A stretch of 64,000 nucleotides of DNA, taken from NCBI RefSeq assembly GCF_040947875.1, contig NZ_JBFRXN010000002.1:1240001-1304000 (forward strand), given 5' to 3'. This document shows positions 1-64,000 of the stretch, one piece after another. The position numbers were made by a program, and so were the translations under genes. Below the pieces are notes generated by a model. The model was not told the origin of the DNA and made no database searches. It worked only from the letters and a program-made list of their open reading frames with translations. The first letter of the stretch is position 1. Each line of letters starts with the position of its first letter. This DNA is from Pseudomonas sp. MYb118. GTDB lineage: Bacteria; Pseudomonadota; Gammaproteobacteria; Pseudomonadales; Pseudomonadaceae.

Positions 1-399
1 ACGCTCGGAATCACGAATATCCTGCAGGGTGTGGCACAGGTTGTAGACGCCACGCTGGGAGAACATCACGTTGTAGTTGAGGTCCTGGGACAGGCCTTCC
101 CACAGTTTCATCGCGTGTTCGTACAGGTGCGCCGACTCGTCCCACAGGTAGTTGGAGCGAACGATGGTGGTGTTGCGCGCGGTGTTACCGCCGCCCAGCC
201 AGCCTTTCTCTACCACGGCCACGTTGGTGATGCCGTGTTCCTTGGCCAGGTAGTAGGCAGTCGCCAGGCCATGCCCGCCACCGCCGACGATGACCACGTC
301 GTAGACCTTCTTCGGCGTCGGCGTGCGCCACATGCGCTGCCAGTTTTCGTGATGGCTCAGAGAGTGCTTGAAGAGGCCGAAACCCGAGTAGCGTTGCAT
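1..399 (-). CDS. soxB: Sarcosine oxidase beta subunit, N-terminal part (runs off the window start)
   Basis: This is the first 133 codons of the beta subunit of heterotetrameric sarcosine oxidase, which oxidatively demethylates sarcosine to glycine with FAD/FMN and tetrahydrofolate. The visible part holds the ADP-binding motif [18 protein letters not shown] near residue 38 and the following [17 protein letters not shown] segment, both typical of SoxB. The ATG at 399 is preceded by GGAG at good spacing on the minus strand. It lies 23 bases downstream of glyA in the same direction, so glyA-soxBDAG is probably one operon whose remaining genes are outside the window. It performs the last demethylation of the betaine pathway. 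The identification is firm although the gene is cut by the window edge. Confidence 0.95.
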
Positions 400-422
400 A
401 GTCATTTACTCCAAAACTGCAC

Positions 423-1676
<1,254 letters not shown>

Positions 1677-1865
1677 CGCGTCTCTCCCAGCGGCATCTGT
1701 GCGCCATTCGTCTTGGTAAGGCACCGGCTCTTCGGCAGTGCCCTTTGAATGCGATGGTATGGCCGGCGTCGAGAGGTCAAATGCCTACGGGCGCCACGCA
1801 AAGGCGCGTTTACGACATGGGCGCAAAGCGACAGGCCAGCTGAGATCCTCAACCTGTGCACAGCC

Positions 1866-1960
1866 CCTGTGGGAGCGAGCCTGCTCGCGATGGCGATCGA
1901 GCATTCAGCATCTGTGCAGGCTGACCCACCGCAATCGCGAGCAGGCTCGCTCCCACAGGG
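1866..1960. repeat. REPIN (inverted pair of REP sequences)
   Basis: Two copies of the roughly 22-base REP core (GTGGGAGCGAGCCTGCTCGC) face each other around a spacer of about 45 bases. The element lies between glyA and the TraX-like gene and fills the only sizeable gap there. Confidence 0.93.
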
Positions 1961-1971
1961 ATGGTGCAGGA

Positions 1972-2679
1972 TCAGGCAAGCATCTGGCGAAGTGCGAGCA
2001 GCAGTAGAAAATGCCCCGGATAAAGCGCATACGCCCACCGTCGCATCGGCGGTGGTTTTACGCCTTTCGCATGTCGCAACAGGAACAGTCCCAGCCATGG
2101 CGCAATCAGGCATGTGGCAACCGCCACCATTGCCACCGTGCTGCCCAGGCGGATCGAGTGATACAGCACCGACCACTGGTTGGCCGCCAGGCACACAAGC
2201 CCCGGCACCAGGGCGAAATACCAGGGTTTGCGGTAGACCAGCAGCGTCGCCAGCGGCAACAGCACACCAAACACGCCGAACATCAATTGCGCCGAAAACA
2301 GCAGCGCCACCGCCATGGCCGTCACCGCCAACACCCGTGCCTGAAGACCCGGCGCCTGCCAGCCCCGCGCCACCAGCAGGCCCAGCGCCAGGGTGGGCAG
2401 CACGTTCAAGGTGTCGGCATCGGCGATGAACAGTCGGTAGGGAATCTCGCTCACCGCGCTGAACAGCACCAGCCAGCCCAGGTAGCGCCATTGCCCGGTG
2501 GTGGCGACCGGCCCGCGGGCCAGATTGGCGGCCATCGCCAGGCAGAACCAGGGAAACGCCAGACGTCCCGGCACATACAGCCAATCGACGGAGTAGCCGA
2601 CATATCGCAGGTGATCGAGCACCATGCTCAATAGCGCCAGCCACTTGAGCAAATCCAGTGCCCCATCCCTGTGCGTCAT
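1972..2679 (-). CDS. TraX-family integral membrane protein
   Basis: The 235-residue product is almost entirely hydrophobic with about seven predicted membrane spans. It begins RDGALDLLKWLALLSMVLDHLRYV, the signature start of the TraX family, named after the F-plasmid pilin acetylase. Its substrate in Pseudomonas chromosomes is unknown. The start at 2679 was chosen because the conserved block begins right after it; an ATG at 2685 in the same frame is an alternative. It points toward glyA, with a REPIN between, and diverges from the threonine aldolase gene. A homologue occupies the same place beside glyA1 in P. aeruginosa, so the linkage is conserved, but no role in betaine catabolism is established. 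Confidence 0.8.
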   Translation of the reverse strand: MTHRDGALDLLKWLALLSMVLDHLRYVGYSVDWLYVPGRLAFPWFCLAMAANLARGPVATTGQWRYLGWLVLFSAVSEIPYRLFIADADTLNVLPTLALGLLVARGWQAPGLQARVLAVTAMAVALLFSAQLMFGVFGVLLPLATLLVYRKPWYFALVPGLVCLAANQWSVLYHSIRLGSTVAMVAVATCLIAPWLGLFLLRHAKGVKPPPMRRWAYALYPGHFLLLLALRQMLA

Positions 2680-2818
2680 GTGCATAATTGCCCGTCGTCC
2701 TTGAATTTTTTTGTCTGACGCATCCCGTGTGCTCCCCGGATGATCTTCGGTAGAGTTCGCACCATCAATGACCTTGAGCCGCTTCACCATAGGCGTCTCG
2801 ACCACGGAAAGCAGGGCC

Positions 2819-3859
2819 ATGACCGATAAGAGCCAACAATTCGCCAGCGACAACTATTCCGGTATCTGCCCTGAAGCCTGGGCGGCCATGGAACAGGCCA
2901 ACCATGGCCACCAGCGCGCCTACGGCGACGATGAATGGACCGCTCGCGCGTCCGATCAATTCCGCAAATTGTTCGAAACCGACTGCGAAGTATTTTTCGC
3001 CTTCAACGGCACCGCGGCCAACTCGCTGGCCCTGTCGTCGCTGTGCCAGAGTTACCACAGCGTGATCTGCTCGGAAACCGCCCACGTCGAAACCGACGAA
3101 TGCGGCGCGCCGGAGTTCTTCTCCAACGGCTCCAAACTGCTGATCGCCCGCACTGAAAACGGCAAGCTGACCCCCGAGTCGATCCGCGAAGTGGCGCTCA
3201 AGCGCCAGGACATCCACTACCCCAAACCACGGGTGGTGACCCTGACCCAGGCCACCGAGGTCGGCAGCGTCTACACCCCGGAAGAAATCCGCGCCATCAG
3301 CGTCACCTGCAAGGAACTGGGCCTGAACCTGCACATGGACGGCGCGCGCTTCTCCAACGCCTGCGCGTACCTGGGCTGCACCCCCGCCGACCTGACCTGG
3401 AAGGCCGGCGTCGATGTGCTGTGCTTTGGCGGGACGAAAAACGGCATGGCGGTGGGTGAAGCGATCCTGTTCTTCAACCACGACCTGGCCGAAGACTTCG
3501 ACTACCGCTGCAAGCAGGCCGGGCAACTGGCCTCGAAAATGCGCTTCCTCTCGGCCCCCTGGGTCGGCATCCTGGAAAACGACGCCTGGCTCAAATACGC
3601 CCGCCACGCCAACCACTGCGCGCAACTGCTCGCCGAACTGGTCAGCGACATTCCAGGCGTCGAACTGATGTTCCCGGTACAGGCCAACGGCGTGTTCCTG
3701 CAACTCTCGGAACCGGCCATCGCCGCCCTGACCGCCAGGGGCTGGCGCTTCTACACCTTCATCGGCAAGGGCGGCGCCCGCTTCATGTGCTCCTGGGACA
3801 CCGAAGAAGACCGCGTCCGCGAACTGGCCGCCGATATCCGTGAAGTGATGACGCGTTAA
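2819..3859 (+). CDS. ltaA: Low-specificity L-threonine aldolase
   Basis: This fold-type I PLP enzyme splits L-threonine or allo-threonine into glycine and acetaldehyde. The 346-residue protein shows the family blocks: FAFNGTAANSLALSSL near residue 62, HMDGARFSNA near residue 175 and the PLP-lysine segment FGGTKNGM near residue 205. The ATG at 2819 (MTDKSQQFASDNYSG) was preferred over an in-frame start 17 codons upstream because the family begins here. The gene stands alone on the plus strand and diverges from the TraX-like gene. In the context of glycine production by sarcosine oxidase, it links glycine and threonine metabolism; that functional link is inferred from position only. Confidence 0.94.
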   Translation: MTDKSQQFASDNYSGICPEAWAAMEQANHGHQRAYGDDEWTARASDQFRKLFETDCEVFFAFNGTAANSLALSSLCQSYHSVICSETAHVETDECGAPEFFSNGSKLLIARTENGKLTPESIREVALKRQDIHYPKPRVVTLTQATEVGSVYTPEEIRAISVTCKELGLNLHMDGARFSNACAYLGCTPADLTWKAGVDVLCFGGTKNGMAVGEAILFFNHDLAEDFDYRCKQAGQLASKMRFLSAPWVGILENDAWLKYARHANHCAQLLAELVSDIPGVELMFPVQANGVFLQLSEPAIAALTARGWRFYTFIGKGGARFMCSWDTEEDRVRELAADIREVMTR

Positions 3860-3884
3860 CCCAGCTCCCGCCCTCACTGTCATC

Positions 3885-3957
3885 CCTGTGGGAGCGAGCC
3901 TGCTCGCGATAGCGGCCTGCCAGACACACCGCATCGCGAGCAGGCTCGCTCCCACAA
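3885..3957. repeat. REPIN, short-spacer type
   Basis: Inverted pair of REP cores of the GAGCGAGCCTGCTCGC type separated by only about 25 bases. It lies between ltaA and the downstream short-chain dehydrogenase gene. Confidence 0.9.
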
Positions 3958-4049
3958 AGGGATGGAGGTGGGCTTCATTCGCACCTGAAGACTTCGTCTA
4001 CATTGTTTCTCGAGCCTTTGCTCGAATAACAACAATCAGGAGCATGCGC

Positions 4050-4874
4050 ATGTCATTGCAAGGCAAAACCCTGTTCATCACCGGTGCCAGTCGTGGGATT
4101 GGTCGCGAGATTGCCCTGCGCGCCGCGCGCGATGGCGCCAACATCGTGATTGCCGCCAAGAGCGCCGAGCCGCATGCCAAGTTGCCGGGCACGATTCACA
4201 GCGTGGCCGCGGAAGTCGAGGCCGCTGGCGGCAAGGCGCTGGCCCTGCAAGTGGACGTGCGTGACGAGATGGCCGTGCAGCAGGCGCTGGCCCAGGCCAA
4301 TGAGCATTTCGGCACCATTGATGCGCTGGTCAACAACGCCGGCGCCATCAAGCTGACCGGGGTGGCGCACCTGGAACTCAAGCGCTTCGACCTGATGCAC
4401 CAGATCAACACCCGCGCCGTGCTGCTGTGCAGCCAGGCCGCCCTGCCCTACCTGAAGAAATCCGCCGGGCACATCCTCAACCTGTCGCCGCCGCTGAACC
4501 TGGATGCCAAGTGGTTCGCCCAGTACAGCCCGTACACCGTGACCAAGTACGGCATGAGCATGCTGACCCTGGGGATGAGCGAGGAATTTCGTAACTTCGG
4601 GATCAGCGTCAATTCGCTGTGGCCGCAAACCATGATCGCCACGGCCGCCATCGAGTTTCAACTGGGCTCACGCGAATCGTTCAAGCACGCCAGGACCCCG
4701 GCGATCATGGCCGATGCCGCGCACGTGATCCTCGCCAGCACTGGCCGCAGCCTGACCGGGCGGTTGATGATAGACGAGCAGGTATTGCGCGAGAACGGCG
4801 TGAGCGAGTTCGAGCACTACCGGTTCGAACCGGGTAGCAGCGAGGCGTTGATGCCGGATCTATTCATCGACTGA
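4050..4874 (+). CDS. Short-chain dehydrogenase/reductase, HSDL2-like
   Basis: The 274-residue protein is a classical SDR: the nucleotide motif TGASRGIG at about residues 11-18, NNAG near residue 91, a serine in LNLSPP near 148, and the catalytic YxxxK in YTVTKYG near 165. The extended N-terminal insert (KSAEPHAKLPGTIHS) and the LWPQTMIATAA block resemble the hydroxysteroid-dehydrogenase-like 2 subgroup, whose substrates are poorly known. Start 4050 has AGGAG seven bases upstream; the ATG at 4044 would be too close to that site. It is convergent with gbcB and separated from it by a REPIN. A role in carnitine or betaine catabolism is possible from position but nothing in the sequence proves it. 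Confidence 0.87.
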   Translation: MSLQGKTLFITGASRGIGREIALRAARDGANIVIAAKSAEPHAKLPGTIHSVAAEVEAAGGKALALQVDVRDEMAVQQALAQANEHFGTIDALVNNAGAIKLTGVAHLELKRFDLMHQINTRAVLLCSQAALPYLKKSAGHILNLSPPLNLDAKWFAQYSPYTVTKYGMSMLTLGMSEEFRNFGISVNSLWPQTMIATAAIEFQLGSRESFKHARTPAIMADAAHVILASTGRSLTGRLMIDEQVLRENGVSEFEHYRFEPGSSEALMPDLFID

Positions 4875-4885
4875 ACACACCGAAA

Positions 4886-4988
4886 CCTGTAGGAGCGAGC
4901 TTGCTCGCGATGGTAGTCCAGACACCGCTGGGTTTCAGACAGCCAGCGTCATCGTTAATGACCATCGCGAGCAAGCTCGCTCCTACAG
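4886..4988. repeat. REPIN with shared-type spacer
   Basis: Inverted REP cores of the GTAGGAGCGAGCTTGCTCGC type. The roughly 58-base interior is recognisably homologous, on the opposite strand, to the interiors at 25554-25657 and 25696-25798. It sits between the convergent SDR and gbcB genes. Confidence 0.93.
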
Positions 4989-5002
4989 AAAGCGGGGGGG
5001 TA

Positions 5003-6103
5003 TCAGAATTCGATCCGCACATCGCCCTTCGGCACGCTGCAGCACGACAGGATGTACCCCTCGGCTTCGTCTTCCTCGGTGATCCCGCCGTTGTGCTCCA
5101 TCTCCACCTCGCCCCCCAACTTCAACACCTTGCAGGTGCCGCAGATGCCCATGCCGCAGGCCTTGGGGATGAGCAGGCCGACCTTGGCCGCCGCCGCGTG
5201 CACGGTTTCGCCGGGAGCCACGCGAATGCTCTTGCCCGAGGAAATGAATTCCACCTGATGCAGGTCCGCCGCATCGACTTCCGGGGCATCCGCCGCCTGT
5301 TCGGCTTGTTCTACCGCGTCGGCGCGGGCCTCTTCCGGCGTGGCACCGAAGGATTCCTCGTGATAACGCTTCATGTCGAAACCAACGGACTCGAGCATGC
5401 GCTTGACCGCGTTCATGTACGGCGTCGGGCCGCAGCAGAACACTTCGCGCTCCATGAAGTCGGGCGTCATCAATTCGAGCATCTTGTGGTTCAGGTAGCC
5501 GCGATAACCGGCCCATGGCTCGCCCAGGCCGTGCTTCTCGCAGATCAGGTGCAGGCTGAAGTTATCAATGCGCGAGGCCATGTGTTCCAGCTCGCGGTGA
5601 TAAATGATGTCCTTGGGCGAGCGAGCGCTGTGGATAAATGTCATGTCGACGTTGCCGTTGGTGTCGTAGAACCAGCGAGCCATGGACATGCACGGCGTGA
5701 TGCCGACACCGCCGCTCAAATACAGCACTTTCGGCGCGGGGAAGTCGATGGCGTTGAACAGCCCGACCGGCCCGTGCACCGCCAGCTCCTGGCCTTCGTG
5801 CAGGGTGTCGTGCAACCAGTTCGACACCTTGCCGCCCGGCACGCGCTTGATGGTTACCGAGAAGCTGTACGGCACCGACGGCGAGCTGGAAATGGTGTAC
5901 GAACGCATGATCGGCTGGCCTTCGATCTCCAGCTCCAGGGTGACGAACTGCCCCGGCTTGAAAAAGAACATGATCGGCTGGTCGGCCATGAAGCAGAAGG
6001 TGCGCACATCCCAGGTTTCCTGGATGACTTTGACGCAACGGACAATGTGTCGACCATTGGCCCAGGTCTGGGTGGTTACCGGGTTCAGGAAGTTATTGGA
6101 CAT
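5003..6103 (-). CDS. gbcB: Glycine betaine monooxygenase reductase component
   Basis: GbcB passes electrons from NAD(P)H through a flavin and a [2Fe-2S] cluster to the Rieske oxygenase GbcA for demethylation of glycine betaine to dimethylglycine. The 366-residue protein has the flavin motif RSYTISSSP near residue 97, an NAD-binding GGVGITPCMSMAR near 140, and a C-terminal plant-type ferredoxin domain with cysteines in PKACGMGICGTCKV and a distal one in ILSCCSVPKGD. Start 6103 (MSNNFLNPV) has GGAGAA at suitable spacing. It is divergent from gbcA across about 280 bases, an arrangement conserved in Pseudomonas, where both are activated by GbdR. One perfect DnaA box (5629-5637) lies within the coding sequence. 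Confidence 0.96.
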   Translation of the reverse strand: MSNNFLNPVTTQTWANGRHIVRCVKVIQETWDVRTFCFMADQPIMFFFKPGQFVTLELEIEGQPIMRSYTISSSPSVPYSFSVTIKRVPGGKVSNWLHDTLHEGQELAVHGPVGLFNAIDFPAPKVLYLSGGVGITPCMSMARWFYDTNGNVDMTFIHSARSPKDIIYHRELEHMASRIDNFSLHLICEKHGLGEPWAGYRGYLNHKMLELMTPDFMEREVFCCGPTPYMNAVKRMLESVGFDMKRYHEESFGATPEEARADAVEQAEQAADAPEVDAADLHQVEFISSGKSIRVAPGETVHAAAAKVGLLIPKACGMGICGTCKVLKLGGEVEMEHNGGITEEDEAEGYILSCCSVPKGDVRIEF

Positions 6104-6384
6104 GCTTGTTCTCCACCGCCGAGTGTCGGCCTTATGTTGGCGATTCTGCGTATAGCGCAAACCGCCCATTTACCTACCAGCGACATTCACATACTTATCG
6201 CGACCAGCCCTTAACCACCGGGGGTTGCGCGTCGGGAACAGATTGGGCCATGTCGCCCATGGATAAGGTTATCGGTCACGCCGGCCCCACACTCGCCCCA
6301 TACCAAGACAGACCTTCGACACCTTGCGTAGCAACCCTGATTAGCCACTTTCGCTGGCCACACAGAATGGCCTTGAGGATCACA

Positions 6385-7683
6385 ATGATGGACGTCACTA
6401 CTACCCTGAGCCTGGGCGATCCGCTGGAACCCGCACGCAAGGCCACCGCGCAGATGCTGCAAGAACGTGAGCGCACCTTCTCGCTGCCGCAACCGTTCTA
6501 TTCGGACGAGCGCCTGTTCGATATCGACATGCAGGAGATCTTCCAGAAAGAGTGGTTGATCGCCGGCATGACCTGCGAGATCCCGGCCAAGGGCAACTAC
6601 CTGACCCTGCAGGTCGGCAAGAACCCGATCATCGTCATCCGTGGCGCCGAGGGCGTGGTACATGCCTTCCACAACGTCTGCCGTCACCGCGGTTCGCGCC
6701 TGTGCACCAGCGACAAGGGCAAGGTCGCCAAGCTGGTGTGTCATTACCACCAGTGGACCTACGAGCTGGACGGCCGCCTGCTGTTCGCCGGCACCGAAAT
6801 GGGCGCCGACTTCGACATGAAGCAATACGGCCTCAAGCCTGTGAACGTGAAGACCGCCGGCGGCTACATCTTCATCAGCCTGGCGGAAAACCCGCCGGCC
6901 ATCGACGAGTTCCTGGCCACGCTGACCCACTACATGGAACCGTACGACATGGAAAACACCAAGGTGGCGGTGCAAACCACCTTGATGGAAAAGGCCAACT
7001 GGAAACTGGTGCTGGAAAACAACCGCGAGTGCTACCACTGCAACGCGTCGCACCCGGAACTGCTGAAAACCCTGCTGGAATGGGACGACGTCACCGACCC
7101 GCGTGCCGACCAGGCGTTCAAGGACCATGTCGCTGCCTCCGCCGCGGCCTGGGAAGCGGAAAAGATCCCTTACGCCCACGCCAGCTTCGGCCTGCGTAAC
7201 CGCATCGTGCGCATGCCGCTGCTCAAGGGCACCGTGTCGATGACCCTGGACGGCAAACAGGGCTGCGCCAAACTGATGGGCCGCATCAAGAACCCGGACC
7301 TGGGCTCGATGCGCATCCTGCACCTGCCGCACTCGTGGAACCACTGCATGGGCGACCACATCATCGTGTTCACCGTGTGGCCGATCAGTGCCCAGGAAAC
7401 CATGGTCACCACCAAGTGGATCGTGCACAAGGACGCCGTCGAAGGCGTGGACTACGACGTGGAGCGCATGCGCCAGGTCTGGGACGCCACCAACGACCAG
7501 GACCGTCGCCTGGCCGAAGAGAACCAGCGCGGCATCAACTCCACGGCTTACCAGCCTGGGCCTTACTCCAAGACCTATGAGTTCGGTGTGGTGAACTTCA
7601 TCGACTGGTACAGCGGCCGCATGCTCAACAACCTCGGGGCCGAGCCTGCGCCTTACCTCAAAGGGGTAGCGGTCAGCGGTTAA
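6385..7683 (+). CDS. gbcA: Glycine betaine monooxygenase, Rieske oxygenase component
   Basis: GbcA removes one methyl group of glycine betaine, giving dimethylglycine and formaldehyde. The 432-residue protein has the Rieske [2Fe-2S] ligands as CRHRG and CHYH, near residues 97 and 117, and the mononuclear iron region with histidines in ECYHCNASHPEL near 220, followed by DDVTDPRAD. Two adjacent ATG codons (6385 and 6388) follow GAGGA; either may be used. The reading frame stays open upstream to 6106, but that part overlaps the gbcB promoter region and does not look like protein. The gene faces away from gbcB, its reductase partner. Expression is expected to depend on GbdR with betaine or dimethylglycine as inducer. 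Confidence 0.96.
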   Translation: MMDVTTTLSLGDPLEPARKATAQMLQERERTFSLPQPFYSDERLFDIDMQEIFQKEWLIAGMTCEIPAKGNYLTLQVGKNPIIVIRGAEGVVHAFHNVCRHRGSRLCTSDKGKVAKLVCHYHQWTYELDGRLLFAGTEMGADFDMKQYGLKPVNVKTAGGYIFISLAENPPAIDEFLATLTHYMEPYDMENTKVAVQTTLMEKANWKLVLENNRECYHCNASHPELLKTLLEWDDVTDPRADQAFKDHVAASAAAWEAEKIPYAHASFGLRNRIVRMPLLKGTVSMTLDGKQGCAKLMGRIKNPDLGSMRILHLPHSWNHCMGDHIIVFTVWPISAQETMVTTKWIVHKDAVEGVDYDVERMRQVWDATNDQDRRLAEENQRGINSTAYQPGPYSKTYEFGVVNFIDWYSGRMLNNLGAEPAPYLKGVAVSG

Positions 7684-7693
7684 TCGCAAAAAG

Positions 7694-7763
7694 CATCGCG
7701 GGCAAGCCCGCTCCTACAGGTTCTGCGCCAAACCCACTGTAGGAGCGGGCTTGCCCGCGAAAG
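7694..7763. repeat. REP pair, outward-facing, GGGC type
   Basis: Two REP cores of the CGGGCAAGCCCG type in opposite order to a normal REPIN (TCGCGGGCAAGCCCGCTCC first, GGAGCGGGCTTGCCCGCGA second) with about 25 bases between. It directly follows the gbcA stop. Confidence 0.9.
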
Positions 7764-7867
7764 CGTCCTTTCAAACACTAGATATCTCAAAGCCTAGAAC
7801 TGTACGAAATATGATCTATTTCATTCAGCACTAAGCCCGCCGCGCCTCCCAGCCTTCCACAAACAAG

Positions 7868-8417
7868 TTATCCACACCTCCACCCACAACAAATGGGGAC
7901 AACTGTGGATACGTCATCCATTCTGCTTGCAGAAACTGAAGAAAAACCGTGACTTATCCAAAAAGACAGCTCTGGATAACTTATGGTTATTTTTTGATCA
8001 AAGCCGTGTAATCCGCTATTCACGTGGCTTGCAAAGGATGGCGAACACGTTATCCACAGAAAGGCCAACAGACTTTGGGGGCAACTTGCGCACCGCTGTG
8101 GAAAACCGCTCAAAGACTCTGAAAACAAGGGCTCCCAGCACTTTTCAAAGGCTCAAAGGCCAATTTGGTTAATTTTCAACCAAACATCTACACGCCCCGT
8201 CCCACAAGGCCTCGACGCGACAGCGAACACCTTATCCACAGATACGCCAACAGAGATTGGGGGCAACTCCCGCACTTCGTGGGTAAAAAAACCCGTAAAA
8301 ACCGTAGCTTAGGTTGATCATTTTTCGTACGAAGGCCCGCAGGCCTTGATTGCCAAGGCCTTGCGGGAGGGGCAAACATGTTATCCACAGAAGCGTTCAC
8401 AGGGATTGTGGGTAACC
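7868..8417. repeat. Quasi-tandem array of four DnaA-box units
   Basis: Between gbcA and the next gene lies a gap of about 730 bases with no convincing gene. It contains four 37-bp units at 7868-7904, 8050-8086, 8232-8268 and 8381-8417. Each opens with a perfect DnaA box TTATCCACA on the plus strand, followed at constant distance by a core ending TTGGGGGCAACT or a close variant. Unit spacing is 182, 182 and 149 bp, so the array looks like a decayed tandem repeat. Near-boxes also occur at 7904-7912, 7954-7962 and 7971-7979. A DnaA-titration or DnaA-regulated locus is possible, but the function is inferred only from the box sequence. Confidence 0.8.
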
Positions 8418-8984
8418 TCACGGCCACTGCATCAGGTAGGCATCACCCGTCACCCGAATCATGGGATGCGGCGCGATCTGGCAGGTATCGACGATGCGAA
8501 AGCCGTGACGCTCGTAAAAACGCCGGGCGCCGGTATTGACGGCGTAGTCGATCAGGCTCAGGCCCTTGAGACCCAGCCGGCTGGCACGCTCCTGGGCATG
8601 GGCGAGAAAACGCTGACCCAGCCCCTGGCTGCGCCAGCCTTCATGCAAGGCCAGGCTGGAGATGTAGAGGGTATCGGGGATTTCCATCGTGGCGTAGGGC
8701 GCCAGCACCGGGTCGGTGGTGGGTTCGGCCAACGGGTCATGGCGCATGACATAGCTGTGCATCATGCCGATGACCTGGCCGTCCGCTTCGGCAATCAGGC
8801 AGTTCTGGTACGAGAAATCCACATCATCGCGGGCATAGCGCTGGGCGCCGACGTCGAGCAAGTGCTGCCCGGGTTCGGCGATCTGGCTCCAGATGTAATC
8901 GGCGGCGCCTTCGGAAGAAATCTGGAACAGACGGGCAATCTCCCGCGCATCGCTGCGCCGGGCAGGACGGAATTCAACGGTCAT
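8418..8984 (-). CDS. GNAT-family N-acetyltransferase
   Basis: The 188-residue protein starts MTVEFRPARRSDAREIARLF, a typical GNAT opening, and has the acetyl-CoA pyrophosphate-binding segment EGWRSQGLGQRFL near residue 118 and a C-terminal FYERHGFRIVDT block. The acceptor substrate cannot be told from sequence. Its stop codon abuts the last unit of the DnaA-box array, and a REPIN separates it from the upstream etfB gene, so it is probably transcribed on its own or by weak read-through from the dgc operon. Homologues are annotated only as acetyltransferases. Confidence 0.85.
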   Translation of the reverse strand: MTVEFRPARRSDAREIARLFQISSEGAADYIWSQIAEPGQHLLDVGAQRYARDDVDFSYQNCLIAEADGQVIGMMHSYVMRHDPLAEPTTDPVLAPYATMEIPDTLYISSLALHEGWRSQGLGQRFLAHAQERASRLGLKGLSLIDYAVNTGARRFYERHGFRIVDTCQIAPHPMIRVTGDAYLMQWP

Positions 8985-9036
8985 AGGGTGGCTGGTTCCT
9001 GGGTGGGAGACTGTGCGGAATTGCTGTGGAAATTCC

Positions 9037-9139
9037 CCTGTGGGAGCGAGCCTGCTCGCGATGGAGTGTCAGACACCGCTGGGTGTCAGGCAGCCAGCGT
9101 TATCGTTGACGACCATCGCGAGCAGGCTCGCTCCCACAG
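9037..9139. repeat. REPIN with shared-type spacer
   Basis: Inverted pair of GAGCGAGCCTGCTCGC-type REP cores. The interior is homologous to that of the REPIN at 4886-4988 and, on the opposite strand, to those at 25.5-25.8 kb. It lies between etfB and the acetyltransferase gene. Confidence 0.93.
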
Positions 9140-9160
9140 AGTTGTGCATTGTCGGTGTGA

Positions 9161-9931
9161 TCAACGCACCACACCTTCCTCGATCAACAACTTGAGGATC
9201 GCCTCGGCACCCGCCTGGGCGGACACGCCCTTGAGCACCTGCCCGCCTCCGCCGCTGGCCTTGGCCGTAGCGGCTTTCATGCGGTCGGCACCGCTCTTGG
9301 CCTTGATCACTTTCAGGCGTTTTGGCCGGGGCTTGGCCGGTTGCAGCGTGGCCACCGCCAGCAGCTCGTCGTCGATCACTTCGACATCGTCGGCCTGCAA
9401 TACCCCGCGCCGCGCCGGGCCGTAGGCACTCTGGCGGGGCTTGGGCGCAGCGTTATCCACAGTGGCCAGGAACGGCAGGCGCACCTTAAGGCGTCGCCGC
9501 TGGCCACGGGGCAACGCCTGCAGGACCAGGGCCGAACCGCCGTCGATGGATTCCACCTGCGCCAACCCCACCACCAGCGGCCAGCCCAGGCCCTCCGCCA
9601 GCAGGAACGGCAGCATGCCCGAACCTTCACCGGTTTCCGCCTGGCTGCCGGTCAGCACCACCTGGGCCCCGGCGTCACGCAAGTAAGCGGTCAGCGCCGG
9701 CAGCGCATCGGCGCCCGCCGGTTGTTCCAGCACATGCATCTGCTCCAGGCCCATGCCCAGGTACGCACGCAGCGCCGGCTCGGCAACATCGCCGGCGTGC
9801 AGCACCTGCAAGTTATCCCCAGCCAGTTGCAAACCCAGTTCCACCGCCCGCGCATCCTGCTCCGCGCGGCGTGGACGGCCGGAGGTCGGGTGGGCGCCGA
9901 TGGACACCAGGCTGACGATTTTCGTGCTCAT
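9161..9931 (-). CDS. etfB: Electron transfer flavoprotein beta subunit of the dimethylglycine demethylation operon
   Basis: This 256-residue ETF beta-type subunit begins MSTKIVSLVSIGAHPTSGRP and contains the adenine-nucleotide-binding region with QAETGEGSGMLPFLLAEGLGWP near residue 120. It would pair with the alpha subunit encoded 15 bases upstream to carry electrons from DgcA to the Fe-S protein DgcB and the quinone pool. It is the last gene of the run that begins at the dipeptidase-like gene. It is more divergent than the housekeeping EtfB, consistent with a dedicated partner. A perfect DnaA box lies inside it at 9453-9461. Confidence 0.88.
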   Translation of the reverse strand: MSTKIVSLVSIGAHPTSGRPRRAEQDARAVELGLQLAGDNLQVLHAGDVAEPALRAYLGMGLEQMHVLEQPAGADALPALTAYLRDAGAQVVLTGSQAETGEGSGMLPFLLAEGLGWPLVVGLAQVESIDGGSALVLQALPRGQRRRLKVRLPFLATVDNAAPKPRQSAYGPARRGVLQADDVEVIDDELLAVATLQPAKPRPKRLKVIKAKSGADRMKAATAKASGGGGQVLKGVSAQAGAEAILKLLIEEGVVR

Positions 9932-9946
9932 AACCCTTTCCTTCCC

Positions 9947-11167
9947 TTAAGCCGCATCGCGCTTGGCGTCGTTGCGATAAGCCGCTACCGCATCAATCAA
10001 GGCTTGAAGAAGCTCGGCGCTTTCGCCGATCACCGACAGGTCGGCCCGTTTGATCATGTCGCAACCGGGGTCGAGGTTGATCGCCACCACCTTGTCGCAG
10101 GCACCGATGCCTTGCAGGTGCTGGATCGCCCCGGAAATCCCCACGGCCACGTAGACCCGCGCCGTGACCCAGGTGCCGGAGGCGCCGACCTGCCGGTCGC
10201 GCGCCATGAAGCCATCGTCCACCGCCACCCGCGAAGCGCCCTCGGTCGCCCCCAGCGCAGCGGCAGTTCTGTGGAACAGCTCCCAGTCCTTGACCCCGTT
10301 GCCGCCGGAGAAAATGAACTCGGCTTCGGCCATCGGAATCGCCGCCGGGTCCACGGCCACCGCGCCCAGGTCCTCGATGCGCGACAAGCTGCGCGCCACG
10401 CTTGTGGATAACTCCACCGGCAAGGCTTCGTGACGGGTTTCGCTGACCGGTTCGGCACATTCAACGGCACCGAGGATCAGCCGCGCGACAGGGCGTGCTA
10501 TGTCCTGCAAGCCGGCACCGGCACGGCCGATGCATTGCTCATCCTTGACCTGCCAGACCCGCGTCGCCGGGCGTTCGCCGACGGCGGCAGCGAAGCGCCG
10601 ACCCAGTTCGCCACCGCCCGTGCGGCTGTCCGGCAGCAGCCAGTGCCGGGGGCTGAACTGGTTATCCACAGCCCGCAGGGCCTGGATGCGTTGCTCCGGT
10701 GCATAACCGCTGTATTCGTCGCCCTCGAGCACCAGCAGGCGATCGACGCCGGCCGTGGCGAAAGCGCTTTCCTTGTGTTCGCCGAACACCACCGCCAACA
10801 CGGCGCCGTCCTGGCCGGCCAACTGGTGCGCCAAGCCGAGCAAGTCGCGGTCGTGGCTGCTCAGCCGGCCGCCGACCATGTCCGGCACCACGCTGATGTA
10901 GAACGCCGGCGCGGGCACCTGATGCAGCGGCAGTTGCACTTCCACGCTGGCCGAGTGCTTGGCACCGCCGCCCTGCTGGGCGCCGCTGCGGTCAATGCGC
11001 TTGATGCCGTTGGGGCCGATAAAGCCGATGCCGTGCAGGTTCTTGCGGATGACGCCATTGGGCCCCATCCAGCTGTGCTGCGCCGGTTGCATGGCCGCAT
11101 GCAGCGGGTGCAGGCGGTTACGGGCAATCCATTCGGCACGGGGGTCGCGGCGGATAATGTCGCTCAT
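9947..11167 (-). CDS. etfA: Electron transfer flavoprotein alpha subunit with N-terminal extension
   Basis: The C-terminal half carries the ETF-alpha FAD signature: RQVGASGTWVTARVYVAVG near residue 310, then ISGAIQHLQGIGACDKVVAI and NLDPGCDMIKRADLSVIGE. At 406 residues it is about 90 longer than a usual ETF alpha. The extra N-terminal part (about residues 1-85) includes two similar segments, WMGPNGVIRKNLHGIG and FIGPNGIKRIDRSG, of unknown function. The ATG overlaps the dgcB stop by one base, showing tight coupling. With EtfB it should accept electrons from dimethylglycine demethylase. Two perfect DnaA boxes (10403-10411 and 10672-10680) fall within the gene. Confidence 0.9.
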   Translation of the reverse strand: MSDIIRRDPRAEWIARNRLHPLHAAMQPAQHSWMGPNGVIRKNLHGIGFIGPNGIKRIDRSGAQQGGGAKHSASVEVQLPLHQVPAPAFYISVVPDMVGGRLSSHDRDLLGLAHQLAGQDGAVLAVVFGEHKESAFATAGVDRLLVLEGDEYSGYAPEQRIQALRAVDNQFSPRHWLLPDSRTGGGELGRRFAAAVGERPATRVWQVKDEQCIGRAGAGLQDIARPVARLILGAVECAEPVSETRHEALPVELSTSVARSLSRIEDLGAVAVDPAAIPMAEAEFIFSGGNGVKDWELFHRTAAALGATEGASRVAVDDGFMARDRQVGASGTWVTARVYVAVGISGAIQHLQGIGACDKVVAINLDPGCDMIKRADLSVIGESAELLQALIDAVAAYRNDAKRDAA

Positions 11168-13113
11168 CAGTGCACCTCCGCAGGTTCGCGTTTGGTCGCC
11201 GGGGCCGCTTTCGGCGCGTCTTCTTCAAGCAGCGCGTCCGCCACCAGCTCGGCAATGTCCTTGATCAACGGTCGGGGTTCGACCACGCCTTCGAGCATCG
11301 CCGTGCATTGCGGGCAACCCACGGCCACCAGGGCGGCGCCTGTTTCACGGATGTCTTCCATGCGCATGTCGGGGATGCGTTGCTTGCCCGGGATGTCGGT
11401 GATCGGCGCGCCGCCACCGCCGCCGCAGCAGCGCGAGCGGAAACCGGAACGTTGCATCTCCTTCACCTCGATACCGAGGGCGCGCAGCACCTGGCGCGGC
11501 GCCTCATATTCGCCGTTGTAGCGGCCCAGGTAGCACGGGTCGTGGTAGGTCACGCTGTCGCCCTTGTGCTGGCCGAGGTTCAACGCGCCCGCGTCGATGA
11601 TTTCTGCCATGTAGGTGCTGTGGTGCTGCACCAGGTAATTGCCGTCGAACGCGCCGTACTCGTTTTTCAGCACGTGGAAGCTGTGCGGGTCGCAGGTGAC
11701 GATGCGGTTGAAGCTGTATTTGGCCAGGGTCTGGATGTTGCGCTTGGCCAGCAGCTGGAAGGTCGCTTCATCGCCCAGACGCCGGGCCACGTCACCGCTG
11801 TCGCGCTCTTCGAGGCCGAGCACGGCGAAGTCGATTTTCGCCGCCTTGAGCACTTTGACGAAGGCGCGCAGGGTGCGCTGGTTGCGCATATCGAAGGCAC
11901 CATCGCCGACCCAGAACAGCACGTCGGTGGATTTCTTCTCGCTGAGCAGGCTGAGGTTGAGGTCCGCCGCCCAGTTCATCCGCCCGCCTGGAGCGAAGCC
12001 ACCGGGGTTGTCGGTAGCGATCAGGTTTTCCAGGACCTCGGCGCCCTTGTTCGGGGTCGCGCCTTTTTCCAGGGTCAGGTGACGGCGCATGTCGACGATG
12101 GCATCGACGTGCTCGATCATCATCGGGCACTCCTCGACGCACGCGCGGCAGGTGGTGCAGGACCACAGGGTTTCGGCGTCCACCAGGCCGTTGACGATTG
12201 GTTGATGCGGGTTACCGCTGTGTTCGCCGATTGGCTTGCCTGGGTAAGGGCTGCCGGCGAACTTGGCGTCGCTGCCGCCGGCCAGGCCGACGACCATGTC
12301 CTGGATGAGTTTTTTCGGGTTCAACGGCTGGCCGGCGGCGAAGGCCGGGCACGCCGCTTCGCACTTGCCGCACTGCACGCAGGCATCGAAGCCGAGCAAC
12401 TGGTTCCAGGTGAAATCCTTGGGCTTTTCCACGCCCAGCGGGGCGCTCGGATCGTTCAGGTCCAACGGTTTCAACCCGGTGGAGCGGCCACCGCCAAAGC
12501 GCTCGGCGCGACGGTGCCAGGCCAGGTGCAGGGCACCGGCGAAAGCGTGCTTCATCGGCCCGCCCCAGGTCATGCCGAAGAACAGCTCGGACACGCCCCA
12601 CAGCACACCGACGCCAAGGATCGCCGCCAACAGCCAACCACCGAAGTTTTCCGGGAGGATCCCGGCCACCGGCAGGGTCACCAGGAAGAACGACGCCGAG
12701 AACGCCAGCAGGCTTTTCGGCAGGCGCATCCACGGCCCTTTCGACAGCCGCGCCGGCGGGTTGAGCCGACGCCGGTAGACGAATATCGCGCCGACGAACA
12801 TCACCGCCGTCATCACCAGCAACGCGTAGCCGAGCCAGCGGTTATGCAGGCCGAAACCGTGCACCAGGATCGCCAGCACGATGGACGCCACCGCCCCACC
12901 GGCCGTGGCCACGTGGGTGTTGGCGATGTATTTGTCCCGCGCCACCACGTGGTGCAGGTCGACCATGTAGCGCTTGGGCATGGCGAACAGGCCGCCGATC
13001 AGATCGACCTTCGCGGCCCGGCCGCGACGCCACATGGCCACCCGCCGCAACGCGCCGAGGACCGCAAGGCCCAGGGCGGCGAACAACAGGATTGGAAGAA
13101 GGGTGTTCAACAT
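11167..13113 (-). CDS. dgcB: Dimethylglycine demethylation Fe-S membrane protein
   Basis: The 648-residue protein has an N-terminal membrane domain of about five helices (residues 1-190), then two ferredoxin-type [4Fe-4S] motifs, CVQCGKCEAACP near 245 and CTTCRACVEECP near 305. The C-terminus has two cysteine-rich CCG domains, with HDPCYLGRYNGEYEAP and CCGGGGG near 560, and GCPQCTAML. This is the architecture of heterodisulfide-reductase/ETF-quinone-oxidoreductase-like proteins and fits transfer of electrons from ETF to quinone in the inner membrane. Start 13113 (MLNTLLPILL) was preferred over 13128 because GGGAG precedes it. It is required together with DgcA for dimethylglycine growth in P. 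aeruginosa. Confidence 0.93.
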   Translation of the reverse strand: MLNTLLPILLFAALGLAVLGALRRVAMWRRGRAAKVDLIGGLFAMPKRYMVDLHHVVARDKYIANTHVATAGGAVASIVLAILVHGFGLHNRWLGYALLVMTAVMFVGAIFVYRRRLNPPARLSKGPWMRLPKSLLAFSASFFLVTLPVAGILPENFGGWLLAAILGVGVLWGVSELFFGMTWGGPMKHAFAGALHLAWHRRAERFGGGRSTGLKPLDLNDPSAPLGVEKPKDFTWNQLLGFDACVQCGKCEAACPAFAAGQPLNPKKLIQDMVVGLAGGSDAKFAGSPYPGKPIGEHSGNPHQPIVNGLVDAETLWSCTTCRACVEECPMMIEHVDAIVDMRRHLTLEKGATPNKGAEVLENLIATDNPGGFAPGGRMNWAADLNLSLLSEKKSTDVLFWVGDGAFDMRNQRTLRAFVKVLKAAKIDFAVLGLEERDSGDVARRLGDEATFQLLAKRNIQTLAKYSFNRIVTCDPHSFHVLKNEYGAFDGNYLVQHHSTYMAEIIDAGALNLGQHKGDSVTYHDPCYLGRYNGEYEAPRQVLRALGIEVKEMQRSGFRSRCCGGGGGAPITDIPGKQRIPDMRMEDIRETGAALVAVGCPQCTAMLEGVVEPRPLIKDIAELVADALLEEDAPKAAPATKREPAEVH

Positions 13114-13176
13114 AGGTGAAGCTCCCAAAGACCGGGGGTCTTGCAGGCCAAACTACTTGGATGCCGTGCCCGATGC

Positions 13177-13269
13177 CCTGTAGGAGCGAGCTTGCTCGCG
13201 ATGCGGTGTATCAGTGGGTATCAGTGTTGGCTGATACACCGCCATCGCGAGCAAGCTCGCTCCTACAGG
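13177..13269. repeat. REPIN inside the dgc operon
   Basis: Inverted GTAGGAGCGAGCTTGCTCGC-type REP cores between dgcA and dgcB, filling most of the 172-base gap of an otherwise tightly packed transcription unit. Confidence 0.92.
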
Positions 13270-13285
13270 GGCCATGCGCAAGCCG

Positions 13286-15346
13286 TTAGAAGTCCTTGCA
13301 CAACCGCAACGCGTCATAGATCGCCGCATGCACGTTACGCTGGGCCACGCAGTCGCCGATGCGGAACAGCAGGTAGCCGTCGCCGTCCTGCGCAAGGCTA
13401 GGCTGTGGCTTGATCGCGAACAGTGCCTCGACGTCGATCTGGCCCTTGTTGCGCGAGCCTTCCTTCAACGCGTAGTAGATCTCTTCGTCCGGACGCACGC
13501 CGTTTTCGACGACCACCTGGTCCACCACCCGCTCTTCCTTGGCGCCGGTGTATTCGTTTTCCAGTACAGCCACCAGCCTGTCGCCTTCGCGGTAGACCTT
13601 CTCGAGCATCATGTCCCCGGTCATGATCACTTCCTTGGGGTACATGCTGCGGTAGTAGGTCGGGAACGACGTACCGCCGATCGCCACGCCCGGCTTGATG
13701 TCGTCGGTGACGATCTCGACCTGGCTGCCCTTGTCGGCCAGGAAGTCGGCGGTGGACATGCCAGTGAATTCGCAGATGGTGTCGTAGACCAGCACGTTCT
13801 TGCCCGGCGCGACCTTGCCGTCGAGCACGTCCCAGCTGCTGACCACCAGGCCTTCAGCCGCGCCCCAGTGTTCGTTCTGCTCAAGATATGGATGACCGCC
13901 AACCGCCAGCACCACCACATCGGGGCGCAGGTCCATGATGGTCGGGGCATCCGCCGCGGTGCCCAGGCGCAGGTCGACTTTCAGGCGTGCCAGTTCCAGC
14001 TGGTACCAGCGGGTGATACCGGCGATCTGATCGCGTTGCGGGGCTTTCGCCGCCGTGGTGATCTGCCCGCCGATGAATTCCTTCTTCTCGAACAGCGTCA
14101 CGTCATGGCCACGCTCGGCGGCGACACGCGCCGCTTCCATGCCCGCAGGACCGGCACCGACCACCACCACCTTGCGTTTCTTGCCGGTGGTCTTCTCGAT
14201 GATGTGCGGCACGCCCATGTATTCACGGGAGGTCGCAGCGTTCTGGATGCACAGCACATCCAGGCCCTGGTACTGCCGGTCGATGCAGTAGTTGGCGCCC
14301 ACGCATTGCTTGATCTGGTCGACCTGGCCCATCTTGATCTTGGCGATCAGATGCGGGTCGGCGATGTGCGCGCGGGTCATACCGACCATGTCGACGTAAC
14401 CGCCCTCCAGAATACGGGTGGCCTGGTTCGGGTCCTTGATGTTCTGCGCGTGCAGCACCGGAACCTTGACCACTTCCTTGATCCCGGCCGCCAGGTGCAG
14501 GAACGGCTCCGGTGGATAACTCATGTTCGGGATCACGTTGGCCAGGGTGTTGTGGGTGTCGCAACCCGAGCCAACGACGCCGATGAAATCGAGCATGCCG
14601 GTGTCGTCGTAATACTTGGCGATCTGCTTCATGTCCTCATGGGACAGGCCGTCCGGGTGGAACTCGTCACCGCAGATGCGCATGCCCACGCAGAAATCGT
14701 CACCGACCTCGGCGCGCACGGCCTTGAGCACTTCCAGGCCGAACTTCATGCGGCCTTCGAAGCTGCCACCCCATTCGTCGGTACGCTTGTTGACCCGCGG
14801 GCTCCAGAACTGGTCGATCATGTGCTGGTGCACCGCCGACAGCTCCACGCCATCCAGGCCACCGGCCTTGGCCCGACGGGCCGCCTGCGCGTAGTTGCCG
14901 ATCACCCGCCAGATCTCTTCCGGCTCGATGGTCTTGCAGGTGGCGCGGTGCACCGGTTCACGGATACCCGACGGCGACATCAGGGTCGGCCAGTTGAAGC
15001 CGTCCCAACGCGAGCGACGGCCCATGTGGGTAATCTGGATCATGATCTTGGCGCCGTGCTTGTGCATGGCGTCGGCCAGGTTCTGGAAGTGCGGAATGAT
15101 GCGGTCGGTGGACAGGTTCACCGAGCTCCACCACTCCTGCGGGCTGTCGATGGCCACCACCGACGAACCACCACAGATCGCCAGGCCGATCCCGCCCTTG
15201 GCTTTCTCTTCGTAATACTTGACGTACCGGTCGGTGGTCATGCCGCCGTCGGTCGCATAGACCTCGGCGTGCGCGGTGCTGATCACGCGGTTGCGGATGG
15301 TCAGTTTGCCGATCTGGATCGGCTGGAACATTGCTTCGAAAGCCAT
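13286..15346 (-). CDS. dgcA: Dimethylglycine demethylase, trimethylamine-dehydrogenase family
   Basis: DgcA oxidatively demethylates dimethylglycine to sarcosine. The 686-residue protein has the old-yellow-enzyme FMN barrel (residues 1 to about 345, beginning FQPIQIGKLTIRNRVISTAH), a linker that in trimethylamine dehydrogenase binds [4Fe-4S], and a C-terminal ADP/FAD-type Rossmann region with VVVVGAGPAGMEAARVAAERG near 390. The linker reads CVGANYC then DVLCIQNA: cysteines 348, 354 and 366 are present but the position of the second ligand is Ala351. The upstream neighbour is the V4R-like gene 15 bases away; downstream are dgcB and the ETF genes. Regulation by GbdR is known for the P. aeruginosa operon. 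Confidence 0.95.
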   Translation of the reverse strand: MAFEAMFQPIQIGKLTIRNRVISTAHAEVYATDGGMTTDRYVKYYEEKAKGGIGLAICGGSSVVAIDSPQEWWSSVNLSTDRIIPHFQNLADAMHKHGAKIMIQITHMGRRSRWDGFNWPTLMSPSGIREPVHRATCKTIEPEEIWRVIGNYAQAARRAKAGGLDGVELSAVHQHMIDQFWSPRVNKRTDEWGGSFEGRMKFGLEVLKAVRAEVGDDFCVGMRICGDEFHPDGLSHEDMKQIAKYYDDTGMLDFIGVVGSGCDTHNTLANVIPNMSYPPEPFLHLAAGIKEVVKVPVLHAQNIKDPNQATRILEGGYVDMVGMTRAHIADPHLIAKIKMGQVDQIKQCVGANYCIDRQYQGLDVLCIQNAATSREYMGVPHIIEKTTGKKRKVVVVGAGPAGMEAARVAAERGHDVTLFEKKEFIGGQITTAAKAPQRDQIAGITRWYQLELARLKVDLRLGTAADAPTIMDLRPDVVVLAVGGHPYLEQNEHWGAAEGLVVSSWDVLDGKVAPGKNVLVYDTICEFTGMSTADFLADKGSQVEIVTDDIKPGVAIGGTSFPTYYRSMYPKEVIMTGDMMLEKVYREGDRLVAVLENEYTGAKEERVVDQVVVENGVRPDEEIYYALKEGSRNKGQIDVEALFAIKPQPSLAQDGDGYLLFRIGDCVAQRNVHAAIYDALRLCKDF

Positions 15347-15361
15347 GGCGGGTTCCTCGAC

Positions 15362-15892
15362 TTACAACGGCTTGACGGTGAACAAACCGTCGTCGTGGCC
15401 CTCTTCGGAGCCACCGTAGACTTGTTCGGCGACGGTGCGGATCTTGCTGCCGCGAGCGGCGAGGATCTGGTCCATCGCACCGGCAAACCAGCCGGTGAAC
15501 ATGTAGTCGACCTTGCGTCCGACCTTGCCGTACACGTAGACGAACGCCGAGTGTTCGAGCTTGACGCTGGCGGTGCCCTTGTCCAGGTCGATGTCCTGGA
15601 TCTTGAACAGGCCCCAGCCGCGTTGCGACAGGCGCTTCATGTAGTGCTCGAACACCGCGACGCCTTCCAGGCCATGGCACTCGGCTTCTTTTTCACACCA
15701 GTGCCAGGCGGACTTGTAGCCGGCCTTGTAGAGGATCTCGGCATAGGCGTCGGCGCCCAGCACTTCCTCGATGCCCATGTGGTTGTTGACGAAGAAATGG
15801 CGCGGCACGTACAGCATCGGCAGGGCGTCGGAGGTCCAGACACCGGTTTCGCTGTCGACTTCGATAGGCAATTGCGGGGCGATCTTGGCCAT
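15362..15892 (-). CDS. DUF5943 / 4-vinyl-reductase-like (V4R) domain protein
   Basis: This 176-residue soluble protein has no signal peptide. It shows the general look of V4R-type ligand-binding domains: LGADAYAEILYKAGYKSAWHW near residue 46, an RGWG..KI..ID segment and a C-terminal FTGWFAGAMDQILAARG block. The aromatic and cysteine content (two Cys, several Trp) would allow a small-molecule or metal site, but no catalytic motif is recognisable. It sits 15 bases upstream of dgcA in the same direction and is conserved there in P. aeruginosa, so a helper role for the demethylase is likely. What it does, for example folding, cofactor delivery or formaldehyde handling, is not known. Confidence 0.82.
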   Translation of the reverse strand: MAKIAPQLPIEVDSETGVWTSDALPMLYVPRHFFVNNHMGIEEVLGADAYAEILYKAGYKSAWHWCEKEAECHGLEGVAVFEHYMKRLSQRGWGLFKIQDIDLDKGTASVKLEHSAFVYVYGKVGRKVDYMFTGWFAGAMDQILAARGSKIRTVAEQVYGGSEEGHDDGLFTVKPL

Positions 15893-15968
15893 GGAAACTT
15901 AACTCCAGAAAAATTTTGGTGTTGCCCCCGGCGCGGACGGCCGGGGGAAAAGGATTCAGCGCGGCGGG

Positions 15969-16946
15969 TTATTCGCCCCAGACGTCCTTGAGGACGTTGA
16001 CCCAGTTTTCGCCCATGATCTTGCGCACCACCCGTTCGGAGTGGCCGCGCTTGAGCAGGGTTTCGGTCAGGTTCGGGAACTCGCCGACGGTGCGGATGCC
16101 CAGCGGGTTGATGATCTTGCCGAAGCTGGTCAGGCGGCGGGCGTAGCCCTTGTCATGGGTCAGGTATTCGAAGAAGTCCTGGCCATGGCCCTGGGTGAAG
16201 TCGGTGCCGATGCCGATGGCGTCTTCGCCGACGATGTTCATGGTGTATTCGATCGCTTCGGCGTAGTCGTCGATGGTCGAGTCGATACCCTTGGCCAGGA
16301 ACGGCGCGAACATGGTCACACCGACGAAACCGCCGTGGTCGGCGATGAACTTCAGTTCTTCATCGGATTTGTTGCGCGGGTGAACCTTGAGGCCCGACGG
16401 CAGGCAGTGCGAGTAGCACACCGGCTTTTTCGATTCGAGGATGACTTCTTCGGAGGTTTTCGAGCCGACGTGGGACAGGTCGCACATCACGCCTACGCGG
16501 TTCATCTCGGCAACGATTTCGCGACCGAAACCCGACAGGCCGCCATCGCGCTCGTAACAGCCGGTGCCCACCAGATTCTGGGTGTTGTAGCACATCTGCA
16601 CGATGCCCACGCCGAGCTGCTTGAAGATCTCGACATAGCTGATCTGGTCTTCGAACGCGTGGGCGTTCTGGAAGCCGAACAGGATGCCGGTCTTGCCTTG
16701 TTCCTTGGCTTTTCGGATGTCGGCGGTGGTGCGCACCGGGATCACCAGGTCGCTGTTTTCGCGGATCAGTTTCTGGCTGGCGGCGATGTTATTGACTGTG
16801 GCCTGGAAGCCTTCCCACACCGACACGGTGCAGTTGGCTGCGGTCAGACCGCCCTTGCGCATGTCTTCGAACAGCTCACGGTTCCATTTGGCAATAATCA
16901 GCCCGTCGATAACGATGCTGTCGGCGTGTAACTCGGCTGGGCTCAT
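15969..16946 (-). CDS. Renal-dipeptidase (peptidase M19) family protein with altered metal site
   Basis: The 325-residue product aligns by motif with membrane dipeptidase over its whole length: VIDGLIIAKW at 12-21, GFQNAHAF at 91-98, GLSGFGREIVAEMNRVGVMC at 136-155, DLSHVGS at 156-162, SHC at 179-181, and IGIGTDF near 260. In ordinary M19 enzymes the first motif is DGHND and the second contains a bridging Glu; here these are DGLII and Gln93, so several zinc ligands are missing while His159 and His180 remain. Start 16946 was chosen because the family begins there; 60 upstream codons are open but unlike protein. It is first in the run leading to dgcAB-etf. The substrate is unknown. Confidence 0.85.
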   Translation of the reverse strand: MSPAELHADSIVIDGLIIAKWNRELFEDMRKGGLTAANCTVSVWEGFQATVNNIAASQKLIRENSDLVIPVRTTADIRKAKEQGKTGILFGFQNAHAFEDQISYVEIFKQLGVGIVQMCYNTQNLVGTGCYERDGGLSGFGREIVAEMNRVGVMCDLSHVGSKTSEEVILESKKPVCYSHCLPSGLKVHPRNKSDEELKFIADHGGFVGVTMFAPFLAKGIDSTIDDYAEAIEYTMNIVGEDAIGIGTDFTQGHGQDFFEYLTHDKGYARRLTSFGKIINPLGIRTVGEFPNLTETLLKRGHSERVVRKIMGENWVNVLKDVWGE

Positions 16947-17166
16947 CAGGCTGTCCCCTATTGTCGATTCATGCGCCGAATCGTGTGCCGGCGCTTTGGG
17001 GCCAGCATATGCCTCGGTGCCTTGGCAGCCGGGTGCAAAAACGACAGGGGAATTGCCGAAAGCGTCAATCCGCGACAAAGGGTCGTCGCCAGCCGACACG
17101 AGCCACCTGTTCAAGGGCTTGCGCATGGGCCAGAATTCGCGCCATTACGGAATTTGGGGTGATGCG

Positions 17167-17568
17167 ATGAAATCTGTTTTGCTGGCCTTGGCACTGATAA
17201 CGACCGGCGCACACGCGGCGCAGGAGTCCGACACCAACCCTTGCGACGCAGTCGAAAACGACGTGCAGACCCTGGAATGCTCGGTCTACAGCCGCACCAC
17301 CGCCGAAGACCTGCTCAAGGACAACCTCCAAAGCCTCACCGAACGCCTGCAAGGCGTCTATGGCAAGAACCCGACGCAACTGGCCGACATCACCGGCAAG
17401 ATCAAGGCCGCCCAGCAACAATGGCTGAAAACCCGCGACGCCGACTGCGCCGTCGAAGCCTTCCCTGCGACCAGTGGCAGCAAGGCCTTCACCATCGCGC
17501 AAAATGACTGCGTGGCGCGCATGAGCGACGAGCGGTCGGAGTTTTTGGAGTCGATTGGGCAGGAGTGA
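17167..17568 (+). CDS. Secreted LprI/DUF1311-family protein
   Basis: The 133-residue product starts with a clear signal peptide (MKSVLLALALITTGAHA, cleavage after AHA) followed by a mature domain with paired cysteines in NPCDAVENDVQTLECSVY, DADCAV and QNDCVAR, separated by helical stretches. This is the DUF1311 pattern, named after the lysozyme-inhibitor LprI. In Pseudomonas these small periplasmic proteins have no proven function. The ATG at 17167 was selected because the signal peptide begins there. The gene diverges from the dipeptidase-like gene and precedes the toxin-antitoxin pair, from which it is separated by about 190 bases. Confidence 0.82.
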   Translation: MKSVLLALALITTGAHAAQESDTNPCDAVENDVQTLECSVYSRTTAEDLLKDNLQSLTERLQGVYGKNPTQLADITGKIKAAQQQWLKTRDADCAVEAFPATSGSKAFTIAQNDCVARMSDERSEFLESIGQE

Positions 17569-17692
17569 AATGATGCTTCTGCGAGGAGCTGGCACTCTTG
17601 CCAGCCCTCTCCTACACACCTTGCTGAGCCTGCCTACAGACCCCACATCACACCTTGTCGGACCCTCCCCTTGGGCAACACCCCGACATGTT

Positions 17693-17758
17693 TTGTTTAT
17701 TGGCCCTAAGAGAAATATAAGTAAAGATTGGAAATCTTATAAAAGACTTATATTCTCT
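17693..17758 (+). promoter_or_regulatory. Promoter and palindromic operator of the toxin-antitoxin pair
   Basis: A sigma-70-like promoter is visible: TTGTTT at 17693-17698, 17 bases, TATAAG at 17716-17721. The -10 lies in an inverted repeat with arms AGAGAAATATAAGT (17709-17722) and ACTTATATTCTCT (17746-17758), matching except for one extra base, and a smaller nested repeat AGATT/AATCT lies between. Type II antitoxins usually bind such sites to repress their own operon. The stretch is much AT-richer than its surroundings. Confidence 0.7.
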
Positions 17759-17759
17759 C

Positions 17760-18014
17760 ATGAACAGTATCCACTGGACTCGAAAGGCCGTTAAGCAACT
17801 CCTGAAATTGCATTCCACTCATCAGAGCCAGGTTCGCGATGCCGTGACGTCGCTGGCTGACATGCCCGATACGGGCAACGTCAAAGCACTGGTCGGCCAT
17901 CTGTATGCCTATCGACTTCGAGTAGGTCATTACAGAGTCATGTTCGATTGGGATGGAGCAATCAAAGTGATCAGTATCCAAGAGGTCAAAAAACGCGATG
18001 AACGCACCTACTGA
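17760..18014 (+). CDS. RelE/ParE-superfamily toxin
   Basis: The 84-residue basic protein has the RelE/ParE fold pattern: KAVKQLLKLHSTHQSQVRDA helix near residue 9, the ALVGHLYAYRLRVGHYRVMF beta block near residue 43, and the C-terminal KVISIQEVKKRDERTY. The family consists of ribosome-dependent mRNA interferases or gyrase poisons; which one applies here cannot be told. It is the first gene of the pair, and the antitoxin start lies inside its last codons (17-base overlap), the HigBA-like toxin-first order. A palindromic promoter region lies immediately upstream. Confidence 0.9.
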   Translation: MNSIHWTRKAVKQLLKLHSTHQSQVRDAVTSLADMPDTGNVKALVGHLYAYRLRVGHYRVMFDWDGAIKVISIQEVKKRDERTY

Positions 18015-18321
18015 CGTTCAAATCATCAACGATGCAGAGGGCAATCCTGCTTTCGTGGTCATTCCTTACGCGCAATATGTGGCGCAGAAGATCGAACCCG
18101 ACTTGATTCCCCATGAAGTGGTCAGCCGGATGGTCGACGGTGCGACCCCGATTCGCGCCTGGCGCGAACACTTGAACCTTACCCAGGAAGAAGTGGCCCA
18201 ACGCATGGGCATCTCGCAACCTGCCTTCGCCCAGCAGGAAACCGTCGCGAAGCCGCGTCGGGCCACCCGCGAGAAAATTGCTGCGGCGTTTGGCATCACC
18301 GCCAACCAGCTTGAGCTGTAG
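17998..18321 (+). CDS. XRE-family antitoxin
   Basis: The 107-residue partner of the toxin has an N-terminal toxin-binding region resembling Phd-type leaders (DAEGNPAFVVIPYAQYVA, residues 11-28) and a C-terminal helix-turn-helix of the Cro/XRE type: LTQEEVAQRMGISQPAFAQQE, about residues 60-80, followed by KIAAAFGITANQLEL. It would neutralise the toxin and repress the operon through the inverted repeat at 17709-17758. Translation is coupled: its ATG overlaps the end of the toxin gene. The gene lies between metabolic genes and may be a recent insertion relative to P. aeruginosa; that is inference. Confidence 0.9.
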   Translation: MNAPTDVQIINDAEGNPAFVVIPYAQYVAQKIEPDLIPHEVVSRMVDGATPIRAWREHLNLTQEEVAQRMGISQPAFAQQETVAKPRRATREKIAAAFGITANQLEL

Positions 18322-18353
18322 ACTGCGCAACATCCATTTTGAAAGGCACCGAC

Positions 18354-18770
18354 ATGAAAATCTGCGGCATTGAAATCAAGGGCAGTGAGGCGATCATTGC
18401 CGTGGCGGCGCTCGACGGTCAGGCGCTGGGCCATGTCGCGCTCAACACCAAGAAGATCGCCCTGGATGACGACGACGAGGCGGCCAACGTCAAGGTGTTT
18501 GCCGCACAGGTCGCCTCGTTCGTTCGCGAGAACGCCATCGACCGGATCGCGATCAAGAAGCGCAGCAAAAAAGGCGAATTCGCCGGTGGGCCGACGACGT
18601 TCAAGATCGAGGGCGTTTTCCAGTTGCTCGAAAGCTGCGAGGTGACGCTGCTGTCACCGCAGACCATCAATGCACAGGCCAAGAAGCACGGTTTCGAGCC
18701 GCCGGCGACGCTGAACAAGTATCAGCATGAGGCCTATAAAGCGGCCTGTTCGGCGCTGATGAAGAAGTAA
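18354..18770 (+). CDS. DUF3010 family protein
   Basis: The 138-residue cytoplasmic protein begins MKICGIEIKGSEAIIAVA, an RNase H-like first strand pattern, and contains KKRSKKGEFAGGPTTFKIEG near residue 62, LLESC.VTLLSPQTINAQAK near 85 and a C-terminal YQHEAYKAACSALMKK. It belongs to a small family of uncharacterised proteins found in many Proteobacteria. The ATG at 18354 follows GAAAGG. It trails the antitoxin by 32 bases on the same strand but has no obvious functional tie to it. A disrupted REPIN follows. Confidence 0.78.
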   Translation: MKICGIEIKGSEAIIAVAALDGQALGHVALNTKKIALDDDDEAANVKVFAAQVASFVRENAIDRIAIKKRSKKGEFAGGPTTFKIEGVFQLLESCEVTLLSPQTINAQAKKHGFEPPATLNKYQHEAYKAACSALMKK

Positions 18771-18796
18771 CCCTCTCAACCGGTCAAAGCAGCCCT

Positions 18797-18912
18797 CCTG
18801 TGGGAGCGGGCTTGCTCGCGAAAGCGGTGTATCAGACACCTTGATACTGACTAACACACCGCTTTCGCGAGCAAGTCGAACCGTCGCACCGCCGCACCGC
18901 CGCTCCCACAGG
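18797..18912. repeat. REPIN with one arm interrupted
   Basis: The left REP core (GTGGGAGCGGGCTTGCTCGCGA) is intact. The right one is split after TCGCGAGCAAG by about 23 extra bases (18876-18898) and resumes with CCGCTCCCACAGG. The insertion is made of 8-base near-repeats: CCGTCGCA, CCGCCGCA, then CCGCCGCT into the resumed arm. Confidence 0.85.
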
Positions 18913-18924
18913 TTTATCCGATGT

Positions 18925-19869
18925 TCATGCCTTCGCGGTGCGCCGATCTTCCCGCGGACACCGCGCAAACCGCGCGCGATAGCTGCGAGTGAAATACGAC
19001 GGCGATTCAAACCCGCAGGCAATGCTCACTTCCAGCACGCTCATGTCGGTCTGGCGCAACAACTGCCGGGCCTTTTCCAGCCGCAACCTCAAGTAGAAAT
19101 TGCTCGGCGTGTCGTTCAGGTGCAGGCGAAACAGCCGTTCCAGTTGCCGGCGCGTCACCTTGATCGACTCGGCCAGTTCCAGGGTGGTCAGCGGCGGTTC
19201 GCTGTGTTGCTCCATTTCGCCGATCACCTGCACCAGTTTCTTGTTGCTGATGCCATACCGCGTGGCGACTTCCATGCGCTGGTGGTCCTTGCGCGGGCGG
19301 ATGCGGCCGAGCACGAATTGCTCGCTGACCTGGATCGCCAGTTCCGGGCCGTGGGCCTGGGCGATCAGGTCGAGCATCAGGTCGATGGAGGCGGTACCGC
19401 CCGCGCAGGTGATGCGCCGGCGGTCGATCTCGAACAGTTCCTGGGTGACGCTCAGTTGTGGATAGGATTCCTTGAAGGCGTCGATGGCTTCCCAGTGCAG
19501 GGTCAGGCGGTGACCATCGAGCAGGCCGGCTTCGGCCAGGACAACGCTGCCGGTGTCGATCCCGCCGAGGGTCACGCCTTCCTTGTCGAGTCGGCGCAGC
19601 CAATGCTCCAGGGCGGGCGTGGCGAACTTCAGCGGTTCGAAGCCGGCGACCACCAGCAGCGTCGCGCCTTTCTTCAAAGGCTCCAGCGCGGCATCGGCGT
19701 TGACCGACATGCCATTGCTGGCCAGGACCGCCCCACCGTCGGCGCTCAGCACATGCCAGCGGTACAGCTCGCCGCGAAAGCGATTGGCGACCCGCAGCGG
19801 CTCGATGGCCGAGATGAATCCGATGGCCGAGAAACCCGGCATCAACAAAAAGTAGAAATCCTGGGACAT
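18925..19869 (-). CDS. cdhR: Carnitine-responsive AraC-family activator
   Basis: The 314-residue protein has an N-terminal DJ-1/PfpI-like (class I glutamine amidotransferase-like) domain, beginning FYFLLMPGFSAIGFISAIEP, and a C-terminal AraC DNA-binding domain: ESIKVTRRQLERLFRLHLND near residue 227 and CGFESPSYFTRSYRARF near 280. This is the GlxA/CdhR/GbdR group. Divergence from caiX-cdhCAB and the known P. aeruginosa arrangement identify it as CdhR, which activates carnitine catabolism. Start 19869 (MSQDFYFLLMPGFS) was chosen over an upstream ATG because the domain begins there. Confidence 0.93.
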   Translation of the reverse strand: MSQDFYFLLMPGFSAIGFISAIEPLRVANRFRGELYRWHVLSADGGAVLASNGMSVNADAALEPLKKGATLLVVAGFEPLKFATPALEHWLRRLDKEGVTLGGIDTGSVVLAEAGLLDGHRLTLHWEAIDAFKESYPQLSVTQELFEIDRRRITCAGGTASIDLMLDLIAQAHGPELAIQVSEQFVLGRIRPRKDHQRMEVATRYGISNKKLVQVIGEMEQHSEPPLTTLELAESIKVTRRQLERLFRLHLNDTPSNFYLRLRLEKARQLLRQTDMSVLEVSIACGFESPSYFTRSYRARFARCPREDRRTAKA

Positions 19870-20075
19870 GGCGCACTCGATCAGCCAGTAACGTGAGACC
19901 GCTAGCGTGTGGATGTTGATACGCCACTTGCACCCAGCATTCAAGAGCACAGGTCGCTGCAGTGCAAGAGCTGGTCGCCGCAGTGCGCTTTCAGGGGGCC
20001 AAGGCTGCGTAACGTTGGCATCACCGGCGCACAGACACCGGACCCCACAATAATGTTCTGCCGAGGAAACCTGTG

Positions 20076-21020
20076 ATGAAACGACTGATCAGCAGCTGTG
20101 TTCTTGCACTGAGTGGTACCGCCTTGCTGAACGCCAGCGTCATGGCGGCCGAGCCTGCATCGTGCCAGAACGTGCGCATGGGCGTCGTGAACTGGACCGA
20201 CGTGATCGCCACCAGCGCCATGACCCAGGTCCTGCTCGACGGCCTCGGCTACAAGACCAAGCAAACCAGCGCCTCCCAGCAGATCATCTTCGCCGGCATC
20301 CGCGACCAGCGCCTGGACCTGTTCCTGGGCTACTGGAACCCGCTGATGACCCAGACCATCACGCCGTTCGTCGAGGCCAACCAGGTCAAGGTGCTTGAAG
20401 AGCCAAGCCTGAAGGATGCCCGTGCGACCCTCGCCGTGCCGACCTACCTCGCCGACAAGGGCCTGAAAACCTTCGCTGACATCGCCAAGTTCGAGAAAGA
20501 ACTGGGCGGCAAGATCTACGGCATCGAGCCCGGTTCCGGCGCCAATACCCAGATCAAGGCGATGATCGCCAAGAACCAGTTCGGCCTGGGCAAGTTCCAG
20601 TTGGTGGAGTCCAGCGAGGCCGGCATGCTCGCCGCCGTCGACCGCGCCGTGCGCCGCAAGGAAGCCGTGGTGTTCTTCGGCTGGGCGCCGCACCCGATGA
20701 ACGTCAACGTGCAGATGACCTACCTGACCGGCAGCGACGACGCCCTAGGCCCGAACGAAGGCATGGCCACCGTGTGGACCGTCACCGCGCCGACCTATGC
20801 CCAGCAGTGCCCGAACATCGGCCGCCTGCTGACCAACCTGACCTTCACCGCCGAAGACGAGAGCCGGATGATGCAGCCGCTGCTGGATCACAAGGACGCC
20901 CTCGAATCGGCCCGCCAATGGCTCAAGGATCACCCGCAGGACAAGGAACGCTGGCTTGAAGGTGTGACCACCTTCGATGGCAAGCCGGCGGCTGAAAACC
21001 TGCAACTGACCGCCAAATAA
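20076..21020 (+). CDS. caiX: Carnitine-binding periplasmic protein
   Basis: The 314-residue OpuAC-family solute-binding protein has a signal peptide (MKRLISSCVLALSGTALLNASVMA) and then the aromatic-rich ligand segments NVRMGVVNWTDVIATSA, FLGYWNPLM and GWAPHPMNV, which in this family box in a trimethylammonium group. The ATG at 20076 follows GAGGA; the GTG one codon earlier is less likely. No permease or ATPase gene accompanies it; in P. aeruginosa CaiX uses the CbcWV core transporter, here at 30.3-32.3 kb. It heads the caiX-cdhC-cdhA-cdhB-hydroxylase run and diverges from cdhR. Confidence 0.94.
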   Translation: MKRLISSCVLALSGTALLNASVMAAEPASCQNVRMGVVNWTDVIATSAMTQVLLDGLGYKTKQTSASQQIIFAGIRDQRLDLFLGYWNPLMTQTITPFVEANQVKVLEEPSLKDARATLAVPTYLADKGLKTFADIAKFEKELGGKIYGIEPGSGANTQIKAMIAKNQFGLGKFQLVESSEAGMLAAVDRAVRRKEAVVFFGWAPHPMNVNVQMTYLTGSDDALGPNEGMATVWTVTAPTYAQQCPNIGRLLTNLTFTAEDESRMMQPLLDHKDALESARQWLKDHPQDKERWLEGVTTFDGKPAAENLQLTAK

Positions 21021-21042
21021 CCCAATGAACGAATCACCGTTT

Positions 21043-21062
21043 CGCAGCCCCTGCGGGCTGCG
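21043..21062 (+). terminator. Hairpin between caiX and cdhC
   Basis: CGCAGCCC and GGGCTGCG form a perfect 8-bp stem with a 4-base loop just after the caiX stop. No T-run follows, so it is more likely an mRNA-stabilising or attenuating hairpin than a full terminator. This would favour excess of binding protein over enzymes. Confidence 0.55.
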
Positions 21063-21113
21063 AACGGCACCGTTACGCCCACCGAAAAGCACTCGCCTGT
21101 AAGGAACCGCCCC

Positions 21114-22001
21114 ATGAACCACGACGTCATCATCACCTGCGCACTCACCGGTGCTGGCGACACGACCGCCAAGAGCCCGCACGTGCCGGTCACCCCGAAA
21201 CAGATCGCCGCCGCCGCCGTGGAAGCCGCCAAGGCCGGCGCCACCGTGGTGCACTGCCACGTGCGCAACCCCGAAACCGGCAAGTTCAGCCGCGACGTGG
21301 CGCTGTACCGCGAAGTCATGGAGCGCATTCGCGAGGCCGACGTCGACATCATCGTCAACCTGACGGCCGGCATGGGCGGCGACCTGGAAATCGGCGCCGG
21401 GGAAAACCCCATGGAATTCGGCCCCAACACCGACTTGGTCGGCCCGTTGACCCGCCTGGCCCACGTCGAGGAACTGCTGCCGGAAATCTGCACCCTCGAT
21501 TGCGGCACCCTGAACTTCGGCGATGGCGACACCATTTACGTCTCGACCCCGGCGCAACTGCGTGCCGGCGCCAAGCGCATCCAGGAGCTGGGGGTGAAGG
21601 CTGAGCTGGAGATCTTCGACACCGGCCACCTGTGGTTCGCCAAGCAGATGATGAAAGAAGGCCTGCTCGACAACCCGCTGTTCCAGCTGTGCCTGGGCAT
21701 CCCGTGGGGCGCCCCCGCGGACACCACCACCATGAAGGCCATGGTCGATAACCTGCCGCCAGACGCGGTCTGGGCCGGCTTCGGCATCGGTCGCATGCAG
21801 ATGCCGATGGCGGCGCAGGCGGTGCTGCTGGGCGGCAACGTGCGGGTCGGCCTGGAAGACAACATCTGGCTGGACAAGGGCGTGCTGGCCACCAACGGCC
21901 AACTGGTGGAACGCGCCAGCGAAATCCTCAGCCGCATGGGCGCCCGCGTCCTGACCCCGGCCGAGGGCCGCAAGAAGATGGGGCTCAAGCAGCGCGGCTA
22001 A
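21114..22001 (+). CDS. cdhC: 3-dehydrocarnitine cleavage enzyme (BKACE family)
   Basis: CdhC converts 3-dehydrocarnitine and acetyl-CoA to betainyl-CoA and acetoacetate. The 295-residue protein has the beta-keto-acid cleavage (DUF849) features: an early [11 protein letters not shown], the zinc-binding HxH in VVHCHVRNP near residue 44, [15 protein letters not shown], and [14 protein letters not shown] near residue 240. Length is typical. The ATG at 21114 follows AAGGA. It is the second gene of the carnitine operon and is followed by a REPIN before cdhA. Confidence 0.95.
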
Positions 22002-22020
22002 ACCTCCTCCGTTTTTCCCC

Positions 22021-22112
22021 CTGTAGGAGCGAGCTTGCTCGCGATGACGTCAGCACATTCAGCATTGATGTCGACTGGCATGCCGCTATCGCGAGCAAGC
22101 TCGCTCCTACAG
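22021..22112. repeat. REPIN between cdhC and cdhA
   Basis: Inverted GTAGGAGCGAGCTTGCTCGC-type REP cores around a spacer of about 45 bases, filling nearly the entire intergenic space of an operon. Confidence 0.92.
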
Positions 22113-22142
22113 TTTTTCTTTTCAAATTCTCGGGATGCGATC

Positions 22143-23108
22143 ATGAGCTTCATCACCAACATCAAAACCTTCGCCGCCCTCGGCAGCGGTGTCATCGGTA
22201 GCGGCTGGGTGTCCCGCGCCCTCGCCCACGGCCTGGACGTCGTCGCCTGGGACCCGGCGCCCGGCGCCGAAGCAGCCTTGCGCAAGCGCGTGGCCAACGC
22301 CTGGGGCGCTCTGGAGAAACAAGGCCTGGCGCCCGGCGCTTCGCAGGATCGCCTGCGTTTTGTCGCCACCATCGAAGAGTGCGTACGCGATGCCGACTTC
22401 ATCCAGGAAAGCGCTCCGGAACGCCTTGAGCTGAAACTGGACCTGCACAGCAAAATCAGCGCGGCGGCCAAGCCCAATGCCCTGATCGGCTCCAGCACCT
22501 CGGGGCTGCTACCCAGCGAGTTCTACGAGAGTGCCACGCACCCGGAGCGCTGCGTGGTCGGTCACCCGTTCAACCCGGTGTACCTGCTGCCATTGGTGGA
22601 AGTGGTCGGCGGCAAGAACACCGCTCCTGAAGCCGTGCAGGCCGCCATGCAAGTCTACGAATCCCTGGGGATGCGCCCGCTGCATGTGCGCAAGGAAGTG
22701 CCGGGGTTCATCGCCGATCGCCTGCTCGAAGCGCTATGGCGCGAGGCGCTGCACCTGGTCAACGACGGCGTGGCGACCACCGGCGAAATCGACGACGCGA
22801 TCCGCTTTGGCGCGGGCCTGCGCTGGTCGTTCATGGGCACCTTCCTCACCTACACCCTGGCCGGTGGTGACGCGGGCATGCGTCACTTCATGGCCCAGTT
22901 CGGCCCGGCCCTGCAGTTGCCCTGGACCTACCTGCCAGCGCCCGAGCTGACCGAAAAGCTGATCGACGACGTGGTCGATGGCACCAGCGAGCAACTGGGC
23001 TCACACAGCATTTCGGCGCTGGAGCGCTATCGTGATGATTGCCTGATGGCGGTGCTGGAGGCGGTGAAGGCGACCAAGGCCAAACATGGCATGAGTTTCA
23101 GCGAATAG
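22143..23108 (+). CDS. cdhA: L-carnitine dehydrogenase
   Basis: This enzyme oxidises L-carnitine to 3-dehydrocarnitine with NAD+. The 321-residue protein belongs to the 3-hydroxyacyl-CoA dehydrogenase family: Rossmann motif GSGVIGSGW near residue 14, the substrate and catalytic region [19 protein letters not shown] and [16 protein letters not shown] (catalytic histidine near residue 141), then a helical dimerisation domain. Start 22143 follows the REPIN; an open stretch upstream (from 22035) is the REPIN itself and not gene. Its product is the CdhC substrate. Confidence 0.95.
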
Positions 23109-23120
23109 CAGGTCTGGCCT

Positions 23121-23193
23121 CATCGCGGGCAAGCCCGCTCCCACAGGTTTTGCGGTGCTCACGAATCCTGTGGGAGCGGGCTTGCCCGCGATG
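23121..23193. repeat. REP pair, outward-facing, between cdhA and cdhB
   Basis: Two GGGC-type REP cores (CATCGCGGGCAAGCCCGC then GCGGGCTTGCCCGCGATG) placed back to back within the carnitine operon. Confidence 0.9.
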
Positions 23194-23231
23194 ACGGTAG
23201 CCAAATCCCCACACACTCCGGATCAATCACC

Positions 23232-23708
23232 ATGCCCACCCTCACCACCTACCAGACCCGCATCATCCCCGACTGGGTCGACTACAACGGCCACCTGCGC
23301 GACGCCTTCTACCTGCTGATCTTCAGCTACGCCACCGACGCCCTGATGGACCGACTCGGCCTCGACAGCAACAGCCGCGAAGCCAGCGGCCATTCGCTGT
23401 TCACCCTGGAGCTGCACCTCAATTACCTGCACGAAGTGAAGCTCGATGCCGAGGTCGAGGTGCGCACGCAGATCATCGGTCACGACAGCAAACGCCTGCA
23501 CCTGTATCACAGCCTGCATCTCGTGGGCGACGACAAGGCACTGGCCGGCAACGAGCAGATGCTCTTGCACGTCGACCTCGCCGGCCCGCATGCCACGCCG
23601 TTCAGCGAAACTTCGCTGGCGCGGCTCGCAGCCATCGTCACCGAGCAGGCTGACCTGTCCGCCCCGCAATACATTGGCCGAGTGATCGCGTTACCGACAA
23701 AAAAATAA
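23232..23708 (+). CDS. cdhB: Betainyl-CoA thioesterase
   Basis: The 158-residue hot-dog-fold thioesterase begins with the 4-hydroxybenzoyl-CoA-thioesterase-like motif: IPDWVDYNGHLRDAFYLLIF, where the aspartate of DYNGHL is the usual catalytic residue. HSLFTLELHLNYLHEVKLDAEV near residue 56 and the SKRLHLYHSL strand follow. In this operon it hydrolyses the betainyl-CoA made by CdhC to free glycine betaine, which feeds GbcAB. The following hydroxylase gene starts 14 bases after its stop. Confidence 0.93.
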   Translation: MPTLTTYQTRIIPDWVDYNGHLRDAFYLLIFSYATDALMDRLGLDSNSREASGHSLFTLELHLNYLHEVKLDAEVEVRTQIIGHDSKRLHLYHSLHLVGDDKALAGNEQMLLHVDLAGPHATPFSETSLARLAAIVTEQADLSAPQYIGRVIALPTKK

Positions 23709-23722
23709 TCAAGGAGATCGCC

Positions 23723-24886
23723 ATGAACACCGCCGCTGCGTTTGCCGACTTTCGTACGTATCCGTTGATCAGCGCGCTCGGTGGCGTGCAGGCCCTGGCC
23801 GATCGTGTCGTGGTGACCTGGGCCGACCAGCGTGTCAGCCCGTTCCATCATCAATGGCTGCGGGACAACTGCCCGTGCACACAATGCGTCTACAGCGTGA
23901 CCCGCGAGCAGGTATTGGAAATCGTCGATGTCGAAGCGGACTTGAAGGCGACCAACGCCCGTGTCGACGAACAGGGTTGCCTGAGCATCGACTGGCAGGA
24001 CGGCCATCAGAGCCGCTTCGATCCGGGATGGTTGCGCGCCCACGCCTACGACGATGCGTCGCGCGCCGAACGCCAGGCGGCCAAGCCCGGGGCGAAGCTC
24101 TGGTACAGCGACCTGACACTGCCGGTGTTCGACTATCAGGCGTTGATGAACGACAACCACGCCCTGCTGCAATGGTTGCTGGCGGTGCGCGATACCGGCC
24201 TGACCCAGGTACGCGGCGTGCCCACCGAGCCCGGTTCGCTGAAACTGATCGCGCAGCGGATTTCGTTCATCCGCGAGAGCAATTTCGGCGTGCTGTTCAA
24301 CGTGCAATCCAAGGCCGATGCCGACAGCAACGCCTACACCGCTTTCAACCTGCCGCTGCACAGCGACCTGCCGACCCGCGAGCTGCAACCGGGGCTGCAA
24401 TTCCTGCATTGCCTGGTCAACGATGCCGAAGGGGGTGAAAGCATCTTCGTCGACGGTTTTGCCATCGCCCAAGCGTTACGCGAGGAAGACCCCGAGGCGT
24501 TCCAGGCGCTGTGCGAGATCCCCGTGGAGTTTCGCAACAAGGACCGCCACAGCGACTACCGCTGCCTGGCACCGATCATCGCCTTGAACGCCCTGGGAAA
24601 GGTCGCGGAAATCCGCATGGCCAACTTCCTGCGCGGGCCGTTCGATGCCTCGGTGGAACAGATGCCCAGGCTGTACCGGGCCTATCGCCGGTTCATCGCC
24701 ATGACCCGCGAGAGCCGGTTTCGACTGATGCAGCGGCTCAACCCCGGCGAGCTGTGGTGCTTCGACAACCGCCGCACGCTGCACGCGCGCAACGCGTTCG
24801 ACCCGGCCACCGGAGCGCGGCATTTCCAGGGCTGTTATGTGGATCGCGATGAGCTGCTGTCGCGCATCCTGGTGTTGCAGCGGTAG
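23723..24886 (+). CDS. Gamma-butyrobetaine hydroxylase (2-oxoglutarate dioxygenase)
   Basis: The enzyme hydroxylates gamma-butyrobetaine to L-carnitine using Fe(II) and 2-oxoglutarate. The 387-residue protein has the N-terminal zinc-binding DUF971-like domain, with HHQWLRDNCPCTQCVY near residue 37, and the TauD-type catalytic domain. The iron ligands HxD are in PLHSDLPTRELQPGLQ near residue 212, and the distal His is in FDNRRTLHARNAFD near 351. AAGGAG precedes the start. It ends the caiX-cdh run and lets the strain funnel gamma-butyrobetaine into the carnitine pathway. Taurine-dioxygenase-like alternatives are excluded by the DUF971 domain. Confidence 0.92.
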   Translation: MNTAAAFADFRTYPLISALGGVQALADRVVVTWADQRVSPFHHQWLRDNCPCTQCVYSVTREQVLEIVDVEADLKATNARVDEQGCLSIDWQDGHQSRFDPGWLRAHAYDDASRAERQAAKPGAKLWYSDLTLPVFDYQALMNDNHALLQWLLAVRDTGLTQVRGVPTEPGSLKLIAQRISFIRESNFGVLFNVQSKADADSNAYTAFNLPLHSDLPTRELQPGLQFLHCLVNDAEGGESIFVDGFAIAQALREEDPEAFQALCEIPVEFRNKDRHSDYRCLAPIIALNALGKVAEIRMANFLRGPFDASVEQMPRLYRAYRRFIAMTRESRFRLMQRLNPGELWCFDNRRTLHARNAFDPATGARHFQGCYVDRDELLSRILVLQR

Positions 24887-24899
24887 ACCGAGCCGACTT

Positions 24900-24991
24900 C
24901 ATCGCGGGCAAGCCCGCTCCTACAGGTATTGGGGGTGTTCACAAATCTTGTATACGCCCTGCCCCCTGTAGGAGCGAGCTTGCTCGCGATG
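24900..24991. repeat. Mixed REP pair (two different core types)
   Basis: A GGGC-type core (ATCGCGGGCAAGCCCGCTCC) is paired with a GAGC-type core (GGAGCGAGCTTGCTCGCGAT) about 45 bases further on. The two halves are different subtypes, so the pair did not arise by simple duplication of one REPIN. Confidence 0.88.
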
Positions 24992-25031
24992 AGGCCCGCC
25001 CAGACACAACAAAACCCAAAGATTCACAGAC

Positions 25032-25069
25032 AAAAAAAGCCCCGATACAAGCCGTGACAGGATCGGGGC
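25032..25069 (-). terminator. Rho-independent terminator on the minus strand
   Basis: Stem GCCCCGAT (25039-25046) with ATCGGGGC (25062-25069), 15-base loop, followed in minus-strand direction by seven T residues (25038-25032). No annotated minus-strand gene lies close upstream: the nearest, gbdR, ends at 25813, beyond a plus-strand gene. It is therefore likely to end a separate small transcript. Confidence 0.8.
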
Positions 25070-25150
25070 AGAGGGTACTGTTGAGGAGCCGCCATGCGAG
25101 GGTGACCAAACCTTCGTGAAGCAAGCTGGAGCCAGTGTGCCGACTCCCCG
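25032..25150 (-). ncRNA. Candidate small RNA of about 110-120 nt
   Basis: The strong minus-strand terminator at 25032-25069 has no coding gene to serve. About 80 non-coding bases upstream of it contain short complementary segments, and further upstream there is a TTGACT (-35-like) near 25187-25182 on the minus strand, with an imperfect -10-like TAACTT at a rather long distance. The 5' end is a guess. I do not recognise the RNA. It sits between the carnitine operon and a small conserved gene and could be a trans-acting RNA with a Hfq-type 3' tail. Confidence 0.4.
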
Positions 25151-25280
25151 GCAAGGCAAGTTAGCCGAAAACGACATGCTCATAGTCAATGCGGCCATCA
25201 CGACAAATCGCCCTTGCCGCGCCCCTTCCCCCCTACCAGAATCGAGCCACGACACCATTCCCGGAAGAAGGATTTACGCC

Positions 25281-25544
25281 ATGATGCATGCCGATCTGAT
25301 CGATCAGGAAGACCTGTTGGGCCAACTCAAGTCACTGGGTTTCCAGGTACCCAACGGCGCCACGGCCGAGCAGGCCTGCGAGTGCGCCGTACGCGGTTTG
25401 AACGACGAACGCGCGATGACCCTGCGCACCATGGTCAAGCAGATGTACACCAGCAGCGCGACCATCCTCCCGGCCGTACGCCAGGCGATTGATCGGCAGT
25501 TGTTGCCGGCGTTGGCGGCGTATCAGCAAGGTCGTGCTGTCTAA
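25281..25544 (+). CDS. Small conserved hypothetical protein
   Basis: The 87-residue protein (MMHADLIDQEDLLGQLKSLG) is soluble and helical, with an ECAVRGLNDERAMTLRTMVKQ segment near residue 40 and no membrane or secretion signal. The start at 25281 is preceded by GAAGGA; an in-frame ATG directly follows at 25284. The upstream open frame to 25116 runs antisense to the candidate small RNA and lacks protein character. It stands between the carnitine operon and gbdR, flanked by REP elements. I cannot assign a function. Confidence 0.7.
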   Translation: MMHADLIDQEDLLGQLKSLGFQVPNGATAEQACECAVRGLNDERAMTLRTMVKQMYTSSATILPAVRQAIDRQLLPALAAYQQGRAV

Positions 25545-25553
25545 AAATTTACC

Positions 25554-25657
25554 CCTGTAGGAGCGAGCTTGCTCGCGATGGTCGTTAACGATAACGCGGA
25601 TTTTCTGAATGCCCGCGGTGTCTGGACTACCATCGCGAGCAAGCTCGCTCCTACAGG
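25554..25657. repeat. REPIN, first of a tandem couple
   Basis: Inverted GTAGGAGCGAGCTTGCTCGC-type REP cores. The interior (GGTCGTTAACGATAACGCGG and onward) is nearly the same as that of the neighbouring REPIN 40 bases downstream. Confidence 0.93.
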
Positions 25658-25695
25658 GGGCGGGGTGAACACAAAAGCTGTGAACACCTTAAACA

Positions 25696-25798
25696 CCTGT
25701 GGGAGCGAGCCTGCTCGCGATGGTCGTTAACGATGACGCGGGATGTCTGGATGCCCGCGGTGCCTTGGCTAGCATCGCGAGCAAGCTCGCTCCTACAG
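25696..25798. repeat. REPIN, second of a tandem couple, hybrid arms
   Basis: The left arm is of GTGGGAGCGAGCCTGCTCGC type and the right arm is the complement of GTAGGAGCGAGCTTGCTCGC. The interior is homologous and in the same orientation as that at 25554-25657, so the two look like a tandem duplication followed by arm conversion. Confidence 0.92.
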
Positions 25799-25812
25799 AA
25801 GAAGCTGAGGCT

Positions 25813-26916
25813 TTACAGCCTCACACTGGCAAACGTCGACTCATTGCGCGCCTGGCTCAGCGCCGACAGCGGTCCGGACAATGGCGACAGCACCAGCGCT
25901 TGCGGCAGTGGCATCAGTGCCACCTGCTGGGTGGTGTTGGAGCCGACGCGTTCGTCACGCGGCGGGATGCCGAAGTATTCGCGGTAGCACTTGGAGAAGT
26001 GCGGGGTGGACACGAAGCCACAGACCGACGCCACTTCGATGATCGACATCGGCGTTTGCTTGAGCAGCTGCCGCGCACGGATCAGGCGCAGCTTCAGGTA
26101 GTAACGCGACGGCGAGCAATGCAGGTATTTCTGGAACAGCCGTTCGAGCTGGCGACGGGACACGGCGACGTACACCGCCAGTTCGTCGAGGTCGATCGGC
26201 TCCTCGAGGTTGGCTTCCATCAGCGCGACAATTTCCTGCAGTTTCGGCTGGTTGGTGCCCAGCATGTGCTTGAGCGGTACGCGCTGGTGATCCTGTTCGT
26301 TGCGGATGCGCTCGTAGACGAACATCTCGGAAATCGCGGCCGACAGTTCGCGGCCGTGATCGCGGCTGATCAGGTGCAGCATCATGTCCAGCGGCGCGGT
26401 GCCGCCGGAGCTGGTGAAACGGTTACGGTCCAGGGTGAACAGTCGGGTGCTCATGGCCACGCGCGGGAAGGCTTCCTGCATCGAGGCCAGGCACTCCCAG
26501 TGCACGCTGCAATCGAAACCGTCGAGCAGGCCGGCGCAGGCCAGGGCCCAGCTGCCGGTGCAGACCGCGCCCAGGCGCTTGGACTGGCGCGCCTGGCTTT
26601 GCAGCCATGACACGTGTTCACGGGTCACGGTGCGTTGAATACCGATACCGCCGCAGACAATGATGGTGTCCATGGCCGGGGCTTTGTGCATGGAGGCGTC
26701 AGGGGTGATCTGCAGGCCGTCACTGGCCCAGACCTGGCCGCCATCGACGGTGAGCGTGGTCCAGCGATACAACTCGCGACCGGACAATTGGTTGGCCATG
26801 CGCAGGGGTTCTACGGCGGAGGCCAGGGAAATCAGCGTGAAATTGTCCAGCAGCAGAAAGCCGATGGATTGAGGCGCACGGTTCTGGGGTTGAGCCCCGG
26901 AGTTGAACGACGTCAT
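25813..26916 (-). CDS. gbdR: Glycine betaine / dimethylglycine-responsive AraC-family activator
   Basis: GbdR activates betaine, dimethylglycine and sarcosine catabolism and other choline-linked genes. The 367-residue protein has the DJ-1/PfpI-like sensory domain, beginning IGFLLLDNFTLISLASAVEP near residue 18, and a C-terminal AraC domain with YVAVSRRQLERLFQKYLHC near 255 and VASVCGFVSTPHFSKCYREY near 300. The length equals that of P. aeruginosa GbdR, and the sdaB-cbcXWV neighbours agree. Genes in this window that should respond include gbcA, gbcB, the dgc run, sdaB, cbcXWV and glyA-sox; this follows from P. aeruginosa work and is not read from binding sites here. Confidence 0.95.
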   Translation of the reverse strand: MTSFNSGAQPQNRAPQSIGFLLLDNFTLISLASAVEPLRMANQLSGRELYRWTTLTVDGGQVWASDGLQITPDASMHKAPAMDTIIVCGGIGIQRTVTREHVSWLQSQARQSKRLGAVCTGSWALACAGLLDGFDCSVHWECLASMQEAFPRVAMSTRLFTLDRNRFTSSGGTAPLDMMLHLISRDHGRELSAAISEMFVYERIRNEQDHQRVPLKHMLGTNQPKLQEIVALMEANLEEPIDLDELAVYVAVSRRQLERLFQKYLHCSPSRYYLKLRLIRARQLLKQTPMSIIEVASVCGFVSTPHFSKCYREYFGIPPRDERVGSNTTQQVALMPLPQALVLSPLSGPLSALSQARNESTFASVRL

Positions 26917-27442
26917 CGCGGTATCTCCTCACACAAAGCAGGTGATGGCCTCAGGCGGAGGCTCTTGTTATGGCCATCGTTCTCGCAGTGGAGACGGGCT
27001 TTGTAATGACAGAGCAAATGCCATGCCTAAACTTGAATGCGCGTTCAATAAATCCTGAAAACGACCTATGGACGTGTCTATATAAGCCGCGCCGCGAGTG
27101 GGGGTAATAAGTGCCATCAGCGCTGCGAAGTGTGCTGTCGCGAAGGGTGTGAGCAGTTCGGTAGCACTTGTGGGAAGGGGGCTGTGGGCAATCCGGGGAG
27201 AGTGTCACCCCAGGCGCGGGGGGATGGGTGGTTCACGCCGTGATTGTACCCGACCGGTGGCGGGGGCATTTATCTGTGAGCGACGCGCTAAAAGGTGGCG
27301 TGGATGAGCGCGGGTGTTCGATTTGCGCGCAGTTTTGACTGGTCTGACGCCATCGCGAGCAAGCTCGCTCCTACAGTTGATCTGCGATGTTCACAAATCC
27401 CTTGTGGGAGCGAGCCTGCTCGCGATGGGGGTCAACGCGATC
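26917..27442. other. Intergenic region between gbdR and sdaB
   Basis: No gene is convincing here. The stretch holds the gbdR upstream region, an inverted repeat TTGAA-N6-TTCAA at 27033-27048 that resembles a half-preserved BetI-type site, and the REP pair at 27351-27427. The sequence from about 27090 to 27300 is GC-rich without recognisable features. Confidence 0.6.
27351..27427. repeat. Mixed REP pair, outward-facing
   Basis: CATCGCGAGCAAGCTCGCTC is followed by a GTGGGAGCGAGCCTGCTCGC core about 30 bases on; the halves are of different subtypes. It directly follows the sdaB stop codon. Confidence 0.88.
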
Positions 27443-28819
27443 TCAACACTCCACCGCACTCACCGCCAACCCACCCCGCGATGTCTCTTTATATTTGTCA
27501 TGCATGTCCGCGCCGGTATCGCGCATGGTGCGGATCACCCGGTCCAGCGAGATGAAATGCTGGCCGTCGCCACGCAGAGCCATTTGTGCGGCGTTGATCG
27601 CCTTCACCGCGGCAATCGCGTTGCGCTCGATGCACGGCACCTGGACCAGGCCGCCCACCGGGTCGCAGGTCAGGCCGAGGTTGTGCTCCAGGCCGATTTC
27701 CGCGGCGTTGCACAATTGCTCCGGCGTCGCGCCGAGGATTTCCGCCAGCCCCGCCGCCGCCATGGCGCAGGCGGAACCGACTTCACCCTGGCAGCCGACT
27801 TCGGCGCCGGAAATCGAGGCGTTCTTCTTGCACAGGATGCCCACCGCCGCCGCACCGAGGAAGTAGTCGACCACGTTGGCGTCCGTCACCGCCTCGCTGA
27901 ACTTCATGAAGTAGTGCAACACCGCCGGGATGATCCCTGCCGCGCCATTGGTCGGTGCCGTGACCATGCGCCCACCGGCGGCGTTTTCTTCGTTGACCGC
28001 CAGGGCATACAGGTTGACCCACTCCATGGCGCTCAAGGTCGAGCCGATCACGTTGGGCTTGTTCAGCTCCTGCAAACTGCGGTGCAACTTGGCCGCGCGC
28101 CGGCGCACATTCAGCCCGCCGGGCAGGATGCCCTCGTGCTTGAGGCCGTGTTCGACGCAATCCTGCATGGCCCGCCAGAGTTTCATCAGGCCGGCGCGGA
28201 TTTCTTCCTCGCTGCGCCACACCCGCTCATTGGCCATCATCAGTTCGGCCACCCGCAGGTTGTGGCGCTTGCACAGTTCCAGCAGCTCGACGGCGCTGGA
28301 AAAGTCGTAAGGCAGTTCGGTGCGGTCCAGGTCGACCACGCCACTGCTGGCCTGGGCCTCATCGACGACAAAGCCGCCGCCGACGGAATAGTAGGTGTCG
28401 CGATGCAGCTCGCCGTCATCGCCCTCGGCCACCAGGGTCATGGCATTGGGGTGAAACGGCAGGTTCTCATCTATAAGCAGCATGTCCCGCGCCCAGATGA
28501 ACGGCACCGGCAGGCGCCCGTCGAGCAGCAGCGTGTCGGTTTCGCGCAAGGTGGCGATGCGGATGCCGATTTGCGACGGGTCGATCGCATCCGGCCACTC
28601 GCCCATCAGGCCCATGATCACCGCATTGTCGCTACCGTGGCCGATGCCGGTGGCCGACAACGAGCCATACAACCGGACCTCGACCCGCCGCACCTGTTCC
28701 AGCCGCCCCTGCTCGCGCAAACCCTGCACGAACAGCGCGGCGGCGCGCATCGGCCCGACGGTGTGCGAGCTGGAAGGACCGATGCCGATTTTGAACAGGT
28801 CGAAAACGCTGATAGCCAT
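27443..28819 (-). CDS. sdaB: L-serine dehydratase (iron-sulfur type)
   Basis: SdaB deaminates L-serine to pyruvate with an oxygen-sensitive [4Fe-4S] cluster. The 458-residue single-chain enzyme starts [20 protein letters not shown], whose [14 protein letters not shown] is the family hallmark, and has the cluster cysteines in [19 protein letters not shown], then SACAMAAAG near residue 340 and [12 protein letters not shown] near 388. Start 28819 was preferred over 28888 because the hallmark begins there. It is the exit step that turns glycine-derived serine into pyruvate and is GbdR-dependent in P. aeruginosa. It diverges from cbcXWV. Confidence 0.96.
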
Positions 28820-29256
28820 GGCTGCCGAACTCCTGGATGTGCCATTTCCAGGCGCAAAAGCGCCCGGTGACGGAGCTGCTACGCTCAAGCTGCAATCCGC
28901 CGAGATGGCCGCATCATCGGGCTTTTGGGTTGTCGTGCGACGTCTCGAACCGACGCACTCATGTCCAGCAACGCCGCTGGCGTTTTACGCCATGTTTCGC
29001 CGCTTTTTTGCGGCGCAGCGGGGCAAAAGGACCTGAAAAAATCTGTAAACGACGTCACCGACACTGGATGCGACCATCCCTGTACTGGTTACGACGCCCC
29101 CTGTAGGCGTCAGATTTTCACTGGTACATGATCTTATTCGACTCGATTGCAGGCGCTGCGGTAAGAGCTGTCACAAGAACGCCACCCAACCGCAACCCAT
29201 AAGTGCGGTGGTCCCAGTCGGAACACTGCCAAAAAAAAACACCAAGGAGTCCATTC
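28820..29256. other. Divergent sdaB / cbcX control region
   Basis: About 440 bases without a gene. It contains inverted repeats CGCCGC-T6-GCGGCG (28998-29015) and GACGCC-N7-GGCGTC (29093-29111). GbdR would be expected to act here on both genes, but I cannot identify its site with confidence from one copy. Confidence 0.5.
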
Positions 29257-30207
29257 ATGAAAGGTTCCCCGTCGTTGTTGTTGGCCGCCATGCTCAGCCT
29301 GCCGTTATTGGCACAAGCTGCAGAACCCGCACAATGCAATACCGTGAACTTCTCCGATGTCGGCTGGACCGACATCACCGCGACAACCGCCACCACCAGC
29401 GTCGTGCTCAACGCCCTGGGCTACAAGACCAAGACCACGATGATTTCCGTGCCGGTGACCTACAAGTCCCTGGCCGACGGCAAGAACATGGACGTTTTCC
29501 TCGGCAACTGGATGCCGACCATGGAAAACGACATCAAGGCCTACCGCGACGCCGGCACTGTGGAAACCGTGCGCACCAACCTCAAGGGCGCCAAGTACAC
29601 CCTCGCCGTGCCCCAGGCTCTGTACGACAAAGGCCTGCATGATTTTGCCGACATCGCCAAGTTCAAGAAGGAACTGGACGGCAAGATCTACGGCATCGAG
29701 CCCGGCAACGACGGCAACCGCCTGATCCAGAGCATGATCGACAAGAACGCCTTTGGCCTCAAAGACGCCGGCTTCAAGGTCGTCGAGTCCAGCGAAGCGG
29801 GCATGCTGTCGCAGGTCGACCGCGCACAGAAACGCGACACCGCCGTGGTCTTCCTCGGCTGGGCGCCGCATCCGATGAACAAACGCTTCAAGATCCAGTA
29901 CCTCACCGGCGGCGACGACTTCTTTGGCCCGGATTTCGGTGCCGCCACCGTGGCGACCAACACCCGCAAGGGTTACGCCGAGGAATGCAGCAACGTGGGC
30001 CAACTGCTGAAAAACCTGGAGTTCACGGTCGACATGGAAAGCGAACTCATGGGCAACATCCTGGACGACAAGATGAAGCCTGACGCGGCCGCCAAAGCCT
30101 GGCTGAAAAAGAACCCACAGGTGCTCGATACCTGGCTCGCTGGCGTGACCACCACTGACGGTAAACCTGGCCTGGAGGCCGTGAAAGCCAAGCTCAACCA
30201 GCCTTGA
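29257..30207 (+). CDS. cbcX: Choline-binding periplasmic protein of the CbcXWV transporter
   Basis: The 316-residue OpuAC-family protein has a signal peptide (MKGSPSLLLAAMLSLPLLAQA) and ligand-pocket segments VGWTDITATTA, FLGNWMPTMEND and GWAPHPMNKRF, homologous to CaiX at 20.1 kb. It delivers choline, and less well betaine or carnitine, to CbcW/CbcV. AAGGAG lies nine bases before the ATG. It is first in the cbcXWV operon, and a hairpin follows it before cbcW. Confidence 0.95.
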   Translation: MKGSPSLLLAAMLSLPLLAQAAEPAQCNTVNFSDVGWTDITATTATTSVVLNALGYKTKTTMISVPVTYKSLADGKNMDVFLGNWMPTMENDIKAYRDAGTVETVRTNLKGAKYTLAVPQALYDKGLHDFADIAKFKKELDGKIYGIEPGNDGNRLIQSMIDKNAFGLKDAGFKVVESSEAGMLSQVDRAQKRDTAVVFLGWAPHPMNKRFKIQYLTGGDDFFGPDFGAATVATNTRKGYAEECSNVGQLLKNLEFTVDMESELMGNILDDKMKPDAAAKAWLKKNPQVLDTWLAGVTTTDGKPGLEAVKAKLNQP

Positions 30208-30226
30208 GTTAAAGAGCATCGCTTAT

Positions 30227-30251
30227 GCCGGGCGGCTCAGGCCGTCCGGGC
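30227..30251 (+). terminator. Attenuator-like hairpin between cbcX and cbcW
   Basis: GCCGGGCGGC (30227-30236) can pair with GCCGTCCGGGC (30241-30251) over a short loop; a T-containing TGTTTATTT follows. It would reduce read-through so that the binding protein is made in excess over the permease. Confidence 0.55.
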
Positions 30252-30284
30252 TGTTTATTTCCTTGCATGCGGACGTTCACTACC

Positions 30285-31130
30285 ATGCTGATTGATCAGA
30301 AAATACCTCTAGGCCAGTACATTGCAGGCTTCGTTGAATGGTTGACGCAACACGGCGCCAACACCTTCGACGCCATCGCCGTGTCACTGGAAACGATGAT
30401 CCACGGCGTGACGTTTGCGCTCACCTGGTTCAACCCGCTGGTCTTGATCGGGCTTATCGCGCTACTGGCGCATTTCATCCAACGCAAATGGGGCCTGACC
30501 GTCTTCGTCATCGCTTCCTTTCTACTGATCCTCAATCTGGGTTACTGGCAGGAGACCATGGAAACCCTCGCCCAGGTGCTGTTCGCCACCTTGGTCTGCG
30601 TGGTCATCGGCGTGCCGCTGGGCATTATTGCCGCGCACAAACCGATGTTCTTTACCCTCATGCGACCGGTACTCGATCTGATGCAGACCGTACCGACCTT
30701 CGTATACCTCATTCCTACCCTGACCCTCTTCGGGCTGGGTGTGGTCCCAGGCCTGATTTCGACGGTGGTGTTTGCGATTGCCGCGCCCATCCGCCTGACC
30801 TACCTGGGTATCCGCGATGTGCCACAGGAACTGATGGACGCCGGCAAGGCCTTCGGCTGCTCGCGACGTCAACTGCTGACCAGGATCGAACTGCCCCACG
30901 CCATGCCGAGCATCGCGGCGGGCATCACCCAGTGCATCATGCTGTCGTTGTCGATGGTGGTGATCGCGGCACTGGTGGGCGCCGACGGACTCGGCAAACC
31001 GGTGGTCAACGCACTGAACACTGCTGATATCGCCCTGGGCTTCGAAGCCGGCCTGGCGATCGTACTGCTGGCGATCATGCTCGACCGTATCTGCAAACAA
31101 CCCGACGCCAAAGTAGGGGGTGACGCATGA
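30285..31130 (+). CDS. cbcW: Choline ABC transporter permease
   Basis: The 281-residue OpuAB/ProW-type inner-membrane protein has about six hydrophobic segments between residues 35 and 270. The permease-ATPase coupling loop DAGKAFGCSRRQLLTRIELPHAMPSIAAG lies near residue 185, followed by GADGLGKPVV. The start at 30285 (MLIDQKIPLG) is my choice by family resemblance, since no strong ribosome site is visible; an ATG at 30267 in frame is the alternative. The stop overlaps the cbcV start by four bases. Confidence 0.93.
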   Translation: MLIDQKIPLGQYIAGFVEWLTQHGANTFDAIAVSLETMIHGVTFALTWFNPLVLIGLIALLAHFIQRKWGLTVFVIASFLLILNLGYWQETMETLAQVLFATLVCVVIGVPLGIIAAHKPMFFTLMRPVLDLMQTVPTFVYLIPTLTLFGLGVVPGLISTVVFAIAAPIRLTYLGIRDVPQELMDAGKAFGCSRRQLLTRIELPHAMPSIAAGITQCIMLSLSMVVIAALVGADGLGKPVVNALNTADIALGFEAGLAIVLLAIMLDRICKQPDAKVGGDA

Positions 31131-32305
31131 GCATAATTCGCTTCGAAGACGTCGATGTAATCTTCACCAAGGATCCACGCGAGGCGCTCAAGCTGCTGGA
31201 TCAGGGCATGACCCGTAACGAGATCCTGAAAAAGACCGGGCAGATCGTCGGCGTGGAAAAGGCCAGCCTGGACATCGAGAAAGGTGAAATCTGCGTGCTG
31301 ATGGGCCTGTCCGGTTCCGGCAAGTCCAGCCTGCTGCGCTGCATCAACGGCCTCAACACCGTCAGCCGCGGCAAGCTGTTCGTCGAGCACGAAGGCCGGC
31401 AGATCGACATTGCCTCCTGCACCGCCGCCGAGCTGAAGATGATGCGCACCAAGCGCATTGCCATGGTGTTCCAGAAGTTCGCCCTGATGCCCTGGCTGAC
31501 GGTGCGCGAGAACATCAGCTTCGGCCTGGAAATGCAGGGCCGCCCGGAAAAGGACCGCAAGAAACTGGTCGATGAAAAACTCGAACTGGTGGGCCTGACC
31601 CAATGGCGCAACAAGAAGCCCGACGAGCTCTCCGGCGGCATGCAGCAGCGTGTCGGCCTGGCCCGCGCGCTGGCGATGGACGCTGACATCCTGTTGATGG
31701 ACGAACCGTTCTCGGCCCTCGACCCGCTGATCCGCCAGGGTCTGCAGGACGAACTGCTGGAACTGCAACGCAAGCTGAGCAAGACCATCGTGTTCGTCAG
31801 CCACGACCTCGACGAGGCCCTGAAGCTGGGCAGCCGCATCGCGATCATGAAAGACGGGCGGATCATCCAGTACAGCAAGCCGGAAGAAATCGTGCTGAAC
31901 CCGGCGGACGACTACGTGCGTACCTTTGTCGCCCACACCAACCCGCTGAACGTGTTGTGCGGCCGCAGCCTGATGCGCACCCTGGACAACTGCAAACGCA
32001 TCAACGGCTCGGTGTGCCTCGACCCGGGTGGCGACTCCTGGCTGGACCTGGCCGAAGGCAACACCATCAAGGGTGCCCGCCAGAACGGCTCGACCCTGGA
32101 CCTGCAGAACTGGGCGCCGGGGCAAGCAGTGGAAGGCCTGGGCCGCCGACCGACGCTGGTGGATTCGAGCATCGGCATGCGCGATGCGTTGCAGATCCGC
32201 TACCAGACCGGCAACAAGCTGGTGCTGCACGACAACAACAAGGTGGTGGGGATTCTTGGCGACAGCGAGCTGTATCACGCGTTGCTGGGCAAGAACCTGG
32301 GGTAA
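31127..32305 (+). CDS. cbcV: Choline ABC transporter ATPase
   Basis: The 392-residue OpuAA/ProV-type protein has the N-terminal extension typical of quaternary-amine importers (KDPREALKLLDQGMTRNEIL), Walker A GLSGSGKSS near residue 62, the signature LSGGMQQRVGLARALA near 170 and Walker B ILLMDEPFSALDP near 191. A C-terminal single CBS-like module follows, RPTLVDSSIGMRDALQIR and beyond. In P. aeruginosa the CbcWV core serves three binding proteins, CbcX, CaiX and BetX, so this gene also matters for carnitine uptake. A strong terminator follows. Confidence 0.95.
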   Translation: MSIIRFEDVDVIFTKDPREALKLLDQGMTRNEILKKTGQIVGVEKASLDIEKGEICVLMGLSGSGKSSLLRCINGLNTVSRGKLFVEHEGRQIDIASCTAAELKMMRTKRIAMVFQKFALMPWLTVRENISFGLEMQGRPEKDRKKLVDEKLELVGLTQWRNKKPDELSGGMQQRVGLARALAMDADILLMDEPFSALDPLIRQGLQDELLELQRKLSKTIVFVSHDLDEALKLGSRIAIMKDGRIIQYSKPEEIVLNPADDYVRTFVAHTNPLNVLCGRSLMRTLDNCKRINGSVCLDPGGDSWLDLAEGNTIKGARQNGSTLDLQNWAPGQAVEGLGRRPTLVDSSIGMRDALQIRYQTGNKLVLHDNNKVVGILGDSELYHALLGKNLG

Positions 32306-32317
32306 GGCCACAGATGC

Positions 32318-32347
32318 AAAAACGCCGCGAGAGATCGCGGCGTTTTT
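32318..32347 (+). terminator. Rho-independent terminator of cbcXWV
   Basis: A perfect 13-bp stem AAAAACGCCGCGA / TCGCGGCGTTTTT with a GAGA tetraloop lies 12 bases after the cbcV stop. The A- and T-runs on both sides would let it work in either direction. Confidence 0.95.
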
Positions 32348-32373
32348 GTTTGTACGGACAACTCTGAAGAACC

Positions 32374-32464
32374 GATCGCGAGCAGGCTCGCTCCCACAAT
32401 GGATCAGTTTGAACACAGGTTTTGTGAACGACCCAAAACCTGTGGGAGCGAGCCTGCTCGCGAT
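32374..32464. repeat. REP pair, outward-facing
   Basis: GATCGCGAGCAGGCTCGCTC and GGGAGCGAGCCTGCTCGCGA about 50 bases apart, between the convergent cbcV and betT genes. Confidence 0.9.
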
Positions 32465-32480
32465 AAAACGACTCGGTGCT

Positions 32481-34142
32481 TCAGGCAGAAACCCCATCAC
32501 GACTCACCGCCGCTCGCGAAGGCTCCATGTCCAGCTCGGTCAGCAACTCGTTGAACCCACGACGACTGCGCGCCGCCAGTTCGGCCTGCTCCAGTTCCGC
32601 CTGCTGGTCCTGGCGCATGGCCTTGTGCAAGCCGAACATGAAACACACCAGCACCACCGAGAACGGCAAACCAGCCAATACCACCATGGTCTGCATGGCT
32701 TCGAAGTTGCCGGCGAACAGCAGGCCGATGGTCACCAGGGTGATCACCACCGACCAGAAGATCCGCAGCCAGTGCGGGGCGTCTTCGTCGACGGTGCCGC
32801 CCTTGCAGGAAAGGTTGGCCATCATCACCGCGCCGGAATCCGCCGGGGTCAGGAACAGCACGAAGCCGACGAAGATCGACACGCCGATCACCACTTTCGA
32901 CGCCGGGTAATGCTCCAGCAACTGGTAGATCGCCATGGACGGCTGTTCCAGTGCGGTTTTGCCCAGTTCGACCGCGCCGTGGTTCATCACCAGGTCCAGC
33001 GCCGAGTTGCCGAAGATCGACAGCCACGCCAGGGTGAAGCCCAACGGAATCAGCAGCACGCCGGCCACCAGTTCACGCACGGTGCGACCACGGGAAATGC
33101 GCGCGATGAACATGCCTACGAATGGCGCCCAGGAAATCCACCAGGCCCAGTAGAACAGGGTCCACAGGCCCAGCCAGCGGTCGGACTTGGCGCTGTCGCC
33201 GGTGTAGACGTACAGGTCGAAAGTCTTGAGCACCACACCGTTGAGGTAGTCGCCGATGTTCTGCACGAAGCCGTTGAGCAGGTGCAGGGTCGGGCCAAAC
33301 AGCAGCACGAAGATCAGCAGGCCGCTGAACAGGATGATGTTGAGGTTGGACAGGCGGCGAATGCCGTTTTCCACGCCCGACACGGCAGCGATGGTCGCCA
33401 CGGTGCTCATCACGATGATCACGATCAGCAGGTTGGTGTTGCTGTGCTGCATGCCGAACAGGTTTTCCAGGCCCGACGACACTTGCAGCGAACCGATCCC
33501 CAGGTTCGTCACCAGCCCCAGCAGCGTGACGAACATGCCGAAGCCGTCCACCGCGTGCCCGGCCGCGCCCTTGACCCAGCGCTCGCCCACCAGCGGGTAC
33601 AGCGCCGAACGCAGCGCCAGCGGCTGGTTGTGCCGGTAGGCAAAGTAGGCCACGGCCAACCCGACCAGCGCATAGATCGCCCAACCATGCAGGCCCCAAT
33701 GCAGGAACGTCACCTGCACCGCCTGGCGCGCTGCCTGGTTGCTGCCGGCCACGCCCTCGGGCGGGTTGAAGAAATGGTCCAGCGGCTCGGAAGCGCCAAA
33801 GTACAACAGCGAAATGCCGATGCCCGAGGAAAACAGCATCCCCGCCCAGGCGCCATAGCTGAAGTCCGGGGTATCGTCCTTGCTGCCCAGTTTCAGTTTG
33901 CCGTAGGAGGAAAACGCCAGGCCGACGACAAAAATCAGGTAGGCGGCGATCACCACCATGTAGTACCAGCCGAAGCTGCGCGACAGCCAGGCTTGCGCTG
34001 TACCGAGCATTCGCCCCGCCTCCTGGGGGGCGATGATCAGGATGGCGGTCAACAACAGGATCAGCGCGGTCGAGGTGTAGAACACCCAACCGTTGACCGT
34101 CACCTTCGTGGGTGGGGTCTTTATCAGGGCAGCAGAACTCAT
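32481..34142 (-). CDS. betT: BCCT-family choline/betaine transporter
   Basis: The 553-residue protein has the twelve-helix BCCT core: GMLFSSGIGISLLYFGASEP near residue 105, HWGLHGWAIYALVGLAVAY near 150 and the hallmark FYWAWWISWAPFVGMFIARI then SRGRTVRE near 350. After the last helix only about 50 cytoplasmic residues remain, far fewer than the long osmosensory tail of E. coli BetT, so it is probably a constitutively active, catabolic carrier. Start 34142 (MSSAALIKTPP) fits the family. It diverges from betI over a shared palindromic operator, arguing for choline-relieved repression and choline as substrate. Confidence 0.88.
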   Translation of the reverse strand: MSSAALIKTPPTKVTVNGWVFYTSTALILLLTAILIIAPQEAGRMLGTAQAWLSRSFGWYYMVVIAAYLIFVVGLAFSSYGKLKLGSKDDTPDFSYGAWAGMLFSSGIGISLLYFGASEPLDHFFNPPEGVAGSNQAARQAVQVTFLHWGLHGWAIYALVGLAVAYFAYRHNQPLALRSALYPLVGERWVKGAAGHAVDGFGMFVTLLGLVTNLGIGSLQVSSGLENLFGMQHSNTNLLIVIIVMSTVATIAAVSGVENGIRRLSNLNIILFSGLLIFVLLFGPTLHLLNGFVQNIGDYLNGVVLKTFDLYVYTGDSAKSDRWLGLWTLFYWAWWISWAPFVGMFIARISRGRTVRELVAGVLLIPLGFTLAWLSIFGNSALDLVMNHGAVELGKTALEQPSMAIYQLLEHYPASKVVIGVSIFVGFVLFLTPADSGAVMMANLSCKGGTVDEDAPHWLRIFWSVVITLVTIGLLFAGNFEAMQTMVVLAGLPFSVVLVCFMFGLHKAMRQDQQAELEQAELAARSRRGFNELLTELDMEPSRAAVSRDGVSA

Positions 34143-34465
34143 GACACAGATGCTCCGGGCAATGCAGCAAAAGAACACAAGGCAAACGCGGTACCCGACC
34201 AATCGGTTAGTGGGCAGCCGACCGGCGGGTGTTATAAAGACATCCCGAAAAAAGCCCGAAGCCTGCAGACGCTTGCGCGCGCTGGTTTCGAGCCTTTTTG
34301 GGTGTCGGTTTTATCGCCCTCTACAGATTGGAAAAACCGGCAGGGAGCGACGATTTGTCGCAGAGCTTATTCTTTGTTGATTGAACGTTCAATCAAAACA
34401 AAATAGACTGGCCTCAAGCCGGTAGTCGTTTGACGTCTGCCGAAAAGGCCCAAGGAGATGTGCAG
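34143..34465. other. Divergent betT / betI control region
   Basis: About 320 bases without a gene. The right half holds the BetI-type palindrome and both promoters described in the next entry. From 34200 to 34340 I see nothing specific beyond an A-rich stretch at 34235-34260. Confidence 0.7.
34377..34409 (+). promoter_or_regulatory. BetI-type operator with overlapping divergent promoters
   Basis: A perfect 20-bp palindrome with half-site TTGATTGAAC occupies 34377-34396, the pattern expected for the TetR-family repressor BetI. It overlaps a betI promoter read as TTGAAC (34381-34386), 17 bases, TAGACT (34404-34409). By symmetry the same TTGAAC on the minus strand gives a betT promoter, 17 bases from a weaker TAAGCT. 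One BetI dimer of dimers could thus block both directions until choline is present. Confidence 0.85.
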
Positions 34466-35059
34466 ATGCCCAAGGTCGGTATGCAACCCATCCGCCGCCA
34501 GCAATTGATCGAAGCCACGCTGCTGGCGGTCGATCAGGTCGGGATGGGGGACGCCAGCATTGCGCTGATCGCCCGTTTGGCCGGTGTCTCGAATGGCATC
34601 ATCAGTCACTACTTTCAGGACAAGAACGGCCTGATCGCTGCCACCGCGCAGTACCTGATGACTGTCCTGGCCGAGAATGTCACCGCGCGCCGTCAGGCGC
34701 TGACAGATGACAGCCCGCGGGCGCATCTGCAGGTGATCATCGAAGGCAACTTCGACGCCAGCCAGGTCAATGGCCCGGCAATGAAAACCTGGCTGGCCTT
34801 CTGGGCCACCAGCATGCACCACCCGTCTTTGCACAGGTTGCAGCGGATCAACGATCACCGTCTGTATTCCAACCTGTGCTGCCAGTTCCGCCGCGAACTG
34901 CCGCTCGATGATGCGCGCAGTGCAGCCCGGGGCCTGGCAGCGTTGATTGACGGTTTGTGGTTGCGCGGCGCGCTGTCGGGAGACGCTTTCGACACCGAGC
35001 AGGCGCACCGGATCGCTTACGAATACATGGATTTCCAACTGGCCAAGCGGGTGAGTTAG
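34466..35059 (+). CDS. betI: TetR-family choline-responsive repressor
   Basis: The 197-residue regulator begins [26 protein letters not shown] and has the TetR helix-turn-helix [28 protein letters not shown] near residue 32. The C-terminal choline-binding domain ([20 protein letters not shown] near residue 100) is rich in aromatics as in BetI. AAGGAG eight bases upstream fixes the start at 34466 rather than 34430. It precedes betB and betA and represses betIBA and probably betT via the palindrome at 34377-34396. Confidence 0.95.
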
Positions 35060-35121
35060 AGCACACCTAGAACGCTCAACACCCGATTCGAGCCAATCAC
35101 TGATGCACTTGCGAGGACTTT

Positions 35122-36594
35122 ATGGCCCGTTTCGAATTGCAAAAACTCTACATTGATGGCGCTTACTCCGACGCTGGCAGCGATGCCACCTTCGAAGCCA
35201 TCAACCCGGCTAACGGTGAAGTCCTCGCAAAAGTACAACGCGCTACGAAGGAAGACGTCGAGCGCGCCGTGGTCAGTGCCGAGAAGGGCCAGAAGATCTG
35301 GGCCGCCATGACCGCCATGGAGCGTTCGCGCATCCTGCGCCGCGCCGTGGAAATCCTGCGTGAACGCAACGACGAGCTGGCCGCCCTGGAAACCCTGGAC
35401 ACCGGCAAGGCCTACTCCGAAACCCGCTACGTCGACATCGTCACCGGCGCCGACGTGCTGGAGTACTACGCCGGCCTGGTACCTGCCATCGAAGGCGAGC
35501 AGATTCCGCTGCGCACCACCTCGTTCGTCTACACCCGTCGCGAGCCGCTGGGCGTCGTCGCCGGCATCGGCGCGTGGAACTACCCGATCCAGATCGCCCT
35601 GTGGAAATCCGCACCGGCCCTGGCGGCGGGCAACGCGATGATCTTCAAGCCAAGCGAAGTCACCTCGCTGACCACCCTGAAACTGGCCGAGATCTACACC
35701 GAAGCCGGCCTGCCAGCGGGCGTGTTCAACGTCCTGACCGGCAGCGGCCGTGAAGTCGGCACCTGGCTGACCGAGCACCCGCGCATCGAGAAAGTCTCGT
35801 TCACCGGCGGCACCGACACCGGCAAGAAAGTCATGGCCAGCGCCTCGAGCTCCTCGCTCAAGGACGTGACCATGGAACTGGGCGGCAAATCGCCGTTGAT
35901 CATCTGCGACGACGCCGACCTGGATCGCGCCGCCGACACCGCGATGATGGCCAACTTCTACAGCTCGGGCCAGGTCTGCACCAACGGCACCCGCGTGTTC
36001 GTGCCGAGCCACCTCAAGGCCGCGTTCGAAGCCAAGATCGCCGAGCGCGTGGCACGCATCCGCATCGGTAACCCGGAAGACGAAAACACCAACTTCGGCC
36101 CGCTGGTCAGCTTCGCCCACATGGAAAGCGTGCTGGGCTACATCGCCAAGGGCAAGGAAGAAGGCGCCCGCGTGCTGTGCGGCGGCAGCCGCCTGACCGA
36201 AGGCGAATTCGCCAAGGGCGCGTTCGTTGCGCCGACCGTGTTCACCGACTGCACCGACGACATGACCATCGTGCGCGAAGAAATCTTCGGCCCGGTCATG
36301 GCGATCCTGACCTACGAAACCGAAGAAGAAGTGATCCGCCGCGCCAACGACACCGACTTCGGCCTGGCCGCCGGTGTGGTCACCAAGGACCTGAACCGCG
36401 CGCACCGCATCATCCATCAACTGGAAGCGGGCATCTGCTGGATCAACGCCTGGGGCGAGTCCGACGCCAAGATGCCGGTCGGCGGCTACAAGCAGTCGGG
36501 CGTGGGCCGTGAGAACGGCATCAGCTCGCTGAACAACTTCACTCGCATCAAATCGGTACAGGTCGAGCTGGGCGATTACGCGTCGGTGTTCTAA
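35122..36594 (+). CDS. betB: Betaine aldehyde dehydrogenase
   Basis: BetB oxidises betaine aldehyde to glycine betaine with NAD(P)+. The 490-residue ALDH shows the family blocks: [20 protein letters not shown] near residue 150, the glycine motif [11 protein letters not shown] near 228, the general base Glu in [11 protein letters not shown] near 252, and the catalytic cysteine in [15 protein letters not shown] near 286. GAGGA precedes the ATG. It is the second gene of betIBA, and its stop is followed by a REP pair before betA. Confidence 0.97.
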
Positions 36595-36625
36595 GCGCCG
36601 AGTTCTGTATTGCCTGCGAGGCCGC

Positions 36626-36696
36626 TATCGCGGGCAAGCCCGCTCCTACAGGAGCCAATGCAACGCCTCCCCTGTAGGAGCGGGCTTGCCCGCGAT
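36626..36696. repeat. REP pair between betB and betA
   Basis: Two GGGC-type cores back to back (ATCGCGGGCAAGCCCGC and GCGGGCTTGCCCGCGAT), inside the betIBA operon. Confidence 0.9.
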
Positions 36697-36760
36697 TCGA
36701 GTGCGCAGCACTCGCCCCGAGACACCTCGATCTGGACCACCATCAAAGAGGGTGCATTCA

Positions 36761-38461
36761 ATGTCCCAAGAATTCGATTACATCATCATCGGTGCCGGCT
36801 CGGCCGGTAACACCCTGGCGACCCGCCTGACCGAAGACGCAGGCGTCACCGTGCTGCTGCTCGAAGCAGGCGGCCCGGACTACCGCATGGATTTCCGCAC
36901 GCAAATGCCGGCCGCCCTGGCCTTCCCGCTGCAGGGTCGTCGCTACAACTGGGCGTACGAAACCGATCCGGAACCGCACATGGACGGGCGCCGCATGGAG
37001 TGTGGTCGCGGCAAGGGCCTGGGCGGCTCGTCGCTGATCAACGGCATGTGCTACATCCGCGGCAACGCCATGGACTACGACGGCTGGGCCAAGTTGCCGG
37101 GCCTGGAAGACTGGACCTACCTCGATTGCCTGCCGTATTTCCGCAAGGCGGAAACCCGCGACATCGGTCCCAACGACTACCACGGTGGCGATGGTCCGGT
37201 CAGCGTGACCACGCCCAAGGCCGGTAACAACCCGCTGTTCCACGCCATGGTCGAAGCCGGCGTGCAGGCCGGTTACCCGCGTACCGAAGACCTCAACGGC
37301 TACCAGCAGGAAGGCTTCGGCCCGATGGACCGCACCGTGACCCCGAAAGGCCGTCGTGCTTCCACCGCCCGCGGTTACCTGGACGTGGCCAAGCAGCGCT
37401 CGACCCTGACCATCGTCACCCACGCGCTGACCGACAAGATCCTCTTCGAAGGCAAGCGCGCGGTCGGCGTGCGTTACCTGGTGGGCGCCGCCGAAGAGCG
37501 CGTCGAAGTCCGTGCGCGCAAGGAAGTGCTGGTGTGCAGCGGCGCGATCGCCTCGCCGCAACTGCTGCAACGCTCCGGCGTCGGCCCGGCCAAATTGCTG
37601 GAAAGCCTCGACATCCCGGTGGTCCACGACCTGCCGGGCGTCGGTGAAAACCTGCAGGACCACCTTGAGCTGTACCTGCAATACGCCTGCACCCAACCGG
37701 TCTCGCTGTACCCGTCGCTGCTCTGGTACAACCAGCCGGCCATCGGTGCCGAGTGGCTGTTCAACGGCACCGGCATCGGCGCCAGCAACCAGTTCGAAGC
37801 CGGCGGCTTCATCCGCAGCCGTCCGGAATTCGAATGGCCGAACATCCAGTACCACTTCCTGCCGGTGGCGATTAACTACAACGGCAGCAATGGTGTAAAA
37901 GAACACGGCTTCCAGGCGCACATGGGCTCCATGCGTTCGCCAAGCCGCGGGCGCATCCAGCTCAAGTCCAAGGACCCACGCCAGCACCCGAGCATCCTGT
38001 TCAACTACATGGCCACCGAGCAGGACTGGCAGGAATTCCGTGACGGCATCCGCCTGACCCGGGAAATCATGCAGCAGCCGGCCCTCGACGCGTACCGTGG
38101 TCGCGAAATCAGCCCAGGCATCGACGTGCAGACCGATGAGCAACTGGACACGTTCATTCGCGAGCACGCCGAAACCGCGTTCCACCCGTCCTGCTCGTGC
38201 AAGATGGGCACCGACGACATGGCCGTGGTCGATGGCCAGGGTCGCGTGCACGGCATGCAGGGCCTGCGCGTGGTCGATGCCTCGATCATGCCGATCATCA
38301 CCACCGGCAACCTGAACGCGCCGACCATCATGATGGCCGAGAAAATCGCCGACCGGATCCGTGGTCGCCAGCCGTTGCCGCGCAGCACGGCGGATTACTA
38401 TGTGGCTGGCGATGCGCCGGTGAAAGGTAAGGCGGTGCGGGAAGTGCCTCAGACGGCGTAA
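36761..38461 (+). CDS. betA: Choline dehydrogenase
   Basis: BetA is a membrane-associated FAD enzyme that oxidises choline to betaine aldehyde. The 566-residue GMC oxidoreductase has the N-terminal FAD motif [16 protein letters not shown], the GMC signature [18 protein letters not shown] near residue 85, the second signature [21 protein letters not shown] near 255, and the active-site region [10 protein letters not shown] near 465 with the final [20 protein letters not shown]. Start 36761 (MSQEFDYI) is set by the FAD motif; 25 open codons upstream lie over the end of the REP pair. It ends betIBA. Confidence 0.97.
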
Positions 38462-38475
38462 TACCGCGTCGCCCC

Positions 38476-38552
38476 TATCGCGAGCAGGCTCGCTCCCACA
38501 GTGGATTTCTGTACGACACAGACCCAATGTGGGAGCGAGCCTGCTCGCGATG
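38476..38552. repeat. REP pair, outward-facing
   Basis: Two GAGC-type cores (ATCGCGAGCAGGCTCGC, GCGAGCCTGCTCGCGAT) after betA. Confidence 0.9.
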
Positions 38553-38680
38553 AGGCCCCCACAATCACCGCTCCAACCTTGATCCCTCCCCCCTGCCAGG
38601 CCTACTCTAGCGCCACGCAACCGTTTCACCCTCCCCCCGCCACACCGCAGCACCCCACTCCATCGCCAGGAGGTTCACCC

Positions 38681-40123
38681 ATGTTCGATTTCCACCCCCA
38701 GCTCAAGCAGCGCTTCGCTGCCTTGCGCACGGGCGCTGAATTCTTTTCCCTGCGTTATGTGCGCGAGTCCGGCCAGTACCTGTCGGTGCGCAAGAACGTC
38801 GCCGAACCTCCGAGCCTGCGGCGTGACGAAGGGGCGATGCTGACCGTGAGGGTCAATGGCGTCGAAACCTACGCCGCCACCAACGACCTGTCGCAATCGG
38901 GCCTGCAGGCCGCCCTTGATAAGGCCGAGCAGCAAGCGCGCCAACTCAAGCCCCATGCCTTGCTCGACCTGAGCGGGCAAGCGGTGTCCAGCGAGAGCGC
39001 CGATTACTTTTCGCCGAACCTCGAACAACCCTTCCCGTCCCTGAGCGAGTGCTTCGAGCTGCTCGGCGCCGAGTCTGCCGCCGTGCCCAAGGACGAGCGA
39101 CTGGTGAACTGGCAGGTGAGCATCGGCATCACCCACGTCGAACAGATCTACCTGAGCAGCGCCGGCGCCGAGTTGCGCCAGGCCCAGCGCTTTGTCTACC
39201 CAGGCCTGGACGTCACCGCCTACGACGGCAACGACAGCCAGACCCGCAGCCTGGGCCGCGAAAACTTCGGCCAGCAGGGCGGCGCAGACGTGATCAGCCG
39301 CTGCGGTCTGATCGGTGCCGGCCCGACGGTCGCCGACCAGGCGCTGCAACTGCTGCTGGCGCCGAACACCCCGCAGGGCCCGCGAGATCTGCTGCTGATG
39401 CCCGACCAGATGATGCTGCAGATCCACGAATCCATCGGTCACCCGCTGGAACTGGACCGCATCCTCGGCGATGAGCGCAATTACGCCGGCACCAGCTTCG
39501 TCAAGGCCGAAGACTTCGGTCACCTGCAATACGGCTCGAACCTGCTCAACGTGACGTTCGATCCGAACATTGCCGAACAACTGGCCAGCTACGGGCATGA
39601 CGACGACGGCAGTACCGCCAGCAAGCAATTCCTGATCAAGCAAGGTGTGCTGCTGCGCCCGCTGGGCGGCGCGCTGTCGCAATTTCGCACGGGCATGGAC
39701 GGCGTCGCCAACAGCCGCGCCTGTAGCTGGAACCGCGCCCCCATCGACCGCATGGCCAACCTCAACATCGAGCCCGGCGACCAGCCGCTGGCGCAACTGA
39801 TCGGCAACATCGAGCACGGCATCCTGATGTCGACCAACCGCTCGTGGTCGATCGACGATGCTCGCAACAAATTCCAGTTCGGTTGCGAATGGGGGCAACT
39901 GATCGAAAACGGCGAACTCAAGGGCGTGGTGAAGAACCCCAATTACCGGGGCGTTTCCGCGCAGTTCTGGAAGAGCCTGAGCGCGGTCGGCGATGCCAAC
40001 ACCTTCCAGGTGCTGGGTACGCCGAACTGCGGCAAGGGGGAACCGAACCAGGTGATCCGCGTCGGCCATGCCTCGCCCGCCTGTGTGTTCAGCAATGTCG
40101 ATGTGTTTGGGGGAGACGCCTGA
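38681..40123 (+). CDS. TldD/PmbA-family metalloprotease, TldD-like subunit
   Basis: The 480-residue protein contains the TldD-type zinc motif HExxxH as HESIGH at residues 249-254, followed by PLELDRILGDERNYAG, and the C-terminal region GNIEHGILMSTNRSW and VKNPNYRG typical of TldD. The family works as a TldD/TldE heterodimer that degrades or trims unfolded peptides such as microcin precursors and CcdA. AGGAGG precedes the ATG at 38681. The partner gene overlaps by one base. No peptide precursor or RiPP gene is visible nearby. It is probably an additional copy beside the canonical housekeeping tldD; that is inference. Confidence 0.9.
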   Translation: MFDFHPQLKQRFAALRTGAEFFSLRYVRESGQYLSVRKNVAEPPSLRRDEGAMLTVRVNGVETYAATNDLSQSGLQAALDKAEQQARQLKPHALLDLSGQAVSSESADYFSPNLEQPFPSLSECFELLGAESAAVPKDERLVNWQVSIGITHVEQIYLSSAGAELRQAQRFVYPGLDVTAYDGNDSQTRSLGRENFGQQGGADVISRCGLIGAGPTVADQALQLLLAPNTPQGPRDLLLMPDQMMLQIHESIGHPLELDRILGDERNYAGTSFVKAEDFGHLQYGSNLLNVTFDPNIAEQLASYGHDDDGSTASKQFLIKQGVLLRPLGGALSQFRTGMDGVANSRACSWNRAPIDRMANLNIEPGDQPLAQLIGNIEHGILMSTNRSWSIDDARNKFQFGCEWGQLIENGELKGVVKNPNYRGVSAQFWKSLSAVGDANTFQVLGTPNCGKGEPNQVIRVGHASPACVFSNVDVFGGDA

Positions 40124-41469
40124 TGCCGCACAGCCATTTTGCCAACAGCCAGGCCGAGGCGTTCAAGGCCCTGGTCAAGCGCCTGCGCGGTGCGCTGCGC
40201 GAGCCGGAACAATTCACCTTGAGCTACGCCGCCGAATCGTCGGCCTTCGTGCGCTTCAACCACGGCAAGGTGCGCCAGGCCGGGCAGGTGCAGCAGGCGA
40301 GCATCGGCCTGAAACTCATCAACGAAGGCCGGCATGCCGACCTCGACATCACCCTGTCGGGCGATGCAGAGGTGGATGCCGAACGCCTGGCCGAGGGCCT
40401 GCAACAACTGCGCGAGACCTTGCCGCTGCTGCCGCCGGATCCGTACCTGCTGCTGAACTACAACGGCTGGCAAAGCAGCAATGTGCAGGCGCATCCGCTG
40501 CCGGACACTGCGCAAGTGATCGAGGAAATCAGCCGCGCGGGTGAAGGCCTGGACCTGGTCGGCATCTATGCGGCCGGCCCGATCAGCCGTGGTTTCGCCA
40601 GCTCGGCGGGCGCATTCGGCTGGCATCAGGCCAACAGCTTCAACTTCGACTTCAGCCTGTTCCACGCCAACGGCCAGGCGGTGAAAGCCAGCTATGCCGG
40701 GCATGACTGGAACAGCGAAGGGTTCGCCCGGCGTTTTGCCCAGGCACGCGAACAACTCGAATTCCTCAGCCGACCGCTGCGCACCCTGGCGCCCGGTCAG
40801 TACCGCGCCTACCTGGCACCGGCGGCGCTGGAAGAAATCATGGGCATGTTGTGCTGGGGCGGTTTCTCCGCGCAGTCGATCGCCAGCAAGAGCAGCCCCT
40901 TGCAGAAGCTCTATGGCGGCGACCAATCGTTCAGCCCGCTGGTGTCGGTCGACGAGCAGGTCAGCGGCTCGCTGAGCCCGGCGTTTTCCGACGAGGGTTA
41001 TCCACGTAGCGAACTGAAGTTGATTACCGAGGGCCGCGGCGACGCGCAACTGGTGAACTCACGCAGCGCCGCCGAATACGGCCTGACCGCCAACGGCGCC
41101 AGCAGCTACGAATCACCCAGCGCCCTGAACATGGCGGCCGGCACGTTGCCCGAGGCCGAAGTGCTCAAGCAATTGGGCTCCGGGCTGTACATCAGCAACC
41201 TGTGGTACCTGAACTTCTCCGACCAGCCGGCAGCACGTCTGACCGGCATGACCCGCTTCGCCACCTTCTGGGTGGAGAACGGCGAGATCCAGGCACCGGT
41301 CAGCACCATGCGCTTCGACGACAGCGCCTTCAGCCTGCTGGGGTCGCAACTGGAAGCGTTGACCTCGGAGCGGGAACTGTTGCTGTCGGCGAGCACCTAT
41401 AGTCAGCGGGCGACCGCTTCGGCGTTGCTGCCGGGGGCGCTGGTCAGCAAGCTGACTCTAACCCTGTAA
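40123..41469 (+). CDS. TldD/PmbA-family protein, TldE-like (PmbA) subunit
   Basis: The 448-residue partner lacks the HExxxH motif, as TldE/PmbA subunits do. It has the shared-fold landmarks ESSAFVRFNHGKVRQAG near residue 34, GIYAAGPISRGFASSAG near 147, and the C-terminal LKQLGSGLYISNLWYLNFSD then RLTGMTRFATFWVENGEI. It would form the non-catalytic half of the protease with the preceding gene, to which it is translationally coupled (TGATG overlap). The substrate is unknown. It is followed by a REPIN. Confidence 0.9.
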   Translation: MPHSHFANSQAEAFKALVKRLRGALREPEQFTLSYAAESSAFVRFNHGKVRQAGQVQQASIGLKLINEGRHADLDITLSGDAEVDAERLAEGLQQLRETLPLLPPDPYLLLNYNGWQSSNVQAHPLPDTAQVIEEISRAGEGLDLVGIYAAGPISRGFASSAGAFGWHQANSFNFDFSLFHANGQAVKASYAGHDWNSEGFARRFAQAREQLEFLSRPLRTLAPGQYRAYLAPAALEEIMGMLCWGGFSAQSIASKSSPLQKLYGGDQSFSPLVSVDEQVSGSLSPAFSDEGYPRSELKLITEGRGDAQLVNSRSAAEYGLTANGASSYESPSALNMAAGTLPEAEVLKQLGSGLYISNLWYLNFSDQPAARLTGMTRFATFWVENGEIQAPVSTMRFDDSAFSLLGSQLEALTSERELLLSASTYSQRATASALLPGALVSKLTLTL

Positions 41470-41496
41470 ACACCGCTCCCACTGGTGTGAACACTT

Positions 41497-41588
41497 CTGT
41501 GGGAGCGAGCCTGCTCGCGATGGCGGTACATCAGTAATAAACAGGTCGACTGACACACCGCTATCGCGAGCAGGCTCGCTCCCACAGG
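41497..41588. repeat. REPIN
   Basis: Inverted GAGCGAGCCTGCTCGC-type REP cores around a spacer containing GACACACCGC, a spacer motif shared with several other REPINs here. Confidence 0.92.
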
Positions 41589-41624
41589 TAAATCTCCCAA
41601 AGGTCACCCCTAACAAGAGGCCCC

Positions 41625-43052
41625 ATGCCCAACCGCCCTGCTCTCGATGCTGTCACCGCCCGCTGGTTGCCGTGGGTGGTCGCCATTGCGTTTTTCATGC
41701 AGTCCCTGGACGGGACCATCCTCAACACCGCCCTGCCGGCCATGGCCCGCGACCTGGCGGAAGACCCGCTGCGCATGCAGGGGGTGATCATCGCCTACAT
41801 GCTCACCGTCGCCCTGCTGATTCCCGCCTCGGGCTGGATCGCCGACCGCTTCGGCACCAAGAAGATCTTCTTCGGCGCGATCCTGCTGTTCAGCATCGGT
41901 TCGCTGCTCTGCGCGCTGTCCAACAGCCTGAGCATGCTGATCGGCGCGCGGGTGATCCAGGGCCTGGGCGGCGCGCTGATGCTGCCGGTGGGGCGCCTGG
42001 TGGTGCTGCGCGCCTACCCGCGTTCGGAGCTGGTGCGGATCATGGGCTTCATCACCATTCCCGGCCTGCTCGGCCCGCTGATCGGCCCGACCATGGGCGG
42101 CTGGATGGTGCAGTACCTGACCTGGCACTGGATCTTCCTGATCAACCTGCCGGTCGGCGCCATCGGTTGTTACGCCGTGTGGAAATTCATCCCCGACCTG
42201 CGCGGCAGCGAGCGCACGCGGTTCGACAGCCTGGGCTTCTTGTTGTTTGGCGCGGCGATGGTGCTGATCACCATCGCCATGGAAGGCCTGGGCGAACTGC
42301 ACCTGCCGCACCTGCGGGTGATGTTGCTGCTGTTCGGCGGCATGGCCTGCCTGGCCGCGTACTGGCTGCGCGCCGGGCACATCGACAATCCGTTGTTCGC
42401 CCCGTCGCTGTTCAAGACCCGCACCTTCGCCGTGGGTATCCTCGGCAACCTGTTCGCCCGCCTGGGCAGCGGCGCCCTGCCGTTCCTCGTGCCGCTGCTG
42501 TTGCAAGTGGCGCTGGGTTACTCGCCGTCCCAGGCCGGTATGAGCATGTTGCCGCTGGCCGCCGCGGCGATGGTCGCCAAGTCAGTGGCACGGCCAATGA
42601 TCGAGCGCCTGGGCTATCGCATCGTGCTCACCGGCAACACCCTGGCGCTGGGCCTGATGCTGGCGAGCATGGGCCTGGTCAGCGAGCAGACGCCGTACTG
42701 GCTGCTGCTGGGCATGCTGGCGATCCTCGGGGCGATCAACTCGTTGCAGTTCACCGCGATGAACACCGTGACCCTGATCGACCTCGACGACGCCAGCGCC
42801 AGCAGCGGCAACAGCCTGCTGTCGGTGGTCGCGCAGTTGTCCCTGAGCCTCGGCGTGGCCTGTGCCGGTGCCTTGCTTGGCGGCTTCACCGCGCAAGTGG
42901 GCAATGACGGCGTGGACACGGTGCTCGGCGCGTTCCAGCTGACCTTCGTCACCGTGGGCGTGATGGCCATGCTGGCGGCGACGATTTTCTCCCAGCTGTC
43001 GCCTACCGACGGGCGCCGGATAGTCAACCGCGACCCGCACATCGAGCACTGA
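41625..43052 (+). CDS. MFS multidrug efflux transporter, DHA2 (MdtD/EmrB) type
   Basis: The 475-residue membrane protein has about fourteen helices and the drug:H+ antiporter-2 motifs: SLDGTILNTALPAMA near residue 26, the loop DRFGTKK near 72, and GPLIGPTMGGWMVQYLTWHW then IFLINLPVG near 145. It resembles MdtD most closely. Substrates cannot be predicted. There is no adjacent membrane-fusion protein, so it probably acts alone at the inner membrane. It lies between the Tld pair and dbpA, with no visible local regulator. Confidence 0.88.
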   Translation: MPNRPALDAVTARWLPWVVAIAFFMQSLDGTILNTALPAMARDLAEDPLRMQGVIIAYMLTVALLIPASGWIADRFGTKKIFFGAILLFSIGSLLCALSNSLSMLIGARVIQGLGGALMLPVGRLVVLRAYPRSELVRIMGFITIPGLLGPLIGPTMGGWMVQYLTWHWIFLINLPVGAIGCYAVWKFIPDLRGSERTRFDSLGFLLFGAAMVLITIAMEGLGELHLPHLRVMLLLFGGMACLAAYWLRAGHIDNPLFAPSLFKTRTFAVGILGNLFARLGSGALPFLVPLLLQVALGYSPSQAGMSMLPLAAAAMVAKSVARPMIERLGYRIVLTGNTLALGLMLASMGLVSEQTPYWLLLGMLAILGAINSLQFTAMNTVTLIDLDDASASSGNSLLSVVAQLSLSLGVACAGALLGGFTAQVGNDGVDTVLGAFQLTFVTVGVMAMLAATIFSQLSPTDGRRIVNRDPHIEH

Positions 43053-43104
43053 CCGGGGATAGCGGCCAAAGGCTATTCGTCCAGAATTTGCAGGTAGGGC
43101 GGGC

Positions 43105-43148
43105 GGGACTGGTACACTGCGCGACATTTTGTTTTGCAGGCCAGTCCC
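43105..43148 (+). promoter_or_regulatory. Inverted repeat and -10 element before dbpA
   Basis: GGGACTGG (43105-43112) and CCAGTCCC (43141-43148) are perfect complements; the second abuts the GTG start. A TACACT -10-like element (43113-43118) lies just after the first arm, with TTGCAG 19 bases upstream. If transcription starts near 43125, only the right arm is in the mRNA, so the repeat would act as DNA, not RNA. Confidence 0.4.
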
Positions 43149-44534
43149 GTGACCACCATCGCCACCGAATTTAATACTTTGCCGCTGTCCGCCGCCATGC
43201 TGGCTAACCTCGAATCCCTCGGTTATGCCCAGATGACGCCGATCCAGGCGCAAAGCTTGCCGGTGATCCTCAAGGGGATGGACCTGATCGCCCAGGCCAA
43301 GACCGGCAGCGGCAAGACAGCCGCGTTCGGCATCGGTCTGCTGAACCCGATCAACCCGCGTTACTTCGGGTGCCAGGCACTGATCCTGTGCCCGACCCGC
43401 GAGCTGGCCGACCAGGTCGCCAAGGAAATCCGTCGCCTGGCCCGTGCCGAAGACAACATCAAGGTCCTGACCCTGTGCGGCGGCGTGTCCCTGGGCCCGC
43501 AGATCGCTTCGCTGGAGCACGGCGCGCACATCATCGTCGGCACCCCGGGGCGCATCCAGCAACACCTGCGCAAGGGTTCGCTGGTGCTGCACGGCCTCAA
43601 CACGCTGATCCTCGATGAAGCCGACCGCATGCTCGACATGGGTTTCTACGACTCCATCGAAGAAATCATCATGCAGTCCCCAGAGCGTCGCCAGACGCTG
43701 CTGTTCTCCGCCACCTACCCGGTGGGCATCAAGCAACTGGCCGCCAAGTTCATGCGCAACCCGCAGCAGGTCAAGGCCGAAGCGCTGCACGACGACTCGC
43801 AGATCGAACAACGCTTCTACGAAATCTCCCCGGAAGATCGCATGAGCGCGGTAACCAAGGTACTCGGGCATTTCCGCCCGGCGTCCTGCGTGGCCTTCTG
43901 CTTCACCAAGCAGCAGGTCCAGGAAACCGTCGATCACCTGACCGCCAAGGGCATCAGCGCCGTCGGCCTGCACGGCGATCTGGAACAGCGTGACCGCGAC
44001 CAGGTCCTGGCGATGTTCGCCAACCGCAGCACTTCGGTGCTGGTGGCCACCGACGTGGCCGCCCGTGGCCTGGACATCGACTCGCTGGACATGGTGATCA
44101 ACGTCGAGCTGGCGCGGGACTCGGAAATCCACATCCACCGCGTCGGCCGTACCGGTCGTGCCGGTGAGAAAGGCCTGGCGATCAGCCTGGTGGCGCCGTC
44201 CGAAGCACAGCGCGCCCAGGCCATCGAAGAGTTGCAGAAGTCGCCATTGACCTGGGATCAGGTGGACAACCTCAAGTCCCAGGGCGGCGGCCCGCTGCTG
44301 CCGCAGATGAGCACCCTGTGCATCGCCGCCGGGCGCAAGGACAAGGTACGCCCGGGCGACATCCTCGGCGCGTTGACCGGTGACGCCGGCATTCCCGGCG
44401 CGCAGGTCGGCAAGATCGCGATCTTCGACTTCCAGGCCTACGTGGCCGTGGAACGCGGCGTCGCCAAACAGGCCTTGCAGCGCCTGAATGACGGCAAGAT
44501 CAAGGGCCGCTCGTTCCGGGTGCGGATCCTTTAA
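43149..44534 (+). CDS. dbpA: ATP-dependent RNA helicase DbpA
   Basis: DbpA is the DEAD-box helicase specific for hairpin 92 of 23S rRNA and helps late 50S assembly. The 461-residue protein has the Q motif, MTPIQAQSLP near residue 28, motif I AKTGSGKT, motif Ia CPTRELADQV, DEAD as LILDEADRMLDMGF near 155, SAT as LLFSATYP, and motif VI HRVGRTGRAG near 335. The C-terminal RNA-binding domain (residues about 385-461, ending GRSFRVRIL) matches DbpA. The start is GTG at 43149 (TTIATEFNTLP); a TTG five codons earlier is less likely. Confidence 0.94.
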   Translation: MTTIATEFNTLPLSAAMLANLESLGYAQMTPIQAQSLPVILKGMDLIAQAKTGSGKTAAFGIGLLNPINPRYFGCQALILCPTRELADQVAKEIRRLARAEDNIKVLTLCGGVSLGPQIASLEHGAHIIVGTPGRIQQHLRKGSLVLHGLNTLILDEADRMLDMGFYDSIEEIIMQSPERRQTLLFSATYPVGIKQLAAKFMRNPQQVKAEALHDDSQIEQRFYEISPEDRMSAVTKVLGHFRPASCVAFCFTKQQVQETVDHLTAKGISAVGLHGDLEQRDRDQVLAMFANRSTSVLVATDVAARGLDIDSLDMVINVELARDSEIHIHRVGRTGRAGEKGLAISLVAPSEAQRAQAIEELQKSPLTWDQVDNLKSQGGGPLLPQMSTLCIAAGRKDKVRPGDILGALTGDAGIPGAQVGKIAIFDFQAYVAVERGVAKQALQRLNDGKIKGRSFRVRIL

Positions 44535-44550
44535 GGACGCACCGTCCCCA

Positions 44551-44640
44551 CTGTAGGAGCGAGCTTGCTCGCGATAGCGATGTGTCAGGCAGTTTAATGC
44601 TGCTGACACACCCTCATCGCGAGCAAGCTCGCTCCTACAG
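44551..44640. repeat. REPIN
   Basis: Inverted GTAGGAGCGAGCTTGCTCGC-type REP cores between dbpA and the flavoprotein gene. The spacer again contains a TGTGTCAGG / CTGACACACC self-complementary segment. Confidence 0.93.
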
Positions 44641-44673
44641 GTTTCGTGTTTGGTGAATGAAGAGGACACCGTT

Positions 44674-45852
44674 TTGCGCTCTACCGAAGTCGTGATCATT
44701 GGCGCTGGCGCCGCAGGGTTGATGTGCGCACTGACCGCCGCCGGGCGCGGGCGTCAGGTGCTGCTGCTCGACCATGCGAACAAGGCCGGCAAGAAAATCC
44801 TGATGTCGGGCGGTGGCCGCTGCAATTTCACCAACATGTACACCGAGCCGAGCAATTTCCTCTCGCAGAACTCGCACTTCTGCAAATCCGCCCTGGCGCG
44901 TTACACCCAGTGGGATTTCATCGCCATGGTGGCCAAGCACAGCGTGCCCTACCACGAGAAGAAACTCGGCCAGCTGTTCTGTGATAACAAGTCCAGCGAC
45001 ATTCTTGAGATGCTGCTCGACGAGTGCGATCAGGCCGGCGTCAGCCTGCACCTGGACACCTCGATCCAGAACATCGAGAAACTGGAAAACGGTTACCTGC
45101 TGGACACCACGCTCGGCCAGGTCCGCTGCCAATCGCTGGTGATCGCCACCGGCGGCCTGTCGATTCCGACCCTGGGCGCCACAGGTTTCGGTTATCAGGT
45201 GGCCAAGCAGTTCGGCCACGACCTGCTGCCGACCCGCGCGGGCCTGGTGCCGTTCACCATCACCGACCAGCTCAAGGCCCTGTGCACCGAGCTGTCGGGT
45301 ACTTCAGTGGATTGCCTGGTGAGCTGCAACGAGCAGAGTTTCCGCGAAAACATCCTGTTCACTCACCGTGGCCTCAGCGGCCCGGCGATCTTGCAGATTT
45401 CCTCGTTCTGGGAACCCGGCGATACGGTCGAGATCAACCTGCTGCCCGACCTGGATACGCCGACCTGGCTGCAACAGCAGCAAGCGGAACGCCCGAACAG
45501 CGAACTGAAAACCCTGCTCGGTGAAATCTTCACCAAGAAGATGGCCAACCTGCTGGCGGACAACTGGTTCGTGTCCAAGCCGATGAAGCAGTACACCCAC
45601 GCGGAACTGGCTGACATCGCCGACAAACTGGCGAGCTGGAAAGTCGTGCCCGCCGGCACCGAAGGCTACCGCACCGCCGAAGTCACCCTGGGCGGCGTGA
45701 ACACCAACGAAGTGTCGTCCAAGACCATGGAATCGCTGAAAAGCCCGGGCCTGTACTTCATCGGCGAAGTGCTGGACGTGACCGGACACCTGGGCGGTTT
45801 CAACTTCCAGTGGGCCTGGGCCTCGGGCTACGCGGCTGCGCAGTACGTCTGA
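44674..45852 (+). CDS. BaiN/YhiN-type (HI0933-like) FAD-dependent oxidoreductase
   Basis: The 392-residue flavoprotein begins with an FAD-binding motif (STEVVIIGAGAAGLMCALTA), then SGGGRCNFTNMYTEP near residue 48, TGGLSIPTLGATGFGY near 168, and a C-terminal GEVLDVTGHLGGFNFQWAWA. This is the HI0933-like family, which includes BaiN and YhiN; the physiological substrate is unknown. TTG at 44674 is my start: AGAGGA stands eight bases upstream, and the motif begins three codons later. GTG at 44653 is possible but lies on the REPIN edge. Confidence 0.88.
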   Translation: MRSTEVVIIGAGAAGLMCALTAAGRGRQVLLLDHANKAGKKILMSGGGRCNFTNMYTEPSNFLSQNSHFCKSALARYTQWDFIAMVAKHSVPYHEKKLGQLFCDNKSSDILEMLLDECDQAGVSLHLDTSIQNIEKLENGYLLDTTLGQVRCQSLVIATGGLSIPTLGATGFGYQVAKQFGHDLLPTRAGLVPFTITDQLKALCTELSGTSVDCLVSCNEQSFRENILFTHRGLSGPAILQISSFWEPGDTVEINLLPDLDTPTWLQQQQAERPNSELKTLLGEIFTKKMANLLADNWFVSKPMKQYTHAELADIADKLASWKVVPAGTEGYRTAEVTLGGVNTNEVSSKTMESLKSPGLYFIGEVLDVTGHLGGFNFQWAWASGYAAAQYV

Positions 45853-45879
45853 CTCGAATTTCCCAATGTGAATGCAATC

Positions 45880-45971
45880 CCGTGGGAGCTGGCTTGCCAG
45901 CGATAGCGGCCTGACAGCCAACAAAGACGTTGAATGTGCCGGCCTCATCGCTGGCAAGCCAGCTCCTACAG
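45880..45971. repeat. REPIN of the AGCTGGC subtype
   Basis: Inverted cores GTGGGAGCTGGCTTGCCAGCGA and its complement. This is the only intact REPIN in the window with the AGCTGGCTTGCCAGC core; all others have GAGC or GGGC cores. Confidence 0.9.
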
Positions 45972-45997
45972 GGTTCTCTGCCATTGCGGAAATCTCC

Positions 45998-46028
45998 GAT
46001 CGTTCCCACGTTCCGCGTGGGAACGATC
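45998..46028. repeat. Perfect palindrome of a second intergenic repeat family
   Basis: GATCGTTCCCACG and CGTGGGAACGATC form a perfect 13-bp stem with a five-base loop. It is unrelated to the REP cores and resembles a palindrome often seen between Pseudomonas genes. It could also fold as an RNA hairpin, but no T-run follows. Confidence 0.75.
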
Positions 46029-46139
46029 ATTGTGCAAAGATAAGGAACAGATTTTGCTGTCACATGTGATCGGCGCCATTGCGTCGGCGTCATTAGTGGC
46101 TCAATTTAGCGTCATTGCCTCGGAAGGCCTTCGCACTTC

Positions 46140-48326
46140 ATGTCATCGACCCCTCTTCGTCAGTCTCTGCGTCGTATCTGGGCGCTGGATAAATTCAGCT
46201 ACAGCGTACGGGTATTCATTGCCCTGACCGGCAGCATGGCGCTGTGCTGGTATCAGGATGAAATGAACCTGCTGATCCCGCTGTTCCTCGGCATCATCGC
46301 CTGCGCCCTGGCCGAGACCGACGACAGCTGGCAGGGCCGCCTCAATTCACTGGCGGTGACCCTGGTGTGTTTCAGCATCGCCGCCCTGTCGGTGGAATTG
46401 CTGTTCCCCTACCCGATCATTTTTGTCATCGCCCTGGCCCTGGCCGGTTTCGGCCTGACCATGCTTGGCGCACTGGGCGAACGTTATGGTGCGATCGCTT
46501 CAGGCACGCTGATCCTGTCGGTGTACACCATGATCGGCGTGGACCAGCGCGGCGGCGCGGTCACCGACTTCTGGCACGAGCCGATGCTGTTGGTGGCGGG
46601 TGCGGCGTGGTACGGCATGCTCTCGGTGCTGTGGCAGGCGCTGTTTTCCAACCAGCCGGTGCAACAGAGCCTGGCGCGGCTGTTCCGCGAACTGGGGTTT
46701 TACCTCAAGCTCAAATCATCGCTGCTCGAACCGATCCGCCAGTTGGACGTGGAAGCACGCCGACTGGAACTGGCCCAACAGAACGGCCGGGTGGTCGCCG
46801 CCCTGAACGCCGCCAAGGAAATCATCCTGCACCGGGTCGGCAACGGTCGACCGGGGTCGAAAGTCAGCCGTTACCTGAAGCTCTACTTCCTCGCCCAGGA
46901 CATCCACGAACGGGCCAGCTCCTCGCACTACCCGTACAACGCCCTGGCCGAGGCGTTTTTCCACAGCGACGTGCTGTTCCGCTGTCAGCGCCTGCTGCGC
47001 CAGCAAGGCAAAGCCTGTCGCGTCCTGGCCGAGTCGATCCAGATGCGGCAACCATTCATCTATGACGCCAGTTTCGCCGAGGCCCTGGGCGACCTGCACG
47101 CGTCCATCGAACACCTGCGCATCCAGAGCAATCCGGCCTGGCGCGGGCTGTTGCGATCCCTGCGCGCGCTGTCCGTCAACCTCGGCACCATGGACCGCCT
47201 GCTCAGTGATGCAAGCAACCCCGACGCCCTCGCCGACGCCAGCGACAGCAGCCTGCTCGACCGCTCGCCACGCAACCTCAAGGACGTGTGGGTCCGTTTG
47301 CGCACGCAACTGACGCCGACTTCGCTGCTGTTCCGTCACGCCCTGCGCTTGCCGCTGGCCTTGAGCATTGGCTACGGCATGGTGCACTTGATTCACCCCT
47401 CGCAGGGCTACTGGATCATCCTCACCACGCTCTTCGTTTGCCAGCCGAACTACGGCGCGACGCGGCGCAAGCTCGGGCAGCGAATCATCGGCACCGCCAT
47501 CGGCCTGACCGTCGCCTGGGCGCTGTTCGATCTGTTTCCCAATCCGCTGGTGCAGTCGTGCATCGCCATCGTCGCCGGGGTGGTGTTCTTTATCAGCCGA
47601 ACCACCCATTACACCCTGGCGACCGCCGCGATCACGCTGATGGTGCTGTTCTGCTTCAACCAGGTGGGCGATGGCTACGGGCTGTTCCTGCCACGCCTGT
47701 TCGATACCCTGCTCGGCAGCCTGATCGCCGGGCTGGCGGTGTTCCTGTTCCTGCCGGACTGGCAGGGCCGACGCTTGAACAAGGTGCTGGCCAATACCCT
47801 GACCTGCAACAGCATTTACCTGCGCCAGATCATGCAGCAATACGCCGCCGGCAAAAGCGACGACCTGGCGTATCGCCTGGCCCGACGCAACGCCCACAAC
47901 GCCGACGCGGCGCTGTCGACGACGCTGGCCAACATGCTGATGGAGCCGGGGCATTTCCGGAAAGAGGCGGATGTGGGCTTTCGTTTCCTGGTGCTGTCGC
48001 ACACCTTGCTCAGCTACCTGTCAGGGTTGGGCGCGCACCGCGAAACCCAGCTGCCGACGGACGTGCGCGAACATCTGATCGAGGGCGCCGGGGCGAAGCT
48101 GGCCAGCAGCATTGATGAAATCGCCCAGGGCCTGGTGAGCAAAATGCCGATCGCGATCCAGAGCGATGACGAAGAAGCGCTGGCCAACGAACTGGAGCAG
48201 ATGCCGGACGAGATCGACGAAGGTCAGCGGCTGGTGCAGACGCAATTGGCGTTGATCTGCCGGCAACTGGGGCCGCTGCGGACGTTGGCGGCGCATTTGA
48301 TCAAGGATACGAGCGAGGATGTGTAG
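46140..48326 (+). CDS. yccS: YccS-family inner-membrane protein (FUSC domain)
   Basis: The 728-residue protein has two hydrophobic bundles of about six helices each (residues about 25-170 and 400-530), separated by a soluble helical region, and a C-terminal cytoplasmic helical domain. This is the YccS/YhfK architecture related to aromatic-acid exporters. Landmarks are RVFIALTGSMALCWYQ near residue 24 and LIHPSQGYWIILTTLFVCQP near residue 415, followed by the NYGATRRKLGQRIIGT stretch typical of FUSC proteins. Substrate and role are unknown. It stands alone between repeat elements. Confidence 0.88.
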   Translation: MSSTPLRQSLRRIWALDKFSYSVRVFIALTGSMALCWYQDEMNLLIPLFLGIIACALAETDDSWQGRLNSLAVTLVCFSIAALSVELLFPYPIIFVIALALAGFGLTMLGALGERYGAIASGTLILSVYTMIGVDQRGGAVTDFWHEPMLLVAGAAWYGMLSVLWQALFSNQPVQQSLARLFRELGFYLKLKSSLLEPIRQLDVEARRLELAQQNGRVVAALNAAKEIILHRVGNGRPGSKVSRYLKLYFLAQDIHERASSSHYPYNALAEAFFHSDVLFRCQRLLRQQGKACRVLAESIQMRQPFIYDASFAEALGDLHASIEHLRIQSNPAWRGLLRSLRALSVNLGTMDRLLSDASNPDALADASDSSLLDRSPRNLKDVWVRLRTQLTPTSLLFRHALRLPLALSIGYGMVHLIHPSQGYWIILTTLFVCQPNYGATRRKLGQRIIGTAIGLTVAWALFDLFPNPLVQSCIAIVAGVVFFISRTTHYTLATAAITLMVLFCFNQVGDGYGLFLPRLFDTLLGSLIAGLAVFLFLPDWQGRRLNKVLANTLTCNSIYLRQIMQQYAAGKSDDLAYRLARRNAHNADAALSTTLANMLMEPGHFRKEADVGFRFLVLSHTLLSYLSGLGAHRETQLPTDVREHLIEGAGAKLASSIDEIAQGLVSKMPIAIQSDDEEALANELEQMPDEIDEGQRLVQTQLALICRQLGPLRTLAAHLIKDTSEDV

Positions 48327-48341
48327 CGGCTGATCGGCCGT

Positions 48342-48434
48342 CATCGCGAGCAGGCTCGCTCCCACAGGGTTCTGTGTTGTACACAAAATCGGTGGGCACT
48401 GACACCCACTGTGGGAGCGAGCCTGCTCGCGATA
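48342..48434. repeat. REP pair, outward-facing
   Basis: TCATCGCGAGCAGGCTCGCT and GGGAGCGAGCCTGCTCGCGA lie about 50 bases apart between the convergent yccS and binding-protein genes. Confidence 0.9.
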
Positions 48435-48452
48435 GGGCCAGTGCAAACACCC

Positions 48453-49190
48453 TCACATCCCATGCTGCTTCAACAACCGCGCATAACTGCCATCGGCCTT
48501 CATCCCGGCAATCTCCCGATCAAACCCGGCAACGATCTGCTCATGCTCCGGGTTCTTCAGGCTCACCAATATATGCAGGCTGTTCTCGCTCAGCGCCTTG
48601 GGCAGGAACTCCACCGAATTGCGCACCTTGGCGGACTCACGCGCCAGGTAATAACGCGCCACGTATTCATCTTCCAGTGTCAGCTTGACCCGGTCAGCCG
48701 CCACCATGCGCACGGCCATGGCAAAACTGTGAACCGGGATTTTCTGTAACGAAGCATCTTCGTCGAACTCGGGCGAATAGGCGTAACCGCGCACGATGGC
48801 AATCGGGTACATGTGCAGTTGTTGCAGGTTATTGAACTCGATGGGGGCGTCCTTGCGCTTGAGGAAGCGCACGCGGTTGAGCAGGTACTCAGCGGAAAAC
48901 TTGCCCAGCTTGGTGCGTTCTTCGGTGTACCAGGCATTCACCAGCACGTCGTAACGCCCTTCGCCCACGCCCATCAACGCCCGCGCCCAGGGCACCTGCT
49001 CGAATTCACTGGCGTAACCTGCGCGAGCCAGCGCTGTGGCAACGATGTCGGTAGCCAGCCCGCCATTGACCAGCGTGGCGTCGGTAAAGGGTGGCCAGGC
49101 GTCGGCGACCAGTCGCAGCTTTTGCGCAGCCGCGCCTTGAGTCAGCAACAGCAAACCGATCAAGGCCAATGCTCGATGCAATCGCGGCAT
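48453..49190 (-). CDS. Periplasmic solute-binding protein, amino-acid type (SBP family 3)
   Basis: The 245-residue protein has a signal peptide (MPRLHRALALIGLLLLTQGAAA) and an SBP-bac-3 domain opening with LRLVADAWPPFTDATLVNGG, the usual ligand-domain start, then VPWARALMGVGEGRYDVLVN near residue 66. It has no transporter genes beside it, so it may be an orphan receptor or serve a distant permease. AAGGA precedes the ATG at 49190. Its ligand cannot be predicted. It is convergent with yccS and divergent from elaA. Confidence 0.85.
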   Translation of the reverse strand: MPRLHRALALIGLLLLTQGAAAQKLRLVADAWPPFTDATLVNGGLATDIVATALARAGYASEFEQVPWARALMGVGEGRYDVLVNAWYTEERTKLGKFSAEYLLNRVRFLKRKDAPIEFNNLQQLHMYPIAIVRGYAYSPEFDEDASLQKIPVHSFAMAVRMVAADRVKLTLEDEYVARYYLARESAKVRNSVEFLPKALSENSLHILVSLKNPEHEQIVAGFDREIAGMKADGSYARLLKQHGM

Positions 49191-49445
49191 GCTCGATATC
49201 CTTAGCGGGCAGGCGCCCACGTGTTTTCAGCGAAAACTCCAAGGCCCCTCTACCGGCATGACCCAGGTACTAACCTTAGCTCATCGAAACCACTGCGCAG
49301 CGCTTCACCAGAGATTACACAAAGAAGACACGGCTGAGAGAAATGAATGATGGCATTTTGGCCTTTGTCACAGATTTCTCTGCCATGCAGACATCCCCCT
49401 TCCGGACGCTTAGTATCCGAACCACTGATTCAGGGGAACGTGAAG

Positions 49446-49898
49446 ATGACATTCGATTGGGTTTGCAAACACCACAGCGATCTGGGCAAGGAACAGCTGT
49501 ACGCGATTCTGCAACTGCGCGTGGAGGTGTTCGTGGTCGAACAGAAATGCGTGTACCAGGACGTCGATGGACAGGACCTGGAAGGCGATACCTGCCACCT
49601 GATGGCCTGGGATGGCGATCGGCTGGCGGCTTACCTGCGCCTGCTCGACCCGCAAATGCAGGGCGGCGATGTGGTGATCGGCCGGGTGATCACGGCGCCT
49701 GATTATCGCGGCCAGGGGCTGGGCCATGAGCTGATCGCCCAGGCGTTGAAACAGGCGCAAAAGCACTGGCCGGATATGCCGATCTACCTGTCGGCGCAGG
49801 CGCATTTGCAGGGGTATTACGGGCGCTACGGGTTTGAGGTGGCCGGAGAGGAGTACCTTGAGGATGGGATTCCACACATCGGCATGCGGCGGCCCTGA
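49446..49898 (+). CDS. elaA: ElaA-type GNAT acetyltransferase
   Basis: The 150-residue protein matches the ElaA group: YAILQLRVEVFVVEQKCVYQ near residue 19, DVDGQDLEGDTCHLMAW, the acetyl-CoA motif VITAPDYRGQGLGHELIAQA near 78, and the end HLQGYYGRYGFEVAGEEYLE then DGIPHIGM. The natural acceptor of ElaA proteins is not known. GGGGAA lies upstream of the ATG at 49446. The gene is monocistronic and followed by a degenerate REP pair. Confidence 0.92.
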   Translation: MTFDWVCKHHSDLGKEQLYAILQLRVEVFVVEQKCVYQDVDGQDLEGDTCHLMAWDGDRLAAYLRLLDPQMQGGDVVIGRVITAPDYRGQGLGHELIAQALKQAQKHWPDMPIYLSAQAHLQGYYGRYGFEVAGEEYLEDGIPHIGMRRP

Positions 49899-49904
49899 GA
49901 AACA

Positions 49905-49961
49905 TCTCGCTCCCACAAAAGGCAACGCGCCCTACTGTGGGAGCGAGCCTGCTCGCGATAG
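49905..49961. repeat. Degenerate REP pair (one arm truncated)
   Basis: An intact core (GTGGGAGCGAGCCTGCTCGCGA, 49937-49958) follows a shortened partner, CTCGCTCCCAC, which lacks the inner half of the palindrome. It is placed between elaA and the convergent winged-helix gene. Confidence 0.8.
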
Positions 49962-49984
49962 CGCCAGCTCAGACACTACAAAAA

Positions 49985-50281
49985 TCAAGGATATTCCAAC
50001 ACCGCCCTGATCTGCCGCAAATTGCGCTCGATCCACCCGCGATCAATCGCCCCCCACTCGCGAATCCGATAGCGCCCGGCGTGATTGCGTGCGCCCTCCT
50101 CCTGTTCGAATTCGCAGACGATGTCCAGGTCCGCCAACGCCGCGATGGTGTCCTGGGCCGTGCGCCGGGGCATGCCGGTCACATCGGTCAGGGCCGGTAC
50201 ACTGCTGGCCAGCCCGCTATCAATCAGGTACGCCACGTACAGGCGACGGTAGAAGCTGCTCTTGGTCTTGCTCACGTCCAT
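49985..50281 (-). CDS. Small winged-helix DNA-binding protein
   Basis: The 98-residue protein reads as one winged-helix domain: YRRLYVAYLIDSGLASSVPA, then LTDVTGMPRRTAQDTIAALAD as the recognition helices near residues 36-56, and the wing HAGRYRIREWGAIDRGW. AAGGAG seven bases before the ATG at 50281 sets the start. It follows the YgjP-like gene by 15 bases in the same direction, suggesting co-transcription. Its target is unknown. Confidence 0.8.
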   Translation of the reverse strand: MDVSKTKSSFYRRLYVAYLIDSGLASSVPALTDVTGMPRRTAQDTIAALADLDIVCEFEQEEGARNHAGRYRIREWGAIDRGWIERNLRQIRAVLEYP

Positions 50282-50296
50282 CCACACACTCCTTGG

Positions 50297-50788
50297 CTAC
50301 TGCATTTCCCGCCACGTCAGGTACACCCGCAGGTCGAATTCCACCTGGTGATACCCCGGCAACATGTGCTCGCACAGCTTGTAGAACGCCTTGTTGTGAT
50401 CCGATTCCTTGAAGTGCGCCAATTCGTGCACCACGATCATCTTGAGGAATTCGGCTGGCGCTTCCTTGAACAGCGAGGCCACGCGGATTTCCTTCTTCGC
50501 CTTGAGCTTGCCGCCCTGCACTCGGGAAATCGTGGTGTGCAGGCCCAGGGCGCGGTGCGTCAGGTCCAGGCGGTTGTCGAACAACACCTTGTCGATGGCG
50601 GGCGCGTTGCGCAGGTATTCCTGCTTCAGGTCCAGGGCGTAGGTGTACAGCGCCTTGTCGCTCTGCACCGCGTGCTGCTGCGGATAGCGCCGGCTCAGGT
50701 ACTCGCCCAGACGGTCGTCGGCGATCAGTTGGCGCACCTGATCCTGCAACGCGGCGGGGTAGGCCTGTAGGTACTTCAAGGCGGTCAT
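50297..50788 (-). CDS. YgjP-like metallopeptidase-domain protein
   Basis: The 163-residue protein carries the zinc motif HELAHFKESDHNKAFY near residue 120, the pattern of the YgjP/DUF45 (M48-like) family, with KAKKEIRVASLFKEAPAEF before it. Such proteins are predicted cytosolic metallopeptidases with unknown substrates. I chose the ATG at 50788 (MTALKYLQAY) because the family resemblance starts there; 50806 in frame is possible and neither has a strong ribosome site. It is upstream of the small winged-helix gene. Confidence 0.85.
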   Translation of the reverse strand: MTALKYLQAYPAALQDQVRQLIADDRLGEYLSRRYPQQHAVQSDKALYTYALDLKQEYLRNAPAIDKVLFDNRLDLTHRALGLHTTISRVQGGKLKAKKEIRVASLFKEAPAEFLKMIVVHELAHFKESDHNKAFYKLCEHMLPGYHQVEFDLRVYLTWREMQ

Positions 50789-50833
50789 TGCAACGCAGAC
50801 ATCCATTACACAAAGGTCGCCAGTGTAGCGAAT

Positions 50834-52957
50834 TCAGCCCGTCAGCGCGCTCCAGTCGAACGGTTGCGCGAAGCCCGAGACGTCTTCGGCGACCATCGGA
50901 TGCGCCACCAGGAAGCCTTGCACGTACTCACAGCCATTGGCGCGCAACCACTCATATTGCTCGACGGTTTCCACACCTTCGGCGATCACCAGGATTGCAT
51001 ACTGCTTGCACAGGTCGATCACATTGCGCACCAATGCCGCGTCCCTCGACGAGCCCGGCAACCGCGCGATCACATGGCGATCGAGCTTGAGCGTGTCCAG
51101 CTCAAGGTCGCGCAGATGAGACAGCGAGCACGGTCCGGAACCGAAGTCATCCAGCGCCACCCGCACCCCCAGATTACGCAGCAGACGCAACTGCTTGCGG
51201 GTTTCCTCGGGGTTCTGGATCAAGGCCTCTTCCGTGACCTCGACCTCAAGATGGTGCGGCTGCAACTCATGCCGCTCCAGCACCTGGCGCAACTCGGTGA
51301 CCAGGTTGGGCATGCCGAACTGCGTGCTGCTCAGGCTGACACCCAGCACCAGGTCCTCGGCAAACAGGGTTTCCCAGGCTTTGCGCTGGCCGGCGCTGCG
51401 CTGATAGATCCAGGTGCTCAGGCGGCTGATCAGCCGCGCCTCTTCCAGCAAGGGTAAAAACAGCCCGGGCGGTACGTCGCCGACACTCGGGTGCTGCCAG
51501 CGCAGCAACGCTTCGAACCCGCGGATCTTCCCGTCCTCGATGGCCACCTGCGGCTGATACACCAGGTTGAAGTCACGGTTTTCAATGGCGTTGCGCACGC
51601 TCTCTTCCAGCATCAGCCGCGAGCGTGCCCGGCCGTTCATGTCGTGGTCATAGAAGCGATACTGCTGGCGCCCGGCGCGTTTGGCCTCGTACATGGCGAT
51701 ATCCGCCGCGCGCATCAACCCGTCGAGGTTGGCACCGCAGTCCGGATAGGTCGCGATGCCGATACTGGCACCCAGCGAGATATCGAGGCCATCAATCTGC
51801 TGACAGATCGACACCCGCTCGATGAGTTTTTCCGCGATTTTCGCCGCCTGCTCGGGAAACTCCAGTTCCAGCAGCGCCGTGAATTCATCACCGCCCATGC
51901 GCGCCAGAATGTCGAAAGGGCGCAAACAGGCTTTCAGTTGTTCCGAGACCCAACGCAGCACCCGGTCACCGGCGTCATGCCCAAGGGAGTCGTTGACCCG
52001 CTTGAAACCGTCCAGATCGAGGTACATCAGCACCCACGCGCAATCGGAACGCTCACCGCGCAGCAGCAGGTTTTCTACCGTCTGATAGAAACCCCGGCGA
52101 TTGAGCAGGCCGGTCAACGGGTCGGTGACCGCCTGGAACTCCAGTTGCTGATGCAGATGGCGCACCACCGACATGTCCAGCACCGTCACCACCATCGCGT
52201 GCTGTTCGGCAGGCAGCGGCGCGCACGATAGCGCCACGGGCAACTGCTGCCCGGTGGCGGTACGCAGCAAAGCATCATGCAGGCGGAAGGTCTCGCCGCG
52301 CTTGTAACCGCAGAACAACTCCGAATCGGCCCACAGCGGGATATGCGGTTTTTGCAGGTAATCCAGAAATTCCTTGTCCTGCAGGTCCTGCTGCGTGGCA
52401 TTGAGCAGGCGCGACATGGCCGGGTTGGCGAAGCGGATCACCCCGCTCTCATCGACCACCAGAATGCCTTCGGCGGCGTTGTCCAGCACCGAGGCGTTGA
52501 AGGCCCGCGCCACTTCCAGGTCATGGCTCAGGCGCTGCAACGCCCGGCGATTGCGCTGGTGCTCGAGCAACGCCTGGACCTTGGGCTTGAGGATCTGCGG
52601 GTCGAACGGCTTGAACAGGTAATCCACCGCCCCGCTGGCATAGCCCTTGATCACGGCATCCTGGGACTGTTCGTTGGCGGTGAGGAAAATGATCGGTGTG
52701 AGACGGGTTCGCTGGCTGCCGCGCATCAGGCGGGCGACCTCGAAACCGTCCATGCCCGGCATCTGCACATCCAGCAGCACCAGGTCGATATCGTGTTCGA
52801 GGAGCAGGCTGAGCGCCTCGAAACCGGACGCAGCCGTCATCACTTGCCAGTCCTGGCGCTGCAACAACGCGCGCATACTGATCAGGTTTTCAGGGTAATC
52901 ATCGACGATCAAAAGGGTTGAGTTGCCTTCAACTGGCGAAGTTTGCGCGCATTCCAT
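50834..52957 (-). CDS. Response regulator with PAS, GGDEF and EAL domains
   Basis: The 707-residue protein has a receiver domain (LLIVDDYPENL, phospho-aspartate in VLLDVQMPGMDGFEV near residue 61, KPF near 110), a PAS domain (about 150-270), a GGDEF domain with intact RPFDILARMGGDEFTALLE including the RxxD inhibitory site, and an EAL domain (about 450-707). In the EAL part, EALLRW, VTEEAL, LDDFGSG, LKLDRH, AEGVET and QGFLV are present, but the metal-ligand Asn of the usual VNLS is Ser in LGVSLSSTQF. It should act on c-di-GMP; diguanylate cyclase activity looks intact, phosphodiesterase activity is doubtful. No histidine kinase is adjacent. Confidence 0.93.
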   Translation of the reverse strand: MECAQTSPVEGNSTLLIVDDYPENLISMRALLQRQDWQVMTAASGFEALSLLLEHDIDLVLLDVQMPGMDGFEVARLMRGSQRTRLTPIIFLTANEQSQDAVIKGYASGAVDYLFKPFDPQILKPKVQALLEHQRNRRALQRLSHDLEVARAFNASVLDNAAEGILVVDESGVIRFANPAMSRLLNATQQDLQDKEFLDYLQKPHIPLWADSELFCGYKRGETFRLHDALLRTATGQQLPVALSCAPLPAEQHAMVVTVLDMSVVRHLHQQLEFQAVTDPLTGLLNRRGFYQTVENLLLRGERSDCAWVLMYLDLDGFKRVNDSLGHDAGDRVLRWVSEQLKACLRPFDILARMGGDEFTALLELEFPEQAAKIAEKLIERVSICQQIDGLDISLGASIGIATYPDCGANLDGLMRAADIAMYEAKRAGRQQYRFYDHDMNGRARSRLMLEESVRNAIENRDFNLVYQPQVAIEDGKIRGFEALLRWQHPSVGDVPPGLFLPLLEEARLISRLSTWIYQRSAGQRKAWETLFAEDLVLGVSLSSTQFGMPNLVTELRQVLERHELQPHHLEVEVTEEALIQNPEETRKQLRLLRNLGVRVALDDFGSGPCSLSHLRDLELDTLKLDRHVIARLPGSSRDAALVRNVIDLCKQYAILVIAEGVETVEQYEWLRANGCEYVQGFLVAHPMVAEDVSGFAQPFDWSALTG

Positions 52958-53277
52958 GCTGCTTCTCTTGTCGGGACGTCAGGCCGGATTCTCGTGAAAA
53001 CCGGACACTACAGTGCTTTCACTCTAGACCGGGTTCGGCAAAAGCTGAAGCTGTCAGTACGCCATCATTTAACCACAGCGTTATTTTGCCGACTAACGGT
53101 CACCTCTACAGCCCCCTAAACACGGGAAAGATGGCGTTTTAACAGGATTTTGACGCCATCCATCTGTCAGTCCGACGTTAACAAAGCGTCCTTCTACGCT
53201 TATAAAGAGCGCCCTCCAAGGCCCGTGCTAGAGCTTCTGGCACACCCGTGCCGGAAAAACGTTGTGGACATTCACCT
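52958..53277. other. Divergent region between the GGDEF/EAL gene and the alginate lyase
   Basis: About 320 bases without a gene. The right part carries the strong promoter listed next. The left part (53060-53130) is AT-richer, with no palindrome or repeat that I can recognise. Confidence 0.6.
53178..53206 (+). promoter_or_regulatory. Sigma-70-type promoter of the PL7 lyase gene
   Basis: TTAACA (53178-53183), exactly 17 bases, TATAAA (53201-53206): five of six consensus matches in each element. Transcription would start near 53213, leaving a leader of about 65 nt. It is one of the best promoter matches in the window. Confidence 0.75.
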
Positions 53278-53946
53278 ATGATCGACCTTGCATCCTGGAA
53301 CCTCAGCGTTCCCGTCGGCAGCCCGCCGTACACTGTTGAAACCAACAAACTGGTGAAGGGCTACAAGAATCAATATTTTCATTCCGACACCGGTACCTTG
53401 TTCTTCTGGTCGCCCGTGACCGGCACCCGCACCGAAAACGCCAAGTACCCGCGCACCGAACTGCGGGAAACCTACAGCAACGGCACCCTGAAAAACTGGT
53501 ACTACCCCGACGCCGACAACTCTCTGCGCGCCACCCTGGCAGTGAACCAGGTGCCCAGCTCGGGCAAGATCGTCATCGGCCAGATTCACGCCTATGAAAG
53601 CCAGAAGCCCATGGTCAAGGTCGAGTACCAATACAAGGACGCCACCAAGGCCGGCAACATCGTCGCCAAGGTACGCATGCACCCCGACGACGGCGAAGGC
53701 CGGGTCATCACCATCGCCACGGGCGTGAAACTGAACCAGGAGTTTTCCTACCTCATCCACCTGAGCCCCGGCGGCGCACTGGGCATCAGTGCGGCGGGCT
53801 ACCAGTGGGACACCAAGATCAGCGCGACGTGGCGGGTCAAACCCTTGTATTTCAAGGCCGGGGTGTACGTGCAGGACAACACCGGCTACACCAGCGAAGG
53901 CGGCAAGGTGACGTTCAGCAAGCTGGATATTGATCACGACAAATAG
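53278..53946 (+). CDS. Polysaccharide lyase family 7 (alginate lyase)
   Basis: The 222-residue protein is a single PL7 beta-jelly-roll domain. The three active-site strands are visible: RTELRE near residue 60, QIHAYE near 102 (Q and H of the QIH motif), and YFKAGVYVQ near 197. These enzymes cleave alginate by beta-elimination. The protein starts MIDLASWNLSVPVG with no signal peptide and no lipobox, so it would stay in the cytoplasm unless exported another way. It has its own good promoter and is not in an alginate operon. Upstream codons from 53248 are open but lack secretion features. Confidence 0.88.
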   Translation: MIDLASWNLSVPVGSPPYTVETNKLVKGYKNQYFHSDTGTLFFWSPVTGTRTENAKYPRTELRETYSNGTLKNWYYPDADNSLRATLAVNQVPSSGKIVIGQIHAYESQKPMVKVEYQYKDATKAGNIVAKVRMHPDDGEGRVITIATGVKLNQEFSYLIHLSPGGALGISAAGYQWDTKISATWRVKPLYFKAGVYVQDNTGYTSEGGKVTFSKLDIDHDK

Positions 53947-54162
53947 TCGTTTCTGGTGCGCCAGTACTTTCGAAATGAACCTGCGTCTGCGCGGGTTCCA
54001 CTCTTGCCTACGTTCTTACAACACGAGAATAACAACGCTCCTTTTAAGCTCGAATGAGTTGATTGAACTGGTATATCTGACAGTTGGCAGTCGAACTTCA
54101 TTCGCCAAAAATCCCTGGAGCCAAGCACTGAATCACACTGCTGTTATTACAGGGCCTAAAAA

Positions 54163-54606
54163 ATGACAATTACACTGACCCCAACCAACAACCCCGCAGC
54201 TCCCTCCACCCCTCCCATCACTCTCGCCATGATTGCGGCAGCTCCCCCTGCAAGCGCCTCGGTGGCCATCGCACCCACCATGAAGTCTGTAGGGTTCATG
54301 AACGGCATGGACTTTTTCAGCGCCAGCATCTATTTGACTCCCGGTACAAGGATCGGAGATGTCATACGCCTGGAGTTGAGAAACCTTGCCACATTGGCTT
54401 CATTCAAGTTTCTCGTAGAAGAATTGACAGAGCCCTTGTTGAAGACCTGCGTTAACCAAAATCAGGGATTTTATGTAAACAACTACCAGACCTTGCAGAA
54501 CATGGGCCTGGTCAACGGCAACTACAGATTGAGCTACCAGCAGACGAACGCGTCAGGCAGGACAATCGCAGTGTCCTTCCTCAGCACCTACGCAGTTACA
54601 GTCTGA
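54163..54606 (+). CDS. Hypothetical protein, AT-richer orphan
   Basis: I do not recognise this 147-residue protein. The first 35 residues are rich in Pro, Ala and Thr and look disordered. The rest (GFMNGMDFFSASIYLTPGTR, then VIRLELRNLATLASFKFLVE, and an end YRLSYQQTNASGRTIAVSFL) suggests a small beta-rich domain such as an Ig-like or adhesin fold. There is no clear signal peptide. Codon use is less GC-biased than in the neighbours, suggesting acquisition. The ribosome site is weak. It is followed after 34 bases by another orphan gene. Confidence 0.6.
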   Translation: MTITLTPTNNPAAPSTPPITLAMIAAAPPASASVAIAPTMKSVGFMNGMDFFSASIYLTPGTRIGDVIRLELRNLATLASFKFLVEELTEPLLKTCVNQNQGFYVNNYQTLQNMGLVNGNYRLSYQQTNASGRTIAVSFLSTYAVTV

Positions 54607-54640
54607 ACAGGCGCCATATACCGATAAAGGGATTGTCCCA

Positions 54641-54841
54641 ATGAACACAACAGAAGAGCATTTTGAAGTCGGCGACACTCTTACCATTCGTACTCATTCT
54701 GGCGAAACAATTGAGGGGGCTCTCTACAGCAAAGACCGGGCAATGAAAGCCTGGATCATTGAGACCGAAGCATCTGGATATGAAGCAGTCTCACTGAACG
54801 ACATTGATACCGTCACCCCCAGAGCCAGGAAGTTGACATGA
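54641..54841 (+). CDS. Small protein with Sm/Hfq-like sequence pattern
   Basis: The 66-residue product has a strand-turn-strand pattern like the Sm fold: VGDTLTIRTHSGETIEGALY (G in the turn, then xEGxL), a conserved-looking D in SKDRAMKAWIIE, and a second motif VSLNDIDTVTPRARK resembling the Sm2 strand of Hfq (I-x-T-V-x-P). I do not recognise it as a named family. AAGGG lies nine bases before the ATG. It ends just before a bidirectional terminator shared with fba. The Sm resemblance is my own reading of the pattern and could be coincidence of a small beta-barrel. Confidence 0.6.
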   Translation: MNTTEEHFEVGDTLTIRTHSGETIEGALYSKDRAMKAWIIETEASGYEAVSLNDIDTVTPRARKLT

Positions 54842-54856
54842 CGCCCCATCTGCTAC

Positions 54857-54884
54857 AAAAAAACCCGCCAACAGGCGGGTTTTT
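54857..54884. terminator. Bidirectional rho-independent terminator
   Basis: ACCCGCC and GGCGGGT with a four-base loop, flanked by A-run and T-run. It lies between the convergent orphan gene and fba and can serve both. Confidence 0.93.
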
Positions 54885-54904
54885 CATGAGCGAACGCTGA
54901 AGGC

Positions 54905-55969
54905 TTAGTTGACCTTGGCGTTCAACTCACCCTTGAGGTAACGCTGGTACATCGCTTCCAGGGAGATCGGCTTGATCTTGGAGGCGTTGCCGGCGGTGCC
55001 GAAGGCTTCGTAACGGGCGATGCACACGTCGCGCATGGCGGTGACGGTGGCGCCGAAGAATTTACGCGGGTCGAACTCGCTCGGGTTGGTGGCCATCAGG
55101 CGACGCATGGCACCGGTGGACGCCAGGCGCAGGTCGGTGTCGATGTTGACCTTGCGCACGCCGTACTTGATGCCTTCGACGATTTCTTCGACCGGTACGC
55201 CGTAGGTCTCTTTGATGTCGCCGCCGTACTGGTTGATGATCGCCAGCCACTCTTGCGGAACCGAAGACGAACCGTGCATCACCAGGTGGGTGTTCGGGAT
55301 GCGCTTGTGGATTTCCTTGATGCGGTCGATCGCCAGCACGTCACCGGTAGGCGGCTTGGTGAACTTGTAGGCGCCGTGGCTGGTGCCGATGGCGATGGCC
55401 AGGGCATCGACCTGGGTGCGCTTGACGAAGTCGGCGGCTTCTTCCGGGTCGGTCAGCATCTGGCTGTGATCCAGCACGCCTTCGGCGCCGATGCCGTCTT
55501 CTTCACCGGCCATGCCGGTTTCCAGGGAACCCAGGCAGCCCAGCTCGCCTTCTACCGAAACGCCGCAGGCGTGGGCCATGGCCACGGTCTGCTGGGTCAC
55601 ACGGACGTTGTAGTCGTAGTCGGTCGGGGTCTTGCCGTCTTCGCCCAGGGAACCGTCCATCATCACCGAGCTGAAGCCCAGTTGGATGGAGCGCTGGCAG
55701 ACGTCAGGGCTGGTGCCGTGGTCCTGGTGCATGCACACCGGAATGTGCGGGAATTCCTCGATGGCCGCCAGGATCAGGTGACGCAGGAACGGCGCGCCAG
55801 CGTATTTGCGAGCACCGGCCGAAGCCTGGACGATCACCGGAGAGTCAGTCTTGTCAGCGGCTTCCATGATGGCGCGCATCTGCTCAAGGTTGTTGACGTT
55901 GAAGGCTGGAACGCCGTAGCCGAACTCGGCTGCGTGGTCCAGCATCTGGCGCATGCTGATAAGTGCCAT
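54905..55969 (-). CDS. fba: Fructose-bisphosphate aldolase, class II
   Basis: The 354-residue zinc aldolase cleaves fructose 1,6-bisphosphate into dihydroxyacetone phosphate and glyceraldehyde 3-phosphate. Visible motifs are [10 protein letters not shown] near residue 18, the zinc region [10 protein letters not shown] near 80, [10 protein letters not shown] near 141, [13 protein letters not shown] near 195 and VMHGSSS near 230. Length and motifs fit the class IIB type. It is the last gene of the tkt-epd-pgk-fba run on this strand, but a REPIN and two small lipoprotein genes separate it from pgk. Confidence 0.97.
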
Positions 55970-56086
55970 TGTGTGTCTCTCTCCCGGTTTGGGTCGTTAA
56001 TCGTGCCAGCCTGCCGGAGCGGCGGCGGCTATTCAAGTTTTTGCAGATCGGGGGTTGGGCCCGTCCGCTCGAATTCTTCGCGGCCC

Positions 56087-56180
56087 CCTGTGGGAGCGGG
56101 CTTGCTCGCGAATGCGTCAGGTCAGGCAACACCTCTGCCGAATGACACACCGCCTTCGCGAGCAAGCCCGCTCCCACAGG
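56087..56180. repeat. REPIN
   Basis: Inverted GTGGGAGCGGGCTTGCTCGCGA cores with a spacer of about 45 bases, between the MliC-like gene and fba. Confidence 0.92.
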
Positions 56181-56198
56181 GGAACAGCGTTATTTCGG

Positions 56199-56531
56199 TT
56201 ATTGCGCCTTGCAACCACGGCCAATCAAATCATTGGTGGCGACCCAGTAAACCAGGCCTTCCTCACCTTTCATGTGAAACGCCAGCATATCGTTGCTGTA
56301 CAGCACGCCCGAGGCACCTGGCTCCTCCTTCAGGCGATAGACCTGATCGGCCCCGCCCAGGCGCACATCGACGACCTTGCGGCTGTCGTCGGTGTAGCGC
56401 CAGAGCACTTTGGCCTGGCTGTCGCAGGTCCAGGTGGTCCAGTTGTCCGCAGGTTCTGCGCTCTTGAACAGATCAAAATTCGAGCAACCTGCCAACAGTG
56501 CCAGCGCCGTAATGGCGATCAAACCTTTCAT
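56199..56531 (-). CDS. MliC-type lysozyme-inhibitor lipoprotein
   Basis: The 110-residue lipoprotein has a signal with lipobox LLAGC (Cys near residue 16), then a MliC-like domain: WTCDSQAKVLWRYTDDSRKV, DQVYRLKEEPGASGVLYSN, and a C-terminal GEEGLVYWVATNDLIGRGC. Family members inhibit C-type lysozyme at the outer membrane; inhibition by this one is inferred. Start 56531 is set by the signal peptide. It lies between pgk and fba, where P. aeruginosa also has two small genes. Confidence 0.82.
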   Translation of the reverse strand: MKGLIAITALALLAGCSNFDLFKSAEPADNWTTWTCDSQAKVLWRYTDDSRKVVDVRLGGADQVYRLKEEPGASGVLYSNDMLAFHMKGEEGLVYWVATNDLIGRGCKAQ

Positions 56532-56587
56532 CCGTGTTCCTCGGCCAACGGCGTACGCCGCCGGCCCTGAGTAAGGAGTCAGACCCG

Positions 56588-56809
56588 TCAAGGACAACCA
56601 TGTTCCTTGGCGGGCGTCTGCGTTTCGTATTTATCCAGGCCATCCGGCCCGGAACGCTTGTTGAGCACCGGGTTGGTTTCCGCCTGCCAGTCAGCCTGGT
56701 AGCAGCCCTTTTCCGGCGCTTGCGGTGCAGGTTCCGGCGCAGCCTTCGGGTTACTCCCGCAAGCGGCCAGTGAACCTGCAACGATCAACAGCGCAAGCAA
56801 CTTGACCAT
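56588..56809 (-). CDS. Small lipoprotein
   Basis: The 73-residue product has a lipoprotein signal (MVKLLALLIVAGSLAAC, lipobox LAAC with Cys17) and a short, proline- and charge-rich mature part with two further cysteines (GCYQADWQAE and EHGCP), which may form a disulfide. I do not recognise a function. Start 56809 is set by the signal peptide. It is downstream of pgk by 34 bases in the same direction. Confidence 0.75.
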   Translation of the reverse strand: MVKLLALLIVAGSLAACGSNPKAAPEPAPQAPEKGCYQADWQAETNPVLNKRSGPDGLDKYETQTPAKEHGCP

Positions 56810-56843
56810 GTGAACACTCCCTTGCCTGGTCAATTCAACGACC

Positions 56844-58007
56844 TCAGGCCTTGGCACGGCTTTCCAGGACTTCAACGGCCGGCAACACCTTGCCTTCGAC
56901 GAACTCGAGGAACGCACCGCCACCGGTGGAAATGTAGGAGATCTGCTGGGCAACGCCATATTTGTCGATGGCCGCCAGGGTGTCGCCGCCGCCGGCGATG
57001 GAGAACGCCGCGCTGTCCGCGATGGCCTGGGCCAGCACCTTGGTGCCGTTGCCGAACTGATCGAATTCGAACACGCCGACCGGGCCGTTCCACAGGATGG
57101 TCTTGGACGACTTCAGCAGCTCGGCGAATTTCGCCGCGGTCTGCGGGCCGATGTCCAGGATCATGTCGTCGGCCGCCACGTCGGCGATCAGCTTTACGGT
57201 GGCTGCGGCGCTTTCAGCGAATTCCTTGGCCACCACCACGTCCACCGGCAAAGGCACGCTGACCTTGGCGGCGATGGCGCGAGCGGTGTCCAGCAGGTCC
57301 GGCTCGTACAGGGACTTGCCGACCGGGTGACCGGCAGCGGCCAGGAAGGTGTTGGCAATGCCGCCGCCGACGATCAGCTGGTCGCAGATCTGGCTCAGGC
57401 TGTTGAGCACGTCGAGTTTGGTCGACACCTTGGAGCCCGCCACAATGGCAGCCATTGGCTTGGCCGGAGCGCCCAGGGCCTTGCCCAGCGCGTCCAGTTC
57501 AGCGGCCAGCAGCGGGCCAGCCGCTGCGACCTTGGCGAACTTGGCCACGCCATGGGTCGAACCCTCGGCGCGGTGGGCGGTGCCGAAGGCGTCCATCACG
57601 AATACGTCGCACAGGGCGGCGTATTGCTGGGCCAGTTCGTCGGCGTTCTTTTTCTCGCCCTTGTTGAAGCGCACGTTTTCGAACAGCACGATGTCGCCGG
57701 CCTTGACGTCAACGCCGCCCAGGTAGTCGGCGACCAGCGGCACTTCACGGCCCAGGGCGCGGCTCAGGTAGTCAGCAACCGGCTTGAGGCTGTTCTCGGT
57801 AGAGAACTCGCCTTCGGTCGGACGGCCAAGGTGCGAGCAGACCATCACGGCCGCACCTTTTTCCAGGGCCAGCTTGATGGTCGGCAGCGAAGCCAGGATT
57901 CGCGCATCGCTGGTGACTACACCGTCCTTGACTGGGACGTTGAGGTCTTCGCGGATCAGTACGCGCTTACCTTGCAGATCGAGGTCGGTCATCTTCAACA
58001 CGGTCAT
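56844..58007 (-). CDS. pgk: Phosphoglycerate kinase
   Basis: The 387-residue enzyme transfers phosphate between 1,3-bisphosphoglycerate and ADP. Its signature [15 protein letters not shown] is near residue 15, [10 protein letters not shown] near 55, [11 protein letters not shown] near 107, and the nucleotide-binding end [12 protein letters not shown] near 340 and [11 protein letters not shown] near 360. The start at 58007 ([12 protein letters not shown]) fits Pseudomonas homologues. It follows epd by 12 bases, so epd-pgk is a tight pair. Confidence 0.97.
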
Positions 58008-58019
58008 GGGTCGCATTTC

Positions 58020-59087
58020 CTACTGGTTTGCAGAGCGGTGTTTTGGAGCGCCGGCTGTCTGCAGATAATGCTCTGCAACATCCAGCATACGGTTGGCAAA
58101 CCCCCATTCGTTGTCGAACCAGGCCAGGATGTTCACCAGCCGTGGGCCGGAAACGCGGGTCTGACTGGCATCGACAATCGCCGAATGGGGGTCATGGTTG
58201 AAATCACAACTGGCGTGAGGCAACTCGGTATAGGCCAACAGGCCCTTGAGCGGACCGCTGGTGGCGGCTTCGCGCAGTATCCGGTTGACCTCGCTGGCGT
58301 CGGTGTCGCTGACGGTTTGCATGGTGATATCCAGGCACGACACATTCACCGTCGGCACGCGTACGGCTTTGGCCTGAATTCGTCCGGCAAGTTCCGGCAA
58401 CAGGCGCTCGATACCGCGCGCCAGACCAGTGGACACCGGGATCACCGACTGGAACGCCGAACGGGTGCGGCGCAGGTCTTCGTGGTGATAGGCGTCGATC
58501 ACCGGCTGGTCGTTCATCGCCGAGTGAATGGTGGTGATCGACACATATTCCAGACCGATGGCCTGGTCCAGCAGGCGCAACAGCGGCACGCCGCAGTTGG
58601 TCGTGCAGGAGGCGTTGGACACCAGCAATTCGTCACCGGTCAGGCAATCCTGGTTGACGCCGTAGACGATGGTAGCGTCGACATCCGCTTCGCTGGCCAT
58701 CGGCTGGGAGAACAAAACGCGCGGCGCACCGGCGTCGAGGAACCGCTGGCCGTCTTCACGGGTGTGATAGGCACCGGAGCATTCCAGCACCAGATCGACG
58801 TCCAGCGACGCCCAGTCGATGCCTTCAGGCGTGGCACTGCGCAGGACCTTCACGCAATCGCCATTGATATGCAGACAATCGCCATCGACCTTCACCTCGC
58901 CGGGAAAACGCCCGTGGGTGGAGTCGAAGCGTGTCAGGTATTCGATGCTGGCCATGTCGGCCAGATCGTTGATCGCGACAATCTCGAACCCGGCCTTCTC
59001 GCCTCGCTCGAACAACGCACGCAAGACGCAACGACCAATGCGGCCGTAGCCGTTGAGTGCAACTTTGTAGGGACGCGGTTGAGGCAT
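58020..59087 (-). CDS. epd: D-erythrose-4-phosphate dehydrogenase
   Basis: Epd oxidises erythrose 4-phosphate to 4-phosphoerythronate, the first step of pyridoxal phosphate synthesis by the DXP-dependent route. The 355-residue GAPDH-family protein has ALNGYGRIGRCVLRA at the N-terminus, the catalytic cysteine in SNASCTTNCGVPLL near residue 160, and WFDNEWGFANRMLD near 325. Position between tkt and pgk, rather than motif alone, separates it from glycolytic GAPDH and matches the known epd-pgk-fba arrangement. Start 59087 is set by MPQPRPYKVALNG. Confidence 0.92.
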   Translation of the reverse strand: MPQPRPYKVALNGYGRIGRCVLRALFERGEKAGFEIVAINDLADMASIEYLTRFDSTHGRFPGEVKVDGDCLHINGDCVKVLRSATPEGIDWASLDVDLVLECSGAYHTREDGQRFLDAGAPRVLFSQPMASEADVDATIVYGVNQDCLTGDELLVSNASCTTNCGVPLLRLLDQAIGLEYVSITTIHSAMNDQPVIDAYHHEDLRRTRSAFQSVIPVSTGLARGIERLLPELAGRIQAKAVRVPTVNVSCLDITMQTVSDTDASEVNRILREAATSGPLKGLLAYTELPHASCDFNHDPHSAIVDASQTRVSGPRLVNILAWFDNEWGFANRMLDVAEHYLQTAGAPKHRSANQ

Positions 59088-59142
59088 GGGGTTCTCGATT
59101 ACCGTGGTGAATCCGTCAGTGCTGTGTCGCCTGAACAATCGC

Positions 59143-59209
59143 TATCGCGGGCAAGCCCGCTCCTACAGGTCCTGTGTAATCCCCTGTAGGAGCGGGCTTG
59201 CCCGCGATG
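59143..59209. repeat. REP pair between tkt and epd
   Basis: GGGC-type cores back to back (ATCGCGGGCAAGCCCGC, GCGGGCTTGCCCGCGAT) about 25 bases apart. Confidence 0.9.
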
Positions 59210-59238
59210 GCGTCAGCCCAGGCAACACAACGCCTGGA

Positions 59239-61236
59239 TCAGTCTTCCAGCAGCTCTTCAGCCTGACCCAGGATGTTTTCCAGGGTGAAGCCGAACTCTT
59301 CGAACAACGCCGAAGCAGGCGCCGACTCGCCGTAGGTGGTCATGCCGATGACGCGACCTTCCAGGCCGACGTACTTGTACCAGAAGTCCGCGTGGGCAGC
59401 TTCGATGGCGATACGCGCGCTAACCTGCAACGGCAGGACGGACTGCTTGTAGCCGGCGTCCTGGGCATCGAACACGCTGGTGCACGGCATGGACACCACA
59501 CGCACCTTGCGGCCCTGCTCGGTCAGCTTGTCGAACGCCTGAACCGCCAGGCCGACTTCCGAACCGGTAGCGATCAGGATCAGCTCAGGCTCGCCTGCGC
59601 AGTCCTTGAGCACATAACCACCACGGGCGATGTCGGCGATCTGGCCGGCATCACGGGTTTGGTGCTGCAGGTTCTGACGCGAGAAGATCAGCGCCGAAGG
59701 GCCGTCCTTGCGCTCCAGCGCGTGTTTCCAGCTCACGGCCGATTCAACGGCGTCGGCTGGACGCCAGGTATCCAGGTTCGGCGTGCTGCGCAGGCTGGTC
59801 AGTTGCTCGATCGGCTGGTGCGTCGGGCCGTCTTCGCCCAGACCGATGGAGTCGTGGGTGTAGACATGGATCACGCGCTGTTTCATCAGGGCCGACATGC
59901 GCACTGCGTTACGGGCGTATTCCATGAACATCAGGAAGGTCGCGCCGTAAGGCACCAGGCCACCGTGCAGGGCAACGCCGTTCATGATCGCGGTCATGCC
60001 GAATTCGCGCACGCCGTAGTACATGTAGTTGCCGCTGGCGTCTTCGGCGCTGACACCCTTGCAGCCTTTCCACAGGGTCAGGTTGGAACCGGCGAGGTCG
60101 GCCGAACCGCCGAGGAACTCAGGCAGCAGAGGGCCGAAGGCGTTCAGGGTGTTCTGGCTGGCCTTGCGGCTGGCGATGGTTTCACCCTTGGCAGCCACTT
60201 CGGCGATGTAGGCGTCGGCCTTGTCGCTGAAGTCCGCCGGCAGTTCGCCGCTCAGGCGACGCACCAGCTCGTTGGCTTCGGTCGGGAAGGCGGCGGAGTA
60301 AGCGGCGAAACGCTGATCCCACTCGGCTTCGACAGCGCGACCGGCTTCCTTGGCATCCCACTCGGCATAGATGTCGGCCGGGATTTCGAACGGGCCGTGG
60401 TTCCACTTCAGCGCTTCACGGGTCAGGGCGATTTCCGCGTCACCCAGCGGGGCGCCGTGGCAGTCTTCCTTGCCTTGCTTGTTCGGCGAACCGAAACCGA
60501 TGGTGGTCTTGCAGCAGATCAGGGTTGGCTGCGCGCTTTTGCGGGCAGTCTCGATGGCGGTCTTGATCTCTTCAGGATCGTGACCGTCGACATTGCGGAT
60601 CACCTGCCAGTTGTACGACTCGAAACGCTTTGGCGTGTCGTCGGTGAACCAGCCTTCGACTTCACCGTCGATGGAAATGCCGTTGTCGTCGTAGAAGGCA
60701 ATCAGTTTGCCCAGGCCCAGAGTACCGGCCAGCGAGGCAACTTCGTGGGAAATACCTTCCATCATGCAGCCATCACCCAGGAATACGTAGGTGTGGTGGT
60801 CAACGATGTTGTGGCCAGGACGGTTGAACTGCGCCGCCATGACTTTTTCCGCCAGGGCGAAACCCACGGCGTTGGCCAGGCCCTGGCCCAACGGACCGGT
60901 AGTGGTCTCGACGCCCGGGGTGTAGCCGAATTCCGGGTGACCCGGGGTACGGCTGTGCAGTTGGCGGAAGTTTTTCAGGTCATCAATCGACAGGTCGTAG
61001 CCACTCAGGTGCAGCAGCGAGTAGATCAGCATCGAGCCATGGCCGTTGGACAGCACGAAGCGGTCACGGTCGGCGAACGATGGATTGCTCGGGTTGTGCT
61101 TCAGGTAGTCACGCCACAGTACTTCGGCGATATCCGCCATACCCATCGGGGCACCGGGATGGCCGCTGTTGGCTTTTTGCACGGCATCCATGCTGAGGGC
61201 ACGAATGGCGTTGGCACGCTCACGACGGCTGGGCAT
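59239..61236 (-). CDS. tkt: Transketolase
   Basis: The 665-residue thiamine-diphosphate enzyme transfers two-carbon units in the pentose phosphate pathway. Landmarks are [20 protein letters not shown] near residue 13, the ThDP motif [15 protein letters not shown] near 153, [14 protein letters not shown] near 183, and the transketolase signature [15 protein letters not shown] near 468. AGGAG precedes the ATG at 61236; an open stretch upstream covers the promoter region. It heads the tkt-epd-pgk direction and diverges from the regulator gene. Its erythrose 4-phosphate product is the Epd substrate. Confidence 0.97.
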
Positions 61237-61430
61237 CGCTGATCTCCTAGGGTTTGAATAAAACGAAACGGAAAAAAGGCGAGCATTTTCCCTCACCGAC
61301 CCGCCTGGGGGCAATGACAGATAGTCATCTGAACGCGTTTTTCCGGTGGATAGATTCTCATTCGCCTGGTGAAACCTTTCCGCTGACCCTTTGTAGAGTG
61401 ACAGCGACCTTGAGAAGTGCCATCTATCGA

Positions 61431-61487
61431 GCAATATCAAAACTTTTTGATATTGCCCTTGCGATGATTTCCTGCCGTCACTAGACT
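61431..61487 (+). promoter_or_regulatory. SahR-like operator and promoter
   Basis: A perfect inverted repeat with arms GCAATATCAAAA (61431-61442) and TTTTGATATTGC (61445-61456) stands directly upstream of a promoter read as TTGCGA (61459-61464), 17 bases, TAGACT (61482-61487). Transcription would start within a few bases of the regulator ATG, giving a nearly leaderless message. The palindrome is of the ATATCAA...TTGATAT kind expected for an ArsR-family regulator and most likely mediates autoregulation of sahR-metK. Confidence 0.8.
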
Positions 61488-61496
61488 GCTGGCCCT

Positions 61497-62492
61497 ATGA
61501 ACTTGCGCGTGCCTTCCATTCAACATGACGATTGCGACGAACTGGCGGCCCTGTGCAAGGCCGGCGGCGATCCGCTGCGATTGAATGTACTGCGCGCGCT
61601 GGCCAACGATTCGTTCGGCGTGCTGGAACTGGCGCAGATCTTCGGTATCGGCCAGTCGGGCATGAGTCATCACCTCAAGGTGCTGGCCCAGGCCGACCTG
61701 GTGGCGACACGCCGCGAAGGCAACGCGATTTTCTATCGCCGTGCCCTGCCCCACACCGAACGTCTGGGCGGCAAGCTGCACGCTGCGCTGCTCGAAGAAG
61801 TGGACAACCTGACCCTGCCTGCCGATGTGCAGTCGCGGATCGGTCAGGTCCACGGGCAACGAGCGGCGGCCAGCCAAGATTTTTTCTCACGGGTCGCGGA
61901 AAAGTTTCGCGCCCAGCAGGACTTGATTGCCGGCCTGCCGCAGTACCGCGACAGCGTGGTGGCCCTGCTCGACAAGCTGGGCTTTGGCGCTGACGCCTCG
62001 GCCATCGAAGTCGGCCCCGGTGACGGCGCTTTCCTGCCGGAACTGGCGCGCCGCTTCCATCGCGTCACGGCACTGGACAACAGCCAGGCCATGCTCGAGC
62101 TGGCACGCCAGGTCTGCGAACGTGAACAGCTGGCTAACGTCAACCTGCAACTGGCCGATGCATTGACAGGTGTCAGCTTGCAGGCCGATTGCGTGGTACT
62201 GAATATGGTGCTGCACCACTTTGCCGCACCGGCCGATGCGCTCAAGCACATGGCCAGCCTGCTGCAACCGGGCGGTAGCCTGCTCGTGACAGAGTTATGC
62301 AGCCACAACCAGAGTTGGGCCAGGGAGGCCTGCGGTGATCTGTGGTTGGGGTTTGAACAGGACGATCTGGCCCGTTGGGCCACCGCTGCGGGACTCGTTC
62401 CCGGGGAAAGCCTCTATGTAGGCTTACGTAATGGTTTCCAGATCCAGGTCCGCCACTTTCAGCGGCCGGCTGGCGACACTCACCATCGGTAA
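61497..62492 (+). CDS. sahR: ArsR-family regulator fused to a SAM-dependent methyltransferase domain (SahR-like)
   Basis: The 331-residue protein has an N-terminal ArsR winged helix (RLNVLRALANDSFGVLELAQ near residue 26, then IFGIGQSGMSHHLKVLAQAD) and a C-terminal methyltransferase-11-type domain with SAM motif IEVGPGDGAFLPELARRF near 165 and LNMVLHHFAAPADAL near 238. This fusion is that of SahR, an S-adenosylhomocysteine-responsive repressor of the SAM cycle. The metK gene follows by 18 bases. No methyl acceptor site is evident, so the domain may only sense SAM/SAH. The name is assigned from architecture and context. Confidence 0.82.
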   Translation: MNLRVPSIQHDDCDELAALCKAGGDPLRLNVLRALANDSFGVLELAQIFGIGQSGMSHHLKVLAQADLVATRREGNAIFYRRALPHTERLGGKLHAALLEEVDNLTLPADVQSRIGQVHGQRAAASQDFFSRVAEKFRAQQDLIAGLPQYRDSVVALLDKLGFGADASAIEVGPGDGAFLPELARRFHRVTALDNSQAMLELARQVCEREQLANVNLQLADALTGVSLQADCVVLNMVLHHFAAPADALKHMASLLQPGGSLLVTELCSHNQSWAREACGDLWLGFEQDDLARWATAAGLVPGESLYVGLRNGFQIQVRHFQRPAGDTHHR

Positions 62493-62510
62493 ATTCAGGA
62501 AAAAATCGAG

Positions 62511-63701
<1,191 letters not shown>

Positions 63702-63720
63702 GACCTCCCCGGCGGTCCCC

Positions 63721-63755
63721 AAAGCCCCGCACGGTTCGCCGTGCGGGGCTTTTTA
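63721..63755 (+). terminator. Rho-independent terminator of sahR-metK
   Basis: Perfect 11-bp stem GCCCCGCACGG / CCGTGCGGGGC with a stable TTCG tetraloop, followed by five T residues. Confidence 0.97.
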
Positions 63756-63791
63756 TTGCCTGAAAGCCACCAAACCTGAAAACACGGATCA

Positions 63792-63884
63792 CCTGTGGGA
63801 GCGGGCTTGCTCGCGAATGCGGTGTGTCAGGCACATAAATGGCGACAGTCACACCGCATTCGCGAGCAAGCCCGCTCCCACAGG
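63792..63884. repeat. REPIN
   Basis: Inverted GTGGGAGCGGGCTTGCTCGCGA cores; the spacer holds the GTGTGTCAGG / GTCACACCGC self-complementary segment seen in other REPINs. Confidence 0.92.
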
Positions 63885-64000
63885 AAAAGCACCCAACAGA
63901 CACACCAGGCAAAACACCCGGCCCTCGTCACCCCAATCCCACGACTAGCCTTCAAGCATCCCCATTGAGCAAGGATGCTCAAAAATGCTGCTACGACTGC

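Follow-up and report, generated by a model that had tools for sequence, protein, structure and literature searches.

What is the function of an intergenic DnaA-box array that lies about 0.5 Mb from dnaA in the Pseudomonas chromosome? The window, which is the whole stretch of 64,000 nucleotides from Pseudomonas sp. MYb118 that was analysed, has four perfect copies of the DnaA box TTATCCACA at 7868, 8050, 8232 and 8381, all on the + strand and with start-to-start spacings of 182, 182 and 149 bp. These positions and spacings were given in a preliminary description of the DNA and are confirmed by direct count. Comparative analysis suggests that the interval 7802-8415 is probably a four-module, helically phased, Fis-linked DARS-like element, which would regenerate ATP-DnaA.

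Setting and modular structure of the array

The window has eight exact DnaA boxes, all inside 5629-10670, while 100 shuffles of the window give a mean of 0.05 and a maximum of 1. Genome-wide there are 124 exact copies of TTATCCACA versus 18 for the control pattern read backwards. The array sits between gbcA (+ strand, ending at 7683; NCBIfam NF058607) and the gene of a GNAT acetyltransferase (- strand, stop at 8418; Pfam), and is flanked by the 3' ends of these two convergent genes. DnaA and Fis are able to act as transcription regulators, and a DnaA-controlled promoter region had been one of the initial suggestions. Since the array is located between two gene ends, it is very unlikely to serve gbcA or its neighbours as a DnaA-responsive promoter or terminator. 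The array also persists, with unchanged spacing, where relatives have about 1-5 kb of additional DNA between it and the acetyltransferase gene. At gathering thresholds no Rfam family matches in the window. By eye, inverted repeats of the REP kind (gcgggcaagcccgctcctacag and gtgggagcgagcctgctcgcg types) flank the array region at 7695-7762 and 9041-9140.

Each unit is 35 bp long (9+3+9+5+9) and consists of box III (TTATCCACA), 3 bp, box II (ending in ACA), 5 bp and an inverted box I. At an equal distance of 16 bases 3' of each TTATCCACA stands ATGGGGACAACT, TTGGGGGCAACT (in two units) or TTGTGGGTAACC. A second conserved part of every unit starts about 65 bp upstream of box III, which places the start of the element near 7802. 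The repeated unit first described is real, and its extent is better taken as the 35-bp core together with this upstream part. In the spacer alignment the upstream part appears as a T-rich inverted repeat, TTGATCA-N5-TGATCAA, preceding each next unit, and it resembles a Fis site. It was compared with a loose Fis form, GNNYRNNWNNYRNNC, and with a stricter published form. The cores were scored with R1, a sequence-only profile from 88 Pseudomonas units, which were chosen from 145 (141 distinct listed units and the four of the window).

In module 1, the Fis-type site GTACGAAATATGATC (7802..7816; no strand is assigned to these sites) matches the loose form fully at -66 from box III, with one mismatch to the stricter form, and a match at -65/-66 of unit 1 is found in 72 of the 73 four-unit arrays of relatives. 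Core 1 (7868..7902, + strand) has CCACCCACA as box II and an inverted box I (TTGTCCCCA), and scores 40.1 bits with R1. The site of module 2, GGTTATTTTTTGATC (7985..7999), matches both forms in full at -65 and is present in 73/73 arrays; core 2 (8050..8084, + strand; II AGGCCAACA, inverted I TTGCCCCCA; 56 bits) is followed downstream by an extra DnaA box on the - strand, TTTTCCACA (8097..8105), each base of which is conserved in 90% or more of the 74 arrays aligned. In modules 3 and 4, the sites GGTTAATTTTCAACC (8167..8181) and GATCATTTTTCGTAC (8316..8330) both match the loose form fully at -65, differ from the stricter form by one mismatch and are present in 72/73 arrays each. The dyad of the module 3 site is kept even though its letters depart from the consensus. 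Core 3 (8232..8266, + strand) combines box II ACGCCAACA with inverted box I TTGCCCCCA (56.6 bits), and core 4 (8381..8415, + strand) combines GCGTTCACA with inverted TTACCCACA (49.5 bits) and ends two bases from the end of the convergent acetyltransferase gene. All four cores begin with TTATCCACA as box III, which is the strong box of the array; boxes II and I are degenerate, as exemplified by AGGCCAACA and TTGCCCCCA.

Conservation and helical phasing among relatives

A chain of boxes at 140-200 bp spacing is present in 71 of 80 named relatives, which were fetched via the acetyltransferase gene. The relatives without a chain are L093, L094, L099, L100, L103, L105 and L110, with L083 and L091 cut short. 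Relative L092 has two chains of units (three at 8620-8857 and two at 10374-10803), as if the array were partly duplicated. A box pair 177-189 bp apart occurs in 198/298 genus genomes; in the backwards-pattern control no entry other than 0 was noticed. Altogether 102 Pseudomonas arrays were compared (two regions are counted twice), of which 73 have four units. Conservation is genus-wide, with R1 matches in 294/298 genus genomes (E <= 1e-4).

The unit consensus is approximately GCGAACA-NN-TTATCCACA-GA..CGCCAACAG..ATTGKGGGCAA, with conservation extending well outside the DnaA box. As a perfect first box was the search condition, only the remaining columns count as independent evidence. Among the 88 aligned units, the ACA of box II and one G and the AA of box I are invariant. 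The initial idea that only the DnaA box is selected while the rest has decayed is too narrow, since conservation also covers boxes II and I, the Fis-type site and the helical phasing of the spacers.

Conservation also extends to DnaA boxes in the neighbouring genes. The box in etfB (9453..9461, + strand) spans GTG, GAT and AAC codons kept in 71, 69 and 68 of 71 loci, and is fixed except for its ninth base, which varies (ACT in 53/71 loci). Of the two boxes in etfA, the one at 10403..10411 (- strand) has TTA in 71/71, TCC in 70/71 and ACA in 71/71 loci (Leu TTA, Thr ACA), and the one at 10662..10670 (+ strand) has GTG in 70/71, GAT in 71/71 and AAC in 71/71, preceded by GCT in 66/71. The codon-level comparison of relatives reveals no special conservation of the box at 5629 in gbcB.

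The spacings provide a further constraint. In 90 arrays of relatives with at least three units, they take only the values 150-151, 158-161, 170-172, 181-184 and 192-193 bp, in steps close to a full helical turn; the window has 182, 182 and 149 bp. At 10.5 and 10.6 bp per turn the phase concentration is 0.957 and 0.961, respectively. None of 5000 Monte Carlo trials reached the observed phasing, which overstates the significance, since neither adjacent spacing values nor related genomes are independent data and two regions were entered twice. Length changes of near whole turns suggest that the modules lie on the same side of the DNA and contact each other or a common complex. Outside this array the rule is less strict: the spacing at a second locus of the genome (locus B below) is 183-187 bp in relatives and 202 bp here, and the pair in L145 is 177 bp apart.

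Fis-type sites and cores at other loci

In its own genome the array (locus A, four cores) is one of five loci with ten cores in all. The six cores outside the array are in four other places: locus B (C2:2,467 kb, two cores, between an SDR and a yigZ gene), locus C (C2:931.6 kb, one core), locus D (C2:2,341 kb, two cores) and locus E (C4:7304-7338, L240, one core). Loci A-D lie on either side of dnaA, at distances of up to about 0.83 Mb. At locus E boxes II and I are perfect and the Fis-type site is at -66; among the ten cores found, that of locus E is closest to the E. coli form. Together with its Fis-type site it is kept in two relatives (L241, L242). The gbcA-etfB neighbourhood of locus A is retained in another genus (L193, L198), and cores adjoin yigZ in L189 and L202.

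The inverted repeat starts at -67/-68 from box III in the nine own-genome cores with R1 E below 0.002, and in these nine it matches GNNYRNNWNNYRNNC fully at -65 or -66. The Fis-type site lies outside the R1 columns. Locus E, the tenth core, and its copies in two relatives also have the match, and these sites were unused in defining the motif; the palindromic pair of locus E allowed two orientations, and the match appears only in the one with the box-III-like CTGTTCACA. Overall, the loose form is present at -65/-66 in 10/10 own cores, 348/354 distinct Pseudomonas units, 22/25 cores from other genera of the family and 14/24 class cores, where the family and class cores are those that passed a strict register filter (from 20/26 and 23/28 loci, the other loci being dropped). 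The corresponding background per offset pair is 3.81 matches for the Pseudomonas units, a value inflated by neighbouring modules, 0.24 for the family and 0.05 for the class. With up to one mismatch allowed, the form is found in 24/25 family and 21/24 class cores. The stricter form is matched fully in 120/354 Pseudomonas units, 8/25 family and 11/24 class cores; in the own genome 2/10 cores match it fully and 8/10 with one mismatch. Judging from motif and position, Fis may bind at this fixed-offset site. A Fis homologue (57% identical over residues 21-96, E 2.7e-24) is encoded in the genome, as are DnaA and Hda. An FNR/Anr box was considered for the TTGATC..GATCAA element and rejected, since the distance between the half-sites is wrong for that motif.

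Two other readings of the array can be weighed against these observations. The four units do resemble an old tandem duplication, and an ordinary decayed tandem or interspersed repeat without function would explain that resemblance. This reading has a negligible probability, being contradicted by genus-wide conservation, phase-preserving indels, fixed offsets and the same layout in four other genome places. A unit scattered through the genome as an interspersed repeat was looked for and was not what was found; the six further cores in four places all have the Fis-core layout. The array could also serve chromosome architecture, Fis and DnaA forming a nucleoprotein site that would bend and bridge the DNA near the origin, with DnaA nucleotide exchange secondary or absent. 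Helical phasing across modules and the Fis-type site at a fixed offset are in line with such a site. However, we regard it as improbable, as the class-wide DARS core register, usually with one or two matches per genome, would need a separate reason.

That register is widespread. By eye, about 245 of the 298 genus genomes show five or more R1 matches; four genus genomes (G028, G054, G116 and G162) lack a core at E <= 1e-4 and are possible loss lineages. At E <= 1e-3, R1 matches 44/59 family genomes (40/54 outside the genus), and it matches 87/232 class genomes (85/230 outside the family), with rough E-values and with some class matches partial, for example over profile positions 5-32 or 6-40. 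Of the 28 class loci fetched, most read [ATCCACA GAG TTATCCACA GATTT TGTGGATAA] or close variants on one strand, and many of the best have near-perfect boxes II and I. In a search of the 232 class genomes for perfect head-to-head pairs TTATCCACA..TGTGGATAA with gaps of 0-20 allowed, the gap is 5 in 73 of the 75 places listed (of about 142; by eye), and the remaining two have a gap of 17, which is the III-to-I distance. In a later phylum sample, 35 of the 49 gammaproteobacterial places listed have gap 5 by eye, six of which look like one place (locus E) in six genus genomes; one genus adds pairs with gap 9-10. Outside Gammaproteobacteria, head-to-head pairs with other, varied gaps are common.

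The core was also compared with origin DNA. No dnaA, dnaN or rpmH was found in any of the 55 family and class loci that were fetched (each of about 3 kb, about 1.5 kb on either side). An oriC-type unit was rejected, as the dnaA-rpmH gap of the own genome has no R1 match up to E 10 and by eye contains boxes in tandem but no core. A 54-kb stretch around dnaA/oriC (C2:1729701-1783672) contains 34 of the 124 exact TTATCCACA copies of the genome, among the 100 of 124 places listed; this box-rich stretch could be a titration zone comparable to the one described close to E. coli oriC (PMC12371093).

Comparison with E. coli and the proposed role

The four units of the window and the six further cores have the three boxes of a DARS, with II and III in tandem and I head-to-head with II, and the 3- and 5-bp gaps of E. 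coli DARS1 (TAATACACA TGG TTATCCACA GGAAT AGTGGATAA) and DARS2 (TTCTTCACA ACT CTATCCACA GAAAA GGTGAATAA), whose box order and orientation are also the same. The head-to-head I/II pair has been described as a hallmark of DARS that is essential to their function (PMC10380432). The array further resembles DARS2, as described, in having Fis-type sites outside the core and extra DnaA boxes (PMC4245941), and Fis is reported to be required at DARS2 together with IHF (PMC4245941; PMC8682772). According to one account, many proteobacterial species have conserved DARS-like sequences (PMC10380432); another describes the DARS2 core as specifically conserved in E. coli-related gammaproteobacteria (PMC4245941), and for its accessory part a study of conservation covered seven species close to E. 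coli (PMC8682772).

Several differences count against the DARS-like reading. DARS1 is a single core with near-perfect, strong boxes II and I, and DARS2 is one core with a strong box II and other gene neighbours, whereas the Pseudomonas array has four cores in which box III is strong; boxes II and I, degenerate at locus A, are perfect at locus E. R1 aligns weakly, in the II-5-I register, to DARS1 (8.9 bits, E 0.016 in 15 kb) and DARS2 (7.3 bits, E 0.055 in 15 kb), and lone boxes in those E. coli stretches score 12.8, 8.1 and 7.8 bits. DARS1 and DARS2 have no Fis match at -65/-66 (3-4 mismatches); their full loose matches are at +133 in DARS1 and at -125 and +143 in DARS2, and in the own genome the stricter form is full at only two of the ten sites. 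IHF, needed at DARS2, has there a site, IBS1-2, which by implication lies between the core and FBS2-3 (PMC4245941). In the spacers of the array no IHF consensus (WATCAANNNNTTR) occurs at a consistent position; as the best matches are mostly two mismatches off and vary in position, no IHF site is claimed. The array is also outside the E. coli DARS neighbourhoods. None of bioD, uvrB, rppH, mutH and ygdQ, from the DARS1 and DARS2 neighbourhoods, is found in the 55 family and class loci, and orthology to those neighbourhoods was rejected on that ground.

The distance from the origin is in turn more like that of datA. The array is about 506 kb from dnaA (C2:1,754,649), and the distance is 358-649 kb (median 521 kb) in 31/31 complete genomes, which were hand-picked as listing the array on a single contig; their sizes are rounded, and their arrays were assigned to locus A by unit sequence, with neighbours checked only for G015. 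This position is comparable with that of datA near oriC (PMC10380432), and both are intergenic, origin-proximal DnaA-box clusters. Together with the degenerate boxes II and I, it keeps a DnaA sink or inactivation site as the main rival: as a sink or ATP-hydrolysis site like datA, the array would capture DnaA on its strong boxes III shortly after its own duplication, thereby delaying re-initiation. The single perfect box of each unit, the conserved boxes in etfA and etfB and the concentration of exact boxes around dnaA are compatible with titration. Nevertheless, we consider a sink unlikely, though less so than an architectural role, because simple titration leaves the head-to-head II-5-I register, the class-wide cores and the fixed Fis-type site unexplained. 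The design of datA, with essential DnaA boxes set at fixed spacing around one IHF site, is described as IHF-centred (PMC10380432), whereas no consistently placed IHF consensus accompanies the Pseudomonas boxes. R1 finds at datA only short single-box matches and no head-to-head II-5-I core. The high-density DnaA-box region near E. coli oriC likewise has many origin-close boxes and possible titration, but it is described as motif density rather than as phased modules, and the word 'Pseudomonas' is absent from the main text of that account (PMC12371093). The early suggestion of a non-oriC locus of the datA or DARS kind is thus well supported by box architecture, genus-wide conservation and the similar distance from dnaA in the 31 chosen genomes; as to which kind, the architecture points to DARS and not to datA.

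In the DARS-like reading, a module consists of a Fis-type site, whose first base is 65-66 bp before the core, and the three-box core itself, with tandem boxes III and II and with box I facing II head-to-head. If the module works as DARS2 does, upstream-bound Fis would aid the assembly of ADP-DnaA on the core, and the head-to-head II/I pair would drive the release of ADP. The apo-DnaA would then leave and rebind ATP, raising the level of ATP-DnaA before initiation. The four modules, on one helical face, may cooperate, and with their location some 0.5 Mb from oriC their dosage would be tied to replication and would thereby affect its timing.

DARS is already known as a class of site. The features that appear to be new are the phasing of four modules in one array, the set of five loci in Pseudomonas, and, outside E. 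coli, a fixed geometry of Fis-type site and core. In the literature searched, by titles and abstract openings, there is no description of a DARS, DnaA-box cluster or DnaA titration locus of such a kind in Pseudomonas, nor an account of control of Pseudomonas DnaA activity away from oriC. An evolutionary path can be proposed tentatively. The ancestral gammaproteobacterial DARS may have had a Fis site about six helical turns upstream of a III-3-II-5-I core, an arrangement lost or rearranged in E. coli DARS1 and DARS2. In Pseudomonas this module would have been multiplied to give, near the origin, four helically phased copies that serve as one cooperative reactivation hub, backed by the four further DARS-like loci.

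The array suggests how Pseudomonas may time chromosome replication, naming concrete sites and predicting Fis as a co-factor with fixed geometry. It provides a simple rule for DARS-like sites across Gammaproteobacteria, a Fis-type site at -65/-66 of a III-3-II-5-I core. The relatives, whose spacings change by about whole turns and show no half-turn values in the 90 arrays, offer a natural test of the interaction of DnaA sites over about 180 bp.
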